Positions 1 to 64,000 of a stretch of DNA of 64,000 nt are shown here, one piece after another. The number at the start of each line of letters is the position of its first letter. Position 1 is the stretch's first letter. Source of the stretch: Bacteroidota bacterium (GTDB lineage: Bacteria > Bacteroidota > Bacteroidia > B-17B0 > Aurantibacillaceae); contig JAUXTT010000040.1 of NCBI GenBank assembly GCA_030684395.1, positions 1-64,000 on the forward strand, given 5' to 3'. Both the position numbers and the translations under genes were made by a program. The notes under the pieces were generated by a model. The model was not told where the DNA came from, did no database searches, and was given only the letters and a program-made list of their open reading frames with translations.

Positions 1-1435
1 CGATATGACACATATTAGTGAGAATATGGTGGGTGTTGTTACAACAATGGATGGTATGCCTATTGAAGAAGGAAATATTGCGGGTAAGCCGGCTAAGGGA
101 CATAACAATTTTCAAGATTGCGATGCCTTCCTTTCAATTGGAGGTAACAAAGGTTTGCAGCCGGAGATCATCCTTGCAGGTTCATATTATTTAAACCCAT
201 GGTTCATTCAGGTAGAACAAATTAAAATGACCGAGATCCCAATTGGTTCGGTTGGTGTTGTAATTTCTTATGTTGGAAAAGAAGGAACTGATTTAAGTGG
301 ATCCGAATTTAAACATGGTAATATTGTAAGCAAAGGTGAAAAAGGTGTTTGGGCTGAACCACTTGGTCCGGGTAAATATCCTATCAATACTTACATCATG
401 CGTGTTGAACTTGTTCCAACTACTAACCTTGTATTGAACTGGGCTAATGCACGTAGTGAAGCTCATCAATTAGATAAACATTTATCAACCATTACCGTTC
501 GTTCTAAAGATGGTTTCCCTTTCAATTTGGATGTATCACAGATCATTCACATTCCAACTACTGAAGCACCTAAAGTTATTGCGCGATTTGGAAATATGGT
601 GAATCTTGTTGGTCAGGTATTGGAACCAACCATTGGTAACTACTTCCGTAATTCAGCTCAGGATAGTGATGTGATCGCATTCTTAAGTTCTCGTAAAGAG
701 CGCCAGGATGCAGCTAAGAAACGTATCTCTGAAGTATTGGATCAATATAATGTAAATGGAGTTGATACACTTATTGGTGATATCGTTCCGCCGGATAGTT
801 TAATGAAAACATTAACTGATCGTAAAATTGCAGAAGAACAGAATACTACTTTCGAAACGCAAAAGAGAGCAGAGATTACCCGTCAGGCACTTGAAAAAGA
901 AACGGCTGTTGCGGATATGCAGAAAGAAATCGTAAAGGCCGATCAGGGTGTGTTGATCTCTGAACGTATTGCGGATGCTGCGGTTAAGAAAGCGACCGGT
1001 GAAGCACAAGGTGTAAAGATTTCATCAAATGCAGAAGCTGATCGTTTAAAAGTTATTGCAAATGCAGATGCAGAAAAAACAAAAGTAATTGCTTCGGCTG
1101 ATGCTGAAAAAATTAAGATGCTGGCGAATGCAAATGCTGAACAAATTAGTGTAACCGGTAAAGCAGAAGCAGAAAAGATTCTGGCAATTGGTAAGTCAAA
1201 TGCAGAGTCATACAACCTTGCCGTAACTGCAATGGGTGGAGATAATTTTACCCGTTTAAAAATTACAGAAGCAATTGGTAAAGACAAGATCAAAGTAATT
1301 CCGGATGTATTGATTGCAGGTGGAGACGCAGGACCAAACGGACCTATCAGCGGATTACTTGGATTGAAGCTAATGGAAGATATGGCTAAGAGTATTGAAG
1401 TGAAGGATAAACCAAAGGATGGGGATGTAGCTTAA
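1..1435 (+). CDS. Flotillin-like SPFH/band-7 protein, 5' end cut off
   Basis: This reading frame is open to the window edge, so the true start probably lies upstream; the first ATG inside the window is at 5. The 476 visible residues hold an SPFH/band-7 region (about residues 65-260, including VEQIKMTEIPIGSVGVV). A long Ala/Glu/Lys-rich coiled coil follows (about 280-400, with repeated ADAEK, NAEQ and KAEAEK units), then a Gly-rich end. This layout matches flotillin-type proteins, which form oligomers at membrane microdomains. No membrane anchor is visible, which fits a missing N-terminus. A strong terminator follows. The family call is firm; a cellular role cannot be read from the sequence. 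Confidence 0.85.
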   Translation, partial: DMTHISENMVGVVTTMDGMPIEEGNIAGKPAKGHNNFQDCDAFLSIGGNKGLQPEIILAGSYYLNPWFIQVEQIKMTEIPIGSVGVVISYVGKEGTDLSGSEFKHGNIVSKGEKGVWAEPLGPGKYPINTYIMRVELVPTTNLVLNWANARSEAHQLDKHLSTITVRSKDGFPFNLDVSQIIHIPTTEAPKVIARFGNMVNLVGQVLEPTIGNYFRNSAQDSDVIAFLSSRKERQDAAKKRISEVLDQYNVNGVDTLIGDIVPPDSLMKTLTDRKIAEEQNTTFETQKRAEITRQALEKETAVADMQKEIVKADQGVLISERIADAAVKKATGEAQGVKISSNAEADRLKVIANADAEKTKVIASADAEKIKMLANANAEQISVTGKAEAEKILAIGKSNAESYNLAVTAMGGDNFTRLKITEAIGKDKIKVIPDVLIAGGDAGPNGPISGLLGLKLMEDMAKSIEVKDKPKDGDVA

Positions 1436-1450
1436 GTTGCGGAATTCTCA

Positions 1451-1486
1451 ACACAGAGTGCGCAGAGTTTCTTGAGTTGCACAGAG
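1451..1486 (+). repeat. 36-nt degenerate repeat, left copy
   Basis: This copy starts ACACAGAG and ends CACAGAG. An inverted copy of the same length lies at 1789-1824 and matches at 27 of 36 positions without gaps. The pair brackets the small gene at 1566. Confidence 0.6.
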
Positions 1487-1498
1487 TTTTAAATTGTA

Positions 1499-1535
1499 AA
1501 CAGCCGGTCATGCACACGCGTGATCGGCTGTTTTT
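1499..1535 (+). terminator. Rho-independent terminator after the flotillin-like gene
   Basis: Two 15-nt arms (1499-1513 and 1518-1532) pair with a few G-T pairs around a 4-nt loop and run into a T tract at 1531-1535. The position 63 bp after the stop codon fits termination of the flotillin-like transcript. Confidence 0.85.
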
Positions 1536-1565
1536 AGTTTATATAATATTTTGTAAATTCGTTTA

Positions 1566-1751
1566 ATGGATCAAAAAATGGATACTCCTGATGAAATAGA
1601 TAAAATGAAAAATGATAGGGAAGACTTGTATGATAATGCTTTTTCTGAGCTAATACTTAAGCCTTTTTCTATTGAGGAATATAGAAGACGGGCAACCATG
1701 TCGGAAGATGATATTAAACACGGAAGAGTGTCTAATGCGGATGATGTATAA
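1566..1751 (+). CDS. Small antitoxin-like protein (61 aa)
   Basis: This is a 61-residue acidic, charged protein beginning at an ATG. Its C-terminal half (EEYRRRATMSEDDIKHGRV) resembles the C-terminal segment of small Bacteroidota antitoxins, where a helix is followed by an acidic residue pair, a Gly-Arg-Val turn and a closing acidic residue. No toxin gene follows: the next gene is xerD on the other strand. It could be an orphan antitoxin or a solitary regulator. Inverted copies of a 36-nt repeat lie on both sides. That it is a real gene is likely but not certain; the antitoxin assignment is a resemblance only. Confidence 0.5.
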   Translation: MDQKMDTPDEIDKMKNDREDLYDNAFSELILKPFSIEEYRRRATMSEDDIKHGRVSNADDV

Positions 1752-1788
1752 AAGTTGAAGTTCTGGAAAACAGTATCTAGAAAATAAA

Positions 1789-1824
1789 CTCTGTGGAACT
1801 CTTTAACCTCAGTGTCCTCTGTGT
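1789..1824 (-). repeat. 36-nt degenerate repeat, right inverted copy
   Basis: This is the inverted partner of the copy at 1451-1486. It ends 9 bp before the xerD stop codon. Confidence 0.6.
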
Positions 1825-1832
1825 TTAAGTGT

Positions 1833-2735
1833 TTACTGATTCCTCGGATGAAACGAAATGATATTATCTCTGAGGTAATAATTATCAATGTGAGCATAGA
1901 TCTCAGTAGTGGTGATCGATTGATGCCCCAGCATTTCCTGTATAGCTCTAAGATCTGCCCCGCCTTCTACTAAGTGTGTTGCAAATGAATGTCTGAATGT
2001 ATGCGGACTGATCGTTTTTTTTATCCCTGCCTTTTCAGCCAGATCTTTTATAATTAAGAAAACCATTACACGTGATATTTTCCCTCCACGCCTGTTTAAG
2101 AAGAGAGTATCGGTGTGTAGTTTTTTTACAGGAATGTGCGAACGAATTTGCTCTAAGTAAATAGTGATGTATCTTTTGGCTGCCCCGCCAATTGGAACAA
2201 GTCTTTGTTTATCTCCTTTACCAATTACGTTTATATAATCATCATTAAAATGCAGATCGGAAATCTTGAGATCAACCAATTCAGTAACCCGTAAGCCACA
2301 TCCATAAAGTGTTTCCAGTAATGCTCTATTTCTTTGGCCTTCGTTGGTTGAATGATCAATAAAGGACATGATCTTATCGATCTCTTGAATATTCAATACT
2401 TCCGGTAGTTTTCTCATGGTTTTTGGGAAGTCGAGTAGGGAAGAAGGATCGTCGGTTATTTCATTTTCGAGAATCAGGTATTTATAAAAACTCCTTATGC
2501 CTGATAGAATCCGGCTTTGAGAGGTTGCACTTAATCCTATCTCATTTATTGCTTTTACAAATTGTTGCAGATGAAATAGTGTTACACTTTTTGGAGATAA
2601 GGAATAAGTTGAGGTGATAAAAGCTTCCAATTTATTAATGTCATCAAGGTAAGCCTCAACCGAATTCTCCGAAAGGGAGCGCTCCATTTTCAGATAGTAC
2701 TTATATCCTTTTTTGTATGACTCCCAGTTTAGCAT
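1833..2735 (-). CDS. xerD: Tyrosine recombinase XerD
   Basis: This 300-residue protein has the standard XerC/D length and architecture: an N-terminal SAM-like core-binding domain (about 1-90) and a C-terminal catalytic domain. All catalytic residues are in place: R149 (GCGLRVTEL), K173 (GKGDKQR), H245 and R248 (HTFRHS), H271 (LGHQS) and the nucleophile Y280 (TTEIYAHI). With its partner it resolves chromosome dimers at dif sites near the terminus. It is divergent from aroQ with a 39-bp gap. XerD is preferred over XerC or an integrase because of length, the intact XerD-like end and the housekeeping neighbour; the D/C split cannot be proven from one gene. Confidence 0.88.
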   Translation of the reverse strand: MLNWESYKKGYKYYLKMERSLSENSVEAYLDDINKLEAFITSTYSLSPKSVTLFHLQQFVKAINEIGLSATSQSRILSGIRSFYKYLILENEITDDPSSLLDFPKTMRKLPEVLNIQEIDKIMSFIDHSTNEGQRNRALLETLYGCGLRVTELVDLKISDLHFNDDYINVIGKGDKQRLVPIGGAAKRYITIYLEQIRSHIPVKKLHTDTLFLNRRGGKISRVMVFLIIKDLAEKAGIKKTISPHTFRHSFATHLVEGGADLRAIQEMLGHQSITTTEIYAHIDNYYLRDNIISFHPRNQ

Positions 2736-2774
2736 TCCTTACAAAATTGCGAAAATAGTTCGTAGATTAGCAGT

Positions 2775-3194
2775 ATGGAAATTTTAATTATCAACGGACC
2801 AAACCTCAATTTATTGGGTAAACGTGAGCCTGAAATTTACGGTTCGGAAAGTTTTGAATCCTATTTCGAAAAAATATTAAAAAAAATGTTTCCTGAGATC
2901 ACCTTTCATTATTTCCAAAGTAATGTAGAAGGAGAACTCATTAATGAACTTCATGCAAAGGGTTTTTCTGTTGATGGTATTATTATGAATGCCGGGGCTT
3001 ATACGCATACTTCTATAGCTATTGCTGATGCAGTTGCCGCCATTAAATCGCCCGTGATAGAAATTCATTTAAGTAATATTTTTGCCCGTGAAGATTACAG
3101 GCATGTTTCTTACCTTGGTAAACACTGTAAAGGAAGTATTTCAGGACTGGGATTGAAAGGATATGAACTCGCAGTAAGAGCTTTGATGAAGTAA
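2775..3194 (+). CDS. aroQ: 3-dehydroquinate dehydratase, type II
   Basis: The 139-residue protein is a full-length type II dehydroquinase, which removes water from 3-dehydroquinate in the shikimate pathway. The family signature INGPNLNLLGKREPEIYG opens the protein and contains the catalytic Y22. N72-A-G-A-Y-T-H binds substrate, H98 (EIHLSN) is the second catalytic residue, and R105 lies in FAREDYRH. The enzyme works as a cytosolic dodecamer. A TPR-phosphatase gene begins 4 bp after its stop codon, so the two are probably co-transcribed. Confidence 0.95.
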   Translation: MEILIINGPNLNLLGKREPEIYGSESFESYFEKILKKMFPEITFHYFQSNVEGELINELHAKGFSVDGIIMNAGAYTHTSIAIADAVAAIKSPVIEIHLSNIFAREDYRHVSYLGKHCKGSISGLGLKGYELAVRALMK

Positions 3195-3198
3195 AAGA

Positions 3199-5406
3199 AT
3201 GTTTGTAAGCCTCCCTAAAATAAAAACCCTAATTCTGTTGACATTTGTTGTGATCAGTGGTGTTCTTTGCGCTCAAAGCACAAAGGGAGGTCTGGACACT
3301 ACTCAGATCAGAATATTAAACGAAAAAACAAAAAATTGCATTGATTCAAATAATGATTCTGCTCTTATTTATAATCGGCAATCATTAGCCTTATCGCAAA
3401 AAATAAATATTTCAAATTTTGAAGCATATTCACATAAAGCTTTTATTTTTATTCGAAAAAAGAGATATGATGAGGCATTACCTGCGATACAGCAGGCGGT
3501 GAAAATTTCAAATGAATCAAAAAGCGCTAAGGAGCAGGGTAAAGCAAATTATTTGTATGCATTATGGTATGAAGGAAAAAATGATCTGCACAATTCTTTA
3601 AAGTATGCCGAACTTGCCCTTAAGATCCGTGAAAAGGCAGGTGATACCATGCAGTTGATAAACTCTCTTTCTCAATTGGGAAGAATTTATAAAGAAAACA
3701 GCAAGTTGACTGAAGGCTTGAATTTCTTTTTACGATCCGCACGCTTGGCAGAACAAATAGGAGACTCGGGCCATATTTTTAGTTCCTACATAAATCTGGG
3801 AACCCTTTATCAAAAAACAAATGATAATAAAAAGGCGATGGAGTTTTATTACAAAGCTCTTGAAATTAATAAAAGAGATAATGATACCAATGGGTACGCC
3901 ATTTGTTATTTAAAACTTGGTTCTTTGTGGACGACTGAAAAAAATTATGATAGTGCTTCTTATTATATTCAAAAATGCGTTGACTTGCACCGCATAAGGG
4001 GCGACAAAGCGGGATTGTGTTCATCGTTAACCAAGTTGGCGGGAATTTTATTTATTAAGGAACAATATAACGAGGCAATTAAAATTTATGATGAGGAAAT
4101 TCAACTAGCCAGAGAAATAGAAGATATGCAATTCCTGAAATGGGGTCTTTCCGGAAAAGCAAAAATTTTGATGAAAACAAAAAAATACCCTGAAGCACTT
4201 AAACTGGCTAAGGAATCGGCAGAAATTGATGATCATAAATTGGACTATTCTTTTATTTCCTCTACCAATAAATTAATTTCAGATATTTATTATGCCTCCG
4301 GTGATTTCAAAAATGCATATACTCACCACGTTCTTTATAAAGCTGCCCTTGACACCATTCTCGCTCAAAATGATGTAAAAAAACAAACAGAGTTGAAATT
4401 AAGTTATGAATTCGATCAGGTCCAGGAAAAACAAAAAGAGGAAGCTTTAGCAAAGGAAATAGAGAATAATATCCGAATGGAGTCGGAAAAAAAACAACGC
4501 TATTTTCTTTGGGCATTATTGGGATTGGCTTTAGTGATAGTTGTAATTGCAGTAAAGAGTTATATCAATAAAAGAAAGTCAAATTTTCTTTTGGAGAAAA
4601 AGAATGTGCAGTTGGATAGCCAACGAAAATTACTGGAAGAAAAAAACAAAGAGATAAGTGATAGTATCAATTATGCAAAGCATATTCAAACTGCTTGCCT
4701 TCCCGATAAACCGCAATTGGATGCTTGCTTCGACGATTATTATTTATTGTTTAAACCAAGGGATGTTGTGAGCGGTGATTTTTTCTGGACCGCACAGGTT
4801 GATAATAAGGTAATGTTAGCGGTTGCAGATTGTACCGGGCACGGTGTTCCCGGAGCTATCATGAGTATGATTGGAAGTATATTACTCAATGAAACTTTTC
4901 ATGTCAAGAGTATGTATTCTCCCGAAAAAGTATTGAAGGAATTGAACCGCGTTGTTAAACTTACTTTAAAACAAGAAGGAGATTCTACTTCAAAGGACGG
5001 AATGGATATAGCTTTTTGTATGTGGGACAAGGAACTGAATCAACTTTTTTATTCGGGTGCTAACCGACCGTTGTATATTATTAAGAATGACGGTCAATTT
5101 ATTGAGTACAAAGCAACGAAACTTCCAATTGGTGGAACTACCGCCCTTCTTCAGGATTATGATTTGAATGTGATACAACTTGATAAGGGAGATCGCATTG
5201 TAATTTCAACCGACGGTTTTGCGGATCAGTTTGGAGGAAATAAACTAAAGAAAATCAACACCAAAAAATTCAAAGAAAAATTGGTGGATATTACTGCCTC
5301 GCCTAGCGAAGTGCAAAAACAAAAACTAGGAGAATATTTTGACAACTGGAAAGGACACCTCGAACAAACTGACGATGTATTGGTCTTTTCGTTTAAGATT
5401 TCGTGA
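3199..5406 (+). CDS. TPR protein with membrane anchor and SpoIIE/PP2C phosphatase domain
   Basis: An N-terminal signal peptide (about 1-26, ending LCAQ) precedes an array of TPR repeats (about 50-400). One membrane segment (about 434-454), a coiled coil (about 460-495) and a C-terminal SpoIIE-type PP2C phosphatase domain (about 505-735) follow. Metal-binding motifs are intact: VSGDFFW, VADCTGHGVPGA and STDGFADQFGG. The layout implies periplasmic TPRs that sense a partner and a cytoplasmic serine/threonine phosphatase, a common Bacteroidota signalling design. It likely acts in a partner-switching pathway, but no anti-sigma or anti-anti-sigma gene is nearby. The start 4 bp after aroQ gives the complete signal peptide. 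Confidence 0.88.
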   Translation: MFVSLPKIKTLILLTFVVISGVLCAQSTKGGLDTTQIRILNEKTKNCIDSNNDSALIYNRQSLALSQKINISNFEAYSHKAFIFIRKKRYDEALPAIQQAVKISNESKSAKEQGKANYLYALWYEGKNDLHNSLKYAELALKIREKAGDTMQLINSLSQLGRIYKENSKLTEGLNFFLRSARLAEQIGDSGHIFSSYINLGTLYQKTNDNKKAMEFYYKALEINKRDNDTNGYAICYLKLGSLWTTEKNYDSASYYIQKCVDLHRIRGDKAGLCSSLTKLAGILFIKEQYNEAIKIYDEEIQLAREIEDMQFLKWGLSGKAKILMKTKKYPEALKLAKESAEIDDHKLDYSFISSTNKLISDIYYASGDFKNAYTHHVLYKAALDTILAQNDVKKQTELKLSYEFDQVQEKQKEEALAKEIENNIRMESEKKQRYFLWALLGLALVIVVIAVKSYINKRKSNFLLEKKNVQLDSQRKLLEEKNKEISDSINYAKHIQTACLPDKPQLDACFDDYYLLFKPRDVVSGDFFWTAQVDNKVMLAVADCTGHGVPGAIMSMIGSILLNETFHVKSMYSPEKVLKELNRVVKLTLKQEGDSTSKDGMDIAFCMWDKELNQLFYSGANRPLYIIKNDGQFIEYKATKLPIGGTTALLQDYDLNVIQLDKGDRIVISTDGFADQFGGNKLKKINTKKFKEKLVDITASPSEVQKQKLGEYFDNWKGHLEQTDDVLVFSFKIS

Positions 5407-5417
5407 TTCGTAAATAG

Positions 5418-5530
5418 AACGCAGATGAAGCTGATTACCTAAGATTTTTATGATCACCTGGGCTACTAATAAAAAATCAGTGTTAAATCTGCCCAATCAG
5501 CGTTCCCGATAGCTATCGGGACTGCGTGCC
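5418..5530. repeat. Imperfect intergenic inverted repeat with an embedded perfect palindrome
   Basis: Left arm 5418-5447 and right arm 5485-5530 are degenerate inverted copies (AACGCAG...GCTGATT...AGATTT). The right arm is interrupted by the perfect 18-bp palindrome TCCCGATAGCTATCGGGA at 5504-5521. It lies between two convergent genes and could act as a terminator for either. Confidence 0.6.
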
Positions 5531-5534
5531 ATAA

Positions 5535-7187
5535 TTACGCCAACATCGTTACTGGGTTCTCCAGCATTTGTTTTAGAGTTTGTAAGAAAGCTGCACCTGT
5601 TGCTCCGTCCACACTTCTGTGATCACAAGCTAAAGTTACTTTCATTACATTACCCGGAACAACCTGATTGTTTTTCACCACAGGAACTTGTTTGATAGCA
5701 CCTACTGATAAGATACAAGATTCAGGGCTGTTGATGATAGAAGTAAATTCATCTATACCAAACATACCTAAGTTGGAGATAGTGAAAGTATTCCCTTCCC
5801 AATCTGCAGGCTGTAATTTTTTGTCTTTTGCACGTTTACCTAAATCTTTTACCTGCGCAGAAATAGTAGTTAATGATAACTGATCTGCAAAACGAACAAC
5901 AGGAACTAATAATCCATCTTCTACTGCAACAGCAACACCAATGTGAATGTGATGATTGATACGAATCTTATCACCCATCCAACTGCTGTTTACACGAGGA
6001 TGTTTGCGTAATGCCATAGCACATGCTTTCAGCACCATATCGTTGAATGATATTTTTGTATCAGGAATGTTGTTGATTGCAACACGTGAAGCCATTGCAT
6101 TGTCCATATCCACTTCAATAGTTAAGTAGAAATGTGGTGCGCCGTTTTTGCTTTCCAATAAACGACGGGCAATTACTTTACGCATTTGCGATGCAGGTTC
6201 ATCTGTAAAGCTTTCAACGCCAAGTGCAGGAGCAGTTGTAGTTGACACTGTTTTAGTAACAGCCAACGCAGGATTATAGGTTTCAATGTCTCTTTTTACA
6301 ATACGTCCGCCATCTCCACTTCCATGTAATGCGTTTAACGCAATTCCTTTTTCCTGAGCCAGTTTTTTAGCCAACGGAGAAATTTTCATTCTGCCCGAAT
6401 CGTTTGTAGTATGTGTTTGAGCTGCAACAACAGGTTGTGCTGTTTTTGTTTCAGCACTGTTTGTTTTTACTTCCTCTTTTTCGGACACAGAGTTCGAAGT
6501 ATTCTTAGTTGCTGAGCTGGTACCCTGAGCCTGTCGAAGGGTTTCTGCAGCAATAATTCCCGAAACATCTTCTCCACCTTTCCCAAGAATAGCTATGATA
6601 CTATCTACCGGAACACTTTTGCCGGTTTCCGCACCAATGTGTAAGATCACACCGTCCTGAAATGACTCAAATTCCATTGTTGCTTTATCGGTTTCAATAT
6701 CAGCAAGTAATTCACCTGACTTAACTTTATCGCCAACTTTTTTATGCCACTTTGCAACCACACCATCAGTCATGGTATCACTTAGTTTTGGCATACGCAC
6801 GATCTCAACTCCCGTAGGAATTTTCACTTCAGTAATAGTTGAAGCTACCGGAGCAGCAGCGTTCTGTGTTTTAACTTCAGGTGTTGTGGTCACTGAGCTT
6901 GTTGAAGTGCCACCTGAATTTCCTTTTAGTAATGCAGAAATATCTTCACCTTCTTTTCCTAAAATAGCAAGAACACTATCAACAGGAACAGCCTTACCTT
7001 GCTCTACACCAATGTGCAATAAAATACCATCCTGAAAAGATTCGAATTCCATGGTAGCTTTATCGGTTTCTATATCAGCAAGCAGTTCACCTGACTTAAC
7101 TTTATCTCCAACCTTCTTGTGCCATTTAGCTACCACTCCGTCTGTCATGGTATCGCTTAACTTGGGCATTCTAACAATTTCCGCCAT
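5535..7187 (-). CDS. pdhC: Pyruvate dehydrogenase E2 (dihydrolipoamide acetyltransferase), two lipoyl domains
   Basis: E2 transfers acetyl groups from lipoate to CoA at the core of the pyruvate dehydrogenase complex. Two lipoyl domains come first (about 1-80 and 125-205), with lipoylated lysines K43 and K167 in ETDKATMEF. A flexible linker is followed by the peripheral-subunit-binding domain (about 275-310, ISPLAKKLAQEKGI) and a chloramphenicol-acetyltransferase-like catalytic domain with DHRSVDG near the end. The total of 550 residues is normal for a two-lipoyl E2. The two lipoyl domains share 52 identical residues although their DNA differs at many silent sites. The second linker encodes a dispersed repeat (ETLRQAQGT). 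E1-alpha lies upstream on the same strand. Confidence 0.95.
   Translation of the reverse strand: MAEIVRMPKLSDTMTDGVVAKWHKKVGDKVKSGELLADIETDKATMEFESFQDGILLHIGVEQGKAVPVDSVLAILGKEGEDISALLKGNSGGTSTSSVTTTPEVKTQNAAAPVASTITEVKIPTGVEIVRMPKLSDTMTDGVVAKWHKKVGDKVKSGELLADIETDKATMEFESFQDGVILHIGAETGKSVPVDSIIAILGKGGEDVSGIIAAETLRQAQGTSSATKNTSNSVSEKEEVKTNSAETKTAQPVVAAQTHTTNDSGRMKISPLAKKLAQEKGIALNALHGSGDGGRIVKRDIETYNPALAVTKTVSTTTAPALGVESFTDEPASQMRKVIARRLLESKNGAPHFYLTIEVDMDNAMASRVAINNIPDTKISFNDMVLKACAMALRKHPRVNSSWMGDKIRINHHIHIGVAVAVEDGLLVPVVRFADQLSLTTISAQVKDLGKRAKDKKLQPADWEGNTFTISNLGMFGIDEFTSIINSPESCILSVGAIKQVPVVKNNQVVPGNVMKVTLACDHRSVDGATGAAFLQTLKQMLENPVTMLA
6522..6542 (-). repeat. Dispersed repeat (CCTTCGACAGGCTCAGG core) inside pdhC
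   Basis: The core reads CCTTCGACAGGCTCAGG on the minus strand, with 5-bp complementary ends (ACCCT/AGGGT). It encodes TLRQAQG in the linker after the second lipoyl domain. Related copies lie at 21961-21980 and 58609-58633. Confidence 0.8.
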
Positions 7188-7215
7188 ATATAAATTAAAA
7201 ATTTTGAATTAATAA

Positions 7216-7563
7216 TTAAGAATTTTGTTTTGTTGTTTTTACAATTGCGGAAAGTATATTAACCAATTCCTGACTTTCTTTTAATGAAGGATTGAAATCC
7301 AAATCAACAATTTTTGAAGCCTTGAAAAGACGTAACCAATAATTAGTTTCTCTGGCTTCTTTTAAAGAGATGTTCATTTTTGAAAGAAAATCCTTTTTAC
7401 TCTGTCCTGCAATTGCTTCTTCTACATTTGCGCCAATACTAGTGCCCGATCTTAATAATTGTTTCGATAAAACATATTCGTTTTTTGCAACCATTTGCTT
7501 GTACAAGTTAATTGTATCAACTGCAAAATCAAATGTTCTAGTTTGGATCAAATTCTGTTTCAT
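7216..7563 (-). CDS. Four-helix-bundle protein (23S rRNA intervening-sequence family)
   Basis: The 115-residue protein has the family hallmarks, including LSKQLLRSGTSIGANVEEA (about 36-54), EAREtNYWLRL further on, and an all-helical profile. Members were first noted within intervening sequences of 23S rRNA genes but are widespread as solitary genes in Bacteroidota; their biochemical role is unsettled. Here the gene sits between E1-alpha and E2 of pyruvate dehydrogenase, in the same direction, with AT-rich spacers of 28 and 42 bp. The spacers contain similar ATTAATTATT-type sequence, as if the gene had been inserted as a unit. No functional link to pyruvate dehydrogenase is implied by the sequence. 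Confidence 0.9.
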   Translation of the reverse strand: MKQNLIQTRTFDFAVDTINLYKQMVAKNEYVLSKQLLRSGTSIGANVEEAIAGQSKKDFLSKMNISLKEARETNYWLRLFKASKIVDLDFNPSLKESQELVNILSAIVKTTKQNS

Positions 7564-7605
7564 AGTAATAAAGCCAATTATTAATTTTTCATTATCAATT
7601 ATTAA

Positions 7606-8625
7606 TTATTCAATGATATAAGGATAATCCTTTTGCATATAAACATCGTGATAAAGCTCTTCCGGATCAGGGAACGGGGATTCTTCAGCAAACTGAACTG
7701 ATTCATCAACCAAAGCTTTTACTTTTGCTTCTATCGCTTCAATTCCTGCATCATCTATCCATTTATTTTTTTGAAGTGTAGCAAGTACTTTTTCAATTGG
7801 ATCCTGAGCCTGATATTCTTTTACTTCGTCTTTTGTACGGTATGTTTGAGCATCACTCATAGAGTGACCTTTATAGCGATAGGTTTTCATTTCCAATAAA
7901 GTCGGACCCTCACCTCTTCTTGCTCTTGCAACTGCTTCTTCCATTGCTTCATGAACCGCTTCTGCCGTCATACCGTCAACAGGTTTTGCAGGCATATCAT
8001 AAGCTAAACCTAATTTCCAAAGATCGTGTACGTTGGATGTACGTTCAACAGAAGTTCCCATTGCATAATTATTATTCTCTATAACAAAGATCACCGGAAG
8101 TTTCCATGTCATTGCCATGTTGAATGCCTCGTGTAAAGCACCTTGTCTAACAGCACCGTCACCCATAGAACAAACACACACATTATCTGTTCCGTTATAT
8201 TTTTCTGCAAAAGCAATACCTGCACCTAATGGAATTTGTCCGCCAACAATACCGTGCCCGCCAACAAAACCATGTTCCTTACTGAAGATGTGCATAGAGC
8301 CACCTTTACCTTTACTGCAACCAGTGATCTTTGCATACATTTCAGCCATCACATATTTTGGATGCAAACCTAAAGCAATAGGATGTGCGTGATCACGATA
8401 TGCTGTAATATGTTTGTCGCCTTTTTTAGTAGCACTCACAGTACCTGCAACAATCGCCTCCTGCCCAATGTACAAATGACAAAAACCTTTGATCTTTTGT
8501 TGAACATAAAGTTGTCCGGTTTTCTCTTCGAACTTGCGCATCAACAACATGCTTTCATACCAAGTAAGGTATTGTTCTTTGGTGAATTTTAGTTTCTTCT
8601 CCACTTTTTCTGCAACTTTTGCCAT
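7606..8625 (-). CDS. pdhA: Pyruvate dehydrogenase E1 component, alpha subunit
   Basis: This is the thiamine-diphosphate-binding alpha subunit of the E1 heterotetramer that decarboxylates pyruvate. At 339 residues it has the usual length. The ThDP motif runs from GDGAVRQGALHEA to ENNNYAMGT. The phosphorylation-loop-like segment TYRYKGHSMSD and the N-terminal LYIGQEA are also conserved. The partner beta subunit is not in this window. The gene leads an apparent transcript pdhA, four-helix-bundle gene, pdhC, with a TATATTTG -7 element 20 bp upstream of the ATG. Confidence 0.95.
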   Translation of the reverse strand: MAKVAEKVEKKLKFTKEQYLTWYESMLLMRKFEEKTGQLYVQQKIKGFCHLYIGQEAIVAGTVSATKKGDKHITAYRDHAHPIALGLHPKYVMAEMYAKITGCSKGKGGSMHIFSKEHGFVGGHGIVGGQIPLGAGIAFAEKYNGTDNVCVCSMGDGAVRQGALHEAFNMAMTWKLPVIFVIENNNYAMGTSVERTSNVHDLWKLGLAYDMPAKPVDGMTAEAVHEAMEEAVARARRGEGPTLLEMKTYRYKGHSMSDAQTYRTKDEVKEYQAQDPIEKVLATLQKNKWIDDAGIEAIEAKVKALVDESVQFAEESPFPDPEELYHDVYMQKDYPYIIE

Positions 8626-8645
8626 AGAATTTAAAATTGTAGCTA

Positions 8646-8653
8646 CAAATATA
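8646..8653 (-). promoter_or_regulatory. Promoter -7 box of pdhA
   Basis: TATATTTG on the minus strand matches the Bacteroidota -7 consensus TAnnTTTG and lies 20 bp upstream of the pdhA ATG. No convincing TTG is seen at -33. Confidence 0.5.
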
Positions 8654-8730
8654 GAAAAATTCGTGTTTCCGGCATCTAATTATGGGCTTAATATTCAATG
8701 AAAATGCAAGGAATTTAACCCTAATTTCTT

Positions 8731-8738
8731 TATATTTG
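8731..8738 (+). promoter_or_regulatory. Promoter -7 box of the PKD/PorP operon
   Basis: TATATTTG ends 6 bp before the ATG at 8745. Transcription would begin at or next to that ATG. This supports 8745 over the ATG at 8682, which would lie upstream of the transcript. Confidence 0.6.
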
Positions 8739-8744
8739 GTTTTT

Positions 8745-11700
8745 ATGTTTTTATCGAAAAAATATATACTGCCATTGCTGTTTTTTGTTTTTCCGTCTCT
8801 GTGTTCCTTTGCACACGAGCATCCGGAAACAAAGGCTTCTCTTATTCGCTTTACCGAGAATAAAAATCAATGGGATGGCTTCATAAAATATAGAGCACAA
8901 TTGGATGGCGGGGCATTGTTTTTGCAGACCAATAGGTTGACCTATCATTTTTACGATAAGGATACTTACCGCAGTATGCATGCCAGTCGAAAAATAAAGG
9001 TGAAGGAGGTAAAAAGGCATTGGTTTCATGTTAATTTTTTGAATTCGAACCCGGGAGTTGTTTTTAAATCTCATACACCTTCATCCGATTACAATAATTA
9101 TTTTATTGGGAATGATAAATCCAAATGGGCAGGAAATGTGAAGAACTATAAGGAAGTTGTTTATCAGGATCTGTGGAAGGGAATCAATCTTCAAATGATC
9201 GGAAATGACAATAGCATTAAATACAATTTTTATGTTGCACCCGGCGCAAAGATTTCAGATATTAAATTGAATTACGAAGGAGTAAAGAGTATTAAACTGA
9301 AAAATAAAACGCTTACTATTGCTACTACTATAAACGAAATTGTAGAACATGAACCATATGCTTTTCAATTAATAAATGGAATAAAAACAGAAGTGCCCTG
9401 CAATTTTAAATTGAAAGGAACTACACTTTCTTACGAGTTTCCAAATGGTTATGATGAAAATTATGAATTGGTGATTGATCCGGTTTTAGTATTTGCATGT
9501 TCTTCAGGTTCTACAGCTGATAATTTCGGGATGACCGCTACTTACGATGAAGAAGGTAATCTTTATTCAGGAGGGACAGCATTTAATGTTGGTTTTCCTA
9601 CTACCACGGGTGCTTTTGATTCAACATTTAGTAGTAATACCTTTTATGGGCAAACGGATGTTGTAATAACCAAATACGATTCATCAGGTGTTTTTTTACG
9701 CTACTCAACTTATATAGGCGGTTCTTCGGATGCAGAGGTTGTGAATAGTTTGATTGTTGATGCAAGTAATAACTTATATCTATACGCCGTTACCGCCTCT
9801 AATGATTACCCGGTAACCACTACAGCCTATGATCAAACATTTAACGGAGGGACACGAGTTAGGTTTTATAATAATGGAGCTTTTTTTGAGCACGGAACGG
9901 ATATATGTATTTCAAAGTTAAACGCAACGGGAACAGCTCTTGTATCATCTACCTTTATGGGTGGTTCATTAAACGACGGATTAAATTATACTGTTGATAG
10001 TTCATATGTTGGTACAAAGCCCCCATATGGTGACGTATATGAACCTGTTTACGATTCACTGTTTCGCAATTATGGCGATCAAAATCGTGGAGAGATCCAA
10101 TTAGACAATAATGGAAATGTTATTATTGTTAGTACAACAAGGTCTTTAGATTTTCCAATTGTAAATGGATTTGATATTACTTTAGGAGGAAAAGCTGATG
10201 CTGTTATTATGAAGCTATCTTCTGATCTTTCCTCATTGGTATGGAGTAGCTTTTTCGGTGGAAACAGTATGGAGTCTGGAAATGCAGTGTGTGTAGATGC
10301 TGATAATAATATTTTTATTACCGGAGGCACTTGTAGTTCTGATATGACTGCTACATCAGGCGCTTATACGCTTGCATATGTGGGTGGAAAATCGGATGGA
10401 TACATTGCAAAGATCAAATACGATGGAACACAGTTGTTGCATTCAACATTTATCGGAACAGGCAATTATGATCAGAATTTTTTTGTACAATTGGATAATT
10501 CAGCTAATGTATACGTTTTCGGGCAGTCGCTTGGAACCATGGCTGTTGTTAACGCTGTTTATTCAGTTGTAAATGGGAAGCAATACATTACTAAATTGGA
10601 TAGTACTTTAAGTACGCTTTTAATGCAAACCAAATTTGGAAATGGATCTTTTGCAATTAATATTTCGCCTTCAGCTTTTTTAGTGGATTGTGCAAATAAT
10701 ATATACCTGAGTGGATGGGGCGGAAATATTCTTACTGGGTCAGTGACCAATAATATGCCTTTGACTGCAAATGCTCATCAAAGTACGACAGATGGCTTTA
10801 ATTTTTATTTGATGGTGTTAGCTCCCAATGCTTCTTCATTATTATATGCAACTTATTTTGGGGGGGCATCGAGTCGTGAGCATGTAGATGGCGGTACCAG
10901 TAGGTTTGATAAAAAAGGAATAATCTATCAATCTGTTTGTGCCGGTTGCTGGGGTAATAATGATTTTCCGGTTACCCCTGGAGCGTGGCCTACATCGGTG
11001 TTGGGTTCCAATATTAATCAAGGTGTAAACAATGATGGTGCGCCAGGATGCAACAACGGAACCTTCAAATTTAATTTCGAATACGCTATTCCTGTAGCAC
11101 AAATTACAACAAGTGGGTTGAGCGGATGTACACCTTTAACGGTGAATTTCGCTAATACAAGTATCTCTACCGCTCAGTATTTATGGGATTTTGGAAATAA
11201 TGATACTACTTCAAGTGTAAATAATCCGATACGAACATTTACAACTCCGGGAACTTACACTGTAATGCTGCTTGCTAAAAATAATTCCTGTTTTAATGTG
11301 TGGGATACCGCTTTTGTAACTGTTACAGTCCATCCAAAACCAACAGTTGCCTATATCCCATCTATTGTTCCGTGTTCTGATACATTTAATTTTGCAAACA
11401 CTTCAAGTATTTTAAGTGGAACTATTTCTCATGCATGGAGTTTTGGTGACAATACTTTTTCGAGCGTAGAAGATCCTTCTCATGTTTATGCTCCTTTAGG
11501 AACTTATACCACTTCTTTAGTTGTTACATCAGACAAAGGCTGTAAGGATTCATTAAAAATCCCTGTGCAAACTTTAGTGCGACCGGATAGCGTTGGGCCT
11601 GGGATTTCTTATTGCCCGGAAGCTGCAATTCCATATCAGTTGTTTTCCACAGGAGGAACAACTTATCAATGGACACCTTCTGCGGGTTTAAGCAATACAA

Positions 11701-13319
11701 CTATTTCGAACCCTGTTGCTACGCCAACTGTTACAACAAACTATTTGGTTACCATAAGTGAAACTGATTGGGGAGGAAATAATTGCGCGAGTACTGATAC
11801 AGTTAAGATCACTGTACATCCAAAACCAATTGTTGCTTATACTCCTGCTATAGTTCCATGTACCGATTCATTTAATTTTGTAAACACTTCAAGCATTTCC
11901 AGTGGCACTATGTCTTATGCCTGGAGTTTTGGTGATAATACTTTTTCTGTTTTGGAAGATCCTTCTCATACTTATTCTCCTTTTGGAACTTACACTACTT
12001 CTTTAATTGTAACTTCCGATAAAGGCTGTATAGATTCATTAAAAATTCCTGTGCAAACAACTGTTCGTTCGGATAGCGTTGGCTTGGGTATTGCTTATTG
12101 CCCCGATTTTGCGCAGCCTTATCAATTATTTGCGACAGGTGGAACATCTTATCAATGGTCGCCTTCAGCAGGTTTAAGTAATCCAACTATTTCTAACCCT
12201 GTAGCAACACCAAGTGCAACTACTAATTATGTTGTTACAATTACGGAAACCGATTGGGGTGGAAATACATGTACTACGGTTGATACAGTTAAGGTTGCAA
12301 TTTACCCCGACATTATCTCCGATTTTAATTTAAGTGTAAATAATTGTGGGAATACCGTGACTTTTTCAGATATGTCAGTAAGTAACGCAACAGCCTGGTC
12401 ATGGGATTTTAATGATGGGGATTCTTCTCATGCTCAAAATCCAATTCATAGTTATGCAATCCCTGGAACGTATTCAATAATACTTGCAGTTGAAAATAAT
12501 TTTGGTTGTGTAGATACTGTTATAAAACCTTTAACAATTGGAGGATTCAATCCACTTTCTGTGAGCGCTTCACAAAATATTTGTAATGGAAATTCAGTTC
12601 AATTAAATGCAACAGGTGGAATCTCCTATAGCTGGGCTCCTACAACTGCATTAAGTAATTCTAATATTGCAAATCCAATTGCTACTCCAACTACCACAAC
12701 TATCTATACGGTTACCATAACAACGATTAATACAGTTGGTGATACTTGTATTTCAAATTTAGCAACAAGCGTTCAGGTTGCTTCACTTACAGCTACTCAG
12801 CTAATTGCTACTGCTAATCCTGATACTATTGCGCCGGGAGAAACAAGTTACATCAATACAAACATCGGTTCGCCATTAAACATTCAATGGACTCCGAATT
12901 ATAATTTGTCGAGTGCTACTGCTTACGATCCTTTGGCTACACCCGGACATACAACAACGTATTCGGCTATTGTAACAAATAGTATTGGTTGTAAATTTTT
13001 GCTGGACTCTGTAACTATTTATGTGATCACTAATTTGTGTGACGAAGGATCTGTCTTTGTACCTAATACTTTTTCTCCAAATCTCGATGGAAGTAATGAT
13101 GTGTTATATGTGAGAAGTAATTTTGTTACCGATTTGTACTTTGCTGTTTATAATCGCTGGGGGCAAATGGTATTTGAAACCACCGATATTAAAAAAGGCT
13201 GGGATGGAATTTATAATGGAATGAAATCAGACCCGGGTGTGTTTGGTTATTATTTAAAATACAAATGTAATAATGGCGAAGAAAGTTTTAGAAAAGGAAA
13301 TGTAACCTTGGTCAGATAA
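8745..13319 (+). CDS. Secreted SBBP-propeller/PKD protein with type IX (CHU_C) sorting domain
   Basis: I place the start at 8745: it gives a clean signal peptide (MFLSKKYILPLLFFVFPSLC, then SFAHEH), and a -7 box lies just upstream. An earlier in-frame ATG at 8682 would add 21 residues. The N-terminal region (about 35-250, starting RFTENKNQWDG) matches the domain that precedes SBBP-type beta-propellers in Bacteroidota. About 250-790 carries the propeller-like repeats (SSGVFLRYSTYIGG, YIAKIKYDGTQLLHSTFIG). PKD and Ig-like domains follow (about 800-1420), including a tandem 162-residue duplication. The end is a gliding-type C-terminal domain (VPNTFSPNLDGSNDV, YNRWGQMVFET, KGNVTLVR) that directs type IX secretion and surface attachment. 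Its stop codon directly abuts the next gene. Confidence 0.88.
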   Translation: MFLSKKYILPLLFFVFPSLCSFAHEHPETKASLIRFTENKNQWDGFIKYRAQLDGGALFLQTNRLTYHFYDKDTYRSMHASRKIKVKEVKRHWFHVNFLNSNPGVVFKSHTPSSDYNNYFIGNDKSKWAGNVKNYKEVVYQDLWKGINLQMIGNDNSIKYNFYVAPGAKISDIKLNYEGVKSIKLKNKTLTIATTINEIVEHEPYAFQLINGIKTEVPCNFKLKGTTLSYEFPNGYDENYELVIDPVLVFACSSGSTADNFGMTATYDEEGNLYSGGTAFNVGFPTTTGAFDSTFSSNTFYGQTDVVITKYDSSGVFLRYSTYIGGSSDAEVVNSLIVDASNNLYLYAVTASNDYPVTTTAYDQTFNGGTRVRFYNNGAFFEHGTDICISKLNATGTALVSSTFMGGSLNDGLNYTVDSSYVGTKPPYGDVYEPVYDSLFRNYGDQNRGEIQLDNNGNVIIVSTTRSLDFPIVNGFDITLGGKADAVIMKLSSDLSSLVWSSFFGGNSMESGNAVCVDADNNIFITGGTCSSDMTATSGAYTLAYVGGKSDGYIAKIKYDGTQLLHSTFIGTGNYDQNFFVQLDNSANVYVFGQSLGTMAVVNAVYSVVNGKQYITKLDSTLSTLLMQTKFGNGSFAINISPSAFLVDCANNIYLSGWGGNILTGSVTNNMPLTANAHQSTTDGFNFYLMVLAPNASSLLYATYFGGASSREHVDGGTSRFDKKGIIYQSVCAGCWGNNDFPVTPGAWPTSVLGSNINQGVNNDGAPGCNNGTFKFNFEYAIPVAQITTSGLSGCTPLTVNFANTSISTAQYLWDFGNNDTTSSVNNPIRTFTTPGTYTVMLLAKNNSCFNVWDTAFVTVTVHPKPTVAYIPSIVPCSDTFNFANTSSILSGTISHAWSFGDNTFSSVEDPSHVYAPLGTYTTSLVVTSDKGCKDSLKIPVQTLVRPDSVGPGISYCPEAAIPYQLFSTGGTTYQWTPSAGLSNTTISNPVATPTVTTNYLVTISETDWGGNNCASTDTVKITVHPKPIVAYTPAIVPCTDSFNFVNTSSISSGTMSYAWSFGDNTFSVLEDPSHTYSPFGTYTTSLIVTSDKGCIDSLKIPVQTTVRSDSVGLGIAYCPDFAQPYQLFATGGTSYQWSPSAGLSNPTISNPVATPSATTNYVVTITETDWGGNTCTTVDTVKVAIYPDIISDFNLSVNNCGNTVTFSDMSVSNATAWSWDFNDGDSSHAQNPIHSYAIPGTYSIILAVENNFGCVDTVIKPLTIGGFNPLSVSASQNICNGNSVQLNATGGISYSWAPTTALSNSNIANPIATPTTTTIYTVTITTINTVGDTCISNLATSVQVASLTATQLIATANPDTIAPGETSYINTNIGSPLNIQWTPNYNLSSATAYDPLATPGHTTTYSAIVTNSIGCKFLLDSVTIYVITNLCDEGSVFVPNTFSPNLDGSNDVLYVRSNFVTDLYFAVYNRWGQMVFETTDIKKGWDGIYNGMKSDPGVFGYYLKYKCNNGEESFRKGNVTLVR
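11328..12299 (+). repeat. Tandem duplication of a 486-bp unit inside the PKD gene
   Basis: Units 11328-11813 and 11814-12299 are the same length and encode closely similar 162-residue PKD plus Ig-like blocks. Shared landmarks are VHPKP, AWSFGDNTFS, YTTSL, VTSDKGC, NPVATP and ETDWGGN. Many differences are silent. Confidence 0.85.
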
Positions 13320-14975
13320 ATGAGAATATGGAAATACATATTAGTTTTTCTTGTGTCGCTTGGCGCAGGTAATATGTATGCTACACATATTGTGGGAGGA
13401 GAATTGAATTATAAACATTTGGGTGGATTTAACTATGAGTTGCGCCTGACAGTGTACCGCGATTGTTATACGGGAGTACCACCATTTGATAACCCAGCCT
13501 CAATTGGTATTTTTAATATGAATCATGTTTTGGTGCAGCAGCTACTTGTTCCTTTTATTAATTCGAGTGTTTTACCCGGAACTATAAACGATCCGTGCAC
13601 ACAGGTGCCAACTGATTTTTGTTATGAGGTAACAACATATATTGACACAGTGTATCTGCAACCCATTCCGGGAGGTTATCAATTGGCTTATCAACGCTGT
13701 TGCAGAAACCAGAACATTATTAATTTAGTTAATCCTTTGGAAGCAGGTGCTACTTATTATGCACACATACCGGATACAGCATTGATTATTTCAGATTCTA
13801 ACCCTGTGTTTACTAATTGGCCTCCTCCTTTTATTTGCGCTAATAAACCTTTGATCTTTGATCATTCTGCAACTGATATTGACGGAGATTCGCTTGTGTA
13901 TGGGTTGTACGATCCTTTTCATGGAGCTGACTATAGTGATCCAATGCCACAACCACCTTATAATCCGCCTTATACAACAGTGGTATGGCAAAGTTTATAC
14001 TCGCAGTCGAATATGCTTGGTGGTGTTCCATTGGCAATCAATTCTCAAACCGGATTACTCACTGCTACACCAAGTATTTTAGGATATTTTGTTATTGGAA
14101 TAAAAGTGAGCGAATACCTCAATGGTATTTTGATCGGAGAAACCTACAGAGATTTTCAATTTATTGTAAAAGCTTGTCCAAGTTACGTTGTTGCATCTGC
14201 AGTTGTTCCTCAAATTGTTTGTGGGGAGCCTAAAGTAATTTTTACAAACCAGAGTTCCGGGGCTTCGTCTTATTTATGGAATTTTGGAGATACAACAACT
14301 GTAAGCGATTTTTCTACTGTCATCACCCCTGATTATTTGTATCCATCTATCGGAACATACACAGCAACACTTATTGCCTATGCTACACCATCCCTGCCAC
14401 AATGTAATGATACCGCAAGTACTGTAGTGAATATTACAAATGCTTTTAAAACTGAATTCTCGTTTCAAACCTTTCCATGTAATGTGGGTAAGGTGAATTT
14501 CACTTCCAGTTCGTTTAATCCTACAAGCCTACCTGTATCTTATTCATGGGATCTTGGTGATGGCACAAGTTCAAATCTTCAGGCGTTTGAACATGTATAC
14601 GAAACGGGCGGAAATTTTGCGGTTACTTTAACTGCAAATGCAATAGGTGGAAGCGGTTGTGCGGATTCTATTTCAAGTCAGATCGTTTATATCGACCCTA
14701 AATCATCCACTTTTATTCCAAATACTTTTACACCTAATGGTGATGGTTCAAATGATGTATTTAGAGTGCGCGGACCTTTGTATAAATTTTTCTACCTTGC
14801 AGTATATAACCGTTGGGGAGAAAAAGTATTTGATACAGAAGATGCGACAAGCGGTTGGAATGGAGTTTATTCAGATAAATCTTCAGATCCGGGAGTGTAT
14901 GGTTATTATTTGAAGGCAAGTTGTGATGGAGCGGAATATTTTGAGAAAAAAGGAAATGTAACATTGATAAGATAA
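13320..14975 (+). CDS. Secreted PKD protein with type IX (CHU_C) sorting domain
   Basis: The 551-residue protein begins with a signal peptide (about 1-21, ending NMYA) followed by THIVGGELNYKHLGG, an N-terminal motif common in Bacteroidota surface proteins. The body contains an adhesin-like beta region (about 22-285) and two PKD domains (about 290-375 and 380-460; SYLWNFGDTTT, SYSWDLGDGTS). The C-terminal CHU_C sorting domain begins FIPNTFTPNGDGSNDVF and ends KGNVTLIR. Its ATG directly follows the preceding stop codon, and the PorP/SprF gene directly follows its own stop, so the three are surely one transcript. An exported surface structural or adhesive role is inferred. Confidence 0.88.
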   Translation: MRIWKYILVFLVSLGAGNMYATHIVGGELNYKHLGGFNYELRLTVYRDCYTGVPPFDNPASIGIFNMNHVLVQQLLVPFINSSVLPGTINDPCTQVPTDFCYEVTTYIDTVYLQPIPGGYQLAYQRCCRNQNIINLVNPLEAGATYYAHIPDTALIISDSNPVFTNWPPPFICANKPLIFDHSATDIDGDSLVYGLYDPFHGADYSDPMPQPPYNPPYTTVVWQSLYSQSNMLGGVPLAINSQTGLLTATPSILGYFVIGIKVSEYLNGILIGETYRDFQFIVKACPSYVVASAVVPQIVCGEPKVIFTNQSSGASSYLWNFGDTTTVSDFSTVITPDYLYPSIGTYTATLIAYATPSLPQCNDTASTVVNITNAFKTEFSFQTFPCNVGKVNFTSSSFNPTSLPVSYSWDLGDGTSSNLQAFEHVYETGGNFAVTLTANAIGGSGCADSISSQIVYIDPKSSTFIPNTFTPNGDGSNDVFRVRGPLYKFFYLAVYNRWGEKVFDTEDATSGWNGVYSDKSSDPGVYGYYLKASCDGAEYFEKKGNVTLIR

Positions 14976-16010
14976 ATGATCAAGAATGTTTACATAGCAT
15001 TTGTATTTTGTTTGCTAACTAATTTTTTAGTTGCACAGGATATTCATTTCTCACAATTTAATATGTCACCCGTAAATTTAAATCCCGCATTCACCGGTTT
15101 TTTTGACGGCGATTATAGAGGTGTTGCTAATTACAGAAGTCAGTGGTCGAGTGTTCCTGTTTCTTATTCAACCGTTTCTTTGCAGGCAGATATGCGGCAT
15201 GAAATGAAAAAGAATGTAAGCGATAGAGTAGGGCTAGGAATTCTTTTTAATAACGATGTGGCGGGAGATAGTAAATATGGAACAACTCAGTTATATATTC
15301 CTTTAAGTTACATTCATAAAGTTTCTGCCGATTCCAATTTCTTTATGAGTTTAGGATTGCAGCCGGGTATCTCATCTGTTGGTTTTAAAACGAACAAATT
15401 GAGTTTCGATAGCCAGTGGGATGGAGATGCTTACAATCCTGCTCTTGCAACTGGTGAGAATTTTCCTTTAGTTAAGAAAACATATTTTGATGTGAATACC
15501 GGTTTGGTTTTGCAGTATCAATTAAAACAACGTTCGGCCATTACTTTAGGAATCGCTCTGTCACATTTAACTTCCCCTAAAATTTCTTATTTCAAAAACG
15601 AAGACATTCAATTAGATCCAAAACTAAACAGCTATTTATCTTACACCTATCCAATAGGTCCGCAAATAGATCTTAGTGCTGAGTATTTGTTTCAGAAACA
15701 AGGGAAATACATTGAGAATGTAGTAGGTGCAAGAGTAGCCTACACCATTCCAACAAAAGATGTTTCTGCTGAAAAATCAGGTAAACAAGCTGTAAACGCC
15801 GGAATGTATTTGCGCACAAAAGACGCCCCGATCTTTAGAGTTGGTTACAATATCAACCAATGGCAATTCGGAATAAGTTATGATGTAAACACTTCAGCCT
15901 TTAAAGCAGCAACCAACCGACGTGGAGCAATCGAATTTGGATTGATCTACATCTTTAAAAAAGATAAACCATTTGTTCCGAAGAAAAGAGCTTGTCCGGT
16001 TTATATGTAG
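14976..16010 (+). CDS. PorP/SprF family type IX secretion-associated outer-membrane protein
   Basis: A signal peptide (about 1-20, ending FLVAQ) leads into DIHFSQFNMSPVNLNPAFTGFF, the typical opening of PorP/SprF proteins. The rest alternates amphipathic beta strands as expected for an outer-membrane barrel of 344 residues, ending KKDKPFVPKKRACPVYM. SprF-type paralogues are known to be needed for delivery of the co-encoded sorted protein, and PorP itself is a core component. With two CHU_C proteins directly upstream, this is most likely the dedicated SprF-like partner. A decayed copy of its last 33 codons lies at 17430-17528. Confidence 0.9.
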   Translation: MIKNVYIAFVFCLLTNFLVAQDIHFSQFNMSPVNLNPAFTGFFDGDYRGVANYRSQWSSVPVSYSTVSLQADMRHEMKKNVSDRVGLGILFNNDVAGDSKYGTTQLYIPLSYIHKVSADSNFFMSLGLQPGISSVGFKTNKLSFDSQWDGDAYNPALATGENFPLVKKTYFDVNTGLVLQYQLKQRSAITLGIALSHLTSPKISYFKNEDIQLDPKLNSYLSYTYPIGPQIDLSAEYLFQKQGKYIENVVGARVAYTIPTKDVSAEKSGKQAVNAGMYLRTKDAPIFRVGYNINQWQFGISYDVNTSAFKAATNRRGAIEFGLIYIFKKDKPFVPKKRACPVYM

Positions 16011-16164
16011 GGAGGTTTGAGTTAGTACACCTTAGCTTTTGACCCGCGCGAAAAGGTTAGAAAAGAGGCTTCAAATCACGCAAGAAAAAAAGCTGATATT
16101 ACTTTTATCCGAACGGAGCACTTTCGAGTGTGTTGGATTTTTAAGTGGTTGGTTCCAAATTAAA

Positions 16165-16905
16165 CTAAATATAATTAGGCATAACGTAATTCATAAACCA
16201 CTGTGGCAGTTTATTTACTTTAATTTCCAATATGCCTTCAAATACTTCCGCTAGTAAAACTTGTTTTTTTCCCGAGTTGTCAAATAAATAAACCCTATCA
16301 GATAATTGAATAGCTTGAAAAAGGTTTTTCAATGTGTTTGGGTATCTTGATCTTATTTTAGCTTGCTCAACAACATGCCCACCTTTATCTACTCTGTTTT
16401 CTACCCGTGAGATATTAATATCCGGATTATCTGTGCATACGAAATACAAATAGGTTTTATATCCGTTTTCTCTTGCTTCTTCAATTTCTTCCAGTTTTGA
16501 TTCGTGACTCATGACTGTTTCAAAAGAAAATGATTTATTACTCTTATAAAGCAGGTGTCTAATAAACGAAGCAGCAAAAGAGGCCTCATAGCTATGGGTA
16601 GTTTTAGATTTATCAACGATAAAGTTTTCCGCAACTTCAATATTAATTATTCTGTTTTCCTTCTTTGCTTTTTTAATAAGAGATTGCGCCGCTTTGGATT
16701 TCTTGAAGTTGTCCAAATCTTTTTGATGAGCCTTTAGTCCTATTTCAGTTAAATCAATTAAACCCTTAGTTCCCAAAAGGATTTCTAGTTCATCGGCGTT
16801 AATAAAATATCCCGGGTTATATAGTTTTTTGAACTCATTAAAGAGTGTGCTCTTTCCCGAACCGTTTGGTCCGGCGAAAACGCGAAGTCTTTTATTTTTT
16901 AGCAT
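16165..16905 (-). CDS. Zeta-toxin-like P-loop kinase (toxin)
   Basis: The 246-residue protein starts with a Walker A motif (AGPNGSGKST, K18) and YFINADELE, typical of zeta-toxin/AAA-33 kinases. It later shows RVENRVDKGGHVV followed by KIRSRYPNTLKNL, the usual second half of this group. Zeta toxins phosphorylate UDP-activated sugars and so block envelope synthesis, but the substrate of this clade is not established. The upstream gene overlaps it by 14 bp and is the likely antitoxin. The pair lies between porP and a porP relic, suggesting acquisition at this site. Confidence 0.82.
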   Translation of the reverse strand: MLKNKRLRVFAGPNGSGKSTLFNEFKKLYNPGYFINADELEILLGTKGLIDLTEIGLKAHQKDLDNFKKSKAAQSLIKKAKKENRIINIEVAENFIVDKSKTTHSYEASFAASFIRHLLYKSNKSFSFETVMSHESKLEEIEEARENGYKTYLYFVCTDNPDINISRVENRVDKGGHVVEQAKIRSRYPNTLKNLFQAIQLSDRVYLFDNSGKKQVLLAEVFEGILEIKVNKLPQWFMNYVMPNYI

Positions 16906-17233
16906 GAAAGATCATTCCTTTTTTTATTACAAGGGAATTTGATGAACGTTCACGTTTTTCCTTATTCTTTACGATTTCCCGACTTCCATCAGCTTGCTCT
17001 TTATATAAAATTCCGTTTTCAATGAAGGTGATGCTCAAACCAAGTGCTTTTGATTCCCTTATTGCTTTGGCAGCACTTGATTTACCAACTTTTATTAAGG
17101 ATGCAGTTTGTTTAGGATCTCTTCTAAACGATTTTATTACGTTTTTTTTAGAGCTTGATTTTTTTACGGTCTTTTTTGCAGAAGTATTCCTTCTGACCTT
17201 TTTAACCGAACTCACTTTTGCCGCAATTGCCAT
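16892..17233 (-). CDS. Putative antitoxin of the zeta-like pair, lysine-rich N-terminus
   Basis: The 113-residue protein precedes and overlaps the toxin gene by 14 bp, implying translational coupling. Residues 1-40 are basic and of low complexity (KKVRRNTSAKKTVKKSSSKK). The middle part (about 55-90) includes ESKALGLSITFIENGILYK followed by DGSREIV, a pattern of short Bacteroidota proteins found upstream of zeta-like ATPases. It does not look like the classic epsilon antitoxin. The basic arm could bind DNA for autoregulation, an inference. Confidence in the gene is high and in the antitoxin role moderate. Confidence 0.7.
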   Translation of the reverse strand: MAIAAKVSSVKKVRRNTSAKKTVKKSSSKKNVIKSFRRDPKQTASLIKVGKSSAAKAIRESKALGLSITFIENGILYKEQADGSREIVKNKEKRERSSNSLVIKKGMIFHAKK

Positions 17234-17429
17234 GGTGCTAAATTTAACTAATTGTACGTAAACAAACAGAATTAAGTTGTTCCCTTTAAAATACGAATTT
17301 AACTAGTTATTACTTAAAATAAAACTAAATGGAGAAAAATATGCAATTGTTATTTTCAAGAAGTGTTATCAACCTGTATGATTTTCAGATCCAATAGATA
17401 GGAAAATCCCTTTTTGTAATAATGGCGAG

Positions 17430-17528
17430 ACTAGAACCCGAACAGCCATCGAATTCGGATTGATCTGCATCTTTAAAAAGGATAAGCCGTTTGTTCAGAA
17501 GAAGAGGGCTTGTCCGGTTTATATGTAG
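17430..17528 (+). pseudogene. Relic of a second porP/sprF 3' end
   Basis: In frame, 17445-17528 reads AIEFGLICIFKKDKPFVQKK then RACPVYM and a stop. It differs from the end of the intact gene (15927-16010) at only two residues, with several silent DNA changes. Weaker similarity extends to 17430 (TRTRT). No start or upstream coding sequence remains. It is the tail of a lost paralogue or a partial duplication. The 707-bp gap 17234-17940 holds this relic, a palindrome at 17542 and a terminator, and otherwise nothing I can identify. Confidence 0.85.
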
Positions 17529-17541
17529 GGTTCTGGTATAT

Positions 17542-17557
17542 CTACGATGCATCGTAG
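17542..17557. repeat. Perfect 16-bp palindrome
   Basis: CTACGATGCATCGTAG is its own reverse complement. It lies 14 bp after the porP relic stop, in non-coding DNA. A further inverted pair (GCATTATC 17671-17678, GATAATGC 17692-17699) lies downstream. Confidence 0.6.
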
Positions 17558-17891
17558 GTAGCTTCCAGGATTCTTCTTAAACCGAAGGGATCTAATGAAT
17601 TTCAAAAAAGCAAGGAATAAGCGGAGTTGTTGGATGGCATAAATTAGCCTTTTAATGCTATCCTATTGCAGCATTATCAATATAAATGTGGGATAATGCA
17701 GCATAATTACTACATTAATTATTATTCCCCGAATGCAGTCGCTATTAATTTTTCTGCCCCTGAGATGTTTTTTTGGTAGCGTCTTGTTTTCGTTGCATGA
17801 AATTATGTTGGTTATTATCCACAAAAACACTAAAAATGTAGATAATAATCAATATTTTAAAATCAACGAGTTTTTTACCTAAAATCATTCA

Positions 17892-17919
17892 AACAAAAAA
17901 AGGGGCGATAAAGCCCCTT
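17892..17919 (-). terminator. Terminator of the lysine-rich 141-aa protein gene
   Basis: Stem arms AAGGGGC (17900-17906) and GCCCCTT (17913-17919) enclose a 6-nt loop. Read on the minus strand, the hairpin runs into a T tract, about 20 bp after the stop codon. Confidence 0.9.
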
Positions 17920-17940
17920 AAACATGTAATTGTATTGAAA

Positions 17941-18366
17941 CTACTTTTTCTTCTTCTTTGCTGCAACTTTTGCAGAATCTTCTTTCCACTCTTGAAGCAC
18001 TGTTGAAGCAGCGCCTTCAAATACTAAAGTGTGCATGTAGAATAATAAAAACTCAGCGAAATCTGCTGATGTGTTTTTGTCTACAGATAAATGATCAAAT
18101 ATTTCCTGGTGATCGTGAGAGGTTTCTATTAATTTCTTGATCTCAGCTTTTGAAAGAATATCAGCGTCAACGCCCATGAAGTATCCGTTAACAACATCTG
18201 CTGTTAACCAGTCGATCTGATGCATTAATTTTTCATCAACTTTAGTTGGCGCTTTTGCAACTGCTTTCGCAATGACTTTTTTTACTACTTTTTTAACCGC
18301 TTTCTTTGGCGCTGCTTTTTTGATTGCTTTTTTCGGAGCAGCTTTTTTTGTTAGTTGTTTTTTCAT
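17941..18366 (-). CDS. Small protein with histone-H1-like N-terminal tail
   Basis: The 141-residue protein opens with a Lys/Ala/Pro-rich arm (about 1-42; KKAAPKKAIKKAAPKKAVKK) of the same type as the adenylate kinase tail 5 kb away. A predicted helical acidic domain follows (about 45-125; DWLTADVVNGYFMGVDADIL, HDHQEIFDHL), and the protein ends AAKKKKK. The arm looks able to bind nucleic acid. I do not recognise the C-terminal domain. It has its own terminator and probably its own promoter. Function is unknown; a nucleoid-associated role is possible but inferred only from composition. Confidence 0.75.
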   Translation of the reverse strand: MKKQLTKKAAPKKAIKKAAPKKAVKKVVKKVIAKAVAKAPTKVDEKLMHQIDWLTADVVNGYFMGVDADILSKAEIKKLIETSHDHQEIFDHLSVDKNTSADFAEFLLFYMHTLVFEGAASTVLQEWKEDSAKVAAKKKKK

Positions 18367-18463
18367 ATTGTTCTTTTATTATTTAGAGTAAAATTTATTA
18401 AATCTAATGATCTTGTGCAAAGGTGCTGAAATTATTGTAATTACAGGTAAAAAGATTGATAAT

Positions 18464-19528
18464 TTATATTAAGTAATTAAACGCATCCATCAACTTTTTA
18501 GCACTCTCATCACTTGTATTCACACAATAAGAAATTTCATTTTCAGGAAGTGATAACACTTCATCTGTTTTTTTGATCATTTCTTCCAAAGTATTCACTT
18601 TAAAAAAAGTAGCAGGCATTGGATCATTCGGAACGGTAATGCTGATCGCATAACATTTATAATACAAAGCTTCGAGTATCACTGTGGATGCACCTTCGAA
18701 AGAAGAGGGGTGAAGTAATATTTTGGATTGCATCATTAATTCAAGACACTGTTGGTGAGGTAATATACCTTTGAGTTCGATGTTTTCTTGTAAGCCTAAC
18801 AGAGCAATTTTGTTTTGGATGTTCTCCAGTTCTTCTCCATCGCCAATCATGCAGGCTTTTATGTTTGGACGGCTTTTCTTTACTTCTTTTACGCATTCCA
18901 CTATCCAATCAAAGCGCTTGAAGTCGCTGAAGGAACCAACAGAAATAATATCATAGTTTTTTTTAAAACCTACTGGTGCAGGAATACTTTCTGTATGTAG
19001 TCCGTTACTTAAAATGAAGTTTGAATCGATACCATGATTTAGTTTTAACTGTTCCTTAGAAAAGGGAGAAATGCAGGCTGTTTTAAAAGAAGTAAAATCT
19101 AAACGAGTAATGTACTTGTTTTCTTTTTTTACATCCTGCCCTAAAGCCCATGCAATATGAGGAATCTGATATTGTTTTGAAAGTTGTTGTCCAACTAAAG
19201 CACATTCGCTTAACCATAAAGAAAGAATTCCAATTATCTTGTTAGAAGAGTGGATTTCTTTGAATGCTTGTTTTGTTTTTCTCCAGGTAAAAAAGCGGTT
19301 CCATTTTTTGTTGTTACCGCCAATTGAATTTACTTGGCAACCATTCCACTCAAATACTTTTTCCGTATAAGGATATTGAAAAGAAATTACATGGATTTTT
19401 AGTTCCGGATAATTGGCAATAAGTGCTTTTACAAACATTTGTATATAAGGCATACATCTGCTGTCGTGCTCACCATCTGGGAATCCCGGGCTTAGTATAA
19501 CAATGGAGTCTTTTTTTAAGTTGCCCAT
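18464..19528 (-). CDS. Glycosyltransferase family 4 protein
   Basis: This 354-residue protein has the GT-B design. The N-terminal half carries an acceptor-site-like loop (SPGFPDGEHDSR). The C-terminal GT1/GT4 domain (about 185-340) includes SVGSFSDFKRFDWIVE, MIGDGEELENI and the EX7E motif in SSFEGASTVILEALYYK. It has no signal peptide or membrane segment, so it acts in the cytosol or at the inner membrane face, using a nucleotide sugar to extend a glycan or lipid. Substrates cannot be deduced. No polysaccharide cluster surrounds it; the upstream dihydroorotase-like gene is separated by an inverted repeat. Confidence 0.85.
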   Translation of the reverse strand: MGNLKKDSIVILSPGFPDGEHDSRCMPYIQMFVKALIANYPELKIHVISFQYPYTEKVFEWNGCQVNSIGGNNKKWNRFFTWRKTKQAFKEIHSSNKIIGILSLWLSECALVGQQLSKQYQIPHIAWALGQDVKKENKYITRLDFTSFKTACISPFSKEQLKLNHGIDSNFILSNGLHTESIPAPVGFKKNYDIISVGSFSDFKRFDWIVECVKEVKKSRPNIKACMIGDGEELENIQNKIALLGLQENIELKGILPHQQCLELMMQSKILLHPSSFEGASTVILEALYYKCYAISITVPNDPMPATFFKVNTLEEMIKKTDEVLSLPENEISYCVNTSDESAKKLMDAFNYLI

Positions 19529-19541
19529 GAATTCCTTTCAG

Positions 19542-19631
19542 CTTTGCGTTCTTTGCGCCTACTTAGTGGACTTTGTGGTAAAAAAGAGGTTAACCACAAA
19601 GGTCGCAAAGGTTTACACAAAGAGCACTAAG
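19542..19631. repeat. Inverted pair of degenerate intergenic repeats
   Basis: Arms 19542-19579 and 19593-19631 are imperfect inverted copies sharing CTTTGTGGT next to the centre and CTTTG blocks further out. The element fills the gap between the dihydroorotase-like and glycosyltransferase genes and could fold into a long hairpin. Confidence 0.65.
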
Positions 19632-19644
19632 TAATTTATGTTGT

Positions 19645-20916
19645 TTATTTTGATGCAACAAATTCGTTTTTGTTCACTATGCCAATTACTTTTCCTTTGA
19701 ACTTATATCCTACAAACGGTGTGTTCTTCGATTTGGATTGAATGTGTTTCTTTTCAAAGGTCCACTCGGTTGAAGGATCAAACAAAGTGATGTTAGCTGA
19801 TTGTCCTTCTTTTATTTGTGGCACTTCAATTCCTAAGATCTTTCTAGGATTGTGGCAGATTTTTTCTATCAGTTGATCCTGTGCTATTTTCGAATGGCAG
19901 GCTGTATTCACTACTGCATACATGGTTTCTAATCCTATCATTCCATTAGATGCTAAATCAAACTCCAGTTCTTTGTTCTCCGTATCTTCAGGTGTGTGAT
20001 CACTTACAATTACATCAATGGTATTATTCAATAAACCTTTTTTCAAAGCTTCCAGATCTTCTTTGGAACGTAGCGGAGGATTTACTTTTAAGTTAGAGTC
20101 GAAGTCAAATAATTTGCTGTCGTCTAACAATAAGTTGTGTGCAGCAACCGATGATGTGACATTACGCTCATCTGCTTTTGCTTTTTTTAATAGGTCAACA
20201 CTTCCTTTTGTTGAAACGGTTGTCACGTGCATTCTGCCTTCAGTATAATCCAGTACTTGTAAGTTACGTTGTAACATGAGTTCTTCTGCCAAGGCTGGAA
20301 TCCCTTTTAAACCAATACGTGTAGAAGTTTCTCCTTCATGCATTTGCCCTCCATGAGAAATACTTTTGTCTTCACAAAAAGTAATTACTAAAGCATTTAC
20401 ATTGGATGCATATTGTAAAGCTCGCATCAACATTCCTGCATCTTTCACCGGACGTTTATCATCACTAAATGCAACTGCACCTGATAATTTCATGTCGTGT
20501 AATTCAGCCAAATCTTTTCCTTCTCGGTTATAAGAGAGGCTTCCGATAGGGTAAACGTCTACCACTTGATCTTTTGTTTTATTTACAACGTATTCAATTT
20601 GCGATTTGCTGTGCAGTGCAGGTTCGGTATTGGGCATCACACAAACAGCAGTGAAACCACCGTTGGCTGCAGCTTTTATTCCGCTTGATAAATCTTCTTT
20701 AAATTCAAAACCCGGATCACAAAAACGTGCCTGCATATCTATCCAACCAGGAGAAACACAAAGTTCATTGCTTTCAATGGTTTTGTATCCTTTTTCGTTT
20801 TTGATGCTCGCTTTAATTTCGGTAATGATACCGCGTTCAATAAGTATGTCAACCTTTTTTCCGTTTAGCTCGGAATTACTGTCAACGATCTTAGCTGATT
20901 TTATAAGAATGTTCAT
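19645..20916 (-). CDS. Dihydroorotase-like protein lacking key metal ligands
   Basis: The 423-residue protein has the amidohydrolase fold of type I dihydroorotases: an N-terminal beta domain, PGWIDMQARFCDPGFEFKED, the PNTEPA motif, HVTTVSTKGSVDLL, AAHNLLLDD, a VNPPLRSKEDLEAL segment and SDHTPEDTE. The metal-binding HxH after Asp60 is replaced by Q62 and R64. The His normally preceding CED is Phe (ITFCEDKS). With these ligands gone, the usual zinc-dependent hydrolysis of dihydroorotate is doubtful. Such pseudo-dihydroorotases can support aspartate carbamoyltransferase elsewhere; that role here is inferred. It overlaps the upstream BatA-type gene by 4 bp. Confidence 0.85.
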   Translation of the reverse strand: MNILIKSAKIVDSNSELNGKKVDILIERGIITEIKASIKNEKGYKTIESNELCVSPGWIDMQARFCDPGFEFKEDLSSGIKAAANGGFTAVCVMPNTEPALHSKSQIEYVVNKTKDQVVDVYPIGSLSYNREGKDLAELHDMKLSGAVAFSDDKRPVKDAGMLMRALQYASNVNALVITFCEDKSISHGGQMHEGETSTRIGLKGIPALAEELMLQRNLQVLDYTEGRMHVTTVSTKGSVDLLKKAKADERNVTSSVAAHNLLLDDSKLFDFDSNLKVNPPLRSKEDLEALKKGLLNNTIDVIVSDHTPEDTENKELEFDLASNGMIGLETMYAVVNTACHSKIAQDQLIEKICHNPRKILGIEVPQIKEGQSANITLFDPSTEWTFEKKHIQSKSKNTPFVGYKFKGKVIGIVNKNEFVASK

Positions 20917-22982
20917 TTAAAAAAACGGATTAATAAAATTTCAGTTAATAAAAATACAAGAGTTAAAATTAAAAATACTTTCCACAAACGAGTGCCTGAG
21001 CTTAATTCAGCAATAGAGGCAGAAATACTTTTTTCACTTGGTTCAATGAAAGATAAATTTTTATTGCCAATGCTCAATAATTGATTTTTTAATTCATCTA
21101 AACTCAAACAAGTAAGATCTGATTCTTTTCTGCTGTAATTGAAGGAAATGCCTGCAAGGTTTGTTGTTCCGTCTTTTATAAAATAATTGCCTGCTTCCTG
21201 TAATTGATTTTGAGTAAAGAGGTTTATCAATCCCATTTGTTTTCTCATCTCCGGAATAAGATCCATTTTGTTCGACCCGTTTGTGATATGCAATACACCT
21301 TCTTTGCTCGTACTTTCATTCTTTAAAGAAATAACTTCATTCACACCACACTTAAAATAGAGTGGAACATTGGGAGTGCTGTTGATCGCCATGCGAATTA
21401 CAGTAGGAACAAACAAGGCATGTCGTGCAAAATTACTTGCTTCGTCTTCTAAAGGAGAAGTACATACAAATACTTTACCTGCTTTGGATTCATAAGCACT
21501 CAAAAAAGTATTTCCGTTTAATAATCGTATGATCACATCTTCATTAGAACGCGTAGATGAACTCATTACATAATGTGTGAATGCTTTGGGCAGATCAATG
21601 TTCTCTTGTTTTTTCTCAAACACACCGGTATATAATCCCTGAGCGTAATTGATCTTATCGGCTTTGGTGTTTACAGTGTCGATAGATGTGAACTGTCCCG
21701 CTCCTAATGTATTGAACATGGTATTGTAGGAAACGATGTCACTAGTAATTGCAGGTAAAATGAAAACGGTTCCGCCATTATCTACAAACTTTTTTACTTC
21801 AGAAGATAAACCGCTGCTGATGGTTGAAAGTCCGTTTAAAATAATAAAATCACCACTAGCAAATTTAGAAAAGTCAATATTTTTTTCTGTCATCTCACTA
21901 AAGTTGAATAAAGAATCGTTTTTCATCAAAGAGCTGAAATATCCTGCCGACTTAATGGTTCCTGAGCTTGTCGAAGGGTCTGAACCATTGATTACAAGAG
22001 TTGGAATGTTCTTTTTTACTTCATAAGAAAAATACATCTTATCGTCAAAGGTCACAGGATGATCTTCTATCTCTACATAACACTGCTGCACACCAACATC
22101 TTTAATAAGGTAAGAGATCACTACTTCCGTTTTTGTTTCAGGCTCCGCTTTAAAAGTTACCGGAGAAACTATTTTTTTATTGATGTACAATTTCGCGATT
22201 CCATTCTCAATACTGTTTGTAGAATTGTTTACTATGCTCACATGCAATTTTTGGATCATTCCTGATTGCTGCACGGGCGAATCAAACCAGCAGGTATCGA
22301 TATACAGATTCCCTGAATTGTTTGAAACCAATGGAACAAAAGCAGTACTAATAGAACTATCTGTTTTTATAGAACTAAGGTCAGCCATGTTCTTTTGGAA
22401 ATCGCTTATGATGTAGTTGCGTTTGTCATTAGCATCTGATGAAACCAGGAGATCTTTTTGTCGGCTATAAATTTCAGAAGTTGATTTAAAAGCAGGAGAG
22501 ATCTTGCACTCATCCAACAATTGTAAAAATTCTTCTTTAGAAACCAAACGTTGATGTTTACCTTCGAAATCATTTGTGAGCAACTGAAATTTGTCTGCAT
22601 CACCAAAAGCCTTGGCAATTTCACGCCCTTTGTTTTTTGCGACCTCCAATAACAATCCGTTTTTGCTCACCGATTCCATACTAAAGGAATTATCGATATA
22701 CACTGAAATCGCTTTTTGTCCGGTTTTAATGCGACTATCATTAACAGGAATAAAGGGCTGGGCAAACACCATTACTAAACAGGTAAGTGCAAGTAAACGG
22801 GAAATAAGAATTAATAAATGTTTTAGTTTGGATTTTGATTCACTTTCCTGTTTCAGTTCTTTTAAAAAACGAACATTGGTGAAATATACTTTTTTGAAAC
22901 GGCGAAAATTGAAAAGGTGGATAATGATTGGAATTGCCAATGCAAACAAGCCAAACAGAAATGCCGGATATAAAAAGGTCAT
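20913..22982 (-). CDS. BatA-domain membrane protein with VWA-like region
   Basis: The 689-residue protein starts with the BatA/aerotolerance N-terminal domain (MTFLYPAFLFGLFALAIPII, then HLFNFRRFKKVYFTNVRFL) containing two membrane segments (about 7-26 and 57-80). A von Willebrand A-like region with a metal-site motif (IDNSFSMES, about 93-101) follows. A long periplasmic beta-rich part comes next, and a final membrane helix lies near 665-687. Such proteins are common in Bacteroidota, often of unknown role and distinct from the Bat stress operon itself. It is translationally coupled to the dihydroorotase-like gene. A dispersed repeat encodes DPSTSSGT near residue 337. Confidence 0.82.
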   Translation of the reverse strand: MTFLYPAFLFGLFALAIPIIIHLFNFRRFKKVYFTNVRFLKELKQESESKSKLKHLLILISRLLALTCLVMVFAQPFIPVNDSRIKTGQKAISVYIDNSFSMESVSKNGLLLEVAKNKGREIAKAFGDADKFQLLTNDFEGKHQRLVSKEEFLQLLDECKISPAFKSTSEIYSRQKDLLVSSDANDKRNYIISDFQKNMADLSSIKTDSSISTAFVPLVSNNSGNLYIDTCWFDSPVQQSGMIQKLHVSIVNNSTNSIENGIAKLYINKKIVSPVTFKAEPETKTEVVISYLIKDVGVQQCYVEIEDHPVTFDDKMYFSYEVKKNIPTLVINGSDPSTSSGTIKSAGYFSSLMKNDSLFNFSEMTEKNIDFSKFASGDFIILNGLSTISSGLSSEVKKFVDNGGTVFILPAITSDIVSYNTMFNTLGAGQFTSIDTVNTKADKINYAQGLYTGVFEKKQENIDLPKAFTHYVMSSSTRSNEDVIIRLLNGNTFLSAYESKAGKVFVCTSPLEDEASNFARHALFVPTVIRMAINSTPNVPLYFKCGVNEVISLKNESTSKEGVLHITNGSNKMDLIPEMRKQMGLINLFTQNQLQEAGNYFIKDGTTNLAGISFNYSRKESDLTCLSLDELKNQLLSIGNKNLSFIEPSEKSISASIAELSSGTRLWKVFLILTLVFLLTEILLIRFFK
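21961..21980 (-). repeat. Dispersed repeat inside the BatA-type gene
   Basis: On the minus strand the core reads CCTTCGACAAGCTCAGG and is translated DPSTSSGT, in a different frame from the pdhC copy. Confidence 0.8.
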
Positions 22983-23245
22983 CGGGTTTAAAGGTACTAT
23001 TTTTTTGGAATTAAGGTAAAGGAGTAATTCACGGGTTATTAACGGGGATCAACAAAATGGCTTACCAACCCATTCTATAGAATAGTAACAATAGGCGGTT
23101 ATTTTTGTTCAGCTTTCTGATCATTTATGCAAAGCAGCAGGCTAAAAAAAACTACTTGTTGGCTAATTAGTTTGCTTCAATTGCCTATTGGACGAAAAAA
23201 GGGGCCTAATACCTGATTTATCTGAATTTTAGTGCATTATAAGTT
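22983..23245. other. Intergenic region before adk
   Basis: No gene, RNA or clear regulatory element is visible in this AT-rich spacer between divergent genes, apart from the adk promoter that follows it. Confidence 0.5.
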
Positions 23246-23274
23246 TTGCCAGTACCTAAAAAAACTTACATTTG
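23246..23274 (+). promoter_or_regulatory. Promoter of adk
   Basis: TTG at 23246-23248 and TACATTTG at 23267-23274 are separated by 18 bp, matching the Bacteroidota -33/-7 pattern. The ATG follows at 23297, leaving a short leader. Confidence 0.7.
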
Positions 23275-23296
23275 TAGCGCTAAAAATCAGCCCATT

Positions 23297-24505
23297 ATGC
23301 TAAACATTGTTTTATTTGGACCTCCGGGTGCCGGAAAAGGTACTCAGGCAAAAAAATTACTTGAGACGTATAACTTAGTACACCTTTCAACCGGCGATTT
23401 GCTTCGCTCTGAAATTGATGCTGGCACTGCGCTAGGTAAGCAAGCAAAAACGATCATGGACAGAGGAGAATTAGTTTCTGATGAGATTGTGATTGGAATG
23501 ATTGATAATAAATTGAATGAGAATCCATATTCTAAAGGATTTATATTCGATGGTTTTCCGCGTACTACGGCTCAGGCGAAAGCTTTGGACGAGTTATTGG
23601 AAAAAAAGCATACTAACATCAGAATGATGATCGCTTTGGAAGTTGATAACGTAGAACTTACCAGAAGATTATTGGTAAGAGGTCACGAATCAGGCAGAGC
23701 TGATGATCAGAACGAAGATATTATAAAAAACCGTATTCAGGAATACAACAATAAAACTGCTCCTTTAAAAAACTATTATTCTAATCAGGGTAAATTCCAC
23801 TCTGTTTACGGAATAGGAAGCATTGAGCAGATCTTTGAATTGTTATGCGCGACAATCGATAACAAAACAAAGGCGAAAATTGTTGAACCGGATGGTATAC
23901 CAACCATTGCTGATGTAAGCATGGAAAAAGAAGTTTTTGCTCAGGCAGTTGGTGCCGGCGAAAAAGGTAATGTGTATAAAGCGCCCGTTGCTGAAGAAAA
24001 GAAAAAGGCTGAAGAGAAGAAAGTGGTTGTAAAACCGGTTGAAGTTTCGAAGCCCAAACTAAACACAGCTGTAAAGAAGGTAGTGGTAAAATCAGCTCCT
24101 GCAAAAAAATCAGCACCTGCTAAAAAGGTTGCGGTTAAGTCAGCACCTGCAAAAGTTAAGAAGAGTACTCCTAAGAAGATTGTAAAAAAAGCAGCCCCTA
24201 AAAAAGCAGTTAAGAAAATAGTTAAAAAAGTTGCCCCGAAGAAGGTTGTAAAGAAAATTGCACCTAAAAAAGTGGTTAAGAAAACAGCAAAGAAGGTAGT
24301 TAAGAAAGTTGTTGTTAAAAAGGCAATAAAAAAGATCGTTAAGAGAGTAGCACCTAAAAAGGTTGTGAAAAAAGCGATAAAAAAGGCAGCTCCGAAAAAA
24401 ACAGTTAAGAAAGCAGCTCCAAAAAAGGCCACTAAAAAATCTGCACCAAAAAAGGCAGTTAAAAAAGTTGTAAAGAAGGCTGCTCCAAAAAAGAAGAAAA
24501 AATAA
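23297..24505 (+). CDS. adk: Adenylate kinase with long histone-H1-like C-terminal tail
   Basis: I start at 23297, directly before the P-loop (LFGPPGAGKGTQ, K14) and downstream of a clear promoter; an upstream frame opening at 23246 overlaps that promoter. Residues 1-192 are a complete short-LID adenylate kinase (LSTGDLLR, FDGFPRT, RLLVRGHESGRADD), which interconverts ATP plus AMP and two ADP. About 210 extra residues follow: an acidic linker, then from about residue 236 a Lys/Ala/Val/Pro-rich tail with eight APKK units, ending AAPKKKKK. Enzymes of this family usually stop near 190-220 residues. The tail resembles histone H1 and the 141-aa protein at 17941, and probably binds nucleic acid or polyanions. 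The frame stays open through the repetitive tail. Confidence 0.92.
   Translation: MLNIVLFGPPGAGKGTQAKKLLETYNLVHLSTGDLLRSEIDAGTALGKQAKTIMDRGELVSDEIVIGMIDNKLNENPYSKGFIFDGFPRTTAQAKALDELLEKKHTNIRMMIALEVDNVELTRRLLVRGHESGRADDQNEDIIKNRIQEYNNKTAPLKNYYSNQGKFHSVYGIGSIEQIFELLCATIDNKTKAKIVEPDGIPTIADVSMEKEVFAQAVGAGEKGNVYKAPVAEEKKKAEEKKVVVKPVEVSKPKLNTAVKKVVVKSAPAKKSAPAKKVAVKSAPAKVKKSTPKKIVKKAAPKKAVKKIVKKVAPKKVVKKIAPKKVVKKTAKKVVKKVVVKKAIKKIVKRVAPKKVVKKAIKKAAPKKTVKKAAPKKATKKSAPKKAVKKVVKKAAPKKKKK
24003..24502 (+). repeat. Low-complexity lysine-codon tract of the adk tail
   Basis: The tract is built from short units encoding APKK, VKK and AKK with mixed AAA/AAG lysine codons. It is therefore a degenerate repeat rather than a perfect microsatellite. 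Confidence 0.8.
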
Positions 24506-24526
24506 TACAGTAAACAAATGAATTGG

Positions 24527-24569
24527 GCCCAGAGTTATAGGATTCTCTATAACCTTGGGCTTTGTTTTT
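24527..24569 (+). terminator. Terminator between adk and obg
   Basis: Arms at 24527-24540 and 24547-24560 (GCCCAGAGTTATAG against CTATAACCTTGGGC) pair with two internal mismatches and lead into a T-rich stretch. It ends 9 bp before the obg ATG. Confidence 0.75.
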
Positions 24570-24577
24570 AAGACACG

Positions 24578-25582
24578 ATGGATAATAATTTTGTAGATTA
24601 CGTTAAGATATGTTGCCGTTCGGGAAAAGGCGGAAAAGGCTCGACTCACTTGCGTAGAGAAAAATCTGTTCCAAAAGGCGGACCTGATGGTGGTGATGGA
24701 GGAAGAGGCGGCCATATCATTTTGAGAGGTAATAAACAGCTCTGGACTTTAATACATTTAAAATATAGAAAACACGTGATCGCTACTGATGGCGAAGCGG
24801 GTGGAAGTGCTTTGTGTACCGGTAAAGAAGGGGAAGATGAAATTTTAGAAGTTCCATTGGGAACAATTGCTAAAGACGTGGAGAGTGGAGAAGTGTTGTG
24901 TGAAATAAGTGAAGAGGGACAGGAATACATCATTGCAAAAGGCGGAAGAGGTGGTTTAGGTAACTGGCATTTTAAAAGCTCTACTCATCAAACACCACGC
25001 TACTCTCAACCGGGTGAAGAAGGGGTGAACGAATGGAAAATTCTGGAATTAAAAGTATTGGCAGATGTTGGTTTAGTGGGTTTTCCAAATGCAGGAAAAT
25101 CAACTTTATTATCAGTTATGTCTGCGGCTAAACCGGAGATCGCAAATTATCCTTTTACTACTTTAACTCCTCAATTGGGAATTGTAAAATACTACGATTA
25201 CAAGTCTTTCATTATGGCCGATATTCCGGGTATCATTGAAGGAGCAAGCGAAGGACGAGGTTTGGGCTTACGTTTCTTAAGACATATTGAACGAAATTCT
25301 ACTTTATTGTTTTTAGTAAATGCAGATTCAGACGATGTTTTTGAAGAGTACAAAATATTGTTGAATGAATTAAAAAAATACAACCCTGAACTGCTTGATA
25401 AGAAACGTATTCTTGGGATATCAAAAGCTGACCTTATTGATAAGGAATTGGAAGAAATGATCTCTCAGGACCTTAATAAAAGATTAAAAGGTAAGAACAA
25501 ACTTCCTTTTGTGTTTTTCTCAGCACATACCAATTACAATCTTCAGGAACTAAAGGATCTTATTTGGAAAAATATTCAGTAA
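24578..25582 (+). CDS. obg: GTPase Obg
   Basis: The 334-residue protein has the glycine-rich Obg fold first (about 1-158; [31 protein letters not shown]). The GTPase domain follows (about 160-330), with G1 [10 protein letters not shown]3 DIPGI and switch sequence [10 protein letters not shown], and SKADL as G4. Obg binds the large ribosomal subunit late in assembly and links growth to the stringent response. It lacks the C-terminal extension found in some relatives, which is normal. An FAH-family gene follows 18 bp later on the same strand. Confidence 0.96.
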
Positions 25583-25600
25583 AAGTAATACGTTTTCGAA

Positions 25601-26212
25601 ATGAAAATTATCTGTATCGGAAGAAATTATTTAGAGCACGCAAAGGAATTAAAGAATGAGGTTCCAACGGAGCCTGTATTTTTTATGAAGCCGGATACAG
25701 CTCTGCTAAAAGACAATGAAGCTTTCTTTTATCCTGAACACACCAAAGATCTCCATCATGAAATAGAGATCGTTTTAAAGATCTCAAAAGCCGGAAAACA
25801 CATTGAAGAAAAATTCGCGTATAAATATTATGATGAAATAAGTGTAGGAATTGATTTCACCGCACGCGATGTTCAACAAAAATGCAAAGAGAAAGGGTTG
25901 CCCTGGGAAAAAGCAAAAGCATTTGATGGTTCCGCGCCAATTGGGAAATTTGTTTCCAAATCAAGGTTTTCTGACCTCAGCGATATCACCTTTCATTTGG
26001 ATGTGAACGGGCAACTTCGTCAAAAAGGAAATACAAAAGACTTATTATTCAGTTTCGATAAGATCATCAGTTATGTATCTCAATACGTAACGTTAAAAAC
26101 CGGCGACCTTATTTATACCGGAACTCCTGAAGGTGTTGCTGCGGTTGAAGTAGGAGATAAACTAAGTTGTTATCTACAGGGAGAGAATTTACTTGAGTTT
26201 GAAATAAGGTGA
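25601..26212 (+). CDS. Fumarylacetoacetate hydrolase family protein
   Basis: The 203-residue protein has the compact FAH fold. Landmarks are the opening IGRNYLEHAKEL, FFMKPDTALL, metal-ligand segment HHEIEIVLKI, the DFTARDVQ motif, KAFDGSAPIG and GDLIYTGTPEGV. This short form groups with acylpyruvases and oxaloacetate decarboxylases/tautomerases rather than with true tyrosine-pathway hydrolases. The metal ligands are present, so it is probably active in the cytosol. It appears co-transcribed with obg. The exact substrate is not determinable. Confidence 0.9.
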   Translation: MKIICIGRNYLEHAKELKNEVPTEPVFFMKPDTALLKDNEAFFYPEHTKDLHHEIEIVLKISKAGKHIEEKFAYKYYDEISVGIDFTARDVQQKCKEKGLPWEKAKAFDGSAPIGKFVSKSRFSDLSDITFHLDVNGQLRQKGNTKDLLFSFDKIISYVSQYVTLKTGDLIYTGTPEGVAAVEVGDKLSCYLQGENLLEFEIR

Positions 26213-26237
26213 TTTAGGAAAGAGGAACGATTGCACA

Positions 26238-27992
26238 TTATGATTTCCTTTCCCCTATCTGTTGCCTCCACATTGCGTAATAAAGACCTTTTTCATTTAC
26301 CAGATCCTGATGTTTTCCCTGTTCTATAATACTTCCGTGTTCCAGTACATAAATTCGATCTGCGTGCATAACTGTTGACAGGCGGTGAGCAATAAGTATG
26401 GTGATATGTTCCTTTTTAGAAATAAGTGTTTTTATCGTTTCATTGATCTCTTCTTCTGTTAAAGAGTCAAGTGCGGATGTTGCTTCGTCAAACACCAGTA
26501 GGTTTGGATTTCGAAGCAGAGCCCTGGCAATTGATAAACGTTGTTTCTCACCCCCTGATACTTTTACCCCTCCTTCGCCAATTAATGAATCAATTCCTTT
26601 ATCTGCCCGGGCAAGTAAGCCATCGCAGGAAGCTTTTTTGAGGACGTCCATTATTTGTTCGTCGGAAGCTGATGGGTTCACAAACAATAAATTCTCTTTT
26701 ATAGTACCGGAAAACAGTTGTGTATCCTGTGTTACAAAACCTATTTGACTTCTAAGTTCAGATATAGAAATAGCGTGAGCATCCTTTTCATTATAAAGCA
26801 CCTGGCCGGCATTTGTTCTGTAAAGACCAACCAATAATTTAATCAGCGTTGTTTTTCCACTTCCTGATGGGCCAACAAAAGCAATGGTTTCGCCTGTTTT
26901 TACTTCAAAATTAATTTTGTCGAGGGCTTTGGTTGTAGCGGTTTGATGTTGAAAAGAAACATCTTTGAATTTTATCGAATTTAAATTGCTCAACGCAACC
27001 GGGGATTGAGGTTGTGACTCAACGGGCATCTCCATTAATTTTTTAAAATTGAATAAAGATATTTGCGCTTCACGATAAACTAAAATGATATTTCCGAATT
27101 CCTGGAGTGGATTAAATATGGCAAAGGAATAAAACAAAAATGTAAGGTATTGCCCCACGGAAATGCTCCCCTTAAAAATCAGTAACAGCAAAACAAACAC
27201 CATTGCACTTCTTGTGGTGTTAACTATTGTGCCTTGAATAAAATTAAGGCTTCGGATGTACTTTACTTTTTTCAATTCGAGCCCAAGAATCTTAATGGTT
27301 GTGTTGTTTAAGCGATTAATTTCCTGTTGTTCCAGGCCCAAACTTTTTACCAATTCAATGTTTCGTAAAGATTCAGTAGTTGATCCGGCAAGAGATGTAG
27401 TTTCTCCGACAATTTTTCTCTGAATTTCTTTTACTTTTTTACTCAGGTAATAACTCGCTAAACCAATGATAGGAATACAGGCAACATATATCAAACCAAC
27501 ATAACCACTAACCGATATGGAATAGATTAATACAAATATCATGGCTACCAAACTGGTGAAAACAATTCCAACAAATGCCTGAATAAGTTTTTCACTGTCA
27601 GTTCTTACTTTTTGTAAAATACCCAGGGTTTCTCCGCTGCGTTGGTCTTCAAAGCTTTGATAAGGAAGCTCCAGGGAGTGTTTCAAACCTTCTGCATAAA
27701 TTTTTGCACCCGATTTTTGAGTAATAACATTTACAACATAATCCTGAAAGTTTTTAGCAATCCTGGAGATCATAGCAACTCCAATAGACATTCCTAATAA
27801 TGTGAGTACAGCTTTTATAAATTCAGATTGATGCCAGGCAAATTTCCCTTTGATCTCGGAGATACATTCGTCCATTATCCTACCTGTAATCATAGGGTCA
27901 AAAAGAGAAAAACACTGGTTTATCAAAGCTAAGAGCAATGACAAAGCAACAAGTTTCCAATATGGCTTAAGGTAGCGTAAAAGAATTTTCAC
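26238..27992 (-). CDS. ABC exporter, fused permease and ATPase
   Basis: This 584-residue half-transporter has a six-helix ABC type I membrane domain (about 1-310) and a nucleotide-binding domain (about 335-580). The latter shows Walker A GPSGSGKTT, the Q-loop segment GFVTQDTQLFSG, signature VSGGEKQR, Walker B LLVFDEATSALD and H-loop AHRLST. It would form a homodimer, or a heterodimer with an unlinked partner, and export lipid, peptide or drug. It starts at a GTG (27992); no ATG is available near the first helix. It converges with the FAH gene, with only 25 bp between them. Confidence 0.92.
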   Translation of the reverse strand: MKILLRYLKPYWKLVALSLLLALINQCFSLFDPMITGRIMDECISEIKGKFAWHQSEFIKAVLTLLGMSIGVAMISRIAKNFQDYVVNVITQKSGAKIYAEGLKHSLELPYQSFEDQRSGETLGILQKVRTDSEKLIQAFVGIVFTSLVAMIFVLIYSISVSGYVGLIYVACIPIIGLASYYLSKKVKEIQRKIVGETTSLAGSTTESLRNIELVKSLGLEQQEINRLNNTTIKILGLELKKVKYIRSLNFIQGTIVNTTRSAMVFVLLLLIFKGSISVGQYLTFLFYSFAIFNPLQEFGNIILVYREAQISLFNFKKLMEMPVESQPQSPVALSNLNSIKFKDVSFQHQTATTKALDKINFEVKTGETIAFVGPSGSGKTTLIKLLVGLYRTNAGQVLYNEKDAHAISISELRSQIGFVTQDTQLFSGTIKENLLFVNPSASDEQIMDVLKKASCDGLLARADKGIDSLIGEGGVKVSGGEKQRLSIARALLRNPNLLVFDEATSALDSLTEEEINETIKTLISKKEHITILIAHRLSTVMHADRIYVLEHGSIIEQGKHQDLVNEKGLYYAMWRQQIGERKS

Positions 27993-28048
27993 GTTGTAAA
28001 GTTAAGAAAAGGATTGTTTGTCAAATCAGGAATTATCATCCATTTGTA

Positions 28049-28056
28049 TATCTTTG
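28049..28056 (+). promoter_or_regulatory. Promoter -7 box of the GT2 gene
   Basis: TATCTTTG lies 8 bp before the ATG at 28065 and supports that start over an in-frame codon at 28014. No good -33 element is seen. Confidence 0.5.
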
Positions 28057-28064
28057 GGCGACCA

Positions 28065-28778
28065 ATGAAAAAACTTTCCATCATTATACCTGTATACAAC
28101 GAAGCAGATACTATTGCAGAAGTTATAAAAGTATTAAATGCACTTGTATTAATTAATAATATAGAAAAGGAAATTATTGTGGTAGATGATTGCTCACAGG
28201 ATACAAGCAAGGCCGTAATAAAAAATACTCTTAGTGAAATTGGGTCAGCTTCTATACGCATTTGCGAACATAAAATAAACATAGGCAAAGGCGGGGCAAT
28301 ACAAACGGGAATTAAGGAGGCAGATGGTGATTATACAATTATTCAGGATGCCGATCTTGAGCTGATACCGGCAGAAATAAATAACCTCCTGCAGGTTGTG
28401 TGGGACAATAAGGCAGATATTGTGTATGGCTCACGTTTTTTGAATAAAGAAGTAAAGGGAGGTTCGTGGATAAGTAACCGTGCCAATGGTTTCCTGACCG
28501 GATTGTCCAACTTTGTTTTTAAAACCCGCATAACTGATATGGAAACCTGTTACAAGCTGGTGCCGACTCCTGTATTTAAATCATTAAATCTTATCGAACA
28601 ACGTTTTGGCTTTGAGCCCGAAATTACAGCAAAATTGGCCAAACATAAACAACTCCGTTGGGCCGAAGTTCCTATTACTTATAACCCGCGTAATAATGAG
28701 CAAGGAAAGAAAATCGGATGGAAGGATGGATTTCGTGCAATTTGGTGTATTGTTAAATACGGTCTTGGAAAAGGCTAG
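28065..28778 (+). CDS. Glycosyltransferase family 2 (dolichyl-phosphate sugar synthase-like)
   Basis: The 237-residue GT-A protein begins MKKLSIIIPVYNEADTI. It carries VVDDCSQDTS and the nucleotide-sugar DXD-type motif QDADLE, and ends with the NPRNNEQGKKIGWKDGFRA segment typical of polyprenyl-phosphate mannosyl or glucosyl transferases. No membrane segments follow, so it resembles the soluble Dpm1-type form. It likely loads a lipid carrier with a sugar on the cytoplasmic face. Residues upstream of 28065 do not align with the family and overlap the promoter. Its stop is 5 bp from the convergent small membrane gene cluster. Confidence 0.9.
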   Translation: MKKLSIIIPVYNEADTIAEVIKVLNALVLINNIEKEIIVVDDCSQDTSKAVIKNTLSEIGSASIRICEHKINIGKGGAIQTGIKEADGDYTIIQDADLELIPAEINNLLQVVWDNKADIVYGSRFLNKEVKGGSWISNRANGFLTGLSNFVFKTRITDMETCYKLVPTPVFKSLNLIEQRFGFEPEITAKLAKHKQLRWAEVPITYNPRNNEQGKKIGWKDGFRAIWCIVKYGLGKG

Positions 28779-28783
28779 TTAAA

Positions 28784-29065
28784 TTAGCTTTCAAAAATAT
28801 TTCCTGAAAAAATCTTATACAGGTAATTAATAATAATGAATGCAGAGCAAACATAAATGGTTCCCATCATTATTGTGTGAGAAAGGGAAGTTTTTACTTT
28901 ATAATGAATAAGAAAGCAAATTCCCATTAAAAGGATAGAAAAAAAAGGGGGATATTGCAGGTAACAACCCGAAACATCCCCCTCAAGTAATAAAAAAAAA
29001 GCTCTTTGCAACCCACAACCCGGACAATCGAAATGAGTGATTAATTTAACGGGACAGGGAAGCAT
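28784..29065 (-). CDS. DUF2752 membrane protein
   Basis: The 93-residue protein holds the family motif DCPGCGLQRAFFLLLEGD (about 13-30) followed by two hydrophobic segments. DUF2752 proteins are small inner-membrane proteins of unknown role. It is the last gene of a five-gene run that alternates DUF2752 and CCC-motif proteins, 9 bp after the preceding gene. Confidence 0.88.
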   Translation of the reverse strand: MLPCPVKLITHFDCPGCGLQRAFFLLLEGDVSGCYLQYPPFFSILLMGICFLIHYKVKTSLSHTIMMGTIYVCSAFIIINYLYKIFSGNIFES

Positions 29066-29074
29066 CTATAATAA

Positions 29075-29374
29075 TTACATATTTGCAAGAGCTGCGATAA
29101 TTACACTTCCGTAAAAAATCCAAACAAGACCTCCTACGATAAGACCAATAATTCCACAAACACGACCTGCTTTTAAGTTTTTAAAAGATGATTCTTTGTA
29201 CATTGTAGGGTTAGCTTCGTAAGCTTTTTTCCCTTTACCGCTTAATACGATAGCAATTGTTCCTAAAATCGGACCTAATCCACAAAATACTAATGAGCAA
29301 ATTCCAAGTATTAGTGCTGCCATTGCATTAGGAACATCCTGTTGATTTCCTGCGTTTGATTGAGTTGTTTCCAT
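29075..29374 (-). CDS. CCC-motif small membrane protein
   Basis: The 99-residue protein has an N-terminal polar part with QQDVPNA, then two membrane helices containing LILGICSLVFCGLGPILG and IGLIVGGLVWIFYG. The loop AYEANPTMYKESSFKNLKAG is shared with the neighbour at 29480. It resembles the CCC-motif/DUF4190-like proteins of Bacteroidota, whose function is unknown. Close paralogy with the next gene indicates local duplication. Confidence 0.85.
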   Translation of the reverse strand: METTQSNAGNQQDVPNAMAALILGICSLVFCGLGPILGTIAIVLSGKGKKAYEANPTMYKESSFKNLKAGRVCGIIGLIVGGLVWIFYGSVIIAALANM

Positions 29375-29479
29375 CTTGTTTTTGTTTTTGTTAATTTATT
29401 GGTTTGATAATTAAGGTATACTCATTCAAAAATGATAAATATCGGTTTTTGGAATGAATTTAAAAGTATGCTTGAGTTT

Positions 29480-29824
29480 TTAGAAATGCCCGCCAAAAGC
29501 AAATGCAACTATAAACATGATAATGTAGAATAACCAGATCAATGATCCTATTATTAAACCTATAGTAGCACAAGTACGCCCAGCTTTTAAGTTTTTGAAA
29601 GAAGCCTCTTTATAAAAAGATGGATTGGCCTCATAAGCTTTTTTGCCATTTCCTGAAAGCACAAGTCCGATTGTACCTAAAATGGGGCCTAAGCCACAAA
29701 AAACGATTGAACAAATACCCAATATTAAGGCTGCGGTAGCATTAGGAACATCCTGTTGAGCCCCTCCTCCGAATTGTTGTTGAAATTGTTTGTTAATTTG
29801 ATCTTCTGGTTGATTTGTATCCAT
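29480..29824 (-). CDS. CCC-motif small membrane protein
   Basis: This 114-residue paralogue of the 29075 protein has an N-terminal Gln-rich arm (NKQFQQQFGGGAQQDVPNA), then the same two-helix core (LILGICSIVFCGLGPILG; AGRTCATIGLIIG). The Gln-rich arm is shared with the 30182 protein, so it links the two paralogues in sequence. Sequence upstream of the ATG (CTTAGC then CAAA and AATCACA blocks) also matches that before the 30182 gene, so the duplication included the promoter region. Confidence 0.85.
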   Translation of the reverse strand: MDTNQPEDQINKQFQQQFGGGAQQDVPNATAALILGICSIVFCGLGPILGTIGLVLSGNGKKAYEANPSFYKEASFKNLKAGRTCATIGLIIGSLIWLFYIIMFIVAFAFGGHF

Positions 29825-29887
29825 ATTTTTTGTGATTATTTGGCTAAGTTAATATTTTTTTCTTTCTGACAAGTCCGGGAAGAAAAA

Positions 29888-30178
29888 TTAATGAAAAAAC
29901 TTTAGTACATAATTTACCATTGTAGCAGTTATAGAAAGAACAAATAAAGATAAAACAACCCATCCTCCCCTTTTAAACTGAGCAAAAATTTGAATAATAA
30001 CTACAAGAAAAGTGATAAGAAACAACAATACTCCGGGATGAATGCTAAGGGATTCAATTACATCCCCTCTCAATAATGCAATAAATGCCCGTTGTGTTCC
30101 GCACCCGGGGCATTCAAAACCTAAATTGGACTTAACTACGCAGCTAAATTGATGTTTTTCTATCCAATCTACTATCAT
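29888..30178 (-). CDS. DUF2752 membrane protein
   Basis: The 96-residue protein carries FECPGCGTQRAFIALLRGD (about 24-42) and two hydrophobic stretches (about 50-67 and 74-90). It is a paralogue of the 28784 gene and lies 3 bp after the CCC-motif gene at 30182, implying coupled translation and a joint role at the inner membrane. Function is unknown. Confidence 0.88.
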   Translation of the reverse strand: MIVDWIEKHQFSCVVKSNLGFECPGCGTQRAFIALLRGDVIESLSIHPGVLLFLITFLVVIIQIFAQFKRGGWVVLSLFVLSITATMVNYVLKFFH

Positions 30179-30181
30179 GGT

Positions 30182-30568
30182 TTACATATTACCCCATGGC
30201 ATAGTAGTAAGTACTGCACCAATTATAATAAAGTACGCTATTATAATCAGTAAAAGAAGTGAGGACGTAATCAAACCAATAATTGCACAAATTCTTCCGG
30301 CTTTCATGTTATTGAATGAACTAAGCGAATAGGCACCCGGATTGGCTTCATAAACAGCTTTAGCCTTCTTAGAAAGAACCAATGCGATGATAGCGCATAC
30401 AATACCCGGGAAACCGTAACAAACACAGCCAGGAAAAATAGAGCAGATCCCTAAAACAAGTACTCCAACAGAATTGGGCAGTTTAATACCATTAGGATTT
30501 AATCCACCGCCGAATTGTTGCTGGAATTGAGAATTTATTTGTTGTTCGTTAGGAATATCATTAGACAT
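30182..30568 (-). CDS. CCC-motif small membrane protein
   Basis: The 128-residue protein leads the five-gene cluster. It has the Gln-rich arm NSQFQQQFGGGLNP, a first helix with cysteines (LVLGICSIFPGCVCYGFPG) and a second helix (about 95-118), joined by the AVYEANPGAYSLSSFNNMKAG loop of this family. A TATCTTAG element about 20 bp upstream may be its -7 box. Function is unknown. Confidence 0.85.
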   Translation of the reverse strand: MSNDIPNEQQINSQFQQQFGGGLNPNGIKLPNSVGVLVLGICSIFPGCVCYGFPGIVCAIIALVLSKKAKAVYEANPGAYSLSSFNNMKAGRICAIIGLITSSLLLLIIIAYFIIIGAVLTTMPWGNM

Positions 30569-30758
30569 ATTGTGATTTTTTGTGCTAAGATAATTATTTT
30601 CCTATAAACTCATTACAGGGAAGTTCCTGCAATTGTGCCGTATGTTCCGTTGCTTTCCATTTTTGGTAGATTTTGAACAAAAATGGATCAAAAAAAGCAG
30701 GTGCGAAATCCTGAGTAGACGGTATTTTGATGTACGCAGTGGCACGGATACCAATTGA

Positions 30759-33653
30759 TTAATAGCTCAGCGGTAAGGTTATTTCAATGATTATTCCATG
30801 CTCTTTACTATAATCAGCTTTGTTATGAAGTTTAAACTTTGCATCGGGTATTGTTGCCAACCTATCCTGTACATTTTGGGTCCCAATGGATTTAGTTTTT
30901 CCATTCGCAGCATAGTCTTTTTCTTTGTATAATCCTCTCCCATTATCCTCAATAATGATTTTCAGGAATTTATTTTCTTTAAAAACAATTACGGATAATT
31001 TGCCTTTATAATCTATTTGTTTAAAACCATGTATTATCGAATTTTCTATTAGTGGTTGAAGCAGCATATTTGGGATTTTAGTTTCAGCAGTGTTAATAGA
31101 ATTATTTACTATAAACTCAAAGGTGAATGCATTGTTGAAACGCATCTGTTCCAGCTCTGCATATAGATTCAAACGTTGTTTTTCCTGATGAAGGGAAATA
31201 AAATGATCAGCTGCCCCCTCCAATGTCTGCCTTATTAAATATCCGATTTTTGCAAGATAATCGGAAGCTTCGTCGTTGCGATTGGTATTTATATAATGTT
31301 GAACCGAATTTAAAGCGTTGAAAATAAAGTGTGGGTTGATTGAAGCATTGAGAGCCTCATATTTTAAAGAAAGCATTTTTTGCTCGATTTCCGCTTTTTT
31401 GTATTCACTCGCTCTGATTTTCCTGATACGATACCGCAAATAAAACCATATAAAAAAGCAGAACAAAATTCCTGCAAGAACCAGGAACCATATAGTAAAA
31501 TAAAAAGGTGTTATCACCAACATGTTTATTTCAATAGGTTCTGACCAGTTTTGATCATCGTTACTCGCGTATATTTTTATAGTGTGTGTGCCATAATTTA
31601 AGGCAGCCAACTCAATAGTAGAATTCTCAATCATCACTTCAGGTCCGTTATCAATCGTTCGTTTATAAACAACAGAATTAGTACTTGTAAAGCAAATAGT
31701 ACTGAATTGTATGCTAACGCTTTTTCCCTCCAATTCATAAACTCCGTTTTCATAGACAATTTTTTTTGGAGAGGTGAGTTTATCGAAATGTAAACGGGGA
31801 ATGTACTTTTTATTGAATTTGTCAATGGAAACACTTAATTCAGATAAACCTTGATTGGTACCAATAAGGATAGAGTTTTGGAATGGATTGAACACTAATT
31901 TGTTTATTTCATTTGAATTTAATCCGTCATCAAGACCAAAGTACTCACTGGAAGAGTTGGGTCTTATTTTAAATAAACCATTTAAAGTACCAACATAAAT
32001 ATTATCATTAAGATCTTTGCATAAGCTATTGGTTTTTTCAATGGCTAAACCATTCAACACTTTAATTGCAGTGAGCTGTTTGTTAAAGTACTTGAACAAA
32101 CCTTTGTTTGTTGCAATGTAAATGGTTCCGTTTCCCGATTCAACCAGGTCAGTTATCTGACAGGTTAATATTGGATAATGGAGTTTCGTGAAATTGGTAA
32201 GGTCAGCATTTAAATTAAATAATAGTCCATCGTCCGTGCCACACCACAGATTCCCTGAATGATCCAGTAAAAAACAATTTGTTCTGCTTTGCTTATTATT
32301 GATATTGCCGAATGAAATGGTTTTGAGCGTATCAACCCGGTCATTCTTAAATTTTGCTAACCGAATATCATTGATCCAGCCGCCTAATAAAAATAAAGTA
32401 TCATTTAGTATGCAAATGCTCCTTGCCCTTATAAAAAACAACGGTACCGGTTTACTATTTAATTTAACGTTGTTTTGAAGTTGGTTTAAAATAAGGGTGT
32501 AATTTTTTAATTTTTTAATGTCATATATATAATCTTTATCATTTGGATTAAATTTTATGTTTTGCAGCTCTTTTGTTTTGTTATTTAGAATATTAAAACC
32601 ATTCTTAATGGCTAGTGCATAATTATCGCTGTCTATAACTGATACTCTATAAACATTACTCGTTAAAACCGAGGGAGATCTGAATACGGAAGGTGATATC
32701 TTGTAAAGACCTGTATTATAACTTCCGATCCAGATATTGTCTTCATCATCTTGAATTATTGAAGTAATAGAATTATCATTTCCTGTAACAAAAGGATCAA
32801 AATTAACCAGTTGTTTTGTTTTAAAATTATAATAATATAGCTCCGACAGAAAATGGGTGCAAAACCAGGCGTTGCCCGATTCATCGATAAATAACTTGCC
32901 AAGGCTTTTTTCTGTTGTACTGTAAGTTACCTTGTTAAGTATTTTCTTTTTATTGTAATCATAAACAAAAAGTGTTGTACTGTTAGAAAAATAAGCTTTC
33001 CCGTTTTGAACTATAAAAGTATGTATAGGCTTTCCGGCATCAATTTTTGCACCTTCCAAAACATAAGGAAAACACTTGTTGTTTTTATAGGTGACCAGCC
33101 CTATAGATGTTGCTGCAACCAAATCTCCTTTTTCATCAAAATTGAAATCGAATATTTTTTCCCGGTTAAAACAAATACTATCTGCTATCTCGTTTCTATG
33201 GAGATCAAAGATTAATATGTAGTTATTGTGTATAGATAAAATATATGCATTGTTTTTGTATATTTTGATATTATGCGATTTATGTAAAATAGAAGGAGAT
33301 TTAACGGCCGTTGGCAACACCTTTTCCTCTTTTGTATCAAATTTAAAATAACCTGAAGTACCGGTAGAAAAGAAAAGCATAGTATCATTAATAATGGCAG
33401 AATGAGTTACCATATTATCAGGCAGGTTGTGACTGTGAGAAGTGAATTTTTTGAAATTTTTCCCGTCGAATTTATTAATCCCTAACTCAGTAGAGATCCA
33501 TAAGAAGCCTTCCTTATCTTTAATAATGTCATAAACAGAGGAATTTGAAAGCCCCTGTTTAGGATTGTAATTGGTAACTTTAAAAGCAGATTGCCCATAC
33601 AAAAAGTAGGAGCAGAGAAGAAGTATGAAAAGTATTTGTGATTTTTTAATCAA
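30759..33653 (-). CDS. Propeller sensor histidine kinase (LytS/His_kinase type)
   Basis: The 964-residue protein has a signal peptide (about 1-20, ending LYGQ) and a periplasmic two-component-regulator propeller (about 25-630; blade motifs GFLWISTELGINKFDG, NIWIGSYNTGLYKI, NLWCGTDDGLLF). A Y_Y_Y domain (about 640-720) and one membrane helix (about 722-745) follow. The cytoplasmic kinase has the phosphoacceptor motif NPHFIFNALNS and an ATPase region with PLIENSIIHGF and DNGRG. The start is TTG: a stop codon lies four codons upstream and no ATG is available before the signal peptide. The start overlaps the stop of the regulator gene, so the pair is translationally coupled. Confidence 0.92.
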   Translation of the reverse strand: MIKKSQILFILLLCSYFLYGQSAFKVTNYNPKQGLSNSSVYDIIKDKEGFLWISTELGINKFDGKNFKKFTSHSHNLPDNMVTHSAIINDTMLFFSTGTSGYFKFDTKEEKVLPTAVKSPSILHKSHNIKIYKNNAYILSIHNNYILIFDLHRNEIADSICFNREKIFDFNFDEKGDLVAATSIGLVTYKNNKCFPYVLEGAKIDAGKPIHTFIVQNGKAYFSNSTTLFVYDYNKKKILNKVTYSTTEKSLGKLFIDESGNAWFCTHFLSELYYYNFKTKQLVNFDPFVTGNDNSITSIIQDDEDNIWIGSYNTGLYKISPSVFRSPSVLTSNVYRVSVIDSDNYALAIKNGFNILNNKTKELQNIKFNPNDKDYIYDIKKLKNYTLILNQLQNNVKLNSKPVPLFFIRARSICILNDTLFLLGGWINDIRLAKFKNDRVDTLKTISFGNINNKQSRTNCFLLDHSGNLWCGTDDGLLFNLNADLTNFTKLHYPILTCQITDLVESGNGTIYIATNKGLFKYFNKQLTAIKVLNGLAIEKTNSLCKDLNDNIYVGTLNGLFKIRPNSSSEYFGLDDGLNSNEINKLVFNPFQNSILIGTNQGLSELSVSIDKFNKKYIPRLHFDKLTSPKKIVYENGVYELEGKSVSIQFSTICFTSTNSVVYKRTIDNGPEVMIENSTIELAALNYGTHTIKIYASNDDQNWSEPIEINMLVITPFYFTIWFLVLAGILFCFFIWFYLRYRIRKIRASEYKKAEIEQKMLSLKYEALNASINPHFIFNALNSVQHYINTNRNDEASDYLAKIGYLIRQTLEGAADHFISLHQEKQRLNLYAELEQMRFNNAFTFEFIVNNSINTAETKIPNMLLQPLIENSIIHGFKQIDYKGKLSVIVFKENKFLKIIIEDNGRGLYKEKDYAANGKTKSIGTQNVQDRLATIPDAKFKLHNKADYSKEHGIIIEITLPLSY

Positions 33654-34395
33654 GCGGTTTGTTTTTCATATACTTGTTGAATAAAGGTCGTTTTAGAACT
33701 GCAATGGGCAGCTCGGTACCATCCTTTAATACAACAAAGCCATTACCTTTGTTAAGAACCTCTTTAACAAAGGTAATGTTTACAAAATGTGTTTTATGGA
33801 TCCTGAAAAAATCCGGAGATTGAATCTGATCGTTATATCTTTTTAATGTTTTAGAAGTAAGCAAAACAGTTCCATCCGCTAAATGAATCCTTGTGTAATT
33901 TCCGTGAGCCTCAAACCTAATGATGTCCGTTATATCTGCAAGCAAATAACCATTAGAATGAGTAACCGCAATTTTTCCGCCTGATGAATTATTAGCCCCA
34001 TTCTTTGGTTTATTGTTGTTAATAGCATCTGAATGTTCCTGGAAAAAATTTTCAAGCGATTTGATTTGTTCTTGCAATGTTAATGAAAGTACGGGTTTAA
34101 GTAAATAACCAAAGGCTCCATTTTCCATTGCCTGCATTGCGTAATCACGATATGCAGAAACAATAATAACCTGAAAATCTCTTTCTTTTAAAGATTTTAA
34201 ATAAGTGATGCCATCAATCAACCCCATGGCAACATCTAAAAAAACCACGTTGGGCTTATGAAGTTCTATCAACTTATTCGCTTCAAATACATTTGAGGCC
34301 AAACCCAATACATTCAAAGAAGGGCAATGTTTTTCTATAAGTATCTTTAAATTTTCCCTTCCGTGAAGCTCATCATCAACAATTATTACATTCAT
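33646..34395 (-). CDS. LytTR-family response regulator
   Basis: I place the start at 34395, just before the receiver sequence (MNVIIVDDELHGRENLKIL) and after a strong promoter; an in-frame codon further upstream adds 17 non-conserved residues. The 249-residue protein has a receiver domain (phospho-acceptor D54 in NVVFLDVAM, Lys in YLLKPV) and a C-terminal LytTR DNA-binding domain (about 145-245; GNYTRIHLADG, FFRIHKTHFVNI). It is the cognate regulator of the kinase encoded next, with which it overlaps by 8 bp. Target genes are unknown. Confidence 0.93.
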   Translation of the reverse strand: MNVIIVDDELHGRENLKILIEKHCPSLNVLGLASNVFEANKLIELHKPNVVFLDVAMGLIDGITYLKSLKERDFQVIIVSAYRDYAMQAMENGAFGYLLKPVLSLTLQEQIKSLENFFQEHSDAINNNKPKNGANNSSGGKIAVTHSNGYLLADITDIIRFEAHGNYTRIHLADGTVLLTSKTLKRYNDQIQSPDFFRIHKTHFVNITFVKEVLNKGNGFVVLKDGTELPIAVLKRPLFNKYMKNKPLD

Positions 34396-34416
34396 AAAAT
34401 AGGTTAGTGTTCTATG

Positions 34417-34447
34417 CAAACATAACCAATTAATGCATATTTTCAAA
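34417..34447 (-). promoter_or_regulatory. Promoter of the LytTR regulator/kinase operon
   Basis: On the minus strand TTTG (34447-34444) and TATGTTTG (34424-34417) are separated by 19 bp, a full match to the Bacteroidota promoter pattern, 21 bp before the ATG. Confidence 0.75.
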
Positions 34448-34496
34448 GTAAAAACGCATTGTTTGAGATGATTTTCTGCAAAAAATGAGGTGTAAA

Positions 34497-35753
34497 TTAA
34501 TTTAGTAGAAATTTACGCAGCATGTTTAACCCGGAAACAGCTGCCATTTTTATATTTCTGTTTCTATCGGTTCCAAACTGAAATTTGTGGCTAACCTTTT
34601 TTGTTTTACCGGATATAGCTATCCAAACAGTTCCAACGGGTTTATCGAGAGTACCACCTGATGGGCCGGCGATCCCGGAAATTGCAATAGATACATCTGC
34701 GTTAAATTTTTCCCGAACATGCTCAGCCATTGCAATTACACACTCCTCGGATACAGCGCCGTAATTTTTAAAGATTTCTGCGTCTACCTCCAGAAAGGAA
34801 TTTTTAAACTCATTATGGTAAGGGATAATTCCACCCTGATAAAACTCTGAGCACCCCGAAATGGATGTAATCAGATGAGAAACATAGCCTCCTGTACAAC
34901 TTTCTGCCAATGCTAATTTTAGTTTTTTCTCTTTTAAAATACCTGCAACAATGGTTTCTATCAGATCCGGATCTTTTCCATATTCTTCATAACCGAAAAT
35001 AAATTCATCGATTAGAAGTTTAACCTTTTCAATTTCTTCATCAATAATTTTTTTTAACTCCAGTTCATTTTTACCCATGCTGCTTAGTCTGAGTTTAACT
35101 AAACCGGGCGAAGGCAGATAAGCCAATTTTATTCCTTTGGATGCTAATGTATCTTCCCAACTTTCAATTGTTTCCGCAAGAGTACTCTCTCCAATTCCAT
35201 TAGTTAAGATGGTTTTATGATGAATAAACGGGAGATCAAATTCCTTTTTTAATTTTGGGATAATAAAATCACTCACCATAGCTTGCATCTCAAAAGGTAC
35301 ACCGGGCATACTTATTATGATCTTGTTGTTTTTGTTGAACCACATCCCGGGAGCAGTACCGTGTTGATTTTTAACAACCATACAGCATTCAGGAACTTCC
35401 GCTTGTTTTCTGTTTAATTCAGTCATTTCTCTACCGCGCTGAGCAAAAAGCTCAGTCACCATTTGCAACACCTCCTCATTCATTTTTAAAGGTGAATTAA
35501 AATATTCGGATAAAGTATGTTTGGTAATATCATCTTTTGTTGGACCTAAACCGCCTGTAATCAAAATAAGATCGGCTCTGCTTTCCGCATCTTTTAATGC
35601 ACTCAGAATATGTGATTTATCGTCGGATATAGAAGTTATCTGTTTCACTTTTATTCCGGCCATATTTAACTGAACACCCAACCAGGCCGAATTGGTATCA
35701 ACAATTTGCCCAATCAAAATTTCATCTCCAATGGTAATAATTTCTGCTATCAT
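34497..35753 (-). CDS. cinA: CinA-like protein (nicotinamide mononucleotide deamidase type)
   Basis: The 418-residue protein starts at 35753 with MIAEIITIGDEILIGQIVDT, the usual CinA opening; a longer frame to 35828 adds 25 residues lacking family similarity. The N-terminal MoCF-like domain (about 1-170) includes LILITGGLGPTKDD and is followed by a middle domain. The C-terminal PNC domain (about 255-415) has LALAESCTGGYVSHLIT and AISGIAGPSGGT. The PNC domain deamidates NMN in the pyridine nucleotide cycle; the N-terminal part can act on ADP-ribose in relatives. The protein is full length and apparently intact. Confidence 0.93.
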   Translation of the reverse strand: MIAEIITIGDEILIGQIVDTNSAWLGVQLNMAGIKVKQITSISDDKSHILSALKDAESRADLILITGGLGPTKDDITKHTLSEYFNSPLKMNEEVLQMVTELFAQRGREMTELNRKQAEVPECCMVVKNQHGTAPGMWFNKNNKIIISMPGVPFEMQAMVSDFIIPKLKKEFDLPFIHHKTILTNGIGESTLAETIESWEDTLASKGIKLAYLPSPGLVKLRLSSMGKNELELKKIIDEEIEKVKLLIDEFIFGYEEYGKDPDLIETIVAGILKEKKLKLALAESCTGGYVSHLITSISGCSEFYQGGIIPYHNEFKNSFLEVDAEIFKNYGAVSEECVIAMAEHVREKFNADVSIAISGIAGPSGGTLDKPVGTVWIAISGKTKKVSHKFQFGTDRNRNIKMAAVSGLNMLRKFLLN

Positions 35754-35918
35754 AATTTGTGGCACTTTTTTTGGTTTCCGCATTGCAATATTCAGTAAAT
35801 TCGTTCGATAATAAAAACCAAAAATCAATAATTATGAAATAGGAGCACACTGATTTAAAATAAAAATCGAGCGACGTATACCATAATTCAAGTAAAAAAC
35901 AATTTAAAAAAAAATATT

Positions 35919-36668
35919 ATGAACCTTAAGTTCTTTTCTGTTTTAGCAATAGCTGCCATTATCTGGGTATCATGTGATCCTTCAACCACCAAAAGTATTT
36001 TAGATACAGCCAATACAATGACAGGTGGGGGCACTGCTCCTGATTTAACTCCTTCAAATGATGAAATTATAAGTGGGTTAAAAGAAGCATTGAGCACCGG
36101 AGCAAATAATTCATCAGGAATTGCCTCAAAGGTTGACGGATTTAATAAAAACCCAATGTTATTTATTCCGTTTCCACCAGAGGCGGAGAAAATGAAGAAA
36201 AAATTAATCGACCTTGGAATGCAAAATAAAATCACCGAATTCGAAACTTCATTGAATCGCGCAGCAGAAGAAGCATCTAAAAGTGCAGCCCCTATTTTTA
36301 TTGATGCAATTAAAAACATGACCCTGACTGACGGAATGGGAATTTTAAAAGGAGGCGATACTGCTGCAACACATTATTTACGGGAAAAAACGTATGCGTC
36401 GTTGATCGTTGCATTTAAACCAACCGTTAAAAATGCGATCACCAAAGTGGAAGTAACAAAATACTGGAATCCATTAGTAACAACGTACAATAAAATTCCT
36501 TTTGTAGAAAAACAAAACCCGGATTTGGATAGTTACGTAACAAATCTTGCAGCTCAGGGTTTGTTTAAATTGGTGAGAGAAGAAGAAGCTAAGATCCGTA
36601 AAGATCCTTTAGCCCGTGCAACCGACATTTTGAAAAAAGTATTCGGTTACGCGGATAAGAATAAGTAA
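35919..36668 (+). CDS. DUF4197 lipoprotein
   Basis: The 249-residue protein carries a lipoprotein signal peptide (MNLKFFSVLAIAAIIWVSC, C19 as lipidation site). The DUF4197 domain follows (about 40-245; EIISGLKEALSTGANNSSG, NPMLFIPFPPEAEKM, GDTAATHYLREKT, GLFKLVREEEAKIRKDP). Members are periplasmic or outer-membrane lipoproteins of unknown function. A terminator lies 43 bp after the stop, so it is transcribed alone. Confidence 0.9.
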   Translation: MNLKFFSVLAIAAIIWVSCDPSTTKSILDTANTMTGGGTAPDLTPSNDEIISGLKEALSTGANNSSGIASKVDGFNKNPMLFIPFPPEAEKMKKKLIDLGMQNKITEFETSLNRAAEEASKSAAPIFIDAIKNMTLTDGMGILKGGDTAATHYLREKTYASLIVAFKPTVKNAITKVEVTKYWNPLVTTYNKIPFVEKQNPDLDSYVTNLAAQGLFKLVREEEAKIRKDPLARATDILKKVFGYADKNK

Positions 36669-36678
36669 AACGTATTTA

Positions 36679-36804
36679 GCCGAAGATTTCCACAGATTTC
36701 GCAGATATTTAAGGAGCCTAAGGGCTCCTTTTTTATTAAACAAATTTTTTGAATTCGTTTCATTTAATTTGAATCAATCCGTGTAATCCGCGAAAATCTG
36801 CGGC
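36679..36804. repeat. Inverted 28-nt repeats around a terminator
   Basis: Copies at 36679-36706 and 36777-36804 (reverse strand) match at 21 of 28 positions without gaps, beginning GCCG and containing AGATTT and GATT. The DUF4197 terminator sits between them. The remainder of the 303-bp gap to secA shows nothing else except the secA promoter element. Confidence 0.65.
36711..36735 (+). terminator. Terminator of the DUF4197 gene
   Basis: AAGGAGCC (36711-36718) pairs with GGCTCCTT (36723-36730) around a 4-nt loop, followed by T residues. Confidence 0.9.
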
Positions 36805-36940
36805 AGAATTTTGGGTCCAGCTAAATCTTAGGGAAATGCGACTTTTTATCTGCTAAAAACCCAAAAATATCCTGTTTTGTCGCTCTTTTCTGTCAATTAG
36901 TCCTTAATAAGTAAAATTCAGGCTAATGGTTAAATATTTG

Positions 36941-36948
36941 TATCTTCG
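36941..36948 (+). promoter_or_regulatory. Possible -7 box of secA
   Basis: TATCTTCG, a one-base variant of TAnnTTTG, lies 23 bp before the secA ATG. No TTG at a suitable distance was found. Confidence 0.4.
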
Positions 36949-36971
36949 TTCCCCTCAAATAGAACCGAAAT

Positions 36972-39900
36972 ATGTTAGGATTTTTAAAGAAATTACTTGG
37001 TACCAAATCTGAAAAGGATATCAAAGAAATTCAACCCGTTGTTGATAAAGTAAACGCTACATATCAAACACTTTCTTCTTTATCGAATGAACAACTTCGT
37101 CAGCGTACTGTTGATATGAAACAGAAGATAAAAGATTCGTATAAAGCAGAAGACGAGAAAATCAGTGCAATTAAAAAGCGTGTTGAAGCAGAGCTTGAAA
37201 TGGATATTGATACCAAAGAGGATCTTTACAAGCAAATTGATGAGATTGAAAAAGACATTACAAAAAAAATCGAAGTTGTTCTTACTGAGATACAAGCTGA
37301 AGCATTTGCCGTTTGTAAAGAAACTGCACGCCGTTTCACTCAGAACACCGAGCTAAAAGTAACTGCTTCCGAGATAGACCAATTCTATATTTCCCGTCAT
37401 CCTAAGGCAAATAATGTTAGCATAGAAAATGGGCAGGCTATCTGGAAAAACACATGGGATGCTGCAGGTAATGAAGTTACCTGGAATATGATCCACTACG
37501 ATGTGCAGTTGATTGGTGGTGCAGTATTACACGGAGGTAAAATTGCAGAGATGGCAACAGGTGAAGGTAAAACATTGGTTTCTACACTTCCGGTTTTCTT
37601 AAACGCACTTTCGGGAAGAGGCGTTCACGTTGTAACCGTAAATACTTATTTGAGCCGTCGTGACTCCGAATGGAATGCTCCTATATTCGAATTTCATGGA
37701 TTAACGGTAGAGTGTATCGATAATTATGAGCCAAATTCTTACGAACGCAGAATGGCTTATTTAGCCGATATTACTTACGGAACCAATAACGAATTTGGTT
37801 TTGATTATTTACGTGATAACATGGCACGTTCTCCGGAAGACCTTGTGCAACGTAAACATAACTTTGCGATTGTGGATGAGGTCGATTCAGTTTTGATTGA
37901 TGATGCTCGTACGCCATTGATCATTTCAGGTCCAACTCCAAAAGGTGATATTCATGAGTTCATGGAATTAAAACCACGTGTAGAAAAACTATTAGGGGTT
38001 CAGCGTCAGTATTTACAAACATGTTTAGCCGATGCTAAAAAATTGTATGCTGAAGGAAAAGAGAAAGAAGCGGGAGTTCCATTGCTACGTTGTTTCAGAG
38101 GTTTACCTAAAAACACAGCACTCATTAAATTTTTAAGTGAAACAGGTGTTCGTGCTCTTTTGCAAAAAACAGAAAATTATTATATGCAGGACCAACAAAA
38201 GGAAATGCATAAGATCGATGAGGAATTATATTTTGTGATCGATGAAAAACATAATAGTGTTGAGTTATCAGAAAAAGGTATTGACCTTATTACTGCTAAT
38301 TCAGAAGACACTAAATTCTTCGTATTACCAAACGTGGGAGATGAAATGGCGGATATTGAAAAATCTGCAGCTACCCCGGAGGAAAAAATACAACGAAAAG
38401 AAGTATTGATGCAGGATTTCTCTATTAAGAGTGAACGTATCCATACAGTGAACCAATTATTAAAAGCATATACTGTATTTGAAAAAGATGTAGAATATGT
38501 AATTGATGGCGGACAGGTAAAGATCGTTGATGAGCAAACAGGCCGTATCATGGATGGTCGTCGTTACAGTGATGGTTTGCACCAGGCAATTGAAGCAAAG
38601 GAAAATGTGAAAATTGAAGCTGCTACACAAACTTATGCAACTATTACATTACAGAATTATTTCCGTATGTATAACAAACTTGCAGGTATGACGGGTACGG
38701 CAAGCACCGAGAGTCAGGAATTCTGGGATATTTACAAACTGGATGTTGTAGAGATTCCTACTAACCGCGCAATGCAACGTAAAGATGAAGAAGATCTTGT
38801 TTACAAAACAAAACGTGAAAAATACAATGCAGTTATTGAAGAAGTAATGAAGATGGTTTCTGCCGGGCGCCCTGTACTTGTTGGTACAACATCGGTTGAG
38901 ATCTCTGAATTATTGAGTAAGATGCTTAAATTAAAAGGCATTAAGCATAATGTATTGAACGCTAAATTACATCAGCGTGAAGCGGAAGTTGTTGCTGAAG
39001 CAGGTTTACCGGGAACAGTTACCATTGCAACCAACATGGCTGGCCGTGGTACCGATATTAAATTAGGACCGGGAGTTAAAGAAGCAGGTGGTTTAGCAAT
39101 TATCGGTACGGAGCGTCACGAGAGCCGTAGGGTTGACAGGCAGTTACGTGGTCGTGCAGGTCGTCAGGGTGATCCCGGAAGCTCACAGTTTTTTGTTTCA
39201 TTAGAAGATGATTTGATGCGTTTATTCGGTAGCGAAAGAATTGCAAAGATGATGGATAGAATGGGCTTGAAAGAAGGTGAAGTTATCCAACACAGCATGA
39301 TCACCAAATCGATTGAAAGAGCTCAGAAAAAAGTTGAGGAAAATAACTTTGGTACCCGTAAACGTTTGATCGAATATGATGACGTTATGAATGCTCAACG
39401 TGAGGTTGTTTACAGACGTCGTAAGAATGCATTGTTCGGAGAAAGATTAAGTGTGGATATAGCTAACATGTTATATGATATTTCTGAGAACGCAGTAAAT
39501 GAGTTTCACGATAATAAAGACTTCGAAGGATTTACCCTGGAATTGATCCGTGCTTTATCTATCGAGAGCCCGGTAACAGAATCTGAGTTTAGTACTATAA
39601 AAAACAATGACTTGATTCAGAAAGTATTTGCTGCTGCAGAGGTTCATTATAGAGAAAAGAACGCACGTATTGCAAACACTGTACTTCCGGTTGTTGAGCA
39701 GGTTTATAAAAACGAGTCAAATACATTTGAGAATATTGTAACTCCTTTTACAGATGGATTACAAACCATTCAGGTAATGGCAAATTTGCAAAAGGCTTAC
39801 GAAACTCACGGAAAAGAAATGGTATTGTCATTCGAAAAAATGATCTCATTGATCATGATCGATGATGCATGGAAAGAGCATTTACGTGAATTGGATGATC

Positions 39901-40259
39901 TAAAGCAATCGGTACAAAATGCTTCATTAGAACAAAAAGACCCATTGCTTATTTATAAGTTAGAATCATTTAAATTGTTTAAGGATATGATCCTGAAAAC
40001 AAGTAAGGATACAATATCATTCCTTATCAAAGGAAACCTCCCAGCGCAAAACAGCCAGCAGGCGATGCAACAGGCACGTTTTCAACAAGCCCCTCCTAAA
40101 CCAAAACAAGAGCAATTAACGGAGAGCAGAAGTGAAGAAGAAATTCAGAAAAAAGAAAAACCAAAACCACAACCGGTTAAGGCAGAAGTGAAGATCGGAA
40201 GAAACGATCCTTGCCCTTGTGGAAGTGGTAAAAAATACAAAAGCTGTCACGGACAGTAA
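36972..40259 (+). CDS. secA: Protein translocase ATPase SecA
   Basis: SecA drives proteins through SecYEG using ATP. At 1095 residues it is longer than the roughly 900 of E. coli, as in other Bacteroidota, because of an insertion around residues 335-415 ([20 protein letters not shown] and on). Visible motifs are [14 protein letters not shown] (Walker A, about 195), [16 protein letters not shown], the second NBD segment [12 protein letters not shown] with [14 protein letters not shown], and a C-terminal zinc-binding SEC-C motif [14 protein letters not shown]. It supplies the inner-membrane step for the many signal-peptide proteins here. A strong terminator follows. Confidence 0.97.
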
Positions 40260-40263
40260 AACT

Positions 40264-40292
40264 AAAACCCCGATCATTGGTCGGGGTTTTTT
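40264..40292 (+). terminator. Terminator of secA
   Basis: AAAACCCCGA (40264-40273) and TCGGGGTTTT (40281-40290) form a perfect 10-bp stem with a 7-nt loop and T tract, starting 5 bp after the stop codon. Confidence 0.95.
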
Positions 40293-40318
40293 ATTCAATT
40301 CTCTTTTATTTTTAAAGC

Positions 40319-40383
40319 CGACGTTGGTGTTATCACCAACGAAATTGGGTAATTATAAATGTTGATGATAACACCAACATTGG
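40319..40383. repeat. Nested palindromes downstream of secA
   Basis: GTTGGTG/CACCAAC forms a local hairpin at 40323-40340. A second imperfect inverted copy (GTTGATGATAACACCAAC) lies at 40361-40378, so the whole element can also fold as one long hairpin. It resembles repetitive extragenic palindromes. Confidence 0.6.
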
Positions 40384-40454
40384 TAAAACTTCGATATTTG
40401 AACTCTCGACTTGATGTTTCGGTGTTTTCACGAAGGATGTTTTTTTGCAGAATC

Positions 40455-40640
40455 TTAATTCTCTTTTATCTTCCCATTCATTTCCAAAAAGGAAATTACA
40501 ACAGGTAAATGGTTTCCTACTTTAAAAATTGCCTCCATCAGGTCTTTTTTCTCACAGTTCAGTTTCTCTGACCAGTATTCATAACTATCCGGTTCAAGCT
40601 CAATTTTCGTTCCCTCATATTTCTTTGGTTCCGGATCCAT
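40455..40640 (-). CDS. DUF3606 small protein
   Basis: The 61-residue protein (EPDSYEYWSEKLNCEKKDLM, then EAIFKVGNHLPVV) matches the short DUF3606 family: an acidic start, YEYW..KL helix and a second helix with a conserved Gly. Its function is unknown. It is monocistronic, with the nested palindromes on one side and the receiver gene promoter on the other. Confidence 0.7.
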   Translation of the reverse strand: MDPEPKKYEGTKIELEPDSYEYWSEKLNCEKKDLMEAIFKVGNHLPVVISFLEMNGKIKEN

Positions 40641-40763
40641 GTATACTTAAACGAAGGAATAAAAATTTTGCTATCAGTACTGGTGGGTATTTATGAATTA
40701 AATTTTTAATAGTTTCGGAAAGCCAAAAAAATATAAAGAACCTTTACAAAAGATTCGTAAGCC

Positions 40764-40794
40764 TTGTATTCCCTTGCGTGTTTTAGTAACTTTG
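40764..40794 (+). promoter_or_regulatory. Promoter of the receiver protein gene
   Basis: TTG (40764-40766) and TAACTTTG (40787-40794) are 20 bp apart. The element supports the start at 40828, since an in-frame codon at 40774 lies within the promoter. Confidence 0.65.
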
Positions 40795-40827
40795 GCAGTA
40801 CAATGTGTTTCTTTAAAATCTTTGGTC

Positions 40828-41304
40828 ATGAGCAAACACGGTAACATACTTGTTTATATTGTTGATGACGATAAAATGTATAGTGAGGTTTTGAAACACT
40901 TCATCGAAACAAGTTGTAAAGAACTTGAACCCCATGTAGAGATTTTTGTTGTAGGTGAAACTTTCCTGATGTCCATTGACAAAAAACCGGATTTGGTAAT
41001 TCTTGATTACTCTTTGAATTCGAAATTTGATGATGCAATAGATGGATTAGAGGTGCTTAAGCGCATACAAGATGTTTCGCCGAATACAAGAGTAGTTATG
41101 TTGTCAGTTAAGGCAGAATCTTATATTGCTATGCAGGCAATAGATAATGGTGCCTACGACTATGTGGTAAAAGATGAAAGTGCATTTGAAAAAATTAAGA
41201 GATTTGTAGAAGAAGTTTACGAAGAGAAAAAATCTTTTTTTCAACGTATTGCCAGCTTCTTTACAAGTTCAAGAAAAAGCCTTGAAGTACTTGAAAATCG
41301 TTAG
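40828..41304 (+). CDS. Single-domain response regulator
   Basis: The 158-residue protein has one receiver domain: acidic pocket YIVDDDKMYSE, phospho-acceptor D60 (LVILDYSLN), conserved Ser in VVMLSVKAES and Lys in YVVKDES. A basic helical extension (about 125-158; SFFQRIASFFTSSRKSL) follows but no DNA-binding or enzymatic domain. It would act by protein contact, as CheY- or PilG-like proteins do. No kinase gene is adjacent, so its partner is unknown. Confidence 0.88.
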   Translation: MSKHGNILVYIVDDDKMYSEVLKHFIETSCKELEPHVEIFVVGETFLMSIDKKPDLVILDYSLNSKFDDAIDGLEVLKRIQDVSPNTRVVMLSVKAESYIAMQAIDNGAYDYVVKDESAFEKIKRFVEEVYEEKKSFFQRIASFFTSSRKSLEVLENR

Positions 41305-41331
41305 AAATAACCGATAAACCTGCAGAAGAAT

Positions 41332-41814
41332 TTATTTCTGTACTTGTGGAGGAATAAGTTTTTTTAGAGAGTCGTGGTTGGTTTTTGCCCAGTCCACAAT
41401 TAGTTTCTTTTGATCAGCATTTAATTCAGCTTCTCCGTGAATTAAAGTATACGAACTCAATGGCATCTCGTTTCCTTCTATCATTTCTGCAATTTCTTCC
41501 AGTTTATGTGCTCTTCTTTTTAGTGAATAAGTATTGAATTCAGAAAAATTTAACTCATCTTTCCCTTCTTCAATGTGGTGATTGATCCACCAGCCAATAG
41601 GTTGTATATTTTGATACCACATGTTGTTTGTTTTATTAGAGTGGCAATCGTAACAGGAGGCTTTTAGGATATTACTTACTTCAGGAGACATTTTTATGGA
41701 TGAAGAAATATCATTTGTAATCAGTATCTCAGAGTTATTATCCGCCGGGCGAATAAATTGAAGAATTATAAATAAGGAAAATACAACCAATAGAATTTTT
41801 TTCTTTTTTGACAT
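41332..41814 (-). CDS. Haem-binding domain protein (c-type, CxxCH)
   Basis: The 160-residue protein has an N-terminal signal anchor (about 6-21) and a haem-attachment motif CYDCH (C54, C57, H58) in SNILKASCYDCHSNKT. WWINHHIEEGKDELNFSEF and the segment EMPLSSYTLIHGEAELNADQ then place it in the haem_bd family. It is probably a membrane-anchored periplasmic protein with covalent haem. A possible Met axial ligand lies in EMPLSSY. No respiratory gene is nearby. A TATCTTTG element precedes it. Confidence 0.88.
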   Translation of the reverse strand: MSKKKKILLVVFSLFIILQFIRPADNNSEILITNDISSSIKMSPEVSNILKASCYDCHSNKTNNMWYQNIQPIGWWINHHIEEGKDELNFSEFNTYSLKRRAHKLEEIAEMIEGNEMPLSSYTLIHGEAELNADQKKLIVDWAKTNHDSLKKLIPPQVQK

Positions 41815-41836
41815 GTTCGTTCAGGAATTAGTTGTG

Positions 41837-41844
41837 CAAAGATA
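41837..41844 (-). promoter_or_regulatory. Promoter -7 box of the haem-binding protein gene
   Basis: TATCTTTG on the minus strand lies 22 bp before the ATG; no clear -33 element. Confidence 0.5.
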
Positions 41845-41937
41845 TTTTTTATAGACGAGAAATGAAAGAATAATTGAATTTGAGGTGAATAATATTGAAC
41901 CGGGAACCAAATACAATTTGTTTTTAATGTGGAAAAG

Positions 41938-41986
41938 AAGAAATAAAGCCGCCAATAACAGTCCCCCGACTGAGAATCAGCGGCTT
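41938..41986 (-). terminator. Terminator of the giant SprB-like gene
   Basis: An outer stem AGCCGC/GCGGCT (41980-41985 and 41947-41952) encloses an inner hairpin CAGTC-GGGG-GACTG. On the minus strand it continues TTTATTTCTTC, just after the stop codon. Confidence 0.75.
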
Positions 41987-41994
41987 CTCCCTGT

Positions 41995-44900
41995 TTATCT
42001 AACCACCATAACACTTCCTGATAGATTATGCGCCATATCTTTCAGGTCATAAGCAATTATTTTCCAAACATAAATATCTTCCTGAACGGTTTCTTTTCCT
42101 CCTTTGGATTTACCGTCCCATCCTTTACTTAAGTTGTTTGATTCGAAAATTAATTCGCCCCAACGATTATAAATTTGCATTTCATATTTGTTTTCATCTA
42201 TTCCAACTCCAACCGGAATGAAAACTTCATTTTTTGAGTCTTCATTCGGAGAAAATGCATTCGGAACATATATTGCGAATTCTTTAGCAATGTTCACCTG
42301 TTTTTTTACACTGTCTTTACACCCCTTGTTTGTGGTAACCAATAAGTTTACATCGTAAGTCCCCGGATTCATATAATAATGATTTGCGTTACATAGTGTT
42401 GAAGTATCATTTTGTGAGCTTGGTTCTCCAAAAGTCCATTCATAACTGCAACCTAATGTACTTTGATTGATGAATGTAATGTTAGGGTCAAACTCGGTTG
42501 CGTTTACCGGATCAGAAAAGAAACCTGCCGTTGGATTGGGGTAAACAACAATATAATTATTCATTATTGTTGTGTCTGAACAGCCCAAAGCAGAGGTTAC
42601 AATAAGTTGCACATCAAACGAATCAACCTGTGTACTAATTGCAGAATATTCATGAACCAATAAAGAGTCAGTGGAAGTAGCGGCATCTCCGAAGGACCAG
42701 TTATAAGTACAATTGGTAAATCCGGTTCCTGCCGATCCTATAAAAGTAACACTTAGTTTTTCGCAACCTTTCCTGTTTAAACCAAGGATGGCAGCGTTAG
42801 GTGTTGGATTTGCGGAAACTTGTGCAGACGCAGTTTCTGCATTCGAACAGCCATCTGTTACCGTAAGTGAGTAAATTGCAGTTGTTGTATTTACAACTGA
42901 AACATTGATGTTTGAAGTGTCTCCAACCTGCGTTACCGGAATTGCAGTATTCCATGTAAACGTGTAGGGTCCATTCATACCACCTGTTGCAGTAGCTTGC
43001 AGTGCTGCCTGATTGCCAACACAACCGGTTGTATTGGTAGTGGTCACATTGAGTTTTGGAAGCACGGTAATATTGAACTCCTGTGTAACCGCCGGGCAAT
43101 TATTAGTATCAGTTATAGTTACAGTATAAGGTAAAACCAATGAAGTTGAAATACTACTGTTAGTATATGATAAATTGTAGTTGCCACCTCCAAAAGTAGA
43201 AGCTCCTTGCCCTATCCATGTATAGGTGTATGGAGCTGTTCCATTTCCGGCAGAAGCAGAAACTCCTAATGTTTGACCGTTGCAAGCCGTTTGATCGCTG
43301 TTTAAAGTGAGGGTTAATGGGAATGGCTCTGTTACTGTAGCTGTTCCACTTACATTACAGTTGTTGGTATCTTTAACAACTATGATATAGTTACCTGCAG
43401 CAAGATTAGAAATGGTTTGGGATGTTCCAAGCAGATTTGATCCGTCAAACCACTGATAGTTATAAGTTGAACTTCCCCCTGACTGAGCTATCACCGTGGC
43501 TGTTCCGGTAGAATCACCATTGCATTTTACCATTGTTGTTGTTACACTTCCTATTATTGGCGGAGGAAGATCATTTAAAGGCGTATTGACAGATTTGGTG
43601 CAACCTTTTGAATCTGTTACAATACAATTGTACGAAGCGGGAGCCGAAAGATTTATTGCAGTAGCACTTATTTGTGATTGTAGATCGTTCCATTGGTACA
43701 TATACAATGGAGTTCCACCACTCACATTTAACCCAATTGTTCCGTTAGTATTTGAACAAGTACTTGGACTTGCATTTACAGTTATACTAAGTGAATCAGG
43801 TTGAGTAATTGTATATAAAGAGGATTGCTGGCAGCCTTTGCTGTCAATAACAACAAGCGTATCTACTCCGGGAGGGAGATTGGTAACGGTTGGTCCTGAT
43901 CCGATATTTGGTGACCAAATATAATCGTAAGAAGGATTACCACCTGTTATTGTTAAGTTAATCAGTCCGTCGTTTGCACCATAGCAACTAATGGTCGAAA
44001 CAATGTTATTATTAATGAGTAGAGGCATCGGTTGATTTATGGTTACTTCCTGCGAAGTAGTACAACCGTTTGCGTCAGTTACATTACAAGTGTAATCTCC
44101 GTTACAAAGATTAGAAGCAGTAGGAGTGAATTGTGAAGGGGCATCATTCCAGATATATTGATATGGAATTGTTCCGCCATTTACTAATGTAGTTGCAGTT
44201 CCGTCGCAATATCCAAAACAAGAAACCGGTTCCACATTGTTTGTTGCGGAAACCAATTGTGTTGGTTCGAAGATCGGAATAGTTACGGATGAGATACAAC
44301 CATCTGCATCAATAATTTGGCAGATATTATTTCCCGGATATAATCCCGTTCCATCCTGCATTGGGTTTGGCTGAAGCGTTACAGGTAATAACCATGGCTG
44401 TGGGTTATAAGGAGCTGTTCCACCTACAACTGTAACCACAGCAGTTCCATTGTTCATGCCATAACAGGTAATATCTGTATAACTGATAACGGTAATAACC
44501 GGAGCAGGGATATCATTTAAGTTAGCTACAGAGTTTACAGAACAACCATTTGCATCTGTAACGTCTACTGAGTAAAAACCGCCTAATAAATTTGTAATAA
44601 TTGCAGTGTTGGCTCCCGTACTCCATTGGTAAGAAAAAGGTGAAGTTCCACCTGAAACATCTACTTGCGCAGTTCCGTTGCTTTGCCCGCATATCGCATT
44701 ACTTGCCACAGTGGTTGTTGCTGTTAATGCCGATGGTTCTGTAATAATAACAGTTGTGTTTTGAATGCATCCGTTATTGTCTGTAACAGTAAGTGTGTGT
44801 GTACCATCACAAAGATTTGTCGGATTGAATACAGTAGATAAAGATGGCTGCCATAGAAATGTATAAGGAGCTGTTCCACCACTAAAGTTAGCCGTTGCAG

Positions 44901-47900
44901 TTCCGTTACATACATTATAGCAAGTTGCATTTGTTGAAGTTGCATTTAAAGATAACGCAACCGGTTCAGTAATAGTTACTGTTGATTGAGAAGAACAATT
45001 ATTATTGTCTATAATGTTGACAGTGTAAGTTCCGGCACAAATGTTATTGTTGAAAGATGTAGAAACTGAATTTGACCAGGAATAAGAATAAGGTGTAGTT
45101 CCGCCTGTTGCATTAACTGTAGCAGAACCATTACAAGAGCCATTACATGTTACATTCGAAGAGTTTATAATAGTTGATGTTAACGCAGCCGGTTGTGTAA
45201 TACTTGTTGATGCAGATGCTGAACAGCCTCTGAAATCAGTGACGCTAACACTATAAGTTCCTGCACATAACCCTAAGGCAGTTTGCGTTGTTTGATTGTT
45301 TACATCTGTCCATGCAAAGTTATAAGGAGTTGTTCCGTTTGTTACAGAAACTGTTGCGCTTCCATTACACCCACTATAGCAAGATACATTCGCTGTGTTT
45401 ATGTTTGCAGATAAACCTGGAGGATTGACCAAAGTAATGCTTGTTGTTTTTGAACAACCTTTAGAATCAGTAACAGTAATGTTATGAACTCCTGCACCTA
45501 AACCTGTTACGTTTGCTGTGTTTTGTACCGGGATTATTGCCCATTGAAAAGAGTAAGGAGCTGTTCCCCCAAAAGCGGAGGCAATACCGGTTCCGTTTAA
45601 TTGCCCGTTACAAACAGGATCTGTGCCCAATGCATTAATTTGAAGTATTGCCGGTTCTGTTATGGTAACAGCAGCCGCAGAAATACACCCGTTCGCATCT
45701 ATAACCTGAACACCAACTACACCCGTTCCCAAATTGTTAGCGGTTTGAGATGTTTGCGATGTGGGTGTCCATAAATAGGTATAAGGAGCTGTTCCACCTG
45801 TTGCACTAACTGTTGCAGATCCATTATTACCACCATTGCAACTTACCATTGTGCTGGACGTTATGCTGGCAGTAGGGCCACTTAAATCTACCATAGTTAA
45901 CGGAACATTCAAAGTACAGTTGTTTCCGTCTTTAATGGTAACAGTATAAGTAGCTGCACTAAGGTTATTGAATGAACCCGGCCCAAACGCACCACCATTT
46001 AATGAAAATGAATAGCTGCCTGCACCACCTGCACCCACTACGGTTGCATTGCCATCGGCCTGATTGCAATGTGGATTGGAAATTGTTGGGGTTAATGATA
46101 GTACTGTTGGTTGAGCAAGAGTTCTTGTTCCGGTAACAACACAGCCGTTAGCATCTGTAACTGTTACAGAGTAGGTTCCTATTGGCAAACCACTTGCAGT
46201 AGACGTGTTAAATGCACCCGGTGTCCAGATATAAGAATAGGGAGTTCTTCCTCCACTCACATTTGCACTTATTGTACCATCACTTCCATTATTACAGCTA
46301 ATATTGGTTGAAGTTAAATTTAAACCAAGGGCCAAAGGTTCAGAAACAATGCCGCTTGTACTTGTTACACATCCATGAACATCTGTTACGATTACACTGT
46401 AAGTTCCTACAGTTAAATTCGAAACACTTGCCAAATTTCCAACATTTGGTGTCCATGAATAAATATATGGAGCAGTTGAACCACCTGTCATAGAAACAGT
46501 AATGGAACCTGTGTTACCTCCTGCACATCCTACATGAGTTAAGGAAGAAACACTAACTGTTCCACCCGGTGTTGAATTAACAGTAACGCTTCCGCTTGCG
46601 GTACACCCTTGAGAGTCGGTAACAGTTACAGAGTATGCTCCGGCAATTACCGGAATGGTTGTAGCAGCTGAGCCTGCCCCACTACTCCAGATGTATGAAT
46701 AAGCAGCGGTTCCACCTGTTGCAATAACAGTAGCAGCTCCATTATCATCTGTACAATTGGAATTTAAAGTAGTGAATGATAATGTTAAAGCTGCTGCAGG
46801 CTGTGTAACTGTAAAAGGCACATTTGACATACATCCGTTATTATCTCTTACAACTACTGTATAGTTAGAAGAACTTAATCCTGTGAAATTTGTTGTTGAT
46901 CCGAATCCGCCGCCATTTAATGAATAGGTGTAAGGAGCAACCCCACCTGTTTGTGTAATAACAGCGGTTCCGTTAGTTTCACCAAAACAAGATACGCTGG
47001 TGCTTGATTGAACTGACCCAAGCAATAATGCAGGCTGATTGATTGTGAATACTTCTGTTTCATTACAACCTGCCATATCGGTAACAGTTGCTGTGTAGGT
47101 TCCTGCGGATAAATTGGTAAATACCCCTGTTCCATTGGTAAAACCCGTATTTAAAAAATAAGTATTTGATCCGGCACCACCTGTGGCAATTACTATTGCA
47201 CTACCGTTGTTCCCACCATTGCAGCTAACATGTGTAACCGTTCCTAAAGAAACAGCAGGGGTCATAATATTTCCTACAGCAACTGTATTGGTTATAGTGC
47301 AGTTGTTTGCGTCTTTCACCGTTACTGTGTAGGTTGCAGGTGTTAATCCGGCAAACAAAGTTCCGGACTGAAAATTAACTCCATCTATTGAGTATTGGTA
47401 AACAGAAGTGCCTCCGGTAACTGATCCAACCAAAACACTGCCATTTGTTTGCCCGCAATTTGCAGAAACAGAGCTTAAAACAACGGCTGTTGGACCTGCC
47501 GTATTAGAAACTACAGCAGTTACTGAATAAGTACAAAAATTAAAATCTCTTGTTACTATTGGGTAAGACCCTGCGGAAAGATTTGGATAAAACAATGTTG
47601 TAGAGAAAGGACCTCCGTTAAATGAATATTGATAATCAATTGTACCACCTGTTGTAGCTCCAATCGTTACACTTCCGTTTGCTAAACTGCAGGTTGAGTT
47701 AGTTGTTGCGAAAGCCTGAGCAGTTGGGCCTGCAATGTTAGCTATTGTAATTTGGCTTAAGTAAGTACAAGAGTTTGCATCTTGAACAGTTACAGTATAG
47801 TTTGCGGCACTTAAATTGGTGAAAGGAATTGATGTGGTGAAGGCTCCACCGTTTAGAGAATAAGTGTATGGAGAAGTTCCTCCGCTTGTAGGTCCAACAT

Positions 47901-50900
47901 CTATACTTCCGTTAGTATTACTGCAAGTAGAGTTATTACCAGTCAATGTTTGAGCATTTGGACCGGGAGTATTCGAAACAACTATTGAAGATGTAAATTG
48001 ACAACCATTGGCATCAACAACAGCAAGTGTATATGTTCCTGCTCCAACAGTATAAGTTGTCGCTCCTGTAAAGGCACTCCCATTAAATGAGTATGTGTAA
48101 GGACCCGTACCGCCAGTTGTACTTCCAAATGTAACCACACCGTTGGTATTACCACAAGTTGAGTTAGCACTTGTTAAGTTTTGTGCAGTAGGCGAAGGCG
48201 TAATTCCAACTGTTACAATATCGGAAAACTGACAACCATTGTTATCACTCACAGTTACCGGATAAGTTCCGGGTGCAATATTAGTGTAGTTGGTTACAGT
48301 TGAAAAAATACTTCCGTTAAATGAATAAGAATAAGGAGATGATCCTCCGGTTTGGCCTAAAATACTTACTGTTCCATTTGAAGGAATACAGGATGAATTG
48401 GTAGAAGTAACATTCAATGCAGTTGGGCCACCGCTGTTACTTACCCCAATTGTGGTTGTGTATGTGCATGCATTGGCATCACTTACAATAACAGTATGCG
48501 TATTGGCAATTAACCCTAAGTAGTTTGTTGTGCCTGTAAAAGCACCTCCGTCAAATGAATATTGCATTGCACCTGTTCCGCCTGTAACTGTTCCAATTGT
48601 TAGTGTTCCGTTATTTCCCCCGCAAGTTGCAGGTGTTGTTGTTAGGGCAACATTCGACGGTCCCGGAATATTATTTATAGAAGTATTAGCACTATAAGTA
48701 CAACCATTTCCATCTGTTACCACAACTGTATATGTAGTAGCGGCTAAACCTGTATAAGAAGTGGTAGTGGTTGACGAACCTCCGTTAACAGCGAAAGAAT
48801 AAGTTGCAACACCACCGGTAACTGCACCAATAGTTAATTGACCATTGCTGTTACCACAAGTAGAAGAGGTTGGTGTAAGAACAACATCCGTTGGCCCTGC
48901 AATAGTTGAAACAACAATTGAACTACTGAATGTGCAACCGAAATTATCCTTTACAGAATAAGTATAGGTACCGGCAAGTAAATTTGTGTATGATGTAGTT
49001 GAAGTAAATGCACTGCTGTTAAAAGAGTAGGTATATGGAGCGCTTCCACCTGTTGTTGATCCTAAGTTCACCGACCCGTTTGCATTTCCACAAGTACTTG
49101 AACCTGGTGTAGCAACTTGAGCAGTTGGGTTTGAAGCATTGGCAACTGAAATGGTTTGACTAAGTACACAACCATTTGCGTCTTTTACCCCAATTGTATA
49201 TGTTGCAGGCCCTGTTAAAGTGGTAAAATTTGTTGATGCTCCGTAAGCACCTCCGTTAATATTATATATATATCCCGGGCCAGTTCCGCCTGTAACTGCA
49301 CCAACTGAAATACTTCCATCAGCCTGACCACAATGCGCAGTGTTTGAAGTTAGTGCAACTGCGCTCGCTCCGGGCTGATCTGTTATTATAAGAGTAGCAT
49401 TGTTTCTGCATCCGTTTGCATCAATTACATTTACTGTATGCGAGCCAGCCGTGAGATTGGCGTAATTAGTAAGTGCGGTATTTGTGCCTCCGTCAACATT
49501 GTATTGATAAGCTGGCGTTCCACCCGTAGAAGCGGAAACAGTTATCAAGCCGTTGTTGTTACCACACGTGGGATTACCTCCACTTAGAGCGGGTGCAGTT
49601 GGGTTTGGGTACACATTAACCGATGATGTATTTGTAGAAACACAAGAACCAATTGTTGTTGTATGTGTTACAGTGTATGTTCCTGTGGCAGCCCAGGTTA
49701 CTCCTGTTGGACTGACCATTGAACTTGTGGAAGGTGTTGCCGATGGAAAACTCCATGAATGAGTAGCACTTGCACCGGTTCCGGTATTGGTAAAGTTAAA
49801 TGAATTTACATTCAAACATTGATGTGCTGATTGAGTATAGGATGAAGTTGGTTGAGGATTAATGGTTATTGAATAAGTGATTGGTGTTCCTGAGCATCCT
49901 GTTAGAGTAGGTGTAACAGTAATGGTTGATGTGATTGGAGAACTTGTAGTATTGATTCCTGTGAATGCAGGGACGTTACCTGTTCCGTTAGCACCCAAGC
50001 CAATTGGAGTTGTTGAATTTGTCCATGTGTAAGTTGCACCTGCAGGTGAACTTACAAAATTTGTAGCTGCGATACTTGTTCCTGCACAAACAGAGATAGC
50101 TGAAGGAGTTGTAATTGAAGGGCGAGCTCTTACAGTAAGCACAGTTGTTGAAGTACAAGAAACAGTTCCTGATGTTGCAGTTACAATATAACTGTATGAC
50201 CCGGCAGTGGAAGGAGCTGTAATACCAGTAGGATTTTGTGAAGAAGAAGTAAAACTTCCCGGGCCTGTCCATGAATAGGTTGCTCCAGCCACACTAGTAG
50301 CCGTTAAATTAAAATTACTTCCTTCACAAACAGGACCGCTGTTAGCCGCCGTAACAGAGCAAGAACAAGTGTTGGCTGTAATAATTGCGTTTGCGCTTGT
50401 TGAAGAGGGGCATAGCGGATTTCCTGCGGCAGAAGTTGCTGTGTAAGTATATGTTCCTCCGGCCGCAGGTAGTGCAGTTACACTTGTTCCTGTTGTTCCG
50501 CTTAATCCTGCTGAAGGAGTCCATGTGTATGTTCCGTTACCGCCGCTTGCTGTTAACACAACAGGCTGTCCATTACAAACAGTTGTGGTGGTGGGCGTAA
50601 CAGAGACAGGTAATTGAATTCCTGAATTAGCACCTATAACATAATTACATACGTCACCGGCATAACCATCTATCATTATATAATAGGTATTGCCAGGAGT
50701 TAGCCCGGCAGCTGAAATGGTAGTGGGTCCTGCAACGGCAGAACCAGGGCTCCAACAAGTATAGTTTGTAACCGAACCGGAACAATTATTGGCACTGAAG
50801 ATCATAATTTGTATTCCGCGATTAATGGTTGTACTGGTTACCCAAACATTAAATGAAATAGAAGTTGATGAAGCAACAAAGTATAAAAAGGAATTATTTT

Positions 50901-51558
50901 CAAGAGTACCACAAAAAGCACTACTTAGCTGCGACCATGAATTTGATGTATAAGAAGACGAAGTGTTTCCGCAATATCCGTTGAGATCACAAATAGGAGT
51001 AGCTGTTGCGCATGTATTTCCCGCAGGCGCATTTCCAACACATGTTGGCGGTGGTGGTGGAGTAGTTATGCAAATAGAAAAAGTTGTATTAGAGGGAACT
51101 GAGGAGTAATAATGATATACTCTTACCCAATAAGTATTACCGACAACAAGATTAGTAAGTGATGCTGTCTCTGTTCCTCCTGAATTTGTGGCATCTCTGC
51201 AAATCACAGATGTGCCGCCACAGGATCCTGAGAACACCTGCACAACGGCATCAAACCCTGAAGGCCCTGACACAACAACATTATGGCTGGTTGAAGTGGC
51301 AACAAAGTTATACCAAACATCATCGTTAGCATTACCACTACAGCCTGATTGCGATTGAGTGGCGTTGGCTACGTTTCCTGTAACTGAATTGCAACTGAGG
51401 TTTGGGCTGGGTGTTAAGGTTGTACCCGGGCAATTATTATTAGCGGGAGCTTGCGCTTTTGCTTTATCAGCGATAATTATCGCTATTATGAAGACCACAA
51501 TTGTGATCCATCCTCTTACGATACTCGTAAGGTCGTTGAAGTAACATAGCCTTTTCAT
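41995..51558 (-). CDS. Giant SprB-like repeat adhesin with type IX (CHU_C) sorting domain
   Basis: The 3187-residue protein has an N-terminal signal (hydrophobic about 17-31, cleavage near AKAQ). Two domains with DVWYNFVATSTSH and TPGNTYYIMIDG (about 38-310) follow, then Ig-like and PKD regions (about 310-650). About 27 tandem units of 75-80 residues span about 653-2745. Two more Ig-like segments, two PKD domains (NWSFGDAATST, YEWTFGEPSS) and a CHU_C domain (VPNAFSPNEDSKNEVF, YNRWGELIFES) close the protein. The repeats match the SprB type; SprB itself is the moving gliding adhesin of Flavobacterium. It is probably surface-displayed through type IX secretion. Whether the organism glides cannot be told. 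No PorP/SprF gene adjoins it. Confidence 0.9.
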   Translation of the reverse strand: MKRLCYFNDLTSIVRGWITIVVFIIAIIIADKAKAQAPANNNCPGTTLTPSPNLSCNSVTGNVANATQSQSGCSGNANDDVWYNFVATSTSHNVVVSGPSGFDAVVQVFSGSCGGTSVICRDATNSGGTETASLTNLVVGNTYWVRVYHYYSSVPSNTTFSICITTPPPPPTCVGNAPAGNTCATATPICDLNGYCGNTSSSYTSNSWSQLSSAFCGTLENNSFLYFVASSTSISFNVWVTSTTINRGIQIMIFSANNCSGSVTNYTCWSPGSAVAGPTTISAAGLTPGNTYYIMIDGYAGDVCNYVIGANSGIQLPVSVTPTTTTVCNGQPVVLTASGGNGTYTWTPSAGLSGTTGTSVTALPAAGGTYTYTATSAAGNPLCPSSTSANAIITANTCSCSVTAANSGPVCEGSNFNLTATSVAGATYSWTGPGSFTSSSQNPTGITAPSTAGSYSYIVTATSGTVSCTSTTVLTVRARPSITTPSAISVCAGTSIAATNFVSSPAGATYTWTNSTTPIGLGANGTGNVPAFTGINTTSSPITSTITVTPTLTGCSGTPITYSITINPQPTSSYTQSAHQCLNVNSFNFTNTGTGASATHSWSFPSATPSTSSMVSPTGVTWAATGTYTVTHTTTIGSCVSTNTSSVNVYPNPTAPALSGGNPTCGNNNGLITVSASTGGTPAYQYNVDGGTNTALTNYANLTAGSHTVNVIDANGCRNNATLIITDQPGASAVALTSNTAHCGQADGSISVGAVTGGTGPGYIYNINGGAYGASTNFTTLTGPATYTIGVKDANGCVLSQTISVANASNPTAQVATPGSSTCGNANGSVNLGSTTGGSAPYTYSFNSSAFTSTTSYTNLLAGTYTYSVKDNFGCTFSSSIVVSTIAGPTDVVLTPTSSTCGNSNGQLTIGAVTGGVATYSFAVNGGSSTTTTSYTGLAATTYTVVVTDGNGCTYSANTSINNIPGPSNVALTTTPATCGGNNGTLTIGTVTGGTGAMQYSFDGGAFTGTTNYLGLIANTHTVIVSDANACTYTTTIGVSNSGGPTALNVTSTNSSCIPSNGTVSILGQTGGSSPYSYSFNGSIFSTVTNYTNIAPGTYPVTVSDNNGCQFSDIVTVGITPSPTAQNLTSANSTCGNTNGVVTFGSTTGGTGPYTYSFNGSAFTGATTYTVGAGTYTLAVVDANGCQFTSSIVVSNTPGPNAQTLTGNNSTCSNTNGSIDVGPTSGGTSPYTYSLNGGAFTTSIPFTNLSAANYTVTVQDANSCTYLSQITIANIAGPTAQAFATTNSTCSLANGSVTIGATTGGTIDYQYSFNGGPFSTTLFYPNLSAGSYPIVTRDFNFCTYSVTAVVSNTAGPTAVVLSSVSANCGQTNGSVLVGSVTGGTSVYQYSIDGVNFQSGTLFAGLTPATYTVTVKDANNCTITNTVAVGNIMTPAVSLGTVTHVSCNGGNNGSAIVIATGGAGSNTYFLNTGFTNGTGVFTNLSAGTYTATVTDMAGCNETEVFTINQPALLLGSVQSSTSVSCFGETNGTAVITQTGGVAPYTYSLNGGGFGSTTNFTGLSSSNYTVVVRDNNGCMSNVPFTVTQPAAALTLSFTTLNSNCTDDNGAATVIATGGTAAYSYIWSSGAGSAATTIPVIAGAYSVTVTDSQGCTASGSVTVNSTPGGTVSVSSLTHVGCAGGNTGSITVSMTGGSTAPYIYSWTPNVGNLASVSNLTVGTYSVIVTDVHGCVTSTSGIVSEPLALGLNLTSTNISCNNGSDGTISANVSGGRTPYSYIWTPGAFNTSTASGLPIGTYSVTVTDANGCVVTGTRTLAQPTVLSLTPTISNPHCNQADGNATVVGAGGAGSYSFSLNGGAFGPGSFNNLSAATYTVTIKDGNNCTLNVPLTMVDLSGPTASITSSTMVSCNGGNNGSATVSATGGTAPYTYLWTPTSQTSQTANNLGTGVVGVQVIDANGCISAAAVTITEPAILQINALGTDPVCNGQLNGTGIASAFGGTAPYSFQWAIIPVQNTANVTGLGAGVHNITVTDSKGCSKTTSITLVNPPGLSANINTANVSCYSGCNGSATVSVTNGTTPYNFAWTDVNNQTTQTALGLCAGTYSVSVTDFRGCSASASTSITQPAALTSTIINSSNVTCNGSCNGSATVNATGGTTPYSYSWSNSVSTSFNNNICAGTYTVNIIDNNNCSSQSTVTITEPVALSLNATSTNATCYNVCNGTATANFSGGTAPYTFLWQPSLSTVFNPTNLCDGTHTLTVTDNNGCIQNTTVIITEPSALTATTTVASNAICGQSNGTAQVDVSGGTSPFSYQWSTGANTAIITNLLGGFYSVDVTDANGCSVNSVANLNDIPAPVITVISYTDITCYGMNNGTAVVTVVGGTAPYNPQPWLLPVTLQPNPMQDGTGLYPGNNICQIIDADGCISSVTIPIFEPTQLVSATNNVEPVSCFGYCDGTATTLVNGGTIPYQYIWNDAPSQFTPTASNLCNGDYTCNVTDANGCTTSQEVTINQPMPLLINNNIVSTISCYGANDGLINLTITGGNPSYDYIWSPNIGSGPTVTNLPPGVDTLVVIDSKGCQQSSLYTITQPDSLSITVNASPSTCSNTNGTIGLNVSGGTPLYMYQWNDLQSQISATAINLSAPASYNCIVTDSKGCTKSVNTPLNDLPPPIIGSVTTTMVKCNGDSTGTATVIAQSGGSSTYNYQWFDGSNLLGTSQTISNLAAGNYIIVVKDTNNCNVSGTATVTEPFPLTLTLNSDQTACNGQTLGVSASAGNGTAPYTYTWIGQGASTFGGGNYNLSYTNSSISTSLVLPYTVTITDTNNCPAVTQEFNITVLPKLNVTTTNTTGCVGNQAALQATATGGMNGPYTFTWNTAIPVTQVGDTSNINVSVVNTTTAIYSLTVTDGCSNAETASAQVSANPTPNAAILGLNRKGCEKLSVTFIGSAGTGFTNCTYNWSFGDAATSTDSLLVHEYSAISTQVDSFDVQLIVTSALGCSDTTIMNNYIVVYPNPTAGFFSDPVNATEFDPNITFINQSTLGCSYEWTFGEPSSQNDTSTLCNANHYYMNPGTYDVNLLVTTNKGCKDSVKKQVNIAKEFAIYVPNAFSPNEDSKNEVFIPVGVGIDENKYEMQIYNRWGELIFESNNLSKGWDGKSKGGKETVQEDIYVWKIIAYDLKDMAHNLSGSVMVVR
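43322..49603 (-). repeat. SprB-type tandem repeat array (about 27 units)
   Basis: Each unit follows a plan of Cys-x-x-x-Asn-Gly, TGGT-PY-Y, AGTYTVTV-DANGC and a closing ITEP or VSNTAGP-like strand. The ten N-terminal units (653-1425, roughly 47270-49603) have TCGNTNG and end in GPTA. The remaining 17 have SCNG-CNGSATV and end in TEPA-L. Units are diverged at DNA level, with no identical neighbours. Confidence 0.85.
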
Positions 51559-51703
51559 GACTCATGGGGATTTGGTGATGATTCGGAACGGGAAGATTGG
51601 AAAAGTGGAGGGTGAAAGAATCCGGCCAATTCAGGGAGCATTAGCAATTTTTTTAATACGGATTTATCCGGAAGAAAGCAGGTTGGGAAACTTAGGACGA
51701 ATT

Positions 51704-52108
51704 CTATTCGCGATAAGCGTATTCCCAGGAGTAAATCATCATGATGTTGTTATCTGCTAAAACAGATTTTACATCAGCAAGTGTTGGATTTTCTTTTTGT
51801 TTGTGGCACATTACTGTAAGCTCGAATTTTTTCTCATCGAACCAACAAAAAGTAATCTCAGGATTTTTCCTTATGGAAGCTATGGCTTCTTCCATATCTT
51901 TTGTTGAATACAATTCTTTGTCAATTGTAATTGAAAAGGAACTACCCAAGCCTTTATATTCAGGTAGTCCCTTTTTGATATTTTCAGATACCATTTTTTC
52001 GATAGAGGCATCATCTATCAAAGCGTTATTTTGCGCTGTTACTTTTTGAGAGTTCATGATCAAGGCAATGAACCCGAGGAGGATGGAGGATGTTAGGTAA
52101 GTTTTCAT
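51704..52108 (-). CDS. Exported small protein of unknown function
   Basis: The 134-residue protein has a signal peptide (about 1-26, ending KVTAQ). The mature part of about 108 residues mixes helices and strands (IDDASIEKMVSENIKKGLPE, ITFCWFDEKKFELTVMCHKQ), with a pair of cysteines that could form a disulfide. I do not recognise the family. It lies 145 bp upstream of the giant adhesin gene on the same strand and could be co-transcribed with it, but no functional tie is visible. Confidence 0.7.
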   Translation of the reverse strand: MKTYLTSSILLGFIALIMNSQKVTAQNNALIDDASIEKMVSENIKKGLPEYKGLGSSFSITIDKELYSTKDMEEAIASIRKNPEITFCWFDEKKFELTVMCHKQKENPTLADVKSVLADNNIMMIYSWEYAYRE

Positions 52109-52570
52109 GTTTTAGGAATTTAGGTTGTTAAAAGTATGGCTAGTTAAAAGCTCTATTCCAAATTTAATAAAACTCTATGCCTATTTCCAAATTTTCGCGG
52201 AAAATATTTCTTCGAATAGCCATTTTATTCTATCCAAGTTCATTTTTTTATCGACGAATTTTTTTAATCCGCAAATTGAGAAAAAGCAATTTTTGGGCAT
52301 AAAAACTAAACGATTATTTCATTATAAAAATGCTGATTTTACTAATTTTTCACGCTTTTTAATAAAGCCAAAAAAGCATGAAAAATCGCATAATTCGAGT
52401 ATCCTATGAATAGCTATAATTCGTCGACTAAAAACCGGATTTTTACGTTAAATAAATTTTGGGCAAAATACTGATTTTGGTCGAAGATATTTTGATTTAG
52501 GTCGATAAAAATGGAGTTTTTGGAGTCTTGAAGGAGAAAACTTTAGTTTTACATACGATTATCAGGAAAA
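52109..52570. other. AT-rich intergenic region (462 bp)
   Basis: I see no convincing gene here. A short open frame at 52125-52409 has no family features, low complexity and no ribosome-binding context. Two similar short sequences (TTTTGGTCGAAGATATTTTG, 52472-52491, and a diverged TTTAGGTCGATAAAA nearby) occur. A weak promoter for the flavoprotein (TTTTGG, 20 bp, TAGTTTTA) may lie at its end. Confidence 0.4.
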
Positions 52571-53788
52571 GTGGAGATACAAAATACAAGCATAAAAAAA
52601 ATTGCTATTGTTGGCGGCGGCCCGGCATCCATGATACTTGCGGCTGAATTAAACGCAAAAAAATACGATATTTCTGTTTTCGAGAAAAATGCTGCCTTAG
52701 GACGAAAATTTTTGGTTGCGGGAAAAGGCGGGTTTAATCTAACGCATTCTGAGCCTATTGATTTACTTGAGAAAAAGTATATACCGGATGATTTTCAAAA
52801 ACGTTCATTAAACTGTTTTAACAACAGCGACCTGCGTGAGTGGTTTGACAATATTGGGATTAAAACATACATAGGAACCAGTAAACGTGTATTTCCTGTA
52901 AAAGGAACTAAACCAATTGAGGTATTAAAAGCCATAGAAGAAAAGCTAAAAACTAATAAAGTAAAAATCTATACAGAGCATGAGTGGAAGGGATTTGCAG
53001 GAAACGGGGAGTTGATGTTTTTTGATAAGTCTGCCACAAAATATATGAAATTTGATATTGTTGTTTTTGCTTTAGGAGGTGGCAGTTGGCAAGTTACCGG
53101 CTCAAATGATAAATGGTTAGGATATTTCTCAGGTAAAGGTGTTGCTATAAAACAATTTGAGCCTTCGAATTGCGCATTTAAAATTGAATGGGGCAATAAA
53201 ATGATAAAAGAAATGGAAGGAAAGGTTTTAAAGAATTGCCATTTCTCTTGTGGTTCTAAAACACATAAAGGTGAAGCCGTTTTAACCAAATTTGGAATAG
53301 AGGGAAGTGGAGTTTATCCCTTAAGTTCAGAGATTAGAAAGCAACTGAAAAAATCGGGAAAAACTACTGTGAAAATTGATTTTAAACCTGAGTTAAGCGA
53401 GCCAGAAATTGAAAAGCGCTTTGATAAAATGGGTAAGTTGAATATAAAACAAATTCTTTCTCAAAAAGTAAACCTTACTGATTTGCAATGCGACTTGATA
53501 AAACAAGAAACAACCAAGGAGCAATATACAGATCCAAAGTATCTTTCCAAATTGATCAAAGCATTTTCACTTAATATTACTGGTCTTGCACCAATTGACG
53601 AAGCTATCTCCACTGTTGGAGGAATTGATCTGAACGAGGTGGATGAGAACCTGGAACTGAAAAAAATGCCAAACCACTATTGTATCGGTGAAATGCTGGA
53701 CTGGGATGCTCCTACAGGTGGGTATTTGTTGCAAGGCTGTTTTAGTATGGGATATTATCTTGCACAACATCTGAATATGAAAATGTGA
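52571..53788 (+). CDS. BaiN/HI0933-family NAD(P)/FAD-dependent oxidoreductase
   Basis: The 405-residue flavoprotein starts at a GTG with AGGAAA 2 bp upstream; the first in-frame ATG lies inside the FAD-binding motif and is too late. The Rossmann motif is IVGGGPASMILAAEL (about 12-26). VFEKNAALGRKFLVAGKGG and NLTHSE are the family signature, and the end has GEMLDWDAPTGGYLLQGCFS. Family members include a bile-acid reductase and many enzymes of unknown substrate. It is convergent with nusB. Confidence 0.88.
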   Translation: MEIQNTSIKKIAIVGGGPASMILAAELNAKKYDISVFEKNAALGRKFLVAGKGGFNLTHSEPIDLLEKKYIPDDFQKRSLNCFNNSDLREWFDNIGIKTYIGTSKRVFPVKGTKPIEVLKAIEEKLKTNKVKIYTEHEWKGFAGNGELMFFDKSATKYMKFDIVVFALGGGSWQVTGSNDKWLGYFSGKGVAIKQFEPSNCAFKIEWGNKMIKEMEGKVLKNCHFSCGSKTHKGEAVLTKFGIEGSGVYPLSSEIRKQLKKSGKTTVKIDFKPELSEPEIEKRFDKMGKLNIKQILSQKVNLTDLQCDLIKQETTKEQYTDPKYLSKLIKAFSLNITGLAPIDEAISTVGGIDLNEVDENLELKKMPNHYCIGEMLDWDAPTGGYLLQGCFSMGYYLAQHLNMKM

Positions 53789-53809
53789 CTCGGTAACATT
53801 TTCAATTAA

Positions 53810-54754
53810 CTAGCTTTCCAGTAAACCTCTTCCGGTCTTCTGAACTTTTCCGTTTGCTTTTAACTCAGCAACAGCCTTGTCCAAAACACCATTTATAAAC
53901 ACTTTGCTTTTTGGAGTGCTGTATTGTTTTGCAATTTCAATGTACTCGTTTAGTGATACTTTTACAGGAATACTGCTTAGGTATAATATTTCTGTAAGTG
54001 CCATTTTCATTAGTAATACATCCATAAAAGCAATACGATCGATTTCCCAATTTTGAGTTTTTGCAGAAATCATTTCTTCCGCTTCGTGATTATAAGCTAT
54101 GCATTTGGTAAACAAAGTTCTTGCAAACAATTTATCGTCTTCCGGATCTTTGTATAAAGGGGCTAATGTTATTTTTCCGTCAGAAGAAGCTCCGTCAATG
54201 GTTTTTAGCAAAGTAGTAAGTGCAGTGAAAACATCATCAGCCCAGTGAATGTTTTTTTCTTCTAACCAAAATTCTAACTGCTGATTATCTGCAATGTGAT
54301 TTTTAACAATGAGGTCAACAAATTTTTTATCGGCTTCAACGGATGTTTCAGCTGATGACATGTAAGCTTTGTAATCTTCACCATTTTTTATTTCAGAAAA
54401 AATCTTTCTTACCATGTCGAAATCATTTTGCCAGCTTACTTTTTTGTTGGCGATTTCTTTCTTCAAATGCTCGTTAGTAGTTAACTGAACGAGTATTGAA
54501 TTTTGAATGAACCGTGTGTTTGGGTTCAAGTCCTCTGCGGAAGGCAAGCGCTTGTTTTTGTTGTCTTCTAAAGATACTGAAGCTACATGATGAAGGTCTG
54601 TCAAAAAAGCAAGTAAGTATATGTATAATTCATACACTTTTTCGATGTGCATAAACATTTCTTTTTCAGCTTTGGCCAAATCGTTATTTCCTGATTGAAA
54701 ATAACTGTATAAAGCCTGCATTACTTTTACTCTTAAAAAACGACGATTGATCAT
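53810..54754 (-). CDS. nusB: Transcription antitermination factor NusB
   Basis: The NusB domain lies in the C-terminal half (about 175-300; LFARTLFTKCIAYNHEAEEM, DRIAFMDVLLMKMALTEIL, KVSLNEYIEIAKQYSTPKSK and VFINGVLDKAV). It works with NusE and other Nus factors in rRNA antitermination. The 314 residues greatly exceed the 139 of E. coli because of an N-terminal helical extension of about 170 residues (opening NRRFLRVKVMQALYSYFQSG, itself NusB-like), as is usual in Bacteroidota. No frameshift or truncation is visible. Confidence 0.93.
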   Translation of the reverse strand: MINRRFLRVKVMQALYSYFQSGNNDLAKAEKEMFMHIEKVYELYIYLLAFLTDLHHVASVSLEDNKNKRLPSAEDLNPNTRFIQNSILVQLTTNEHLKKEIANKKVSWQNDFDMVRKIFSEIKNGEDYKAYMSSAETSVEADKKFVDLIVKNHIADNQQLEFWLEEKNIHWADDVFTALTTLLKTIDGASSDGKITLAPLYKDPEDDKLFARTLFTKCIAYNHEAEEMISAKTQNWEIDRIAFMDVLLMKMALTEILYLSSIPVKVSLNEYIEIAKQYSTPKSKVFINGVLDKAVAELKANGKVQKTGRGLLES

Positions 54755-54779
54755 AAAGAACGGTTTAATTTAATTTGAA

Positions 54780-54887
54780 AATTTGATAATTAATTAATTT
54801 GGTAATGTTTGTTTAATGCTTGATTTTTCAGATCTGACAATTATAAAAATTTACATTATCCAATTATCAAATCAGCACATTACCAAA
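54780..54887. repeat. AT-rich repeated intergenic sequence
   Basis: Forward and inverted copies of TTTGATAATT and AATTTGGTAATG occur at both ends (around 54783-54808 and 54858-54887), in shuffled order. The region lies between the dehydrogenase and nusB genes. Confidence 0.5.
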
Positions 54888-55991
54888 TTAGAGCGACATT
54901 TTTATTCTTCCAATATCTGCAATACGTTTTTCAGCAATTCTGTTAGCAGCAACATATGTAGGGATATTCTCGTTTTTAGCTATCTGTAAAATATTCCAGG
55001 TTGTGTTGTAAATTCCTTCGGCATGTTTCATTGCTCTTTCACGCACATATCCTTCCAATTCATAAAACACATTAATGATACCACCTGCATTTACTACAAA
55101 ATCAGGTGCGTAAATAATTCCCTTTGCTTTCACAGCTTCTCCATGTTTTTTCTCATCTGCTAACTGATTGTTTGCGGCACCACAAATGATCTTGCACTTC
55201 AATTTGCTTAAGGATTCATCATTGATGGTTGCGCCTAAAGCGCATGGAGCATAAATATCAATATCAAGATCGAACATTTTTTCGGGAGTAGTAACAGTAG
55301 CTTTAAAGTTGTCTACAGCCATCTTTACTCTTTCTTCATTAATATCATAAACGGTAATAACTGCACCTTCACTGTGTAAATGTTGAACCAGGTTCATACC
55401 CACATTTCCTAAACCCTGAACCAATACTTTTTTACCACTTAATGAATCACTTCCGTAAGCTTCTTTAGCAGACGCTTTCATGGAAACATAAACACCATAA
55501 GCCGTAACCGGGCTGGGATCACCGCTTCCACCCATTGACACAGGAAGACCACTAACGAAATCTGTTTCCATCTTAATGATCTCCATGTCGTGACTATTCA
55601 TTGCCACATCTTCAGCAGTAATATATTTTCCGCCAAGGCTATTTACAAATTTTCCAAAACGACGAAGGAATACTTCGTTCTTTAGTTTTTTTGGATCACC
55701 GATAATTACGGCTTTCCCACCACCCAAATTTAAACCCGCAACAGCTGATTTGTAGGTCATACCACGCGATAAACGCAATACATCATTCAAAGCTTCCATT
55801 TCGTTATTGTAATTCCACATACGGGTTCCGCCTAAACTTGGTCCAAGAACAGTATTGTGAATAGCAATGATGGCTTTTAAACCTGTTTCATTGTCGTTAC
55901 AAAAAACAACTTGTTCGTGATTATACTGCAACATTTGTCCGATAACAGGGTTTTCTGCCAGTGGGCTTTTTTTAATATCTACTACTTCCAT
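54888..55991 (-). CDS. Leucine/phenylalanine/valine-type amino-acid dehydrogenase
   Basis: I place the start at the ATG at 55991 (367 residues). A longer frame begins at a TTG inside the promoter -7 box and so cannot be the start. The N-terminal catalytic domain has [13 protein letters not shown] and the catalytic Lys in [19 protein letters not shown]. The C-terminal NAD-binding domain has [17 protein letters not shown]. Length and motifs fit octameric branched-chain or phenylalanine dehydrogenases, which reversibly deaminate amino acids with NAD, rather than larger glutamate dehydrogenases. Exact substrate is uncertain. Confidence 0.9.
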
Positions 55992-56012
55992 TTGGGTTTT
56001 AAATTGAGGGTT

Positions 56013-56041
56013 CAAATGTATGCTTTTTTTCCAATCTGCAA
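56013..56041 (-). promoter_or_regulatory. Promoter of the amino-acid dehydrogenase gene
   Basis: On the minus strand TTG (56041-56039) and TACATTTG (56020-56013) are 18 bp apart, 21 bp before the ATG at 55991. Confidence 0.7.
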
Positions 56042-56140
56042 TAGTAATTTCCGACGGAAATAATGCTACTTTTATGGTTAAATACCTGTCTTTAGTCTAC
56101 GTAGTAACCAAAGGTAATTGCCGGGTAAAAAAAATCACCC

Positions 56141-59100
56141 ATGCAGAAACAATTTTGCAGATATATTCTTACTTTTTTGCTGATCACAAGTTGTGTGTTT
56201 TTTGCAGAAGCTCAATCTTATAAGCAGTTAATTCTTGATTTTGAACAAACTTATCAATCCAAGGATTATGGAAAACGTTTTGAGATTGCAAATAAGTTAA
56301 AAAAGAATCATTCGAAAGAACTGCAAAAGGAACCTATGCGCATTGCGGAGTTGGATAATGCTGCCGGTGACTATTATTTATGGACCGGTAATTATGATAG
56401 TTCTCAGGTTTGTTATGCCCGTGCCGTTAATGGAGTATATATGTTGAAAACCGACACCTGTTTCGATTATGCTTTTTATCTGGCAAATATGGCATATGTG
56501 CTTAAAGAAATGGGTTACTACGAAACTTCGGATAAATATTATGGAGTTGCACTGCCTCGTTTAGCAAACTATTTGGGAGCTTCAAGCGAAGAGTATACGG
56601 CTTATGTAAAACATTTTGTAGATCTGAAAGTAGATATGGGAGATTATGTTACTGCTAATACCTATAACGAAGCACTCATCTATTACTACAAAACAACCAA
56701 GGGTGAGGTAAACGATATGTACCTTGCTTGCTTAACAAATAAAGGGCGAATATTGCAGGGAAATGGACAATATAATGAAGCTATCCTGATTTTCTCTCAA
56801 CTGGTTTACTCTACTCAACTAAATTTCCCCGCTGATACTTTGACTCAAACAATTACGCTTAATAATCTTGCTTATTGTTATAGATTAGTTGGAAAAAATG
56901 AAGAAGCTGAAAAATATTTTATTGAGGCATATCGGCTTCAAACCAAATGCACGAAAATTCCACTTGCTGAACAGGCATCCTTGCTAAATAATCTGGCAAT
57001 TGTTTACAAAGCTAAATGTGATTACGCAAATGCCGAGAAGTGTTTTTTGAAAAGTATTGAATTATATCAAAAGGCGAACATGCAATTTAACGTGGAGTTT
57101 GCGAACCCGTGTAATAACCTGGGTGATATGTATAGGATGCTTGGTAATTATAACGATGCATATAAGTACATTAGTTTTTCATTGGAAATTAGAAGGCAGA
57201 CAAGCGGAGAAGAGCACGAGTATTTTGCAAATGCCCTAAACAATATGGCATTGCTGTATTTCGAGTGGGGGAAATATGACGAGGCAGAAAAGTGCTTTTT
57301 GCGTTGCGAAGAAATATACAAGGCTAAGCTTGGAGAGGATAATGACAGAAGTGCGGCAATTTTGAATCAGTTAGGATCTTTATACTCAGCAAAGAATGAT
57401 TATACAAAAGCACTGGAGTATAAAAACAAATGTCTTCAATTGATGGAAAAAACGGTTGGTAGGCAAAATGATCGGTATGGTTTATTCCTATCGGGAAAAG
57501 GCTCGGTTCAATATCGGATGAAAGACTACAAGGGAGCAGCTCAATCTTATCAGGAAGCAGCTTCAATCTTTCAAAATAATTTCGGGGTTGAGAATTATAA
57601 TTATTTGGACATGATGCATAGTCTGGCTTTTATTTATGACAGATCCGGGAATAATAAGGAGAGTAGAAATTGTCATCTTAAATCTATATATGGATATAAA
57701 AAAGTAGTGAGCGATAACCTTGCTTTTATGGGCGACGAAGAAAGAACCATGTTTTACACTACAAACTCAGGTAAGTTTGAGACGTTTGAGAGATTTGTAA
57801 TAAAAAAGATTATCGAGAAGCCCGATACGAAAGATGATAGTTTATTGAAAGCACTTGTAGATGAACGATTGTGGAGTAAGTCCTTACTTCTAAACGAATC
57901 AAGTGCGATGTTTAAGAATATTAATAATACAGCAGATACCACGATAAGAAGTTTGTTTGAACTGTGGTACAACCAAAAGAAAAGTTTGCATCAGTTATAT
58001 CAATTTTCCAAAGAGGAGCTTTCTACTAATAAGATCGATATCAATGAAGAAGAGAATTACTTAAATGACATTGAGAAAAAACTGTCAGTCAGCTCGGCGC
58101 AATTTACTAAAGCAAAAGAGTTTTTGAATTTCGAAACATTAAAGAAGAAACTTAATAAATCTGAACTGGCGGTTGAGATCATAAGAAATGAGATTTCAGA
58201 TAATGATTCTGCCATAACAATCACTTATTCGGCACTGATAATAGGAAAAGATTTTACTGCACCCAAATTGGTCGTATTCGATAGCTCTGCTTTTTTTGAT
58301 ACTTTATTTTTGGATAAGTATAAATTCAATATTCAGGCGAAAACAACCGATAGAATTTCCTACAATAGATTTTTTAGACCACTCGAAAAATACCTGAGAG
58401 GAGCAGCTAAAATTTATTTCTCTCCCGATGGTGTTTATCAAAAACTTAACCTGTACACGCTATTTAACCCAATCTCAAATAAATATTTATTGGAAACTAT
58501 GGAGATAGAGCAGGTGAGTGCTTTAAATGATTTGCAGAAAGAAACAACGGAAGTAATTGCACAGCCCAGCGCAGTATTATTTGGTTATCCTGATTATGAA
58601 TGGAAAAAGGATCCTTCGGCAGGCTCAGGATCCGGAAAGGATGAAAACTTGATTGCCTCCCGATTTGGTTTTTCTGAGTTACCTGAACTTCCAGGAACAA
58701 AAGTAGAGACAGAGATGATTTCTTCCGTTTTTAAATCAAAAAACTGGAATACTAAATTGTATCTTGCTAAAGAAGCAACCGAAGAACAAGTAAAAGCAAC
58801 GGTTAGCCCAACTATTTTACATATTGCTACTCACGGGTTCTTTCTTCCGAATTTGGATTACAGCGATGAAAAAGTAATGGGTTTTGAAACTGAAAAAGCA
58901 AAACAAAACCCCTTGTTGAGGTCCGGTGTGATAATGGCAGGAGCCGCATCTAAAGATACTACAATAGAAAAAAAAGAAGATGGAATTTTAACAGCATACG
59001 AAGCATCTTTACTTAATCTTCAAAATACAGAACTGGTAACACTGTCTGCCTGTGAAACGGGATTAGGCGATCAGTTGCTTAACGGACAAGGTGTTTACGG

Positions 59101-59326
59101 TTTACAGCGTGCTTTCTTAACTGCAGGTGCAAAATCTATTTTAATGAGTTTGTGGGTAGTAGATGATTACGCTACTCAAGAACTAATGACAAATTTTTAT
59201 ACTGATTGGATACAAAACTATTCTCCCAAAACAAAACGCACTTCTTTCCGGAAAGCACAACTGGAAGTAAAGAAAAAATACCCAAGCCCATATTATTGGG
59301 GAGCTTTTGTAATGATTGGGAAGTAG
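56141..59326 (+). CDS. Exported TPR-CHAT protein (caspase-like peptidase fold)
   Basis: The 1061-residue protein has a signal peptide (about 1-24, ending FAEAQ) and about a dozen TPR repeats (about 60-510; repeated NNLA, YDEAEKCF and ALNNMALLY elements). A helical linker and a C-terminal CHAT domain (about 790-1060) complete it. The caspase-like dyad is present: H898 in LHIATHGFF and C971 in LSACETGLGD. CHAT domains are clan CD peptidase-like; some are activated proteases in defence, others have no known target. The signal peptide implies the periplasm or surface rather than cytosolic immunity. A dispersed repeat encodes DPSAGSGSG near residue 825. Confidence 0.9.
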   Translation: MQKQFCRYILTFLLITSCVFFAEAQSYKQLILDFEQTYQSKDYGKRFEIANKLKKNHSKELQKEPMRIAELDNAAGDYYLWTGNYDSSQVCYARAVNGVYMLKTDTCFDYAFYLANMAYVLKEMGYYETSDKYYGVALPRLANYLGASSEEYTAYVKHFVDLKVDMGDYVTANTYNEALIYYYKTTKGEVNDMYLACLTNKGRILQGNGQYNEAILIFSQLVYSTQLNFPADTLTQTITLNNLAYCYRLVGKNEEAEKYFIEAYRLQTKCTKIPLAEQASLLNNLAIVYKAKCDYANAEKCFLKSIELYQKANMQFNVEFANPCNNLGDMYRMLGNYNDAYKYISFSLEIRRQTSGEEHEYFANALNNMALLYFEWGKYDEAEKCFLRCEEIYKAKLGEDNDRSAAILNQLGSLYSAKNDYTKALEYKNKCLQLMEKTVGRQNDRYGLFLSGKGSVQYRMKDYKGAAQSYQEAASIFQNNFGVENYNYLDMMHSLAFIYDRSGNNKESRNCHLKSIYGYKKVVSDNLAFMGDEERTMFYTTNSGKFETFERFVIKKIIEKPDTKDDSLLKALVDERLWSKSLLLNESSAMFKNINNTADTTIRSLFELWYNQKKSLHQLYQFSKEELSTNKIDINEEENYLNDIEKKLSVSSAQFTKAKEFLNFETLKKKLNKSELAVEIIRNEISDNDSAITITYSALIIGKDFTAPKLVVFDSSAFFDTLFLDKYKFNIQAKTTDRISYNRFFRPLEKYLRGAAKIYFSPDGVYQKLNLYTLFNPISNKYLLETMEIEQVSALNDLQKETTEVIAQPSAVLFGYPDYEWKKDPSAGSGSGKDENLIASRFGFSELPELPGTKVETEMISSVFKSKNWNTKLYLAKEATEEQVKATVSPTILHIATHGFFLPNLDYSDEKVMGFETEKAKQNPLLRSGVIMAGAASKDTTIEKKEDGILTAYEASLLNLQNTELVTLSACETGLGDQLLNGQGVYGLQRAFLTAGAKSILMSLWVVDDYATQELMTNFYTDWIQNYSPKTKRTSFRKAQLEVKKKYPSPYYWGAFVMIGK
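58609..58633 (+). repeat. Dispersed repeat inside the TPR-CHAT gene
   Basis: The core CCTTCGGCAGGCTCAGG is flanked by GGAT/ATCC ends and encodes DPSAGSGS, in the same frame as the BatA-gene copy, in a poorly conserved loop. Confidence 0.75.
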
Positions 59327-59430
59327 ACGATGTTCCAGGTTTGATGTTTCTTGTTGTTTTGTTTTCTGGAAAATCTGATCGGATATGAGGGATCTGTCTT
59401 GACTCTTGTGTCTTAATTCTAAAGTCTGGT

Positions 59431-60270
59431 CTAACTCAACACCTCATTATCAATTAACCTAATCCTTCCGCAAAAAGCAGCAAACAAAGCAACAGCATGT
59501 TTATCTGTAGGTGCATTATACTCCTGCAAATTATCCGCATTACGGATCTCAAAATAATCTAACTTAAATAAGGGGGTAGAATTTACTTTCTCAATAATTA
59601 CTTTTTTTACTTCTTCAGCATTCTTTCCATTGAAGAGTTGTTTTGCTTCTTTCATCCAAACAGGAATGTTAGACGCTTGTTTTCTTTCTTCAGGGCTAAG
59701 CAAGGTATTTCTACTGCTCATAGCTAAACCATCAGGTTCGCGCAATATCGGGCAAGGAACTATTTCTATTTTGAGGTCTAATTGTCGTACCAGTTCCTTT
59801 ACAATCAATACCTGCTGAAAATCTTTTTGCCCGAAAAATGCTTTATCAGGTTTTACCGCTTCAAACAATTTACTTACTATTTGAGCAACTCCGTTAAAAT
59901 GCCCCGGCCGAAAAGCCCCATCTAAAGTATTGTCTAAAAAACCAAAATCAAATTTACGGGTATCAGTTTGCGGGTACATTTCTTCTACAGAAGGGGCAAA
60001 TAAAATATCACAACCGGCTTCTGCAAGCATTTTTGTATCCTGCTCAAGAGTTCTGGGGTATCTTTCCAGATCTTTTTTGTCGTTAAACTGTGTTGGATTT
60101 ACAAAAACACTGGAAACAACCAGCTCAGATTCTTTTTTAGCTTCTTTTACCAAGGAAATATGCCCTTCGTGCAAGGCTCCCATGGTAGGAACAAAGCCAA
60201 TTGAGCTTCCCTTAGCTGATTCTTTAGCCAAAAAAGCCTGTAAGTCCTTTATTTTCTCAAAAATTTGCAT
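59431..60270 (-). CDS. panC: Pantothenate synthetase
   Basis: The 279-residue enzyme joins pantoate and beta-alanine with ATP in the last step of pantothenate synthesis. It has FVPTMGALHEGHISLV (nucleotide-binding HxGH), FVNPTQFNDKKDLERYPRT, FFGQKDFQQVLIVKEL and the KMSKS-like MSSRNTLLSPEER. All are at the expected places and the length is normal. It is divergent from the GT5-like gene across a 134-bp gap, a neighbourhood shared by many Bacteroidota. Confidence 0.96.
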   Translation of the reverse strand: MQIFEKIKDLQAFLAKESAKGSSIGFVPTMGALHEGHISLVKEAKKESELVVSSVFVNPTQFNDKKDLERYPRTLEQDTKMLAEAGCDILFAPSVEEMYPQTDTRKFDFGFLDNTLDGAFRPGHFNGVAQIVSKLFEAVKPDKAFFGQKDFQQVLIVKELVRQLDLKIEIVPCPILREPDGLAMSSRNTLLSPEERKQASNIPVWMKEAKQLFNGKNAEEVKKVIIEKVNSTPLFKLDYFEIRNADNLQEYNAPTDKHAVALFAAFCGRIRLIDNEVLS

Positions 60271-60318
60271 AAAAACACAACAAAATTCAGTTCAAAAGCG
60301 TAAAACTAACAGAAAGAC

Positions 60319-60350
60319 TTTGAAAATTCATTTTTTTTTGCTTATTTTTG
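60319..60350 (+). promoter_or_regulatory. Promoter of the GT5-like gene
   Basis: TTTG (60319-60322) and TATTTTTG (60343-60350) are 20 bp apart. A leader of about 50 nt would precede the ATG at 60405. Confidence 0.65.
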
Positions 60351-60404
60351 TATTGCTTTTTGAAAAAAGAGTATTATACTACCAACCAAAAACTCACCAA
60401 ATCT

Positions 60405-61235
60405 ATGAAGAAAGCAAGAGTATTATTTGTTTCGCAGGAGATTACCCCTTATCTTGAAGAAAGTCCAATGAGTACAGTAGGTAGATTTTTACCTCAGGGC
60501 ATTCAGGAAAGAGGCCGCGAAATCAGAACGTTTATGCCAAAGTATGGCTGTATTAACGAGCGCAGAAATCAACTTCATGAAGTGATTCGCTTGAGTGGTA
60601 TGAATATGATCATTAACGATAATGACCATCCTCTAATCATTAAAGTTGCATCTATTCAATCTGCTCGTATGCAAGTTTATTTTATTGATAATGAAGACTT
60701 CTTTTCCCGCAAGCATACGCTTGTAGACGCTAAAGGAAAGCATTTCGATGATAATGACGAGCGTTCAATCTTCTTTAACCGTGGTGTTATTGAAACAGTG
60801 AAAAAACTTGGTTGGGCTCCGGATATTATCCACTGTCATGGCTGGTTCACAGGTTTGATGCCGTTGTATATTAAAAAAGCATTTGCTGATAATCCTTTGT
60901 TTGCGGATACTAAGATCGTTTATTCAATTTATAATGATGAGTTTCCGGGTGCTTTGGATAAAGAATTTGCTACAAAAATTCCAATCGAAGGTATTTCTGC
61001 TAAAGATGTGAAGCATGTTGCTTCTGACCCAAGTTTCGTAAATCTTACCAAACTTGCTATCGATAATTCTGATGGAGTTATTTATGCTACAGAAACACCA
61101 AATGCTGATATTCAGAAATACGTGAAGAAATCAGGTAAATTGAGCCTTGGTTTCAAAACTCCTGAAGATTATATGGATGCATACTCTGAATTCTATTCCG
61201 CAGTTCTTGAAGGAGTGGAAGAATTAGCTGAGTAA
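60405..61235 (+). CDS. Glycogen/starch synthase N-terminal-domain protein (half-length)
   Basis: The 276-residue protein matches only the N-terminal GT5 domain of glycogen synthase (MKKARVLFVSQEITPYLEES; IHCHGWFTGLMPLYIKKAF; ATETPNADIQKYVKKSGK). True GlgA has about 480 residues and a second Rossmann domain that carries most of the ADP-glucose site; it is absent here. The N-terminal KxGGL motif that contacts ADP-glucose is replaced by EESPMSTVGRFLP. It is therefore unlikely to make glycogen on its own. The gene is conserved beside panC and a DUF4270 gene in Bacteroidota, suggesting another role. A start upstream at 60348 would lie on the promoter. Confidence 0.88.
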   Translation: MKKARVLFVSQEITPYLEESPMSTVGRFLPQGIQERGREIRTFMPKYGCINERRNQLHEVIRLSGMNMIINDNDHPLIIKVASIQSARMQVYFIDNEDFFSRKHTLVDAKGKHFDDNDERSIFFNRGVIETVKKLGWAPDIIHCHGWFTGLMPLYIKKAFADNPLFADTKIVYSIYNDEFPGALDKEFATKIPIEGISAKDVKHVASDPSFVNLTKLAIDNSDGVIYATETPNADIQKYVKKSGKLSLGFKTPEDYMDAYSEFYSAVLEGVEELAE

Positions 61236-61258
61236 AATATTTTAATATTAATTTCGTT

Positions 61259-61312
61259 AAAAAGTTTAACACCTTTTTGGACTTCCGAGGTCATTAAAGT
61301 GTTAAACTTTTT
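61259..61312. terminator. Bidirectional-looking hairpin after the GT5-like gene
   Basis: AAAAAGTTTAACAC (61259-61272) and GTGTTAAACTTTTT (61299-61312) form a perfect 14-bp stem with a 26-nt loop and T-rich flank. Its right arm directly abuts the -7 box of the next gene. Confidence 0.85.
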
Positions 61313-61320
61313 TATTTTTG
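61313..61320 (+). promoter_or_regulatory. Promoter -7 box of the DUF4270 gene
   Basis: TATTTTTG ends 4 bp before the GTG at 61325, so the transcript would begin at or beside the start codon. Confidence 0.55.
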
Positions 61321-61324
61321 CACT

Positions 61325-62689
61325 GTGATAAGAAAACCGTTATACAGCCTTTTGGCTCTTTTGTTTATTCTGCTTGTTTCCTGTAAAAAAACAGATTCCG
61401 ATGTAGGAAAAGATATTTTACCCGAAGAAGATATTTTAGGTGCTACATATTGCGACACAGCTTCCATAACTGCATATTCAATTCTGGATGATAGTATTCG
61501 TACTGATGAGAGTTATGTAGGAAGTGTTGCCAATCTTATCGGAAGTATAGTTGACCCTGTTTTTGGAAGAACAGATGCTTCTGTGTTTGTAAACTTATCA
61601 AACCCAAATAACACCACAAATTTAGGTTTTGGCTCCGATCCTAAACTGGATTCGGTTGTTCTCATGCTTGCATATCAAAAGGATGTTTATTATGGTGATC
61701 TTACTGATCCTTTGCAGTTGAATGTATACAGGTTAACAGAACCGCTTTATTATGATTCTTCATATTATTCCTATACACAAAAAGCATGTGATTATGCACA
61801 AGATCTTACTTATTCGGGCTCAGGAAAAACCACCGGATATGCACCAAGTACAGAGGTGTATGATGGTGATACCAAGTATGCGCCCCATTTGAGAGTAAGA
61901 TTAAAAAATGAAGTTGGGCAACAATTTATGGACGATACTACAAAACTGGCAAGTACAACAACTCTTCAGGCATTTTTTAATGGGATACAAATCACTACAA
62001 AAAACACGGTTATAAGCGGTAATGATTATGGTGTTATCGGCTATTTTGATTTGACCAGTCCATTATCAAAAGTTTCAATCTATTATCATAATGGAACAAA
62101 TCTTACTATTAAACGAATTGATCTTACTATGACAAGTTCATCTGCAAAATATAATCACTATCAACATGATTATACAAACGCAGCGCCAGAATACAAATCT
62201 CAGTTAGACGAGTCAAATACCACAAATGGAAATGCAAATTTGTTTATGCAGGGTATGGCAAGTAGTAAAATTAAAATTGCTTTCCCACAAATTAAACACT
62301 TTAGTGATTCAGGAAAAATAGCAGTGAACAAGGCAGAGATAGTTTTTAAAGTGGACAAGAGCGCTAACTATTTTGATGCCGCTAAATTTTTTATTCCCGG
62401 AAGAATGGCTTTGGAAGGTTTAACTTCAGCTAATGTTACACAATCGTTAGCAATTGATCAAAGTTATGATCTTAGTGGTCAATGGGGTTATTATGATTCC
62501 GATAATTCCGAATTTCATTTTCCGGTTTCTTACTCGCTGCAAAAAATGGCGAACGGGGAGTATAGCGATTTTAAATTCACAATGCGGTTGTTTCAGCATC
62601 ATACCAACCCTGCACGGGTTGTGTTGGGAGGAAAAAATAATTCAACTTATCCTGCTAAACTGAAGATCTGGTATACAAGGATTAAGTAA
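61325..62689 (+). CDS. DUF4270 lipoprotein
   Basis: The 454-residue protein starts at GTG; this is the only start giving the complete lipoprotein signal (MIRKPLYSLLALLFILLVSC, C20 lipidated). The mature part is beta-rich and shows DUF4270 features: KKTDSDVGKDILPEED, AYSILDDSIRTDES, GSIVDPVFGRTDASVF and a C-terminal NPARVVLGGKNN. Such proteins are probably outer-membrane or surface lipoproteins of unknown function. The start codon lies immediately after a -7 promoter box, so the transcript is probably leaderless. Confidence 0.88.
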   Translation: MIRKPLYSLLALLFILLVSCKKTDSDVGKDILPEEDILGATYCDTASITAYSILDDSIRTDESYVGSVANLIGSIVDPVFGRTDASVFVNLSNPNNTTNLGFGSDPKLDSVVLMLAYQKDVYYGDLTDPLQLNVYRLTEPLYYDSSYYSYTQKACDYAQDLTYSGSGKTTGYAPSTEVYDGDTKYAPHLRVRLKNEVGQQFMDDTTKLASTTTLQAFFNGIQITTKNTVISGNDYGVIGYFDLTSPLSKVSIYYHNGTNLTIKRIDLTMTSSSAKYNHYQHDYTNAAPEYKSQLDESNTTNGNANLFMQGMASSKIKIAFPQIKHFSDSGKIAVNKAEIVFKVDKSANYFDAAKFFIPGRMALEGLTSANVTQSLAIDQSYDLSGQWGYYDSDNSEFHFPVSYSLQKMANGEYSDFKFTMRLFQHHTNPARVVLGGKNNSTYPAKLKIWYTRIK

Positions 62690-62690
62690 A

Positions 62691-63707
62691 TTATTTGTTT
62701 TTAGTTTCCCTTGGATGATATTTAATGTAATCATCAATCATATCATTTGTATATTGAATTAAATATTGTTCGTCAGCTGCATGTTTTCTGTATTCTTTAC
62801 TAAGAGCTTTTTTGTAAGGTTTTAACTCATCCGATTTTTTACCGTTTTTCGATTCCCATACTATGCGGGCTACAGGATTTAGAATCCATGCCGGAATTTT
62901 TTGAGTTTCTTGTTTTTCGCAAACAGAATAGATACATGTTTCAAAATAGTTTGTGTAATATTTTTTTGTTTTGATCTGTTTCCTGTTTATACTGTATGAT
63001 AATTTCAGACCAAACACCGCATCGGGAAACGCAATTTTGTGTTGTTTGGTATCTGGAACTGGCCCGTATGGATCTTTATAGCCGGGATAAGTAAAGGCAA
63101 GCCTTCTTTCCTGAATTACCAATCGTTCTTTGTAATTACCTGCACCCATTCCGAAAAAAACATCAATTCCTATATTCCTGTAGTTTTTCTTTATGCCGAT
63201 GGACATACTTGTAAAGGGAACAATTCCTAAAATGAATTTGCTTTGTTTTTGCCACATATAAATATCTGCTTCGCCTGAATAGTGATAAGAAATCCACCTG
63301 CTTCTGTATTCCAGATATTGAAGAGAAGCATATGGGCCAAAATAGAATCCATTATTGTTTGATTTTGGAAAAAATTTTAAGCAAAGAGACGTTCCAACTC
63401 CATTGTAGTTAAAATAATCATCAAAAAAAATAAATTTGCTTCCGGGACTAAACGGATATATTCCGTAAATTCTTGCGTCTAAATTCATAAATGTCCATGG
63501 TGCGTATTCAATACCACCACCTGCTTGTCTGATAATATCGAAGTAGGAATGAAATGATAATTTGGAATAATATGCTTTGTATTTATTGTTACTATTAAGT
63601 TGTTTCAAAACGCTTGATTTCAGATCGGAGGAATCGGATTGACTTCTTACACTACAAGTCAAACTGAACAATAAAAGAACCAATGTAATTTGTATCACGC
63701 GTTTCAT
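62691..63707 (-). CDS. Exported beta-rich protein of unknown function
   Basis: The 338-residue protein has a signal peptide (about 1-22, ending VRSQ). About 200 residues rich in aromatic alternating strands follow (FHSYFDIIRQAGGGIEYAPW, GSKFIFFDDYFNYNGVGTSL, FYFGPYASLQYLEYRSRW), which suggests an outer-membrane barrel. A basic, helical end follows (KALSKEYRKHAADEQYLIQY). I do not recognise a family. It converges with the DUF4270 gene 1 bp away. A full promoter lies 4 bp before its ATG. Confidence 0.7.
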   Translation of the reverse strand: MKRVIQITLVLLLFSLTCSVRSQSDSSDLKSSVLKQLNSNNKYKAYYSKLSFHSYFDIIRQAGGGIEYAPWTFMNLDARIYGIYPFSPGSKFIFFDDYFNYNGVGTSLCLKFFPKSNNNGFYFGPYASLQYLEYRSRWISYHYSGEADIYMWQKQSKFILGIVPFTSMSIGIKKNYRNIGIDVFFGMGAGNYKERLVIQERRLAFTYPGYKDPYGPVPDTKQHKIAFPDAVFGLKLSYSINRKQIKTKKYYTNYFETCIYSVCEKQETQKIPAWILNPVARIVWESKNGKKSDELKPYKKALSKEYRKHAADEQYLIQYTNDMIDDYIKYHPRETKNK

Positions 63708-63711
63708 TTGA

Positions 63712-63742
63712 CGAAAATAGCTTAAAAGGAGTATTTTTCAAA
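63712..63742 (-). promoter_or_regulatory. Promoter of the exported beta-rich protein gene
   Basis: On the minus strand TTTG (63742-63739) and TATTTTCG (63719-63712) are 19 bp apart. The -7 box ends 4 bp before the ATG. Confidence 0.65.
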
Positions 63743-63788
63743 TAAATACCGATTAAAATGCCCCATTATTTTCGTAAATTCGTTGCTT

Positions 63789-63796
63789 TAATTTTG
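63789..63796 (+). promoter_or_regulatory. Promoter -7 box of pheT
   Basis: TAATTTTG ends 4 bp before the pheT ATG at 63801, again implying a very short or absent leader. Confidence 0.5.
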
Positions 63797-63800
63797 CAAT

Positions 63801-64000
63801 ATGAAGATCTCGTATAACTGGCTGAAAACGCTTATAGATATTGACCTGACACCTGAACAGGTTTCTGAACATTTAACCGCTTGCGGATTGGAAGTGGAAA
63901 GTGTGGAGAAATTTGAAAGCATGAAAGGTGGCTTAAAAGGATTGGTGATAGGTGAAGTAGTTGAAAAAGAAAAACATCCTGATGCGGATAAACTGAGCGT
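63801..64000 (+). CDS. pheT: Phenylalanine-tRNA ligase beta subunit, 3' end cut off
   Basis: The first 66 codons are present; the frame runs off the window. The product begins MKISYNWLKTLIDIDLTPEQ, then VSEHLTACGLEVESVE, and continues to GEVVEKEKHPDADKLSV. This is the typical N-terminus of bacterial PheT, with the start of the tRNA-binding (EMAP-like) domain at HPDADKL. The enzyme charges tRNA-Phe as an alpha2-beta2 tetramer. The pheS gene is not adjacent upstream. Confidence 0.93.
   Translation, partial: MKISYNWLKTLIDIDLTPEQVSEHLTACGLEVESVEKFESMKGGLKGLVIGEVVEKEKHPDADKLS

Follow-up and report, generated by a model that had tools for sequence, protein, structure and literature searches.

Adenylate kinase (Adk) is usually pictured as an essential enzyme that diffuses freely in the cytosol. 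AK6 is a different Adk type; AK6, Fap7 and hCINAP are described as adenylate kinases in ribosome assembly. The NCBIfam model NF010381 (PRK13808.1) describes an Adk of 335 positions, whose members are presumably alphaproteobacterial proteins with Lys/Ala tails. For Pseudomonas, one paper describes the KPAA tail of AlgP as DNA-binding and the tail of PhaF as a presumed tether of granules to the nucleoid; it also places AlgP itself at polyphosphate (polyP) granules, the spacing of which depends on the AlgP C-terminus (PMC9239181). The lysine-repeat C-termini of actinobacterial TopA are linked to processivity in another paper (PMC7398561). Our literature searches returned no paper describing a lysine-tailed Adk.

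The adk gene analyzed here lies in a stretch of DNA of 64,000 nucleotides, hereafter the window. Positions 23297-24505 form a single open frame of 402 amino acids, running from the ATG at 23297 to the stop at 24503-24505 with no internal stop, in which a short-lid Adk core is followed by a linker and then by a Lys-rich tail (Table 1). The initial annotation had described a complete Adk continuing in frame into a histone-H1-like tail with eight APKK units and an oligo-lysine end, and this description holds in each point: the frame is uninterrupted, eight APKK units are counted and the protein ends in KKKKK. The tail length of about 210 residues given there includes the 33-aa linker, however; the Lys-rich tail proper is 177 aa long. 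An alternative TTG start upstream, at 23246, would yield a protein of 419 aa, but the ATG is preferred because most relatives begin at MLN.

Table 1. Features of the adk locus, in window coordinates.
Feature	Position	Strand	Basis
Adenylate kinase core, aa 1-192 (P-loop GPPGAGKGTQ, TGDLLR, DGFPRT, short lid)	23297..23872	+	PF00406, NF001381; invariant residues, AlphaFold pLDDT, Foldseek 3cm0
Linker, aa 193-225, type A (DGxxTxADxSxED-like), net charge -3	23873..23971	+	Motif, charge
Lys-rich H1-like tail, aa 226-402, predicted disordered	23972..24502	+	Composition, pLDDT, conservation, selection
RNA hairpin with U-rich 3′ side, between adk and obgE	24520..24567	+	-21.1 kcal/mol, z -3.6
obgE (GTP1_OBG), downstream neighbour	24578..25582	+	PF01018 2.1e-58

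Profile, residue and fold tests all identify the window protein as an Adk, for which catalysis is predicted. Residues 6-165 match PF00406 with an E-value of 5.7e-53 (179.5 bits vs. a cut-off of 26.8), and the match to NF001381 (235.3 bits) lies above its cut-off of 187. The score on AAA_18, which we take to be the Pfam family of AK6, was 28.7 bits vs. a cut-off of 29.4, far under that of the ADK family. Invariant among 21 aligned Adks are G8, P10, G11, G13, K14, G15, T16, R37, D85 and R89, together with R124, R134, D136, D137 and R146; these columns are presumably P-loop, AMP-site and lid residues. AlphaFold assigns residues 1-190 a pLDDT of 85-95 per block of ten, and the best Foldseek match is the Adk of Thermus thermophilus (3cm0; TMt 0.86, 41% identity). 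The genome to which the window belongs is 98.9% complete and has one PF00406 match, the tailed Adk, leaving the idea of a specialized second isoform unsupported.

The tail contains 72 lysines (41%), consists of K, A, V and P to 85% and has a net charge of +68, in agreement with the H1/Hc1-like composition noted initially. Between residues 196 and 395, AlphaFold segments with a pLDDT below 50 add up to 178 residues, and the tail is thus predicted to be disordered. No histone-like Pfam family (HC1 or HC2) matched the window protein up to an E-value of 1; on one relative (L062), HC2 gave an E-value of 0.18, far under cut-off. The eight APKK units have seven different spellings at the DNA level and the tandem-repeat rows inside the tail match at 74-90%, which rules out a young DNA repeat as the origin of the tail. 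Searching the genome with a DNA pattern for APKKx(V/A)KK gave 13 occurrences, six of these in the Adk tail, and none for the reversed pattern. Over 77 tails, lysines are in excess at lags of 4, 5 and 9 residues and in deficit at 2 and 3, although the z-scores overstate the significance of this spacing, since the 77 tails are related. The final residue is Lys or Arg in all but one of these tails (76/77), and the Lys+Arg fraction, which ranges from 0.27 to 0.46, shows no correlation with GC3 of the core (r 0.01), ruling out low GC as the driver of tail composition. Counted from residue 190, the tailed Adks extend by a further 91 to 297 residues.

The tail is a regular feature of the window's GTDB family. 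An Adk match was obtained in 80 of the 87 family genomes searched and 71 Adks were extracted, of which 69 are tailed; the tail is therefore conserved in relatives rather than absent from them. All 71 extracted frames are complete, which rules out a frameshift or stop separating core and tail, a point that the initial annotation had raised. The two untailed Adks (G004 and G013) come from one genus and, in the core tree described below, fall outside the clade of the tailed family Adks on a long branch; no Adk match was obtained in the remaining two genomes of this genus. Three of the nine matches left unextracted lie in frames of 168, 55 and 251 aa (G104, G087 and G086, respectively), the last of which runs into a contig end. 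The others (G080, G071, G081, G063, G074 and G082) lie in open frames of 347-415 aa, and those of G071, G080 and G082 align with the NF010381 model to at least position 322 without a stop. One family genome (G026) gave no Adk match in repeated searches, despite being 98% complete.

To extend the comparison beyond the family, we used a class-level sample of 247 genomes, 246 of which had an Adk match; 140 of the 150 matches listed were from outside the family. We read all 17 listed non-family frames longer than 280 aa, a threshold that may have missed shorter tails. Among the matches listed, Lys tails were present in eight genomes from five other Bacteroidia families (G056, G256, G297 and G276 in f21, G138 in f11, G305 in f37, G128 in f43 and G041 in f6), while eight others of the 17 long frames have their extra length upstream of the Adk start. 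The Adk of G043 (L039) is extended at its C-terminus by about 325 residues of another kind, which are not Lys-rich overall and end in RKRKRKLR, and that of G017 (L032) has a long His/Asp/Glu-rich stretch before its Lys tail, perhaps related to metal or polyP. A tandem second Adk-like domain is found in ten frames of 386-392 aa (L117, L142, L148, L150, L154, L156, L157, L158, L163 and L168). Among the matches listed from named public genomes, none of the 78 readable Adks was Lys-tailed (80 loci fetched, with near relatives perhaps missing from the set). For plasmids, none of the 216 matched records covered at least 80% of the query, and the three inspected are annotated as proteins of 193-202 aa.

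A tree built by a quick method from 118 cores, with 28 of the 71 family Adks, 44 others that were extracted and 46 named ones, places the 26 tailed family cores that it contains in one clade (SH-aLRT 98). The tail changes state at least eight times on this tree, where 41 of 115 inner branches are open and gain is indistinguishable from loss.

The tail is under purifying selection in close pairs. By a simple counting method, with 40 of 177 pairs listed and tail dS saturated in about one third, tail dN/dS was 0.10-0.39 where it could be estimated; in close pairs, it was 0.15 (G014/G101), 0.27 (G009/G015), 0.24 (G097/G106) and 0.14 (G084/G062). The core evolves under far lower values (0.004-0.051 where estimated), and many of the 40 listed pairs combine a tail dN of 0.2-0.5 with a core dN of at most about 0.06. 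Of 68 Lys codons in the G014/G101 pair, 53 are identical, 14 differ synonymously, one is changed to Arg and none is lost. In the distant pair G021/G093, by contrast, 12 of 39 aligned lysines are lost. Such losses in distant pairs suggest that composition is held more than each individual site.

The linker is also conserved, in two main forms. An acidic linker (LExDIEHLDLTINDFEVA..., at about residues 190-235; e.g. L007, L008 and L063) is present in 56 of the 69 tailed family Adks, and the type A linker (DGxxTxADxSxED) in ten, including the window protein. Neither motif is found in the remaining three, of which G005 resembles a diverged version of the acidic form. No Pfam family scored above cut-off over the linker in the four family members scanned. 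The conservation of the linker sequence suggests a docking or regulatory role.

The hairpin between adk and obgE is a possible terminator or processing site; it does not appear on the list of a terminator pattern scan. With a loose motif search, an Obg-like motif was found downstream of adk in 63 of the 69 tailed family loci, but also behind untailed Adks, both outside the family (27/36) and within it (2/2), which rules out that the tail is tied to obgE. We also looked at two other nucleotide kinases in 16 genomes, ten of them from the window's GTDB family. Ndk matched in 15 of the 16, in frames of 140-177 aa, and guanylate kinase (Gmk) was over cut-off in all 16, in frames of 191-219 aa; neither had a tail-sized extension.

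A survey of 861 kb of the window genome (755 ATG-start ORFs of at least 50 aa, with ORFs cut at the ends of stretches possibly lost) asked which other proteins have at least 27% Lys over 60 aa. The Adk tail ties for the densest 60-aa lysine stretch in this set (0.47). Eight other Lys-rich proteins were found, of which four work on nucleic acid or on the machinery that handles it: TopA and bL21, with Lys-rich C-terminal ends, and RNase_H_2 and a DksA/TraR zinc-finger protein, with Lys-rich N-terminal ends. The other four are a VOC/glyoxalase-like protein, an M23 peptidase, a small Cys/Lys-rich protein and a 141-aa protein of the window; the share becomes 4/6 without the peptidase and the Cys/Lys-rich protein, whose Lys-rich parts look different. 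The 141-aa protein (17941-18366, minus strand) consists of an unassigned domain flanked by a Lys-rich N-terminus with AAPKK units and a terminal KKKKK, with no Pfam match above cut-off and NCBIfam matches that are weak and far under cut-off. A short H1-like frame at C31 fell under the size limit of the survey. In relatives, Lys-rich ends occur on SWIB, DksA/TraR-type and AhpC/TSA peroxiredoxin proteins. Three peroxiredoxin-like proteins (L047, L048 and L051) have Lys-rich N-terminal extensions, with Pfam confirming L047 and L051.

Binding to a polyanion is the most reasonable kind of reading for the tail. More specifically, sequence, structural models and analogy point to a tail that may tether the housekeeping Adk of this Bacteroidia lineage electrostatically to nucleic acid, i.e. 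nucleoid DNA and/or RNA and ribosomes, a reading that we prefer to its rivals and to which we assign a probability just short of even. The disordered, H1-like C-terminal tail would bind nucleic acid electrostatically, the catalytic domain would hang on the flexible linker and remain active, and AMP from aminoacylation, ligation and similar reactions would be converted to ADP close to its source. We infer that the tail binds, which polyanion it binds and what the cell gains, whereas the fused gene, its intact catalytic residues, the conservation of and selection on the tail and its recurrence in several families are observed. Composition, predicted disorder and the likeness to AlgP and PhaF argue for such a tether, as do, in part, the other Lys-rich proteins, with SWIB added by the relatives. 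Tail conservation, the dN/dS values, the lysine spacing, the basic end and the lack of correlation with GC3 also favour it, as does the absence of tail-sized frames for Ndk and Gmk in the 16 genomes. On the other side, four of the eight other Lys-rich proteins, one of them an unknown, fall outside the nucleic-acid group, relatives have Lys-rich peroxiredoxins, and a housekeeping Adk without a second copy is needed everywhere else in the cell too. The tail alone matches no NCBIfam model, nor the protein a histone-like Pfam family up to an E-value of 1; lysines are lost in distant pairs, and one family genus, with two Adks, is untailed.

Polyphosphate is the main rival to nucleic acid as the partner of the tail. 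In this case, the tail would bring Adk to polyP granules and link adenylate balance with the phosphate transfer that depends on PPK; in E. coli, the two enzymes cooperate on polyP and AMP. The window genome indeed has a polyphosphate kinase (PF02503), the His-rich stretch before the Lys tail of G017 is in line with the proposal, and the H1-like AlgP is described as sitting at polyP granules (PMC9239181); the kinase and the place of AlgP also weigh against nucleic acid. However, the kinase is widespread, being present in 7 of 14 control genomes, and does not predict a tail, and four of the eight other Lys-rich proteins act on nucleic acid while a role on polyP is known here for none of them. 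We consider polyP an unlikely partner. Docking of Adk on ribosomes or their precursors, in the manner of AK6/Fap7, would fit the adjoining obgE, the Obg-like motifs downstream of most tailed family loci (loose motif), the Lys-rich end of bL21 and the role in ribosome assembly ascribed to Fap7/AK6. Yet Obg-like motifs also stand behind untailed Adks, showing that this neighbourhood is not linked to the tail, and AK6 is of a different Adk type; we give ribosome docking distinctly little credence.

The tail could instead have a generic role, in membrane or surface electrostatics, solubility, stress or desiccation, with no specific polyanion. The order of residues drifts while composition stays (tail dN 0.2-0.5), and similar ends occur on unrelated enzymes. 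The recurrence of lysine every 4-5 residues and the basic end of nearly all tails point to something beyond bulk charge, although any polyanion could select for these two features, and a generic role seems to us quite improbable. A neutral low-complexity expansion or an assembly artefact might be suspected from the A-rich, low-complexity DNA and its partial repeats, but can practically be dismissed, given that 69 of the 71 extracted family Adks are tailed, that dN/dS in the listed pairs stays far under 1, that eight APKK units have seven spellings and that GC dependence is lacking.

A wider arrangement is also conceivable, in which a shared lysine-tail address would gather Adk, TopA, bL21, the RNase-H-like, DksA-like and SWIB proteins and peroxiredoxin on the nucleoid or another polyanion, with Adk recruited repeatedly. 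We hold this to be somewhat unlikely; if true, adenylate balance would be set locally at the nucleoid or other polyanion. With the only detected Adk of the genome fused to a selected polycationic tail, localized adenylate equilibration in bacteria becomes testable, and the tailed and untailed relatives in several families provide natural comparisons.

How does this protein compare with those described before? The initial claim that no such tails occur on known Adks is doubtful, since NF010381 (PRK13808.1) aligns along the tails studied here. Like the window protein, this model joins an Adk core to a long C-terminal extension; its alignment covers residues 3-310 of the window protein and, in the main family matches listed, extends beyond position 285 for all but the untailed G004. 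The two differ in score: the window protein reaches 180.4 bits vs. a cut-off of 426, which none of 51 family genomes attained (best noted 242 bits, in G009). The tail of the window protein adds nothing to the score (180 bits at full length vs. 181 for the core alone). By these profile comparisons, the window protein resembles PRK13808.1 in layout and is not a member. It resembles the histone H1-like HC1 and HC2 in composition, but not by Pfam match. AK6/Fap7/hCINAP are described as eukaryotic ribosome assembly factors, unlike the window Adk, and to our knowledge have no Lys-rich tail. Actinobacterial TopA shares with the tailed Adks a Lys-rich C-terminal end on an enzyme, in its case a topoisomerase and not a nucleotide kinase. 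Where the proteins analyzed here have Adk, AlgP is reported to have a helical N-terminal domain (PMC9239181), and AlgP and PhaF have KPAA repeats, whereas the window tail has KK doublets with A, V or P and no KPAA. What the two Pseudomonas proteins, as described, have in common with the tailed Adks is a disordered Lys/Ala/Pro tail on an otherwise unrelated domain.
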